37,539 bases of DNA from NCBI RefSeq assembly GCF_000003605.2, contig NW_003105103.1:295852-333390 (forward strand), in the 5' to 3' direction. This stretch comes from Saccoglossus kowalevskii (taxonomy: Eukaryota; Hemichordata; Enteropneusta; Harrimaniidae). The notes under the pieces were generated by a model that saw only the letters and a list, made by a program, of their open reading frames with translations, searched no databases and was not told where the DNA came from. Below, piece by piece: positions 1 to 37,539 of the stretch. Each line of letters begins with the position of its first letter. Positions within the stretch are counted from its first letter, which is position 1. A program made the translations under genes and the position numbers.

Positions 1-897
1 AAGTGCAGGATAGAACAAGCAGGACAGCTGACAGAAAGTTTTGACGTGAAGACAGGAGAAAGGCAGGAATGCTTACTGTCACCTTTCTTTTCCTCCTGGT
101 TGTTGACAGGATCATAAAGACTACGGAAAAAGACGAACAATGGGATCCAGTGGCCACTCTTGACACAGCTAGAGGATCTAGACTTTGTCGATGACCTGGC
201 ACTTCTCCCAGATACAGGATAAAACAGCTCATCTGGACACAATGTCAATCAGCAAAGGACAATATTAATAGAAAGAAGAATGAACTCATGAAAATCAACA
301 CTACAAACAGTACACCAGTCACACTTGGAGGGGGAGACGTGAAGAAGACTAAGTTTGTTGTATACCTGCGAAGTGTGGTAGACCAACAAGGGGGCATGGA
401 TAAGAATGTTACAGCCTGGATAGGGAAAGCAAGGGCAGCTTTCATCATGCTGAGGAATGTCTGGGCGTCCAGTGTAATACGTACAACTACTATCTTCTCT
501 AATGTCAAATCTGAGATCTGGAGAACAACAAAGGCAACACAGCACACTAACATTAACACTTGTCTGAGGAGGATCTTTAAGATCAAGTGGTCAGAGAAGA
601 TCAGCAACCTGGTGCTGTGGGCAAGAGCAGAAAAAGAACCAGTGGAAAGCCAGATTACCAAGAGAAAATGGCCCTGGATAGGACACACTCTCAGAAAGCC
701 ACCAACGAGCATCACACAACAGCCCTGACCTGGAACCCACAGGGCAAGCGAAAGAGGGGAAGGCCTAAGAACAGCTGGAGAATGGACACTGAAGAAGAGA
801 TGAGGAGCATCAGTAACAGCTGGCACGATCTGAGAGGGAAGGCTCATAGACGAGTACAGTGGTCTGACTGGGCCAAAGGGCCCAAGTAAGTAAGTAA
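1..897 (+). mobile_element. 3' end of a decayed non-LTR retrotransposon (LINE)
   Basis: This is a remnant of the reverse transcriptase and C-terminal part of a LINE ORF2, reading left to right and cut by the window start. Translation shows an RT stretch like RQECLLSPFLFLL near 60-100, then a catalytic-loop remnant FVDD at 184-195 where active elements have FADD. A C-terminal tail follows, with WIGHTLRK and GKRKRGRPKNSW, a signature seen in many invertebrate endonuclease/reverse-transcriptase LINEs. The tail is split between two frames (288-728 and 587-889), with a frame change near 715, and the RT part needs further shifts, so the copy is dead. It ends with tandem TAAG units at 887-897, a tail type typical of some LINE clades. 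The exact clade (RTE-like or other) is not resolved. The antisense ORFs over this stretch are shadows. Confidence 0.85.
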
Positions 898-3800
898 TGT
901 AAACCCCGAAAATCACTAATACTTTTTCTCCGGCTGATCAGCCTGCACTATATATGCACTCATTTTTAGCTGCCGAAAATCATACTTCAAAATACAAAAT
1001 ACCTTGTCCAAATATAAATCATATATTTTTCCATATTTCACGCATTTATGACGAAATTTGACAATTTCTGTTTCTTGTGATACCAGATACCAGTACGCAT
1101 CCTGCCGATTTAGGGCGCTCCACGCATGCGCCGATTGACATAAACATCATTATGGTGTTATTTTTTAGTAATTAATCTTACTTAGAGAATCATTCATTTG
1201 TTTTGTATTGCTTTGCGTCGCGATATGTACGATTCACAGCGCATACTGTTTTTTTTGTCTCGCCACCTATGGCATAATTGGTGACGTGTCTATTAGGTAT
1301 TCGTTTGACAGCGGACATTAAACGCAACTATTATTGGAAATGTTTAAACTCGTTTCATAGTCAAAGTATTATTCCACGTGCTGTCTAAATCGATGTGTTC
1401 TTTCTTGCACGCGCTAGACGTGACTTGTTGTAATGATATGACAGATCATCCGCGGGCAGTTTCTTTATTTTGTTTTGTAAAACCCCCCACGTTGTAAAGC
1501 ATTGCGGGAAACACCTTTTCTAATTTACTCAACTTTTCTGCGCATTGTAGATTTTTATATTTATGTCCATGTCCATGTGTAAAGATGAACGAATTGAATT
1601 AGAAATCATGTTTCCAAATCATAAATAAGGTAATGGTAAAAAAAAAAAATATATTACTGAATCACATAAGAATTTTGATATTATCAGTGAACAAATGAAT
1701 ATGATGCTTTATGTCTTGATCACGCGCTCACAAATACAAATATCACATATACAATCCGATAGCTTGAACGCAGCTCATACAAGCTTTTCTAAGCTTTGAA
1801 GTTTCTGTTATTGAACTGACACAATTACGGACACGTATTTTCAAGAACTGTTAAAATTCCTTTTACTCAATTCATTCAATGTACTATTACGCGTGCTTGT
1901 CTAAATCAACAATTTGTGTTCGTCTCTCGGTAGACGTGATTTATATAGCGTAACAGAACAATGATTGTGATCATCCTCGAGCAAAACTACATGTAGTAAA
2001 ACATAACGGCAACAATATGTTAGTGCGCGGTAGGTAATTTTATCACAATTACCCGACAGTTTTTAAAAATACGGATGGAGCATAGAAGATATGGTCGTTT
2101 TGACGATTGATAACAACTGTATAACTTGGAAGTTACATGCATAATGGGAGTTTTTTTTGTTATTACGGGTTTCGTTGTACGAATAAAACAATAGCCGTAG
2201 ATGAGTATAATTCATTTGGCGTGTTCACGTTTATTACAACATGTATAGTTAGTTAACTTTGTAAAATGAAGAATGACCTCCAGTGATTGTAAAACAAATC
2301 TGTCAGTTATCAAGTTAAGTGAACCTATAGACCTATATAACGTTTCTACTTTAATTCAAAACATTCGTAGATTCAATTGTTATCTGATAGAAACACCACA
2401 TATCATAACATTAATGTAATAGAATAAACGTCTTTCATTCCAAAAAGTATTAGTTGTATTCATGTAGTTTCCCGGCGTACAGCTAGTCATCACTTGACCG
2501 CAGCAAGTCAATTTTACTCGTTGTCGACACAGACAGCGCAATACATATCCAATCAATATCTTTCTCATGATGACTCTATTAAACAACGTCTATCATGTCA
2601 ATTTATTTCGCTCAGATATACACTTGCGCATGTTGCAATAATACTTAGTTGCTGTATAAATCTGAATCATGTTTTGCGCCTCTCTTCTGTTGATAGCAGA
2701 ATAGTAGAAACGATACGAGGGAAGTTATTTCTAATGGCCTTACTCTATTATACTTAGCGAGTAGTATATATTTATTCGTCTACTAGCAATTTTTATTTTT
2801 CTTCGTATTATCACCCCTCTACACACACACATATACATCAATAGAATAACGCGTATGCTACCGACTCCTCATTGCGACTCAATATCAACGGCCGTGTTTT
2901 GAACTATTAAGCAGCATACCCATGTAAACATTAGCCCAGTAACGGTAATAATATTAATGATATCAAGGTGGAACTATCAATGTACATTTCCCATTACTAG
3001 CATGATAACCAGTCATATGCAAAGAGTATGGGCGTTCATTACTGAAATGAATTTAAAATTGTAATCAACACAAATATAATAAAATATTTTAGCAACAACA
3101 GTATTAGGTTTTTAAAAATTAGAAGTGAGTGCTGGTAAACCCCTTGTTAATCGATATGCTTGTATTCAACGATCGTCTTCAAAATTCTTTCCTTGATGAA
3201 CATTTCCTGTGATACTCGGCATGATCTGTCAGTACAGCAGCGAAACATTTTATAAAAGCAATACAAATAGTTTGAGCGTTCGTCAATTATACAATTTATC
3301 AATAGTTATTGGTGCTCACATAAAATTATGCAAAGCGAGGTATTAAGCTATTCACACTATGCAGAGCTATAAAGTTATGTACTACAATATTTAAAGTAAA
3401 CTATGTAAAGCAATGTATATAGCACACGGCCAAACGTTTGAAGTTGATGTCTCTGAGAGATATGCGCAAAGCCATCTCTACGGAATGGAAATGCTTGTAC
3501 GATTATGCCGCCCAATTGCGTGTGTTAGCTGCCGTAGTTTGATTCAAAACGTTTCAACTCCAATACTGTATTGTCAGCGCTGAGGCATTTTTATTGTAAC
3601 AGTTTTCTCTTTATAAACAAGAATCTTCATTTAAAAAAATGAACAAATTTTTCAATTTATACTCGGAATATGTTTTGGAAAAATGCACTCAAAACGTGAA
3701 GAGCTACGATAAAGCATCCGTAAAGAAAATTATAACATGCATAGGATCAAGTGAAACGGTTTTGATATTGGCAGTACCTCTACTTGTATATGGTCTTCGC

Positions 3801-4427
3801 TGTGTGGTTGGAAGAAATTGCCACAATAATCCGATAGAAACGGACACAGCCAATTAACACAGCCAATTTTGCAACAGAAAAAATAACATAAACGTTGAAG
3901 GATATATATTTCGGCATTTGAATTTCATCGCTTTTCAAATTTATTGACATCGAAAAACGTTTCCGTTCACGCATGTTTAACTCTCAATCTCACTGGTTCA
4001 TAGAGTTCTTATGCACGCGTATGTAAACGACATATAACTCATTTCAAATGAGAACTTTTACCTATATGGCTTAACAACTAACCGTAGCGAATACAAGCTA
4101 TCTTTGGCAAACGCAATAATAAACTGCACAGATACACTCAATTTATGTTTTTTCAACAGCGATGAGATATGACCAACAGACGATAATAACAGAAACATGA
4201 AATAAACACGTATCGGTAGACTCAATCGGTTTGTGTGACGGATGGGATGTGCTATATAGTATACACCGAAACACAAATCATAGAACAAAGAGGCGACACT
4301 GGTTGTTGCGTAGTTAACGACTGCCCTTTTGGTATTATGTCCACAGACGTACGTCTACCATACATGTATAACGCATGCTATATATACAGTGATTCCTAAG
4401 AATTCTCGACACTTTCAACATACGTAC
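898..4427. other. No gene recognised; AT-rich spacer or intron of the minus-strand receptor
   Basis: If the receptor exon at 4428-4615 is real, this stretch is its first intron, because the gene runs leftward. I looked for a second ligand-binding-domain exon on the minus strand and did not find one. A plus-strand ORF at 3639-3857 has one hydrophobic stretch but no recognisable family, no splice context and no paralogue in the window, so it is not called. Short homopolymer runs (1638-1649) and a CA run near 2820 are the only simple repeats noted. Confidence 0.5.
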
Positions 4428-4615
4428 CGTATCGAAGTACCAGGCAGTAGCTTCTCACGTTCGATCCTCTCCAATGCAATAACTATGGCACCGTAGTTAG
4501 TATAATAGTCAAAACTACTTATGACTTTATCAGTAATGAAACCAACTTTGATACCATCCGTCCAGTCAACAACCATTGCCGACACGACACCCAAAAAAGC
4601 GAGAACGATAAGCAT
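4428..4615 (-). CDS. First coding exon of a receptor with an ANF-receptor-type ligand-binding domain (receptor guanylate cyclase-like), partial
   Basis: The exon starts at the ATG at 4615 and ends at a GTACGTA donor whose G is at 4427, giving about 62 residues with the last codon split. Residues 1-13 are a hydrophobic signal peptide (MLIVLAFLGVVSA). They are followed by IKVGFITDKV, then YGAIVIALERIERE and LLPGTSIR. This order (beta strand 'KVGFIT', helix 'GA...AL..I..E', then 'LLPG') is that of the N-terminus of type I periplasmic-binding-fold receptors, especially natriuretic-peptide or speract-type receptor guanylate cyclases. The family normally continues with a transmembrane segment, a kinase-homology domain and a cyclase domain, none of which lies in this window. 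A metabotropic-glutamate or GABA-B type receptor is possible but less likely. An X-box-like motif lies 84 bases upstream. The assignment rests on a short stretch. Confidence 0.45.
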
Positions 4616-4698
4616 TGTGGTCGAGTATTGAAGTAGGTAATGGGTATTGGTGGAAAATGTAGTTTATTTAAGCAGACAGAATAGAGTAGAAACTCTTG

Positions 4699-4712
4699 GT
4701 TACCAAGGCAAC
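4699..4712. promoter_or_regulatory. X-box-like RFX-factor site upstream of the receptor exon
   Basis: The sequence GTTACCAAGGCAAC is an imperfect palindrome fitting the RFX/DAF-19 X-box (GTNNCC, two bases, RGNAAC). It lies 84 bases upstream of the receptor start codon at 4615, within the usual promoter-proximal range. X-boxes drive genes for cilia and ciliated sensory cells, and several receptor guanylate cyclases act in sensory cilia or sperm flagella. The site itself is seen; its function is inferred. Confidence 0.5.
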
Positions 4713-7070
4713 ACAGACAAAGGTGTAAACAACGCAGCTTACATTAAAAAGGGTGTAGATGCGCTTTTTAATCATCTGGCAATCGAACTTTAATAGAGCC
4801 GACACTCGAGGACACAACTACGGAGAAGTTGTGGAATAATAAGGATACGCACATATCAAAGTGATATTGCCTATTTAAGACTGTGTCAGAACTGCCCTTC
4901 TCATAATGAAAAAAAAAAAACCTTCAAGGACTTCTGCTATATTCAAAGGACAAACGCATACATTCACAGAAAAGTAGTTTCAATGTTGTTTCAAAAAGAT
5001 GTAGCCGACATTTATAACCATATTATTGTATTATACCACAGAAAATGGGAAAGAATCCGATTGTTACCGCTGAGTAGTACTCAGTTCGTTTATCTTGTTG
5101 ATGTAACAATTATAATGTATATTCATTTTGATAAGATGAATAGTCATGTTTATTAACATCTTCAGTGGCAAATATGCCAGTGAAAATGAATACAGCGGGT
5201 CTACTATATTTTATCTATTTTCTGTGGTCTTAATATCACCTAAGTTACTGATGGGTTTAATATCCTATATCACGTAGCATTATGGCAGACACTACTTGCA
5301 AAAGGCAAACACATTTTGACGATGTGTATATAGCTATATAGTAGCAGCTACTGACATGAAAGGTGTGACGCTCATCTTTTAAACTAATCACAAACATTTT
5401 TAAATAATATGTTCATAAGCGACGTTTTTGCTTGTGGATACTAATCATTCAACATAGGGAAAAGACCTAAATCAACTATAATTATTTTTTTAAATTGTCT
5501 GTGATATATGTGTGTTTTTCAACAATCAGGCAACTTTATTTTGTGTTCAGCGTATATTTGTCGCGTTCATTTCCTGTTCAAAGAGAATGTTTGCATAATA
5601 TCATGACAACACTAAATAAGAACTATTTCAATTAAGCAACGCATTCGTAAGTCAGGTGTCAGCTTAACCACTCCCATTAATATTATCTTTTTTATTGGTC
5701 ACTGTGTGATATCTTGTCTGTCAGAAATGATGGGAAAAACATAAGAATGAAAAATATTTTTTCATAATTATACATGACATTCCGATTGTATATACGTTTT
5801 TGTCATTACAAATAACGATGTTCAGTACATCCCGTTTATTTTGTGATATGATGTCCCTTGAAAAAAAAAACGTTTAATTAGGTGGGGTGATGTTTTTGAC
5901 TCCTCGAATCTTGCATAACTAGATTGTCTTACAAAAACAGAAATCTGGTTATTGCATTTGCAGTTACCAGTTTATAGAAATTATAGGCGAAATTTGATTT
6001 TTAAAATATGAACTTGAAACAAGGCTTGAATTCTTTGAACTAAGTAAAATTAGGTTCAACACATTGTGCGTTTCAGTTTGATAGTCCAACAATACATGTA
6101 TTAACAAATAATTTTCACCGCGACATGACTTGTTTCTGTCTCTGTCCCTCGAGACCCCCCCCCCCCCACCGTCATCACTGTCGCTATTAAAAATGCTATG
6201 GTTGCAGAGGGCAGAGGACAGTAAAAGTAATGAAAGTAGAAAATGACACCATTTTTGAGGGTCGAAATCACGTGACTCAATCAACGAAATCCCAGTGGCC
6301 ATTTGTGGAAGAGATGAATATGACACATGTTTTTAGATTTCGATTGCAGGGTCTTAAAAAGTTGTATCATGACACATGATGCACTCATCCACAGTTTTTT
6401 TCGAAATATATTACGCACAATTCTCCTTCAAAGCGATATTCATTATCAACACCATTTTCCTTGACAAAAACATGCATGGATGCAACCTGAGATCAGTCAC
6501 ACTGGAAGGTATATTATATACTCACAAATACAAGATAGTTATGAATAAAACAAAATTACTAACTATAGCTATAGTACCTTAAATGAAATGACTTTCTTCT
6601 CCAGTCTTTGTTACAGTTCTTCCTTCTACTCAACAACACGCTTTGTCCGTAAGAATGCAAAATAATAAAGTATAAATACTTACCCTCAAATGTCATTGAT
6701 ATATTTATATAGTTTTTATGGACGTCAGAGCACATCTAGTGGAAGTAATGAATACAAATATAGAATAAATTTAAGGAATTAAAATACGAAATAGTAAATG
6801 TTTGAATCTTACCATGCGACCTTACAGATCAGATAAGCTTATACGAGCTTATATAACACACTCGCATACATTTTTTTTCTCAATGTGGACTATGAACAAA
6901 CGTTTTTTGTTTTTTTTGTTTCTCCATATGCTCTAACTAAGGTTCATGATTGTTGTGGTTTACAATGGGAATAGTTCAGGTTTCATTTTTTCATTTGCTA
7001 GGTGAGTAACGAAATAATTAGTATAACGGGTTTATTGACTGGTTGGGACAATATTAATTTGCAGTGATTC
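4713..7070. other. No gene recognised; AT-rich spacer
   Basis: There are no exons with family similarity. A C-run at 6157-6168 sits inside a minus-strand ORF (5964-6326) that reads as low-complexity and is not credible. A sequence fitting the CTCF core (CATCTAGTGG, about 6729-6743) is described under findings. Confidence 0.5.
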
Positions 7071-7073
7071 AAA

Positions 7074-7334
7074 ATGGACCCATTCAACACGACGTCCACT
7101 GACAATTCTTCTAGTGATTTTGGTTGGGATTGTGGCAATATTCGTCAGAATTCAATGGTAAAACGGACTTCAAACATTGAAAGCCACGCAATTTTATTAC
7201 CACTGTTCATTTTCGGATACACACGGGGAGCACATCAAAAGCGCTCTGCCGTGTTTTCAAATTTCCATCCCATGTCGTATGTTTTTAAATATGTTCATTT
7301 GCCTATACTCACTCGGTTTATGTTATCTCGTTAA
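7074..7334 (+). other. Possible short exon or ORF of unknown nature
   Basis: An ATG in a good Kozak setting (CAAAATGG) begins MDPFNTTSTDNSSSDFGW, which has two N-glycosylation sequons and resembles the extracellular N-terminus of a membrane receptor. A splice-acceptor-like TTTGCAG lies just upstream (7059-7065). No transmembrane segment follows in frame, the ORF ends after 86 residues, and no downstream exon was recognised. It may be chance. Confidence 0.12.
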
Positions 7335-7782
7335 CACTTTATAAAACCCTGTTATAGGTCTGAGTACAATATAATAATTGCACATAAAGGTTGATATGTT
7401 TTGTGTAATATGCTTTTTTGGTCAGCTAGATGAGTTTTGTTAAAATGTTTCAAATATCTCTTTATAATTTTATCAAGTTTTTTGAAAATAACTGTCGTGA
7501 CATTGTTCATGGAAGTAATGTAATTGTTGATAACATCTTGTTTAGTTGACGTATATCTACTAGAAGACAATTAAGGGCACAATTATGGTATTGACCCGCC
7601 TTATCAAGAAACTGTTCACCAGGTTGGCCGAAACTCACATTTTCGGAGCCGAGAGACAGAACCCATTCAAAGGCCATACAAGTCATTCGATGAGGCTAAC
7701 ATGTTGTTCACGAGGGCATGGTGGACACAAACAAGAAAAAACTGACTTTGGAATGTGTCAGGAGAGATATTAGGCTAGGTAT
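7335..7782. other. Spacer, possibly including decayed LINE 5' sequence
   Basis: No gene is recognised. A plus-strand ORF at 7585-7773 runs into the LINE endonuclease fragment that follows and contains a Cys/His-rich piece (HGGHKQEK). It may be an upstream part of the same LINE, but it is too degraded to assign. Confidence 0.3.
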
Positions 7783-8430
7783 TTGGCAGGAAGTGTCAGT
7801 CGGCTGCTAGAAATCTATTCTTGCGATTTGTTCATCAAGCCGACTTTCCATCTATACTCGAGGAATCATATTATCCACATGAGCATTGTCCTGATTTTAT
7901 GTACTCTTAACACTCAGTCTATCAGGAATAAAACTCATTCTATAGTTGAGTTTAGTAAAATCAAAGCAGGTGGATATTTGTGTAGCCACAGAAACGTGGT
8001 TAAAACCTGGTGATGACACATCACTTCTCTCTATATGGGTACAAATTAGATGTTCATCATATGATCGTTGTGGTGGGAGTTTGGCTGTGCTGCACAAGGG
8101 TCTTTAAAGCTAAAAAATATTGAGTATAGTACAAAACAGTCTTATGATTTGTCCCCATTTATAGTTTTCTTTTAGAATGTTAATGTACAGAAACGCTTGT
8201 TCCATTGTGCCCAAAATAAAATTTAGTTCGTCTTTGACCAAATTCTCTTCACGCTTTGAATCATTTTGCTTGTATTCTCGTAATTTGTTAATTACTGGTA
8301 ATCTCAATCTTCATGCTGATGATTGTAACAATACTGATGCTATAAGGCTTAGGCGTTCCAGTCTACTAAGTAATATGAACTTGGAACAGCGGGTAAAAGT
8401 AATTGATGTGTGCTACTGTTATTAACAGAA
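7783..8430 (+). mobile_element. Decayed LINE fragment: apurinic-like endonuclease domain (CR1/L2-like)
   Basis: Three frames together read as the N-terminal half of a LINE endonuclease. LNTQSIRNKTHSIVEF (7906-7953) is the usual start of the CR1/L2/jockey-type domain. After a frame change near 7955 comes DICVATETWLKPGDD from 7973, carrying the conserved TETWL motif. CGGSLAVLHKG follows near 8070-8103, and the GNLNLHADD piece at 8297-8323 corresponds to the family's GDLN.H catalytic motif with D changed to N. Several frameshifts and stops show it is dead. No reverse transcriptase follows, so the copy is truncated or interrupted after about 8430. It may belong to the same family as the RT remnant at 21333-23320, but no shared stretch exists to test that. 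Confidence 0.75.
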
Positions 8431-10527
8431 GTGTTTTTTTTGTGTGTGCGACAGTCATGGTTGTATTCAACTATGAATGATATGAACATTGAATAACACA
8501 TGAGAGAAAATGTTCACCTTTGGAAATGTCAGGTAATGTGTTTTTTTCAGTTACAAGATTATTGTAACAAGATATAGTTTTATTGACACTGCTGTTTTAA
8601 GAAAAACATTAAACTATCGTCCACAAGTTTTGTGACCCTTACTCCTTCCTACAAGAGTGTTAAAACAGTGTATTGATAAAATTTGGAGGTTATATTAAAC
8701 TTATTGTTATTTTTTCATTATCCAATGGTGTTTTCCCGTCATAGATACAAAAAGCTATTGTGTTGGTTATAATTTATAATATGCGCCCTTGATCAATTAT
8801 TACTGTAAATAGCGCAATACACGTAACTAAATTATTTCTACATGTGTTTGTAGTACGTCAGTTCATCTAGAAAACTTGATTGAAGTGTTTCTGTGGTCGC
8901 CATCTTGGTGTATCTATACCAATGATATTCTAGGTGACTAGGCGAGCTTGTTGGTTTTTACTGCATGATCTGCACGCCATTCCGTCTCGGTTACATACAT
9001 GCATTTGTTTTAGTTACAGTTTATAGTTGAAATCAACATTTCATGAAGTAGGAGCTAACGATCTGCAATGTTCGCCATGTGGTAGCGAATACGTTGTGCA
9101 TTTCTGTTTTTTTTATTTTCACCAACAAGATTTCTTTGTTTAAACCCATTTTTCAAGTGGGGAATATATTTGTATGCAAATTACTTACGTATATAACGTA
9201 TCTGATAACAATTTTTTTAAATTTCATTGTGATCACAGGCATGTTTTTTAGCATTAGGAATCATTTTATTATTACGATCGTCACAAACTGTTTATAATCA
9301 GTTATTTTACGGTCAGGATGATGCAAAAGACGAGCTGCAAATGATTTGAGTGTACAATAATCGTCACAATTTGGAATATAGTTTCACAAATGCGTCACTC
9401 GCGATACATTTGCAATTTGGATGATGCATATTAATATTGCCAATGTCAGCGTGTCGTTGTGCTCATTGATTGCCCTCATCATTATTGAAAAATGCCAAAC
9501 ATGGCCGCCATTGTTATTGAAAGGGCATACAATACGATATTAAGTTTGAACAGACATATCGTGTAGTCAATGAGCCACAAAAACAAAAATGAGTGTGTAT
9601 GAATGATTGAACACATAAACAACGAGGGATTTGAATTTGAATACATTGCCTTTCGCCTGCACGTTGCCGAGCTTCCCAGTGTACTTAAAAATGAGCATGT
9701 TCCCACAATGACTGATTTTAAATGCACAAGCCCAATGGGAAGCAAGTTGTGTATTTCTACTAGACTATTTGATCAAGATTTGACATGACCCAGGTAGTCC
9801 GTAATGTCGTAGGTGACATGTTCTGTACACAAAGCTTCTGTGGCAGAGAAATAATACTTCGAATACCATTATGAGGTTATTTCGAGTATACTGCAAAATA
9901 TGCCGAAGACAGTACAGCGAGAGTGTCGACCGTCGCCCAGCTGAGGTTGATGCGAACACGTACTGTTTTTTTTTTTTACAGATTTACAGATATAGGTAAC
10001 TTCTTTGTGTGGGGTCCGGTCAAACCCTTGAGGCAGCCATGTTTTTTTATTATTAGAGAACGCTTAAGCACGTAATCGTTCCATGATTTGAATTCGCGTT
10101 TCCTAATATGGTAGGATGAAAATACCCAGTACTGTAACTTATGGCGCAACAGTGACAGACGTATAATAACACAATGTTAGCACTCGAGCGCATACAGACC
10201 TCCATCTGTAACTGATGGTTCCTACTTATTAAAATAAGTTCTTATTAATAAAATAAGTATCATTATAAGAAATTGTTCATAATTCGGTACAACATTATAG
10301 TTATTTTATTGTGTATAGGCTTTGTTCGACATATACTGGGGTAGGAAGCTGTTGCTTGTCATTCAAGACTGGACAACCAGATTCTATTCATGTGGTATTA
10401 TAAAAATCACATGCTAATGATAATTAGAATTCAGGCAGACTAGTGGCCTATTGATCACAAATTTAGGACAGTAAATTGCAATCAAATTAATCTACTGGTT
10501 TCCATAATCAAAAGTCTTTTTCACATA
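8431..10527. other. No gene recognised; spacer
   Basis: It contains only AT-rich sequence and short unsupported ORFs. Two YY1-like GCCAT motifs (about 8898-8908 and 9501-9512) and an AT-rich inverted repeat with AAAATAAGT arms near 10227-10258 were seen. None was tied to a gene. Confidence 0.45.
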
Positions 10528-10530
10528 TTA

Positions 10531-10674
10531 AAGCGGGGAGACGTCAGCGGCGCCTGCGTCATATGGCCATAGCGTGTCATTGTTTACAAACAAGCGTCTG
10601 CCCATGAGCCTTTGCGGGTGTTGTTAGCGTGGGACTCAATTCCCGCGCTTGCGCAGGTGACGAGCCTTCCGCTT
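10531..10674. mobile_element. GC-rich MITE-like element with imperfect terminal inverted repeats
   Basis: A 144-base GC-rich island stands out in AT-rich surroundings. It starts AAGCGGGGAGACGTCA, and its far end, read on the other strand, is AAGCGGAAGGCTCGTCA, giving imperfect inverted termini of about 17-28 bases. TTA directly flanks both ends (10528-10530 and 10675-10677), which fits a 3-base target-site duplication as made by PIF/Harbinger-type elements. It has no coding capacity. The boundary call is mine; a chance GC-rich regulatory island is the alternative. Confidence 0.45.
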
Positions 10675-10677
10675 TTA

Positions 10678-12886
10678 ATCATCGCCTTCAGCCTACCCAT
10701 TGAGTCTGAATCCGGTAGAATTTGAAATTGGTTTACCCGTCAGGAACTTTTTCCTTATCTGGACAACATGCTACATGTTACATATTGGAGAGCTAGAAAA
10801 TGTTCGTTTAGGAGGTGTTGACATCTTTGATGACTTATTTGGCACATTGCAGAGTTTTCGGTAAATGTCACGACTGCCCACGCAGTAGTTATACTAGATT
10901 TGTGATGACGTTAGTAAAAAAATGGTATAAATATATCCATGACATGTGATGGTAGGATGTAAGTATATTTTAACATTAAATTCGTGGTGTTTACGTGTAC
11001 AGAGCATACTGCCTTTAGCAACACAACACTGGAACAAATAAAAAGTGGCTTTCACTTCACCAGATCTACTGTATCCAAGGTTAGTAATCTTGCTAATTGT
11101 TTTTTGACACATTACAGGTCTGTTTTCTTGTATGTATGCATGTGTGTATAATCGTCGTACAGTGAAACTGACCTTCTGCCAAAACAATTATTTTATTTGA
11201 GATTGATTTTAGGTAATGAATTTTATTTGGTAACACATCTCCCCTTGTAGTAGTTTTCAACAAAGGCTGTGCAAGTTTGTTCAGTAGGTCTCCATTACGA
11301 GATGTTGTACTGTTTTATCATTTTGTAATACTATTAATTTTGACAGTATGAATAAATAATACATACAATAATAAAAATGTAATATGATGAAACACAGAGG
11401 TCGAATTCAAGTTACATCAAAACGACATAAATATAGGAAGTGATATGACAAAATAAGACACAATTTCACTGCATAGTATATTAGAGGTCAGAGTATATGT
11501 ACGTTAATTAATATGATTTTATGTTGATCTGCATTTCCGCTGAAGCCCTTTTATTTTAAAGGACGTGGTTGTCGCGTCGTGCCCTGTCCCATATGAGAAT
11601 CATAGCCATGTACTTAACGCGTATAAATTACCTTGTTTACATGCAATTTGAAGACGCGCTGCACGACGCTCATCGACCTTTAACATGGTGAACAAAAGTA
11701 TAGACGAATCTCATGTTGCGTGTCGATTGTCTCCGATGGTGGACTGTATTTTACCCGAGAATAATCATTAGCTTACATTTTGAACTGAACCCGGAATACT
11801 AAGTGTTTAGTTAACATACTATACGTTGTTTGTGTTTTCCGTGATTCAGCTTATATGTGTTCCAATGTAGTTACTGAGATGCGTGTTTACTACAGGATAT
11901 TTCTAGATGTTTCTTTTTTTTGGTATGATTGAATGGTTATCGCTTTTGTCTGCAGTAGTGGGCTCTACAGCCGTGTGCTACTTAGTATCCCGTGTTGCTG
12001 TGTTTGTACATTAGCTTAAAATTATTTACATATTCTTTGCTTGTGAACTATATTGTCCCCTGGATGAAAATAAGTTTATTGGTTAGCACTGAACCACGGA
12101 AATTATGTTGTCCATGTGTACAGTTAAAATACAACACGTCCGTTTTGTGTTGATTTTGGGAGGGCGGTTAGCATGGTTGGATGATTATATGCCGCGTGTG
12201 CGAGAATGAATTCCGTATTCCGTATATTGATATGTGTATGTTCGTTTAGGGACAACGTCAAAAGATCGATGTCGGATAAAAACGTATTTGCTTTAGTTTT
12301 GGGGTGGGTGGTTTTGACCTCAAAAAGTTTTCATCCCGCGAAAACGATTTAATTTTTTAATGAAGTCAAACAAATCATGGAGTATTTTTGTTCTATCCAA
12401 TCACGGACAAAAATAACAGAAAATGAAAAAAAACAAAAACATCCAAGAAAATGGTTTGGTCCGAGTGTAAATATGTGCGTCAATTAATATAGACAATTAA
12501 TACATCACGGTTTCATTGCGTTTCTCACTGCATAGCAAGATTGTACTGTGTCTGATTTCCTAGATTTGTTTTCAATCAGAGCGACAACAATAACATTATA
12601 TTTGGCTTTTCTAATTTGTCCTTATAGTAATGTTTCTGATTTGCCAGTTTAGTTTGAGTTTTTTTTTATCACTCTCTTCAGATTCTCAAATCACTCTCAT
12701 CTCAGACTGGGCAAGTTTATCTCTTCGGGTTTTGGTGGTCTTTGAAGTTATATTATATCTGTAATAAAATAAATGCTTGATCGTATTGTATTTACGCTAT
12801 ATTATGGCCGTTAAAGTCGGAACTCGCGTTTGTGGCTTCACAATTTAACTTCTTTTTAAACACTCTTTCCAGACAGTTTGTATTTT
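10678..12886. other. No gene recognised; spacer
   Basis: AT-rich sequence with no exon-like stretch of recognisable family on either strand. A minus-strand ORF at 10894-11187 reads as chance. Confidence 0.45.
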
Positions 12887-12913
12887 TATCATTAGATATG
12901 CGTTCAAAATTAG

Positions 12914-13459
12914 GTGGAGATTTGTAAAGTGTCTATTTTTGTAAATGCACTAAGCAACGTGCCCCTCGATTTCAGTCACCTTTGACCTTTGTCCACCAGG
13001 GAGTTGTTCCTTTGGTTAATATTGTTTAACCAATCAGTCTTTATTTTGCACTCGGCACGCAGCGTCATTTATTTTCTTAAAATTTCTTTGTTCCCCATTC
13101 ATTCATAGTTTGCTACGCTTTGCTGGCTCTATTTCGGTATCCCACCACCTACCCCTTCATCCTACCTGTGTGGCTCCTTTTGTCGAGTGGCTGGACTAAG
13201 GATTCCATCCTGCCCCCCATTAAAGGGCGCGACGGCCATTTTCATGGCCACCCCCACATTTTCGGCTCTTGCAAGAAATCCTTGACCTTGTGTGACCCTG
13301 GTCCTGCGTGACCTTGGTATCCACCGATCGAAGGGGCCCCCTGCCCAGCCTTTTTTACAGTCTTTGTATTTTGTAGTTAGTGCAAATTTTATTCAGTTTT
13401 CTGTTTGCAATAAAATATGTGTTTTTTACTCTACTTTTGTTGTGGTGTGCATTTACAAA
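12914..13459. mobile_element. Insertion with 13-base inverted repeats (solo-LTR or non-autonomous element candidate)
   Basis: The 27 bases at 12887-12913 recur at 14809-14835, where they join directly to the 1.3-kb duplicated unit. In the first copy the same two sequences are separated by these 546 bases, so this is an insertion here or a loss there. Inside are the inverted repeats TTTGTAAATGCAC (12938-12950) and GTGCATTTACAAA (13447-13459). TGT...ACA ends plus an AATAAA about 50 bases before the right end resemble a solo LTR. The segment is more GC-rich than its flanks. No clean target-site duplication is visible, and 24 extra bases lie left of the inverted repeat, so the class is unresolved. 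Confidence 0.45.
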
Positions 13460-14758
13460 TGACGTGAAAAAAGGTTTTGAATATTTATAATGATTGACCC
13501 AGCGGCCATTTTTAATCCTTTATAAACACACCTGTGTTGTTTTAGAGAATAATCTACACTTAATTTGTGATGTATCTGCAAACAGCGTTGTTGTTGTAGG
13601 TTAATTGTAGAACAAGGAATGTCGATGATCTAGGGTGTGTTACATTCAATGCGAAGACATGATCGTGCTCGCTCATTTTGAATTCAAGGCGAAGACACCG
13701 TGATCGCTTGTTTTGATGCAATGTACTCGTAAAACACAATCCGAATACGATGCTTCACAGAATACGTCGTTCACAAATAAAACTAATATTATTCGAAGCA
13801 GTAGTTGACAAATGCTGAGCCGTATAAAGGTTTTTATTAAAATCGCAACTCGGGCAAGTATTATAATAAAGACTCGTTCTTTTTTTTTTGCTACTAGCAT
13901 GTTCGTATAATGCGACTTCTGTCTGACGCGACGTGCCAACCTGAACCTGGTCGTATGGCAAAACAAAAGAATCAATTGTGTAGTTGTTAAAGTTTAAGTC
14001 ATTCTCAAAAAGGCACTGTAGTCTTCGGTCGGCTTGTTCCTCTCCAAGAGACTTCAATGAGGCGACCAGTAATTGAAACATACAGACAGTCTGTGATCAA
14101 GACATTTTAAATTTAGGACTGACTTTTGACATTGGTATCTTCTTGTTTTATCTACCACGTTTGTAATTTCGGCATTTTAAATAATGATGCTCCGCTTTTC
14201 AAGTAGAACAACTGAAGGTCACACTAATAATCCTGTGGTGCTTCTCATAAAGAGTGGTTTGCGCATGCGTCAAACCAAACGTATCGTAATCTGTTGTATT
14301 CCGCGAAGCTGAATCGCAAACAGCACAACCAGTCGATAAATAATGGGTCATATGTGTTTTTATCATATTTCTCCAAATTCAAAACGTAATCTCTTTCTGT
14401 AACTATTATTTTGATAATTTGACATAGGTTCATAAAATCAACAACAAAATAAAAAAAGCTTAAAAATAGCAAAGAGCGTGGGTCGCTACCTTAATCGGCC
14501 AACTTAATGTTAGTGAATATGTATCGTCAGTACCCTTCTATTGTAATAGATAATTCTTTAAACAAATGGTTGACAGTTAGCCAATTCGATTTTAATGTAG
14601 CATGATCCCATGACGAATCTTTTCACCATACGCCAACGTAATATCTGAAATTTATATACGGGCTGCCACACCATCAACATGTTATTTGTTTTACTTGACA
14701 ACATATGTATCAAATTCGAATGACATAAATTAGGACGGACGAGGTAACAATACAGAAA
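13460..14758. repeat. Tandem duplication, copy 1 (about 1.3 kb)
   Basis: It aligns nearly end to end with 14836-16149, from TGACGTGAAAAAAGG to CAATACAGAAA, with scattered substitutions and small indels. The minus-strand ORFs inside (for example 13755-14081) are not kept in copy 2, where the equivalent frame is shifted and stopped. The unit therefore looks non-coding, or the remains of a decayed gene. No transposase or RT signature was seen. Confidence 0.85.
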
Positions 14759-14835
14759 TATAGTTACCAAGAGATTAATCTAGTCGCATGTTAACTACAG
14801 TCCATTTCTATCATTAGATATGCGTTCAAAATTAG

Positions 14836-16149
14836 TGACGTGAAAAAAGGTTTTGTATATTTATAATAATTGACCCGGCGGCCATTTTTAATCCTTTATA
14901 AACATACCTGTGTTGTTTTAGAGAATAATCTACACTTAATTTGTGATGTATCTACAAACAGCGTTGTTGTTGTAGGTTAATTGAAGAACAAGGGATGTCG
15001 ATGATCTAGGGTGTGTGAGTCAATGCAAAGACATGATCGTGCTCGCTCATTTTGAATTCAAGGCGAAGACACCGTGGTCGCATGTGTTGATGCACTGTAC
15101 TCGTAAAACACAATCCGAATACGATGCTTCACAGAACACGTCGTTACAAATAAAACTGCTATTATACGAAGCGGTAGTTGACAAATGCTGAGCAGCATAA
15201 AGTTTTTTATTAAAATTGCGCCGACCGGGAGATTTGACGTCACGGGAGTCAGCGTGTTTTTAGCTACTAGCATGTTCGTATAATGCGACTTCTGTCCGAC
15301 GCGACGGCGCCAACTTGAACCTGGTCGTGTGGCAAAACAAAATAATCAATTGTGTAGTTGTTAAAGTTTAAGTCATTCTCAAAAAGGCACTATTGTCTAC
15401 GGTCGGCTTTCCCTCTCCAAGAGACTTCAGTGAGGCGACCAGTAATCGAAACATACAGACAGTCTGTGATCAAGACATTTTTGTTTTAGGGCTGCCTCTT
15501 TTGACATTGGTTTCTTTGTGATTTATCTACCACTTTTTTAATTTCGGAATTTGGCAGACATTTTAAACAACGATGCTCAACTGTCAAGTAGAGTAACTGG
15601 TTCTTCTCATACAGAGTGGTTAGCGCATTCGTCAAACCAAACGCAGCGTCTCCCAAATATTGCATATCGTAATATGTTGTTTTCCGCGAATTAAAGTTGA
15701 ATCGCAAACAGCACAACCAGTAGATAGATACTAGGCCATACCATGTGTTTTTATCATATTTCTCCAATTTCAAAACGTAATTTCATTCTCTGACTTATTC
15801 AGATAATTTGACATAGATTCATGAAATCAACAAAAACAAATAATAAAACCTCAAAAATAGCCACGAGCGTGGGTCGCTACCTTAATCGGTCAACTTAATG
15901 TTAGTGAATATGCATGGTCAGTACCCTTCTATTGTAATAGATAATTTTTTAAACAAATGGTAGACAGTTGGCCAATTCGATTTTAATGTAGCATGATCCC
16001 ATGACGAATCTTTTCACCATACGCCAACGTAATATCTTAAATGTATATACTGACTGCCACATCATCAACATGTTATTTCTTTCACTTGACAACATATGTA
16101 TCAAATTCGAATGACATAAATTAGAACGGATGAGGTAACAATACAGAAA
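14836..16149. repeat. Tandem duplication, copy 2 (about 1.3 kb)
   Basis: Second copy of the unit at 13460-14758, same orientation, separated from it by 77 bases that include the 27-base pre-insertion flank (14809-14835). It lies about 290 bases upstream of the signal-peptide exon of gene C, so it may supply part of that gene's upstream region or 5' leader exon. Indels relative to copy 1 (for example around 15540-15660) disrupt every shared reading frame that I followed. Confidence 0.85.
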
Positions 16150-16206
16150 CCATAACTTAAGATTTCTACTCCTTGAGCCTAACTCGAAAAAATCAACAGG
16201 CAGTAA

Positions 16207-16218
16207 ATCATCATCATT

Positions 16219-16250
<32 letters not shown>

Positions 16251-16315
16251 TATGTGACTGTGCATAAGAACAGATTGTCAGCATCATCATGTGACTGTCC
16301 ATAAGAACAGATCAT
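16207..16315. repeat. ATC microsatellite and adjoining 35-base repeat
   Basis: An ATC/TCA run covers about 16207-16251. It is followed by two copies of a roughly 35-base unit containing ATGTGACTGTGCATAAGAAC (second copy GTGACTGTCCATAAGAAC), each preceded by a short CATCATCAT. The Asp-rich minus-strand ORF here is only this repeat translated. Confidence 0.9.
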
Positions 16316-16437
16316 GATCTTATTAAGAAAAATGCAGCCAAGAATGATTGAGAAATGGATGACAGATTTTGTGTTTAATACAATTGACATGCAAGGACAT
16401 GATTTTAACTAGTATTGATTTTCTGTTTGCAGGTAAA

Positions 16438-17836
16438 ATGATTGTAAAACAATTAATATTCGGGCTGAGCATCTTAGCTTTTGGATCTTGCGATACAGGT
16501 CCAGGTAACCCTTCTGATGATTCCTGCGTTTTGTGCAATCATGCATTCTTTCCAAAGGGGGAATGGAATGGCGAATGCACAGAGGAGGTCCCTTGTCCAG
16601 AGATAATGAATAATGCAGGGGATACTGCAGAGAAGAAAGATGTGTTGTTTAAGAGGCCATACTTCATTGTAGATGTACCATTCGAAGATAACACGCGCAC
16701 GTATCGTTATGTAGCATTTGAAGCATCAGTACTCGACTCTGTCGATGCTCCCCCTAAAGTATGTATGTTTCCAAAATCAATTTAAATCATGTTAAACTGA
16801 ACGAGGAATTCAAAATTTGACCTTAGTTTATATAGTAGTAATATGGATATCATACCCACCATTTTGACGAATAAACGTCTTATAACTTATTGAAATTACA
16901 GCAAATTATAATACGATGAAACAATAAATAAGTGAGAGAAGTATAACATTATTTGTTTTGATCGTGCAATTCTGCAACCCTTATATAGCCTTCCTCACAC
17001 GGCAACCATGTTGATTGCCATTTTCAATATTGATTTCCTAGGGGTGTTAGTAAACAACTTTACCTTACGTGTTCTACATTTAGGTGAAGGTATTTTAAAT
17101 ATGCCTCAATAAAAATGTTTCCATAATTGATTACAATATTTTTTTAGTTTTGTTGTACGTAGCTAATTATATGTCACCTATAAATGCATATTGAATTGCG
17201 TTATAGTGTTATTTTAACGTATTCATATTTTGATAAACATGAATAGTTTCTATTATAATAATTGCATGTATGCCCACATCTACAATTATCAGTGAGCAGA
17301 TCTTCAAATTATTATTTTACCTCAATAATATCAATTCGCCATTGCAAATTAGCTAAAATTACGTTCAACATTTCACTTCAACTAATATTTGTCTACGTAA
17401 GCATTATTGTAAAATATTTTGCTATACATCTATATAATGTACATTTACTTCTTCTAACAGGGAGAGGGACGTTCCGTTGCAAATTGCCAATTTTGTATGC
17501 TAGACATACGTAAAGGCAACTGGGTTACTACTGATTGCAAGTTTATTGTAAGTATCACGTGCTTGTTTTATGTTTAGAATTAGTTCTTTAGAAACAGTTA
17601 TGATTCAGTCTTTCAAAAACCATAGTTTTATACATTATTGTAATGTTTTTATTTTTGCATAGACGTGTCCAGCACAGCTGTCCGACAGTGTTGCGTTCAA
17701 ACTGGATGATGATGGTGCAGCAGACAGAGTAGAAAGTTTTTGCCGTGTTGACAAAGAGGGTCAATCTAATCATTATACATGTTACTGGGTTCCTAACATT
17801 GAAACTCTGGTTAGTAACCTGATCGCGGGTAGTTAA
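16438..17836 (+). CDS. Secreted cysteine-rich protein, gene C (three coding exons, 193 aa)
   Basis: Coding exons are 16438-16758, 17461-17547 and 17663-17836. All joins are in phase 0 with GTATGT/CAG and GTAAGT/TAG borders. The ATG lies 5 bases after a CAG acceptor (16430-16432), so a leader exon probably exists upstream. Residues 1-17 are a signal peptide. The mature protein has Cys at 18, 30, 33, 47, 53, 116, 119, 133, 138, 163 and 176. Two regions share one pattern: CVLCNH..KGEW..EC....PCP (30-54) and CQFC...KGNW...C...TCP (116-139), which suggests an internally repeated module. TYRYVAF (88-94) and TCYW (175-178) are shared with gene D. I recognise no named family; a loose vWC-like fold is possible. 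An extracellular role is inferred from the signal peptide only. Two polyadenylation signals follow the stop. Confidence 0.85.
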
Positions 17837-17910
17837 AATAGTTAACCGCAATAGTTGCATCTGTATGTATAGTTTTGATTTTTGTTCACCCATGACTATC
17901 AACACTTGGG

Positions 17911-17935
17911 AATAAAGAATACTATAAAGAATAAA
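17911..17935 (+). terminator. Two AATAAA polyadenylation signals of gene C
   Basis: AATAAA occurs at 17911-17916 and again at 17930-17935, about 75-100 bases after the gene C stop codon at 17834-17836. This is suitable spacing for a short 3' UTR. Confidence 0.65.
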
Positions 17936-17936
17936 G

Positions 17937-19785
17937 CTCGCTTATGTCATTATTTTGCGTTTTCGCCCAAAAATGTTTAGCTATAATTGTCGTTTTGAAT
18001 AAATGCCAAATGAGTTATCTCGGAAGATAGTTATAGGAATTCATCAATTGTGAGGTAAAAAGGCAAGAAATGAATGTGTTTTGGGGTTAAAAAAACATGC
18101 AATTAATATTGCTTGAATCGATCGTAATGTAACAAACTATGTTTGAAAGACGAGAAAACATGTTGGGTGTATAACCAAACGGTGCATTATAGCTGAAACC
18201 CAAATAAAATTTCCGTTACTAGTATTACCAGCGGTCAGAAATGTGCTGAAGGTGCTTATGCTCAATTTTAAGTGGGCATGTGTGAGTTGTACGCAAGAAC
18301 GACAATTATACAAGATTTAAAAGATAATTTAGGAGAAGTTATGATATTGCAGTGACAACGATTCCATATATTAAAGACAACGAAATGCACTCTCACACTC
18401 TGGAGATGTGTGTGTGCAGTGTCACGTTACGAGGTGTTTATTAGCGTTCACCGTCGAGGTCCACGTGCCGTAGACTGACGGCGACGCAGTTACCACAATA
18501 AACTCCTAACGTAAGCTTGTATAAAATTGTGGCCCCCAATGCCTTTTGTAGCCAAAAAAAGAAACGTTGACGCAGATACTTTGTCGTCCATTTAATCTGA
18601 TCGCGTACATGATGACTTCCATTTAGTTTTAGAGGGAATATGCAAGTTGCTGTTCAACAAGACAGTTTCCATGTATTCCCCGTGTTATTACATTCTTGAT
18701 TAAAACTTTTGACCTATCTGTAGAGATTTCATTCGCTGTAGAAAAGGAAATTTACATTGTACTATTGACATTGAAATTATTTGGACGGGGTATATATGAT
18801 AATATATACGGTGAAAATTAGTAGTGGTAAAAAAATAAATAATCACTGTAATATGCCATGAAATCGACGATGCTGCAAACTATATTTTGATCAGCAAAAT
18901 ATACTAGTACTGATTCAATTTAGGGAAAACTTCAAACTTTGTATTCGAAAATGCTTTTTTGTGTGTAAACAACATTTTAGACGAGTACGTCTTGTAACGG
19001 TTGGTGACGGTTGGGAAGTCACAAGATAGCAAAAAGATATTAAAAAAAAAAACTTTTACTTTAAATTAGAATGAACAACCAAATTTATGAAAGATCGTCG
19101 CGGGATAAACTAGTTGTTGAGTTGGAAAATAAAACCGGTTCAAGTTGTTCAGAAATGGGGAAGTTGACGATGGTTGAGTGTCAAAAATATATAAGGGAAG
19201 ATAATATTGTAGTAGTTAGTGACGACCGAAAACCTCGTTAATTGAGAGAAAGGCATGATGGTCAAGATTTACCCATCAATATCATGTCGTTTCAGAGTAT
19301 TATGCAGTATCATGATTTTGGTAACAAAATGCCTGAATATTGAAGGTGGTGTTAGGAATGCCCATAATGTTTTTACTGTTGTTAAGGCAATCAAATATTA
19401 AACCAATCGGAATTATTATATATGAATGACCGACACGTGAGCCCCAAGCAACGATCGACAATTAAAATATCCACACTGTACACTAAACAGATGCTAACTG
19501 TATAATATTGGTTCAATTTTAATTCATGGTCAGCGTTAACCTAGCTAGGTACAGTTTCGGTTATCAGTTCAATAACAAATCAATACGAGCTCTATTGACA
19601 ATTTCATCAGCGCCACGTACCATAAGCATAAACACTGTTTTCCCAGCTTATGAATTTACGCAATTGACCACACGCAATATATATCCCATAATGACGAAAT
19701 GCAAAATTAACGCTTTGTCATATATTTGTGTGTTCATCTGCAGACAATATTTTTGTAACAAAATGTGTGTTAGGACTGATCTTGT
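17937..19785. other. No gene recognised; spacer between gene C and dead exon E
   Basis: AT-rich sequence apart from the fold-back island at 18423-18513, which is listed separately. No exon of the C/D family was found here. Confidence 0.45.
18423..18513. repeat. GC-richer imperfect fold-back (about 91 bases)
   Basis: CACGTTACGAGGTGTTTATT at the left is nearly complementary to AATAAACTCCTAACGT at the right. Inside, GCGTTCACCGTC and GACGGCGACGC pair imperfectly. It can be a tiny fold-back transposon or a structured RNA element. No target duplication was identified. Confidence 0.35.
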
Positions 19786-20048
19786 AAGGTAGATCCTGGT
19801 AACCCTTCTAATGGTTCGTGCGTACAGTGTAAGCATGATTTGTTTCCCAATGGAAATTAAATGGTGAATGCACAGAGGATGTCACCTGTCAATGAATATT
19901 GCCAAATTCAGAGTAGATTGTCATAAAGATAAAGATGTGTTACGGCAACAAGCATAACACGTTGTGGATGTATCATTGAAGAAAAACTCGAGCACGTATT
20001 TTTACGTGGCATTGTAAACGCTATAAATTCTACCCCCCACCACCAAAG
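19786..20048 (+). pseudogene. Dead first exon of the C/D cysteine-rich family (exon E)
   Basis: Alignment to gene C exon 1 starts at GATCCTGGTAACCC and runs to CCACCAAAG, where C has its splice donor. Recognisable pieces are DPGNPSNGSCVQCKHDLFP, then after a frameshift GECTEDVTC, a KDVL piece, and FYVAL where C has YRYVAF. A TAA stop falls where C encodes the GEW motif, the frame changes at least twice, and the donor is degraded (GTATAA). No leader acceptor or ATG equivalent is intact, and no matching exon 2 or 3 was found before 20543. It is a third, dead member lying between C and D. Confidence 0.8.
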
Positions 20049-20543
20049 TATAATGTATCAATAAGTTCTAAATCATTTTAATTCACGTTTATCTTTGCAA
20101 GGAAACAATAATTGTTTGTAATGTTATTGCTATGTATGTTCGTACATTGAGAACTAGCAACTAGTAAACAGACACCGGTCGGCCATTGAAGTAGGAACAC
20201 ACTTTTTATTATAATGAGCATCTCCATATATAAAATTACACGTCATTGATATGCTAATGTGATGCTGTCATATTCAGGTCACACGGGGTCAATACACTAC
20301 AGTTATCCAAAATAATCTAATAGTACTGGGATATATAACATAAAACAAAAGAAATAAATAAAAATGTCATCTTGTTTGTACATTTACGATCGGATTGTTT
20401 TTATCGAGGTGAGTAGTAATATAAATGTACATGTTTTTTTTGGTATAAATCACACGACAAATTGAAAAAATAGTCTAATTTAAAATAATAAAATTATAAA
20501 ATAATAAATTATAACCATATATGCTTCACTGTATAAAATACCA
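20049..20543. other. No gene recognised; spacer
   Basis: AT-rich spacer between dead exon E and the 3' end of gene D. Nothing resembling exon 2 or 3 of the family was found on the plus strand. Confidence 0.5.
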
Positions 20544-20549
20544 TTTATT
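20544..20549 (-). terminator. AATAAA polyadenylation signal of gene D
   Basis: TTTATT on the plus strand gives AATAAA on the minus strand, 40 bases beyond the gene D stop codon (20589-20591). Confidence 0.55.
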
Positions 20550-20588
20550 CACAGCCATTGACATTACTATTATTCATGTACATCAACA

Positions 20589-23500
20589 TTACACATACAG
20601 ACCTGTTACATTCAAGATTTCAATCATAGCTACAATATCGAGAATCCAATAACAGGTATTCCGAATTAATTCCCCCACGTTGTGATTAAGACAAAGGCTT
20701 GTCACGTGCGCTGTAATAGGGTCATCAACGTAGAACATATCAGTGCTAGTCAGTGAGGCAGCGCACGTCTGAATGAGAATAATAACATTAGATTAATTGA
20801 TTGAGTATGATATAATTATACTAACTGTAACAGTTGTTAATACAATCGTAGTTGGAAAAGCCGATCAAGCATGATTGAAAATGATATCTGAAATTATAAT
20901 GTATATTGGTATTTAAAATAAAATTAATAATATGATTACTTTTTAACATTCAACTGATCTTGAGACAGAGAGAGCAACATAACAAGAAATGCAGCACTGT
21001 TAAAGTTATTTGTCCGAATATGACAGTGGAGTACGAATAGATTCATACTAAAGCAAGAAAAGTATTGAGCTCGCATTGGATAAGTTCTAAGTTGAACTCT
21101 GAATGCGATGATAGTCTGTCAGTCAATGGAACAATTGTATATATAGTAACATTGATCATGTCTGAAGCCTACGGATTGGGCTGGGTCTTGTAATGTTGTA
21201 TGAATAGAAGTAACACTACAGTTGAGACTGTTATCTATTAAAATGCTGTTTATTTTTATTTTTTTTTATTAATGAAGAAAACATTTAGTTTATTGGTTTA
21301 TTTAGAGAACTAATTCGCAATTAATACATATATTGGATGCACTAAGCTGTTGTAATCCGAACTGTATTAATGACAACCATACTGAGGAGTTGTATAATTT
21401 ATATACTAATATAGTGACATCGTTGGAGCAATCGGCCCAGCATTGTATACCAAATTCTAAAACTAGGAAGGATAAAGTAGTTCCGGGGTGGAATGACCAA
21501 GTTCGTGATTGTCACCATATTGCGAGAGATTCGTTCAGATTATGGGTGTCGAATGGCAAAGCGCGCACAAGTGTAATTTATGAACTAATGCGCAAAACAC
21601 GTGCGCAGTTTAAATTAGCATTTAGAATGTGCAGGAGGAATGATCAAATTAAAGCAAACAAAATGGCTAGTAAATTATATCATGGTGACACACGTAAATT
21701 CTGGGATTCTGTTCGAACGGTTACTAATAGATCATGCCCATTACCTACCACTGTAGACGGATGTAATGGCGATTCGTGCATATCGGACATGTGGAAACAG
21801 CATTATTCATCCCTTCTCAACTGTGTAAATGATTGTGCAAAAAAAAGGTAACGTGACGACAGCACTACACGACATTGAATTTGACAACGACATGAAAGTC
21901 ACGTCACAGGAATGCGCGCAGGTGGTGAACAGGTTAGAGAAAGGTAAAGCAATTGTCTCTGAACACGTGATACATGCCAATTTAAGCTTTATTCAATTCT
22001 TGGTTTGTGTTTTACTGCATTCCTTGTGCACGGAAAACTGCCTGGTAGTTTGTCGAATGCACTTATTGTTCCTATCGTCAAAGACAAGTCCAAAGATGTA
22101 TCGTCAAAAGAAAATTATAGACCAGTGGCAATTGTGTCCGTTTTATCTAAAGTGTTAGAATCGTGTTTGCTAACGCGCCTAGAGAAGTATATTCATACCA
22201 GTGACTATCAATTTGGCTTCAAGACGAGGCACTCGACAGATATTTGTATTTTTGTACTTAAGGAAATTATAGAATTTCATAAGCGCCACAAGTCGCCGGT
22301 ATTCGCTTGTTTTATGGACGCATCTAAAGCGTTCGATCGGGTGAATCATTTGACATTGTTCATTAAGGTAATTAATAGAGGTGTTCCATTGTTTATTGTG
22401 CGTTTTCCACTGGTTTGGTATAGCAGCAAGTTTTTCTGTGTACGTTGGGCTTCGGTGGTTACAAGTAGCTTTAATTTGACTAACGATATCTGCCAGGACT
22501 GTCACAAAAAATATTTGCATTGTATGTAGACGAGCTCAGTGATAAGTTTCGTTTGGCAAAAGTGGGATGCCATTTAGCAGGTGTGCCTATAAATCATTTA
22601 CTTTACGCCGATGACTTGATGTCTCCGTCGGCGAAGGCACTTCGTAAATTGGTTGAAATATGTGAGAAGTATGGTACACGCCATTTTATTATATTTCATC
22701 CAATAAAAACAAAATATATGGCTTTTTCCCCAAAATATTATAAACAAGTTCCCTCTGTATATTTGTATAACAAACCATTACAATTTTTTGATGATATCAA
22801 GTACCTGAAATACACCATGAGGGTATCAGCCTCTGGAGATGATGCTAGAGACATGCGTAGACAACTCAGGTCAATTTATGCAAGGGCAAATCTCATTTTG
22901 AGAAACTTTGGGAAGAGTTCGGAACATGTGAAATGTACTCTTTGTCGCTCATTTTTATGTAGTAACTATTGCCTAAATGTATGGAGCAATTATACTGTTA
23001 AGTAGTTGCGTGCTCAGCATGTAGCGTACAACAATGCACTTCGGCTGATTTTTAAATTAGAGAGGTCGAGCAGTGCAAGTGGTAATTGTGTGAGAAGAAA
23101 TATTTTCAATTTTTCAACACTTCATAGAAAATCTTTGTACAATTTTAAACAGCGATTATTTCAGAGTGACAATAGTATAATTGATAATTGTATAAATAGT
23201 GATTTATTCCTAAGGTCAAGTTTTTGGCGCAATTATAGGCGCCTTCTTTATCAATAATGTGATTTCTGTTGTAATTTCTCTATGGACCTTTGAGTCTGAA
23301 ATAAAGTATAATAATAATATTTGTATGAGCTCTGTAGAATCTATGAAAACCCCGAATTGGACGGACATCTGTAAATATAAATATTATTTCTAAACCATGT
23401 TGACGGTTTCGTCTGCACTGGTTTTATCTTTCACTTCAAAACTCACTCAAACAGTTTGGCTTATCGTTGATTTCTGTTGCTGGTGTTACGGATTACATAC

Positions 23501-24505
23501 ACATAAATAAGATACTCACCATCATCTCGCAATCGTTGTGGAATTTTAAAGTACAGAATTGGCAACTCTCTCCCTGTCAGAGGAAAAATCAATAAGGTAT
23601 CATCATGAGAGATATTGTCCAAGTTTCACATATTGCTACCAGGTTCCCAACCCAAAATAAATATTATAAAATTTACCATCCTAATCTAATCAAAGAAACG
23701 TTGTTGTACAATTAAAGAAAAAGCAATAAATTATGAATCACATCAATAGTTGGCAATGTTATCAAATGAAATTTTTTTCTGTGTCAAACAATAGCTCCAA
23801 TACAAGTTTTTATTAAATAATAACAAACACCCTTTATTTGACTAACATAAACAAATAAGTATATATCTTTTTTTTCATTTTTTATTTTGGTTTTTAAAAT
23901 AAGTATGTAAAAGCTCAAGGTTACATTATATGCGTACGAGGTCTAAACTGTGGCTGTCAAAGTTGACATGAATATTTAAGAAAACTGAAACATATTTGCA
24001 TTACCTCGGAGTTGTAATTGCTAACTAATCACTAATTGCAGCTCGCTGCATGTTGCATATATTTGTAGGTGAATATGGTTTGGTAGCATTAGATTTTATC
24101 AAAAATATAACTGGTATGTGTACTTCAGTACATTATAGACGGGATAACAACCACAATATTATTTTGGCCAGTCGAGTAATTAATTTCTTTTTAGGAAACA
24201 TTTATACATACCTTGATGGTAAGATTATTCCCGCCTTCCACTGATGGTACAACTGCTACGTAACGATATTTGCCGCCTATTGTTTTGTCACAATGATGTA
24301 CGTCTTTTGAAGCTATACATCTTTCATTTGGGCAGGGCATCATAGATGGACAGATCATATCTGCACATTCACCAATCCATTCTCCCATTGGTAAGTATGT
24401 ATGATTGCACTGTACACACGTATCATTAGAAACGATACCAGGATCTTGATAACAAGATACTACTGCTAACATAGTCAGCCCGTATAAAGATGTCGTTACA
24501 ATCAT
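20589..24505 (-). CDS. Secreted cysteine-rich protein, gene D (three coding exons, 175 aa), paralogue of C
   Basis: Coding exons, in reading order, are 24505-24212, 23573-23520 and 20768-20589, all phase 0 with GTATGT, GTGAGT and CAG borders. As in C, the ATG sits 5 bases after a CAG acceptor. Residues 1-17 are a signal peptide. CVQCNHTYLPMGEWIGEC (30-47), GKYRYVA (78-84) and NTCYW (153-157) align with C. Exon 2 keeps CQFC but lacks the KGNW segment, so the second Cys module is shortened. D has extra Cys at 58, 63 and 72. Exon 3 was found by its TC...SLC...TCYW match to C exon 3; no start codon marks it. Intron 2 (2.75 kb) contains an antisense LINE. The expected location is extracellular; the function is unknown. 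Confidence 0.82.
21333..23320 (+). mobile_element. Decayed LINE remnant (linker, reverse transcriptase, C-terminus) inside intron 2 of gene D
   Basis: Reading plus-strand, antisense to gene D: an endonuclease-RT linker (21333-21851), then after frameshifts the RT domain (22005-22529), then 22520-23005 and 23006-23257. RT landmarks are ENYRPVAIVSVLSKVLE, YQFGFKTRHS, FMDASKAFDR (Asp of motif A at 22317) and HLLYADDLM (catalytic YADD at 22604-22615). The C-terminal part has RRQLRSIYARANLILR and AYNNALRLIFKLER, typical of the CR1/jockey group. At least three frameshifts or stops break it, so it is dead. The 5' end lacks the endonuclease (5' truncation). The 3' end after the TAA at 23255-23257 is a short UTR closing with AATAAAGTATAATAATAATA. 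Confidence 0.9.
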
Positions 24506-24510
24506 GTTAC
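24506..24510 (-). promoter_or_regulatory. Conserved leader-exon acceptor before the gene D start
   Basis: TTTTGACAG precedes GTAACATGATTGT in gene D; in gene C, TTTGCAG precedes GTAAAATGATTGT (acceptor at 16430-16432). The identical placement 5 bases before the ATG in both paralogues supports a shared untranslated first exon. The leader exons themselves were not located. Confidence 0.55.
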
Positions 24511-25138
24511 CTGTCAAAAGATAACGAATATCATTAAAACAGAATAAAATATAAGTAATTCCTAATTGTGTAAAGATTGATTTTTTACGTATGAATGTAC
24601 GCTGTAATGTATACTTCATTACAGTTAGCATAATTGTAACGGAGCAGATTAGATAATAACCTCGTAAATGACTATTAACTGCATTATACGTAGCTATAAT
24701 GAACTGTATTCAAGCTCAAAATCCAACACCTAAAATAATAATTATAGTAATATTAAATAACTATTATAGTATAGGCAAATACGAATGCAGATTAGTCGGT
24801 TCAGAACATATTTTAGTAAGTCGCCATAATTAAAGTGTGAATGGACATCACAGTTGTCTGTATATGTCTGGCAATAACGATATATATCATTAAATAAATA
24901 ATGATTGTTCCGGGCACCATTACGATGATGGGAAAGTCCTATATTGATATGAATTTCTATAGTTAAAAATGACTAACGATTAATTATATGAGTTTCCAGT
25001 AGAGAGTATTTCTTCATTATTAGATTTATAATTCGGACCCCGTACGACCATATAGAGTCATATTTCAGTCCCATATGGACCAAATCTGTCCGTTTTTTGC
25101 ATGTACCTAATGCTTTCTCTGCAACATAAAAGATGGCT
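24511..25138. other. No gene recognised; upstream region of gene D
   Basis: It should hold the leader exon and promoter of gene D, but neither is identifiable by eye in this AT-rich stretch. Confidence 0.4.
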
Positions 25139-25500
25139 GACTGTCGGCCATTTTTTTGAAAATGTATCTTATGCACGCTTTTTCAGTTTTTGTTCAATTT
25201 TTTTACATACAATACACATGGCAGAATACATGTCTATGACGGCTCGTTTCACAATCAGATCAAATTTGACTGACTATCGGCCATCTTGCTTTTTGACCAT
25301 ACTACTCCAAGGATTATAGACTATTTTCTTTCATATTTTCACATACATATAGAAATACATGTTCATGTCAGTTTGTTCCATACTCAGATCAGATACCGAC
25401 TGTCATCCACCATGTTTTTGGAAAATGTGGTTTCTTGGACAGGATTTTTCAGTCTTCATACATGTTGAGATACACGTCCATGATGAATCGTTTCAGGGTT
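25139..25500. repeat. Degenerate tandem repeat, period about 130 bases, three copies
   Basis: Anchors GACTGTCGGCCAT (25139), GACTATCGGCCAT (25272) and GACTGTCATCCACCAT (25398) are spaced 133 and 126 bases apart. Each is followed by an ATACATGTYYATG-like segment and a TCGTTTCA/TTGTTCCA segment. Copies are strongly diverged. Confidence 0.65.
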
Positions 25501-25642
25501 TGTATCTCTATACATGAGCCTGTGCAAATTAAATTCACTTTTGATTCAAAATATGCATGAATAGCATATGCTGTTCAATTTCTGACCAAGCTCAGATTCC
25601 TTACACAGTCGCATGAACTGGAAGTTAAGATAATTATATATA

Positions 25643-26100
25643 TTAGAATGAGTGGTCGGTTTCAAGTTTGATGAGTCAGGTACATCCATTGGCTAAGCTT
25701 GTTGTACATAGATGCAAAAGAGTATAGAACCATTAATGCTGTAGGGTGTACTGGGATGGGTGGAGGATTTCAGGTTTGTAATGACTGGTTATAATGTGCT
25801 ATCTCGTTGTTTTCAGGATGCAGTCTGATATTTGTTGCTTTCTTGGTTGTTCAATTATGGCTAAAATTTGTGTGGTGGGTACAAGATGTGTTTATTGTTC
25901 GTTGAGTCATTGTTTAGACACCCTGCAGGTTGAAATGGTATGGTATGGCGGTGTTGAATATCAACATGTCTATTCACCAACATGTTTATTCTCTTGCTTG
26001 AGTGTGAAAGTACATGGTTTATTGACTACCTCTTATGTTTTTAAATTTTAGAATTTCTTTTATTTGGGAAGGTTTTTCTATAAAAATATAACAGACATAT
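25643..26100. repeat. Dispersed repeat R, short copy
   Basis: Same orientation and high similarity to 31067-31922, from TTAGAATGAGTGGT to TATAAAAATATAACAGA. This copy lacks about 390 bases present in the other (31404-31793). The ATG-initiated ORF in it (25794-26051) is partly kept in the other copy but then diverges. Its content (Cys-rich, MCYLVV start) matches no family I know. A non-autonomous transposon or segmental duplicate is likely. Confidence 0.8.
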
Positions 26101-28352
26101 CAGTTTTTTTATTTAGATAATGGCAATTTGTTGGTCAGAGCGCCCTCTAGTATTTGTGGGGAATCATGTTTATTTGGAATGCTCTGATTGGATGGAAGTT
26201 CGAGCCTAGTAAAGTGTGATAGAATTGGCATGTTATGTTCAGATTCAAATAAGTATGAACCACTAATTTGACAGGGAAGTGATACTCATAATGCAGCAAG
26301 CTGTTTTAATTGCTGTTGTGGTCGAGTTTTTATATTTTCCTGTCAAATGCATTTGTTGGTCCATTGAAACATCAAAATAATATTCCCTGTAACTTAGACT
26401 CTTGTTGATCAAAGCATTTTTAAAATCATGGGTATTAACTCCCCTCAAGTTATGACCTATTGTCCCCTATAAAATAATGGTTCCATCTAAGTATAGCGGA
26501 GTATAGCGTTGATTCATCTCGTTCTATTCTGGATTACTTGGAGCCAATAAAGATCCTAGAAAGTTAGTATTTATATGCCTGTGTGTTTTGTGTTTTTTTC
26601 ACTGTCTTTGACATTCCCAGTATGTTTGTTGTTATTGACAACAATTCAGTCCTTTGCAAGGTTTCAGTCAATGTTTTTTTTTCACTACCTACGCATCTCC
26701 TCATCTGGCACTATGTAGCTGGTGTGGTATATTTATCACAGACAGTAGGGCATTTGTCACATTTAGTGCTCCAAAAATATATTCTCTCTCCATGTGTATT
26801 TATATAAATTGATGCAGTTTCTTTGGCTTGAATAACATTCACTGGCTTCGTACATACAGGTATACTGATTTACCTGTTTCTAGTTGAAATATAGCCAATC
26901 GTATTACCCAAGACAGTTGGACATTTGCCACATGCACTAACAGTCGTTTCCAAGTGCCACAGTATGAAACAAGTAGTCAAATCTGATATTGGCTGGAGCT
27001 TTTATTTATATGGAAATGAACATGGTGAACGGCAAACTAGATGGTCAGAAAGTAATAAAAATAATCACAGGTTTACTTCACCCACCCCACTATGAAGTGA
27101 AAGGCTGTTTATAAGGTCATTTATGATGGTTTCATGTTTATTATTGAAAAAAAATAGTTATAAACTTCTATGCTCCTGCACCCAATCGTGGGGATCAATC
27201 ATACCATACAGGTGTCACTATCACTAAGACAAATGTAATGTAAATAGCGCCCTCACTCANNNNNNNNNNNNNNNNNNNNNNNNNNNNNNNNNNNNNNNNN
27301 NNNNNNNNNTTTTGTAAGTATTTTTTTACGGACACTGTAGTTTGAAATATGCACAAACATGTGTTTTTTTTCTGTTTGTCAAAAGTGATTTAAAGAAAAT
27401 TAGCTTCTAAACCATGCCTTTGTTTCCTGTCAAAATTGGTTTACGGGTACATCTGTTTACTATGAAGAAAGTGCCGTCTTGAAAACTGTCTGCCAAATGT
27501 CAATTTTGCTGGGCAGCAGCTCAAATTTCACTAATTCAAGTTTATGCGCAAATTAACACCCAGGCTAGTTGTCTGTACGATTGTTGCAATACTGTTCAAC
27601 CAAATACAATGCCTCGACGGCGTTTTGAAGATAAACACATTGTCAATCATTTGTGAAAATTTAAAAAGAAAAGGTCAAAGCGTCAAGGAGCTTTTTTAAA
27701 AAAGTTCTGGGATATGCACTAAAAAGAAGCTGAGATAATTGCTAATTTGCATATTTTATAGTTAAGTAAAAATAAATGCTGATTTACTTCGCCATTGGAT
27801 TTAACAGAGTTCCACTAATGATTTCAATTTCAAATTTTCACAGAATACAGATGTTCATACGATGCCATAGAAAAAATAAAAAAAAGTGAAATTTGGCAAA
27901 ATTTGCGAAATAAACTGCAGCTCTATCTTGAGATGATGATGATGTATGTACTCTCCTGTATAAGGAATCGTATGAGATGTCTAGAGTGCTTGGAACTTTG
28001 ACATATAGAGAAGCTACTCGTCATAGGCGTGTCTGCACGATGCCACCACATTTATTCATTTCTTATAATATTGTGCGTTTATATTCCCAGACACGTGAAA
28101 CATTAGCGAGGAAATCGACAATGATGTTGTGTAATATCTGAGCCTGTCACTCCCATTTCAATTACAAAATGACACAAACGGTGTAGTTTCGAGTTTGTAA
28201 AATTTTTGGCTGTTGTTTCTGGCTTTAAAGCAATAAAAATGACATCTTCAGTAAAAGAGCCGACATTTTTCTAAACTATCTTTATTTTGGACATGCATCT
28301 ATTTTTATTTTGTTATAGATTGACATAAAGCTTATGTTAATTTTATCAACAG
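26101..28352. other. No gene recognised; repeats and a 50-base assembly gap
   Basis: N bases occupy 27260-27309. The bases just before the gap (TAAATAGCGCCCTCACTC) recur at 31043-31060, just before the long copy of repeat R, so another copy of R may be collapsed in the gap. A similar TRGGRCATTTGYCACAT phrase occurs at about 26748 and 26919. The earlier exons of the TLCD-like gene ending at 28745 should lie here or further left, but were not found. Confidence 0.5.
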
Positions 28353-28745
28353 GCACTCTGGGGTCTAGGAACCTTTCTTTTCCTGGCGAGGAAAGCTATC
28401 TACTATCTAATCATTGGATCGATGAGTGAGATGAGCAGCATATTTTTGCACAGTCGACAGTTTTTTCAGATGTGTGGCATTCCGCCCAACAATAGTTATT
28501 ACAAGGCAAACGCCGTCATTAACATTATAATGGCATTCGTATTCAGAATATTGTCAGTATCCTACATGGTAGGATGGCTAGTTGTGAATTACAATGATTT
28601 GCCATATTTTGCTATTTTCATTATGACAGTAGTTGATGGTTTTCTGTTACCCTTCAATATTGTACTCGTCAAAAGACTGCTTATGAGGGACATTTTCAAT
28701 GGTGAGTGGTTTTGTGATAAAAAGAATAAACACTTACAGGAGTAA
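28353..28745 (+). CDS. Terminal exon of a TLCD1/2-like TLC-domain membrane protein (gene A), partial
   Basis: A CAG acceptor (28350-28352) opens a 130-residue phase-0 frame ending in TAA at 28745. It begins ALWGLGTFLFLARKAIYY, then MSEMSSIFLHSRQFFQMCG, the TLC-domain signature region (E..SIFLH.R). It then has NSYYKANAVINIIMAFVFR, a further hydrophobic segment, and a basic C-terminal tail. Order and spacing match the C-terminal half of TLCD1/TLCD2, multi-pass proteins that influence phospholipid composition and membrane fluidity. The exon begins exactly where the TLCD family continues after its HHVM motif, and where exon 3 of the neighbouring gene ends (also phase 0). Exons 1-3 of this gene are not visible upstream, so it is either incomplete because of the gap or a relic. 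The frame is intact. Confidence 0.78.
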   Translation, partial: ALWGLGTFLFLARKAIYYLIIGSMSEMSSIFLHSRQFFQMCGIPPNNSYYKANAVINIIMAFVFRILSVSYMVGWLVVNYNDLPYFAIFIMTVVDGFLLPFNIVLVKRLLMRDIFNGEWFCDKKNKHLQE

Positions 28746-28922
28746 GATTGAACCTAACATTACACATTTACGTAAATGTTTTTCACAGTCATAATTTTGG
28801 ACTTGAATCATGTTAATGTAGATGAAAACATCTATGTCCACTCATGCCAAATTTGCATAGTTCATGTCTACTAGTGCAAAACCAGAGTAGATTCGTTTAA
28901 AATAAGTTATTTGTTTCATTGT

Positions 28923-29009
28923 AATAAAAAAATGACTTTTTTCACTTTGCGGTAAAGTATAAAACAATGTGTGTGTATCAGACCATTATTATGTAGTTAT
29001 CATAATAAA
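28923..29009 (+). terminator. Candidate polyadenylation signals of TLCD-like gene A
   Basis: AATAAA occurs at 28923-28928 and at 29004-29009, about 180 and 260 bases after the stop codon at 28743-28745. Confidence 0.4.
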
Positions 29010-31066
29010 CATACTATTTTGAAATTAAGTCATTGATGCATTCTTGTGTTGATCTGAATGTAATTTCATTTAATAGTTGAGTTTTGTCGACGGAATCCGG
29101 CACACCAAAAAGTCAAATACGATGTATCAATTTAGTGTAAGGAATTTCACAATGGTGAATAGTAAAACTTTTTCCGTAAGTCGTATTCTGTTCATTTTAC
29201 ACCTTCTATATTCAAGCAACAAAAGCTCCCGAAATCACGGGTATACGAAATAACGTCTACTGTTTTCCGCACCATGGGAACCATAGTATTTAAAACGCAG
29301 TGGCAATAAACAATAGAACACTGTTGGGAAGGATGGGCAAAACTATCGTGCAGCTCTCTCGCGCCCAATGAGATGTCGGCTATTGCGAATAATGTATATA
29401 TCAAGTACCATTTTAGCGTGTTTGTAACAACATACAATTTATTGATTATACAATTTATTTCTTACGTTCTTATTCTCTATCTATTTGTTTAAACATCGTC
29501 TTATATACTATCGATGAAAAGCCATTGCTCGAGACGTCTAGCTATTTTTAATATTCTTAGGACAACGATTACCAAATATTATCTACTATAAATCATTATA
29601 ATTTATTAAGGCATACAGACATTTTATTTTATTATTAGAAAAAATAGAACATTATCTCAGACAAAAAGAAACTTTCCATTCACAGATTGTACTTTATTTT
29701 ATTACAATTAATACGTTATTTAACAAAGAAGTTTATTATGAACAAATACAGGTAGTGAAGTTTAAACATTAAAATAATTGGCTTAATAAATCAATGATCT
29801 CAGAAGGCATCAATATCAGCAACATAATGTAGACAATAAATTATGACAAGATTTATATTGTGTCACTAGTAAAAACACGTGTCAGATAAAACGACATACT
29901 AACTAAAATACATTTACAGTATATTAATGAAATTACGGAAGTAAAAAGCATCGTAGTGCTTTATAATGGTTAAAGTATTACAAATGATATTAATATGTAT
30001 TTTAAGACAACATAACAATGTTTGCATAAACAGGGTAAATATTTTATGGGAGTCACTTTTGAAACCTTTTCATCATTGGCTGTTATAGATGGATACGTAT
30101 CTTATAAGGTGACACAGGACTGACTGACATATAAATATTTTACTTTGTGGTTCTTATTGTGGTATATTCTGAGTTGCTTTTCTGCAAGCGTCGACAGTAA
30201 TATACAATACCATGTTGTTTTCGAGCTATCCGAGAAAAGCTGAACATTTTGTATCCAATGACGTCAGCAGTAACGCACCATCAACATTATCAGAATAGAT
30301 TTTCGGGAATCATTTATTTTATAGTCTTTTCCTTGGAAATATATGCAATTTAATTACTCTCAGAGACGTTAACGTCAACAAGACAGTAAGAAAAGGTGTC
30401 TCTTGCAGCAAAGTTCTTTGGTGAAGTCAAACTGACGTAGATTGGCGAACGCAGTGTTGATCTTAGCAATAACTGTGCTTGGTTGTGTAGTCTTTTGTCA
30501 CTCTTGATATTATTTGTCATTGATGGTTACAGATCAAAAATCGGCGCCGTAAACGGTGGTCAATTTATCCAAATATGTCGAAGTAAGCTTCGTCACCAGA
30601 GGGTTATATTTATAGAAATCAGCGTTAACTCATAAGTGATTATAAGGTGGGCGAAATGAGATAAATCATCTCACTACATATTGGATGTTTATATTGAAAA
30701 TTGATACTAATGAATAATACTAATGAAGTTGACACAATTGATAAATTGTTATGTCTCATGGGAAATGAAAGAATTGAAACTAAAGTATTTAAAATTATTT
30801 TAAATAAACAAATCGTTGGTGATCGTAATGCGTGAAGAACACATTCACTACCTGAGACGTATATCGTACATGTATTCACTGCGCCTAGGCTACAAAATCT
30901 ATAGGAACAAGTTATAAGTCATGCCATAATATGTTTTCAGGTGAGTGAATTGTATACCTTCTCTAATTAAAGCATAACTAGATACTCACTGCTTGTGATA
31001 TTAGATCTGTTTAATTCGTTTCAAAGATTCCTCTCATTAGTAAATAGCGCCCTCACTCCACAATAT
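29010..31066. other. No gene recognised; AT-rich spacer
   Basis: No exon-like sequence was recognised. The minus-strand ORFs at 29192-29437 and 30640-30879 have no family features. The CGCCCTCACTCC stretch at 31047-31058 precedes repeat R and forms a short inverted match with its GAGTGG start. Confidence 0.45.
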
Positions 31067-31922
31067 TTAGAATGAGTGGTTGGTAAAAAGTTTGATGAGT
31101 CAGGTGCATCTATTGGCTAAGCTTGTTGTACATAGATGCAAATGAGTATAGGAACCATTAATGCTGTAGGGTGTACTGGGAGGGGTGGAGGATTTCATGT
31201 TTGTAATGACTGGTTGTAATGTGCTATCTCGTTGTTTTCAAGATGCAGCCTGATATTTGTTGCTTTCTTGGTTGTTCAATTGTGGCTAAAATTTGTGTGG
31301 TGGGTGGAAGTTGTGTTTATTGTTTGTTAAGTCATTGTTTAGACACCCTGCAGCTTGAAATGGTATGGTCCAAATCCAAATTCGATATGGTGGTGTTGAA
31401 TATCTGTGCGATATGGCAGTGTCGTCTAAAAACCACGCATCAAAATGATTTCTGTTTATGTATTTACTGTTGTAGATCCTGAGAACTAGCCATTGAATAT
31501 GATGTCGGGAATAAATGGTTTTCTGAACAAGCTTTATTAATTATTGCTGGCAATATTCCAGTATGAATTGGGAGCAAACTGTAACACCAAATCTAGTCGT
31601 TGTATTGTTATGCTTCTAAAATATTTTTTTTAAATATAATAAAATAAAATAGAAATATTATGTTTATTTTTGTATGTGGAAACATGGCTTGCCCACTCAC
31701 AAATATAAAGAAGTGTGGTCTGCAGTTCTTTTTTGTGTGAAAGAAACTGGTATTTTACAGAGTGTAAACAATAAAACACTCACAGTGCAAGGCTAGTTCA
31801 CCAACATGTCTATTCTCTTGCTTGAGTGTGAAAGTACATGGTTTAGCGACTACCTCTTATATTTTTAAATTTTAGAATTTTTTTTTATTTGGGAAGTCCT
31901 TCTATAAAAATAGAACAGATAT
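31067..31922. repeat. Dispersed repeat R, long copy
   Basis: Counterpart of 25643-26100. The left part (31067-31403) and right part (31794-31922) match the short copy, while 31404-31793 is present only here. The shared start TTTAGAATGAGTGG and the shared right end near TATAAAAATAGAACAGA define the unit. No open frame is conserved throughout, which argues against a host gene. Confidence 0.8.
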
Positions 31923-32904
31923 ATATATATACCTACGTGTACATTGTTTGCTCGTTTTGGTTTATCATAATATGGTATGGAATTTTACCCACGCAACCAA
32001 CTTATGAATAAAATGAAAATATATAATAACAATATAATATAATAAATATAATGTTAAGAAAACAGTGATATGAACCCGGAATTTGAGTAGTATAATTGAA
32101 GTCAACCAAATAGGTAAAACATGGCGTCGTCACCATAAGCTCTCTTTTGTTCCATACGCTATCACACATAGAATAGTATATGTAGCTATGAAATTATAAT
32201 ATTGCCACACAAAAATGTAGAAGAATGTAGAGAATAAAATCATTAGGTTTGACGTAGGAATAATGGATTAATTAAGTAACACAATTGCCACATGCGTCGC
32301 TTTAAAATAAGTTTCAATTGCTGTAATGAAGTAGGGAAATAACATGTACAATTGATAACTAATTGTTTGATTATAAGTATTTAAATGAATTTGCAAGTCA
32401 AATAACCCACCATAACAACTCAGTCAGTAAATCAGTCCTCTCATTTAACAGCTATACCGTAGACTCATCTGAAATCTAACATTCTGTCATATTTAGCAAC
32501 ACTTTCGTTGACAGAGAGAGAGAGAGGAATTAAACGACAGGCCACACTGCGTATTTTAGAACCACATATAAATATACATTTATAACGTACAAATAAAATT
32601 ATATAGTGTTACGAACCCGGAGTACGGCACTTCAGATGAGCAAGGAATTTTACCCTTCGTTTATTTTGTTATTTATAAGCATTACGTCATGGGCATGCGC
32701 ACAACAAAACATTTATTATTTGCATACTGTGAATGCTACTAATCTTTGGTATATTTTACCTTTCTTCCTTTGTATATTCAGCATTCAAACACATCAGTTG
32801 TAAATAAACAACTACAGGCACATTTTAATTAGCTCTCATCTTCTACACTATATAATATGTTTAAATGTAACCTTGTCCACCTGTCTTGAAAATTTCGCTT
32901 ACTG
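31923..32904. other. No gene recognised; AT-rich spacer
   Basis: It contains AT dinucleotide-rich sequence (31918-31932) and a GA run (32514-32526). A plus-strand ORF starting at 32606 or 32636 has a signal-peptide-like start (SFILLFISITSWACA) but only about 55 residues and no family, so it is left uncalled. Confidence 0.4.
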
Positions 32905-33773
32905 CACCAACATTAATTGTAAAAGTGAAGTTCTGTGTCATATGCTACAATTACAGGCGGCAGGTGTGCGTGTTTGTTGGATTTATCGACAATGTTTTCA
33001 TATAGTCAATAAACACAGCAAACATCCCAGTACATTAGTGCTATATTTAGTACACGATTATTGATACATTAGATGCTATATTTTTAATATGAATTATAAT
33101 ACGGTCACTGAATCTTGACGATTGCGTGTGCATGATTAAAATTACAGTATTTAATTTATCAGATATATATTTGCTTTGTTGTAATACGTTTCAATCGAAC
33201 AGACTTGTTGGTGTTTGCTATAGCACCAGTCTAGACAAAGCATGCATAACCGCGGCCGGTGTGTAAAATCTTGCAAACAATTTTCTCGTCGACTTACATG
33301 AGTTGACTCTCATTGGTCAGACTCGTGCACCCACAATTCTTTTCTGTTTCAATTGGATCTTCAGTATATGCCCAAAGTCGAAGGAAATAATACCACAGAG
33401 TTATAAATGGAACAACGTCGCCACCTCATTTGTACATGCATCGATAGTTGAACCGCTGACAGTGGATTGGTATTAGACATATATTTGTTTTCATGAATCT
33501 AAACGTCTCCACAATGGAGAAACACGTCTTTCACTTATTTCCACTGTTATTGATGAACGCACGATTCTTTCATTTATATTTAAGCTGGATGACAGCACAA
33601 AGTATATTTGCCATTCTTTCATTTGTTATTAATTGCAATCTTTTTGACGAAGTGAATATTTTGTTTACACTTATCTGTGGGGTTTTCTACATTCTGAATA
33701 CAACAGAAAACATAATAAATTGCAGTTTCCTGTTAACCAGCAATTTACTAAAAATAGCCTGCTTGCCGTGCTT
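32905..33773 (+). repeat. TLCD-like tandem duplication, upstream (dead) copy
   Basis: Aligns with 34087-35342 in the same orientation, covering the upstream region, exon 1 and the start of intron 1. Compared with the downstream copy it lacks 108 bases (34295-34402 there) and 252 bases (from 34642 to 34894 there). Confidence 0.9.
33350..33620 (+). pseudogene. Dead exon 1 of a TLCD-like gene
   Basis: Closely matches exon 1 of the TLCD-like gene B from its residue 27 onward (NWIFSICPK, then KWNN.ATSFVHASIV). The start codon and first 26 codons are missing because of a 252-base deletion whose two ends both carry ATTGG. A TAT codon is changed to TAG (33474-33476), and a Gly in the conserved GPLTV segment is changed to Glu. 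A one-base loss follows near 33567. It cannot encode the protein. The ORF at 33493-33777 in this stretch is a non-coding frame. Confidence 0.88.
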
Positions 33774-34086
33774 CTAATAGAGCAAATACAGTCATATTAT
33801 TTGGCATCCTCCCACTGCCCAGTGAAAATAATATTACATTCCACCCTACGACAAACAACAACAACGTAACGACGCAACTCTTGTATTTTGTATTTAATAA
33901 ATTAGTTTAAAATATATGTCTCTTTGTTTGCATATACAATTTATTTGCTTGGTGTTCTCAATATATAACATCCCCCCTTTTAAGAAGCAATTCTGAATCA
34001 GTCCTCGTAATACATATTCAAATCACAATGTCTAGTATGATAGCTAACTCTCCGTGATATGTTGTTCCGAGCTGAGTTCTAATAAC
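33774..34086. other. Spacer between the two TLCD-like duplicate units
   Basis: About 310 bases with no gene. AT-rich, with an ACAACAACAACAACG stretch near 33849-33868. Confidence 0.5.
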
Positions 34087-34590
34087 AACATTAACTGTAA
34101 AAGTGAAGCTCTATGTCAAATGCTACAATTACAGGCGGAAGTAACGCGCGTTTGTCAGATATAATGTTTTCAGTGTTTTCATATAGTCAATAAACACAGC
34201 AAACATCCCAGTACATTAGTGCTATATTTAGTACACGATTATTGATACATTCGATGCTATATTTTTAATATGAATTATAATACGGTCACTGAATGCAGCA
34301 AACACCAACTCCCCAATGCCGACTAACAAGTTGTCCATCGATCGATACAACACTGTGGTATTGGACATTCGAATGATTTCTAGCATAAAGTTTAGCATTA
34401 ATCTTGACGATTGCGTGTTCATAATTAAAATTACAGTATTTCATTTATCAGATATATATTTGCGTTGTGTAATACGTTTCAATCGAGCAGAATTGTTTGT
34501 GTTTGCTATATAATCACTAGTCTAGTCAAAGCATTCATAACCGCGGCCGGTGTGTGAAATCTCGGATACGATTTTCTCGTCGACTTATAT

Positions 34591-34614
34591 GAGTTGACTC
34601 TCATTGGTCAACTC
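34591..34614. promoter_or_regulatory. Spaced inverted repeat upstream of TLCD-like gene B
   Basis: GAGTTGAC and GTCAACTC form perfect 8-base arms around TCTCATTG, about 200 bases before the ATG. The loop overlaps a CCAAT-type ATTGG. In the dead copy (about 33300-33325) one base is inserted in the right arm. A dimeric factor site is possible; the function is inferred. Confidence 0.3.
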
Positions 34615-34685
34615 GTGCACCCACAATCCTTTTCTATTTTGATTGGCAATCGTGCCACAATATGATACATGCATATGTATTATTT

Positions 34686-34704
34686 AATCTAATCTAATCT
34701 AATC
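34686..34704. repeat. TAATC microsatellite
   Basis: About four tandem TAATC units in the leader region of TLCD-like gene B. It lies within the segment deleted from the dead upstream copy. Confidence 0.8.
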
Positions 34705-34814
34705 GGGATAGCCCTAAACATTATCATATCATAAAAATATCCTATCATTTAAACTAGTGCATTTTTAAACAACAATTAACCGCCACCATTACTACTACTG
34801 ATATTACTACCATA

Positions 34815-36230
34815 ATGAATACAGCAGACTCTACACCGAACCATATACTAGTATCTATTATGATGGGATCATCACTCAGTTGCCTTTGCATCAATTGGAT
34901 CTTCAGTATATGCCCGAAGCCGAAGGAAATAATACCACAGAGTTATAAATGGAACAACGCCGCAACCTCATTTGTACATGCATCGATAGTTGGACCGCTG
35001 ACAGTGGCTTGGTATTATACATATATTTGTTTTCATGAATCTAAACGTCTCCACAATGGAGAAACACGTCTTTCACTTATTTCCACTGATATTGATAAAC
35101 GCACGATTCTGTTCATTTATGTTTAAGCTGGATGACAGCACAACATATATTTGCCATTCTTTCATTTATTATTATTTGCAATCTTTTTGATGAAGTGGAT
35201 ATTTTGTTTACATTACACTTATCTGCTGGGTTTCCCACATTCTATAGACAAAACAACATGCTTTTGAAAACAACAGAAAACATAATAAATTGCAGTTTCC
35301 TGTTACCAGCATTTTAAATTTACTAAAAATAGCCTGCTTGCCAATAATCTCTGTTGAAATAAATTTTCTATTTTGAGTAAACAATTCCCACAATATAGTA
35401 TAAACAACAAATTACATATTTGATATTATTGTACAGTTTATTGGACACATTTAATTACTACGTTTGCATATTGTTCTTCTATGTTATGAAACTTACATAA
35501 CGCATCATGAAAATATCACACGTTCCAGTAATAGAAAAATTAGTTAGGTTTAATACATCCTCATTATTGAACAATAACTATGTAAATTACATGCAAATCT
35601 ATTCACAACGACCAAGTGCATGAATCTAATATTAAGTTTTTTGTTACCAGTCTCATTTCAGACCCTAGTGTATTAGCTGATTTATATGATAGGAATTCAG
35701 CGAGAGCGGAAATGGTAATTGCATTGCTTTTAGGTACGATTTCTAATAATACGAATGTGTGCGTTACATCTAACATATCTTATATTATTGTTCATCTGTC
35801 ACCGTAACGCCATAAATTACAGCGTGCCGTAATTTTGCGGTAATGCACAGGGTATTTTCATCCTATCTTATCAAATATGGAACAATTACGCGTGTAAGCG
35901 CCCTCTAATAATACAAACAAACATGGCAGCCCGCATGATTTGCGTGGTGTGGTGTAAAGTAGTGTAGTGCGTCGCAGTAACTCACCATGTTTTGCACTAG
36001 TATTTACACAGATTGTATAAATCAGATGGTAAAATAAAAATAATACCTATTCCTCGTTTAATTTTGATTATGGGATTTTTTATTTATCGAACTATGTCAA
36101 AGTTAACACACATTCCTGTTTTACCTTTTATGACTGTTTTATTTCAGGCTATTTTGTTTATGACATAATCGATCACATGAGACACACAAAGCTATCAGAT
36201 GTGTGGCTGATTATATCACATCATGTAATG
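34815..36230 (+). CDS. TLCD1/2-like TLC-domain membrane protein (gene B), exons 1-3, 3' end outside the window
   Basis: Exon 1 opens at 34815 with MNTADSTPN, a transmembrane segment and the TLC signature WNNAATSFVHASIVGPLTV. Exon 2 (35662-35733, CAG acceptor, GTACGA donor) reads PSVLADLYDRNSARAEMVIA. Exon 3 (36148-36230, CAG acceptor, GTAAGT donor) reads GYFVYDIIDHMRHTK, then VWLIISHHVM, with the paired His typical of TLC proteins. Phases at the 2-3 join fit exactly and recreate LGYF. The exon 1 donor is not resolved: no GTRAGT lies in frame; weak candidates are at 35020-35130, with GTCTCC after HESK fitting the phase. TLCD1/2 relatives sit in the plasma membrane and tune phosphatidylethanolamine acyl chains and membrane fluidity. 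The last exon (like 28353-28745) was not found before the window end. Confidence 0.75.
35343..35661. other. Part of intron 1 of TLCD-like gene B
   Basis: Intronic by position; nothing else recognised. A second possible acceptor (CAG at 35648-35650) lies 11 bases before the chosen one and would extend exon 2 to read SLISDPSV. Confidence 0.5.
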
Positions 36231-36689
36231 GTAAGTATTATTATATAGAACGTCAGCAGTACGACAGTTGAAATGCACAGGTAAGGTTCCATATTGGAAA
36301 CACGCCATCTAGCGTACTAAACATGACTAAACAGTGCCCACTCTTTCTAAAATAGCAGACACTGTGAAGTGTCTTTATTATTGTTTTACTGATTCGACCT
36401 TGTTTGGAATGTAATGCATATGTATGATTATTGGTTACTGTAAAATACTTTATTTTCGCTATTTTCGCTGAAAGAATAATTTAGTTAAAATAAATCCCAG
36501 CGAATATACCTTTTTACTATATTTTACATTCGACTTGTCAAAAATCAGTGAAAATAAATTCTATACAAATCACCCAAAAAGTCATTTCAGCGAATATTAA
36601 TTCTAGCTGAAATAAAGTATTGTATAGTATTTGGATATAGCCTCATGTATTTCTTATATGCGACTTTTGTGCAAGATATATGGTCGGGT
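36231..36689. other. Start of intron 3 of TLCD-like gene B
   Basis: Begins with the GTAAGT donor. No exon equivalent to the gene A terminal exon was found. A CTCF-like CGCCATCTAGCG lies at 36303-36314. Confidence 0.5.
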
Positions 36690-36935
36690 GAATGTGAACA
36701 ACATGATGAAATAATGTAAAATGCTAACAAACCGAAATCATAATCATACAATAAGAATAAAATAACATGAAAATGATAACATAATGATGAAATACTATAC
36801 AAAATTTGAACACAATGATGAAATGATATAAAAAGGCTAACAAAATTAAAAAAGGATATGAACATAATGATAAAGTAATATAAAATGTGAACATAATGAA
36901 ACAAAAAATGTGAACATAATGGTAAAATGATAAGA
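36690..36935. repeat. AT-rich degenerate minisatellite
   Basis: Variants of TGTGAACATAATGATGAAAT recur about seven times with a period of roughly 25-40 bases. The minus-strand ORFs over it (36587-36993), rich in Phe, His and Tyr, are translations of the repeat. Confidence 0.75.
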
Positions 36936-37539
36936 GAAATGTTCTTGGCACTGATCTCACCCCATAGGCTGTACGTGAAGGTGTTGTATTCACGAGCAGC
37001 GTCAGCTTTTACAAGGGAAACGTGAAACCTAGAATGATTATTACATGTAATATTAATATTACTGAATCCAGAAGAAGTGCAATTAATGAGACATACCTAT
37101 GCAGAATTTGATAGGCCAGTACTTAATTCATTGTTCAACACATTGATTACTCTATTGGTTGTTTAGTCTTTTGATTCAGTTTGTGAGCCAACTTGAACTA
37201 TCTGATAACATGCGTTTAAAACTTGCACATAATGACGGTAGCGCACGTTTCATACGGATTAAAAACGAAAAAGGAAAAATGTTCATGTGTTTTAAAAATA
37301 GCAGCGACTTATGTCTGGAAAACATGTTTTGTGTTTAAAATTGCTGACGGGGCTAGTTCCAAATTCACTGGAAGGAACAATTAATAACTTTTATTATTTT
37401 TGACATTACGTTTTTAGAATTAAGGTAGTGATGCAGTTTACCTGACAGGTATTTTAATTAGTTAATTAGGCAACCAAGATGACCTCCCTTGTCTACAAAA
37501 CTATATATTTTCAGAAAGCTTATTGTATGAATTTAAAAA
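36936..37539. other. No gene recognised; likely intron 3 of TLCD-like gene B
   Basis: No exon-like sequence with TLC similarity was seen up to the window end. Confidence 0.45.

Follow-up and report, generated by a model that had tools for sequence, protein, structure and literature searches.

Two genes lying on opposite strands of a 37,539-nucleotide stretch of Saccoglossus kowalevskii DNA, the window analysed here, are best read as members of a small family that has duplicated locally and is evolving fast, with secreted products stapled by disulfides, a reading to which we give a rough probability of 0.55. Local duplication and inversion would have left a family of two intact-looking copies, hereafter genes C and D, and one partial, decayed copy. 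Their products would be secreted and cross-linked by disulfides, and each may consist of two related halves, some 75–85 residues in length, that carry the order CxxC...GxW...C...CP...Y-x-Y. The first-pass annotation had described a small family of cysteine-rich, secreted proteins; the family and its cysteine frame are borne out, and secretion is kept as probable.

Gene Models

The following exon models were obtained (a slash marks the splice junction), together with two candidate upstream splice sites.

16438-16758, plus strand: gene C coding exon 1, 107 aa, with a hydrophobic start, module 1 (C30-P54) and TYRYVA; donor AAA/GTATGT
17461-17547, plus strand: gene C coding exon 2, 29 aa, CQFC...KGNW...C; acceptor AACAG/GGAG, donor ATT/GTAAGT
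17663-17833, plus strand: gene C coding exon 3, 57 aa, TCP...TCYW; stop codon TAA at 17834-17836
24505-24212, minus strand: gene D coding exon 1, 98 aa, with a hydrophobic start, module 1 and KYRYVA
23573-23520, minus strand: gene D coding exon 2, 18 aa, CQFC...DC, lacking KGxW, as read from the sequence
20768-20592, minus strand: gene D coding exon 3, 59 aa, TCA...TCYW; stop codon TAA at 20591-20589
16431-16437, plus strand: possible acceptor of an intron in the 5' UTR, AG/GTAAA before the ATG of gene C
24512-24506, minus strand: possible matching site, AG/GTAAC before the ATG of gene D

Three coding exons thus give a product of 193 aa for gene C (107 + 29 + 57) and of 175 aa for gene D (98 + 18 + 59). 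The positions of the two genes and their three phase-0 exons each agree with the earlier description. Each gene has two introns, in corresponding places; all four begin with GT, end with AG and are in phase 0, with exon lengths divisible by 3, and the splice-site pairs are alike in the two genes: AA[AG]/GTATGT with ACAG/GGAG, and [TG]/GT[AG]AGT with AG/ACGT. The first AATAAA past the stop codon is found at 17911 for gene C and at about 20549 for gene D, a hexamer that is weak evidence in DNA so rich in A and T.

An acceptor-like AG sits 5 nt ahead of the ATG in both genes. Since AG/GTAA[AC]ATG is common to the two intact genes, there may be a non-coding exon upstream of the coding part. In both genes, the frame also stays open from this AG to the start codon (FAGKM and LTGNM), so that the protein might extend N-terminally into exons further upstream. 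The best 12-residue hydropathy window of the C product (2.12) starts at residue 6, and a window of 1.9 is found at residue 7 of the D product. The two proteins are thus probably secreted, their hydrophobic start, as judged by hydropathy only, being a candidate for a cleavable signal peptide. From residue 19 onward both are acidic, with pI values of 4.4 for C and 4.8 for D. The strongest hydrophobic window of D (2.13) lies at residue 157, close to the C-terminus, so that this protein may not be plainly soluble. D contains four N-glycosylation sequons and C none.

Homology Between C and D

The motifs CxxC...GEW..EC...CP, [TK]YRYVA and TCYW, which had been reported as common to the two genes, are all present in both. 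In tblastn searches at word size 2, C exon 1 matches D with 63.5 bits and C exon 3 with 32.7 bits, to be compared with best scores of 23.5 and 24.6 bits, respectively, in 60 block-shuffled windows (9-base blocks) searched at the default word size. At the level of sequence, this indicates homology beyond chance. Identity is 43% in exon 1, 34% in exon 3 and 41% overall, with 69 of 170 aligned columns identical. All 11 cysteines of C are aligned to a cysteine in D (hypergeometric P 3e-5, a generous value since the aligner favours cysteines). As D has 14 cysteines and C 11, their disulfide sets would partly differ.

The weakest part of the correspondence is D exon 2, which is absent from the tblastn matches above 22 bits obtained with C exon 2. 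Direct alignment of the two second exons gives a shuffle P of 0.004, and of 0.02 with cysteines fixed. At the nucleotide level, the blastn similarity spans 16403-16785 and 17634-17812 of gene C, corresponding to exons 1 and 3 and a short flank of each, introns excluded. Ungapped identity is 0.68, 0.37, 0.50 and 0.57 for exon pieces as against 0.35-0.57 for intron edges, so that the contrast is not clean. Intron positions, phases and cysteines are shared, as expected of a single family.

A further copy of exon 1 was detected between the two genes by tblastn, blastn and a profile scan. Like the AG ahead of each ATG and the reverse-transcriptase sequence described below, it goes unmentioned in the first-pass annotation.

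19778-20050 (limits approximate), plus strand: degraded third copy of exon 1

It resembles exon 1 of both C and D and belongs with them as far as this exon is concerned. It carries frameshifts and stop codons, and its start codon is lost in the alignment. The profile scan of the window found neither an exon 2 nor an exon 3 for this copy. The distances over 270 ungapped columns are about equal: 0.32 between C and the third copy, 0.34 between C and D, and 0.35 between the third copy and D. Beyond these three copies, the next hits of the scan (E 0.27 at 216-317 on the minus strand, and 0.7-0.94 at 36666-36767 on the plus strand) were taken as noise.

An Internal Repeat

Module 1 of C extends from C30 to P54 and module 2 from C116 to P139, exactly where the first-pass annotation had placed them. 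The cysteine spacing is C-x2-C-x13-C-x5-CP in the former and C-x2-C-x13-C-x4-CP in the latter. In D, the corresponding spacings are x13 and x4 in the first module, and x7 and x4 in the second, whose KGxW part is missing, as had been noted earlier, in agreement with a 6-residue gap in the alignment. The earlier statement that module 2 echoes module 1 holds in profile comparisons and is weakened by plain alignment.

The likeness could indeed reflect chance, or convergence on a CxxC...W...C...C arrangement, C then being a single domain, which we regard as a substantial minority possibility. It is favoured by local alignments of the halves, none of which is significant: the shuffle P is 0.17 within C, 0.31 within D, 0.06 for the first half of D against the second half of C, and 0.39 for the first half of C against the second half of D, and these values rise to 0.25, 0.43, 0.18 and 0.47, respectively, with cysteines fixed. 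The hhalign comparison of the C+D half profiles yields a probability of 3.5% over 32 columns, its P of 0.012 being significant. On the other side stands the matching spacing C-x2-C-x13-C-x(4,5)-C of the two modules. In column-shuffled profile alignments performed at three gap costs, moreover, the observed score was reached in 2, 0 and 0 of 300 shuffles, and in 8, 2 and 3 of 300 when the cysteine columns were kept fixed. With the most permissive gap cost, the match extends across the entire halves, placing C72 of D opposite C163 and YRYVA opposite YTCYW. The ordered motif, a post hoc pattern written once module 2 had been seen, occurred in 0 of 300000 shuffles and in 17 of 100000 with cysteines fixed; dropping the final P raises this to 545 of 100000, and the cysteine pattern alone is reached in 1527 of 300000. 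Taken together, these comparisons of sequence make it probable that the internal repeat in C is real.

Divergence and the Status of Gene D

Over 170 codons, C and D differ with a dN of 0.48 and a dS of 0.96 (pN/pS bootstrap 0.52-0.87). Where exon 1 can be aligned across the three copies, the C-D differences by codon position are 29/86, 30/89 and 32/88. Exon divergence at codon positions 1 and 2 thus nearly matches that at position 3, with cysteines retained. This pattern suits an extracellular protein that changes fast around an unchanging disulfide frame, and it also suits relaxed constraint; two intact sequences do not separate diversifying selection from the latter. Because change is fast around the kept cysteines and a local duplication has left one dead copy, an extracellular recognition or defence protein binding a varying partner may be envisaged, a guess that we consider rather unlikely.

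The second intron of D, 2751 bases long (23519-20769), contains sequence of another kind.

21963-23002, plus strand, antisense to gene D: LINE-like reverse-transcriptase open frames within D intron 2, with Pfam RVT_1 matches

The frame 21963-22526 matches RVT_1 with an E of 1.1e-11 and the frame 22484-23002 with an E of 6.1e-5, below Pfam's cut-off; the matching reached as far as 23002, short of 23006-23254. The neighbouring frame 21306-21848 was scanned and gave no reverse-transcriptase match, and it may belong with the same element. The entry of a transposon into this intron, together with the loss of KGxW, raises the question of whether D is a pseudogene or is differently spliced. Such a fate would fit the reverse-transcriptase sequence itself, the nine AATAAA hexamers found on D's strand inside the intron, a dN/dS of about 0.5 and the weak similarity of exon 2. 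It appears unlikely all the same, given that 175 codons remain open and that the splice sites and 11 cysteines are retained.

Domain Identity

The comparison of these proteins with Pfam models, searching for a known domain, produced no match above threshold: no family was found for C, and D gives sub-threshold matches alone. NCBIfam, a prokaryote library, has no match for either protein, and no PDB sequence was matched by C alone, by the C+D profile or by the second half. The domain had been described at first as apparently new; this holds within Pfam, NCBIfam and PDB sequences, which set the scope of any novelty. The sub-threshold Pfam candidates for D, all absent for C, were rejected: C1_1 (E 0.013 without exon 3, 0.054 for the second half and 0.024 for the whole protein), CNP1 (E 0.06 and 0.11), the ZNF462 finger (E 0.13) and AppA_SCHIC (E 0.23). 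Profile matches of the first half to UBR1 in the PDB (E 4.4, 5.3 and 6.1) were also set aside as chance.

Pattern searches in viral contigs returned 6, 21 and 35 matching stretches, and those in prokaryote contigs 103, with 0 confirmed by tblastn in either case; as these collections hold no animal genomes, this carries little weight. A literature search in generic wording found nothing on the C/D family. In the window, Rfam at gathering scores and ARAGORN reported nothing. The window also carries receptor-like and TLC-like frames, which, with its introns and LINE-like sequence, fit an animal genome.

Tentatively, and with somewhat less than an even chance, C and D might carry an undescribed extracellular tandem domain of about 75–85 residues (CxxC...GxW...C...CP...YxY/YTCYW), which would be lineage-restricted and fast-changing except for its cysteine frame, C72 of the first copy in D then standing opposite C163 of the second copy in C, as it does at the most permissive gap cost.

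Comparison with Known Systems

One comparison is with von Willebrand factor type C (vWC) domains. C and D share with them a small, cysteine-rich, probably extracellular character, and the C...GEW...C order of the module presumably resembles the start of a vWC domain. A highly diverged vWC protein, or an arthropod-type single-vWC protein of the Vago kind, with CxxC...GEW...C as the first half of the fold and an extracellular binding or cytokine-like role, would account for this likeness as well as for the small size and probable secretion of the two products.

Several features make such an origin improbable. No vWC-type Pfam model is matched at E <=10, the HMMER filters dropping most matches above about 0.1. 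The motifs CXXCXC and CCXXC, given for the vWC domain in PMC11083620 and PMC5795989, are absent from both C and D, which have instead a CxxC start and a CP after the fourth cysteine. Single-vWC proteins are described, in PMC13115929, as having eight conserved cysteines, forming one compact domain, as against 11 shared cysteines in two groups here. The vWC-like fold considered conceivable in the first-pass annotation, which rested on resemblance, is therefore considered unlikely.

A diverged Ly6/uPAR three-finger pair, made of two LU domains, is more improbable still. Each half does open with CxxC, close to its start, and the proteins are small, probably secreted and locally duplicated. According to PMC4839075, however, the LU domain has ten cysteines, with exceptions having fewer, an L-x-C-x2-C start and a CC-x4-CN end; after residue 18, the halves of C contain 4 and 6 cysteines, neither C nor D has a CC or the CN end, and Pfam gives no LU match.

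Secreted cysteine-rich families with fast divergence and local duplicates are common, and, short of a function, the wider picture would therefore be unchanged by one more of them. If the domain is truly undescribed, it would enlarge by one the known set of extracellular modules in animals, and its two intact-looking copies and one dead copy would illustrate, on a small scale, birth and death among genes for secreted proteins. C and D resemble the orphan families of this general kind in their hydrophobic start, kept cysteines, fast divergence, local duplicates and dead copy, and they differ from them in a motif set that matched nothing in Pfam, NCBIfam or PDB sequences.

Repeats and assembly gap

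Three direct repeats, all among the 20 largest of the 27 repeat families in the window, are listed here with the similarity of their blocks:

13460-14746 and 14836-16137, direct duplication (about 1.38 kb), 87-96% similarity
32908-33669 and 34086-35212, second direct duplication, unevenly spaced (1.2-1.5 kb), 83-98% similarity
25643-26100 and 31067-31924, dispersed direct repeat separated by 5.4-5.8 kb, 89-94% similarity

Gene C, which encodes a Cys-rich, probably secreted protein, lies some 300 bases downstream of the end of the first of these duplications. A run of 50 N at 27260-27309 is probably an assembly gap.

Other open frames

Judged by eye, the frames at 195-886 (+) resemble the last part of a LINE reverse-transcriptase protein; for one of them (195-725), the Pfam profile scan returned DUF6451 as its sole match, a weak one (E 0.013). 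The open frame at 4418-4663 (-) looks, again by eye, like a signal peptide followed by the beginning of the ligand-binding domain of a receptor guanylate cyclase, and searches of Pfam and the PDB returned no match for it. The open frame at 28341-28742 (+), which looks TMEM56-like, matches the TLC domain (PF03798) weakly (E 6e-4), a match that does not reach Pfam's cut-off.

The C-terminus of the gene D product

The C-terminus encoded by gene D, a relative of gene C, is strongly hydrophobic (20592-20660 (-), hydropathy of 2.13 over a 12-residue window), and might fold into an amphipathic helix or serve as an anchor signal. Unlike this segment, the C-terminus of the gene C product lies outside the top hydrophobic windows of its own protein.
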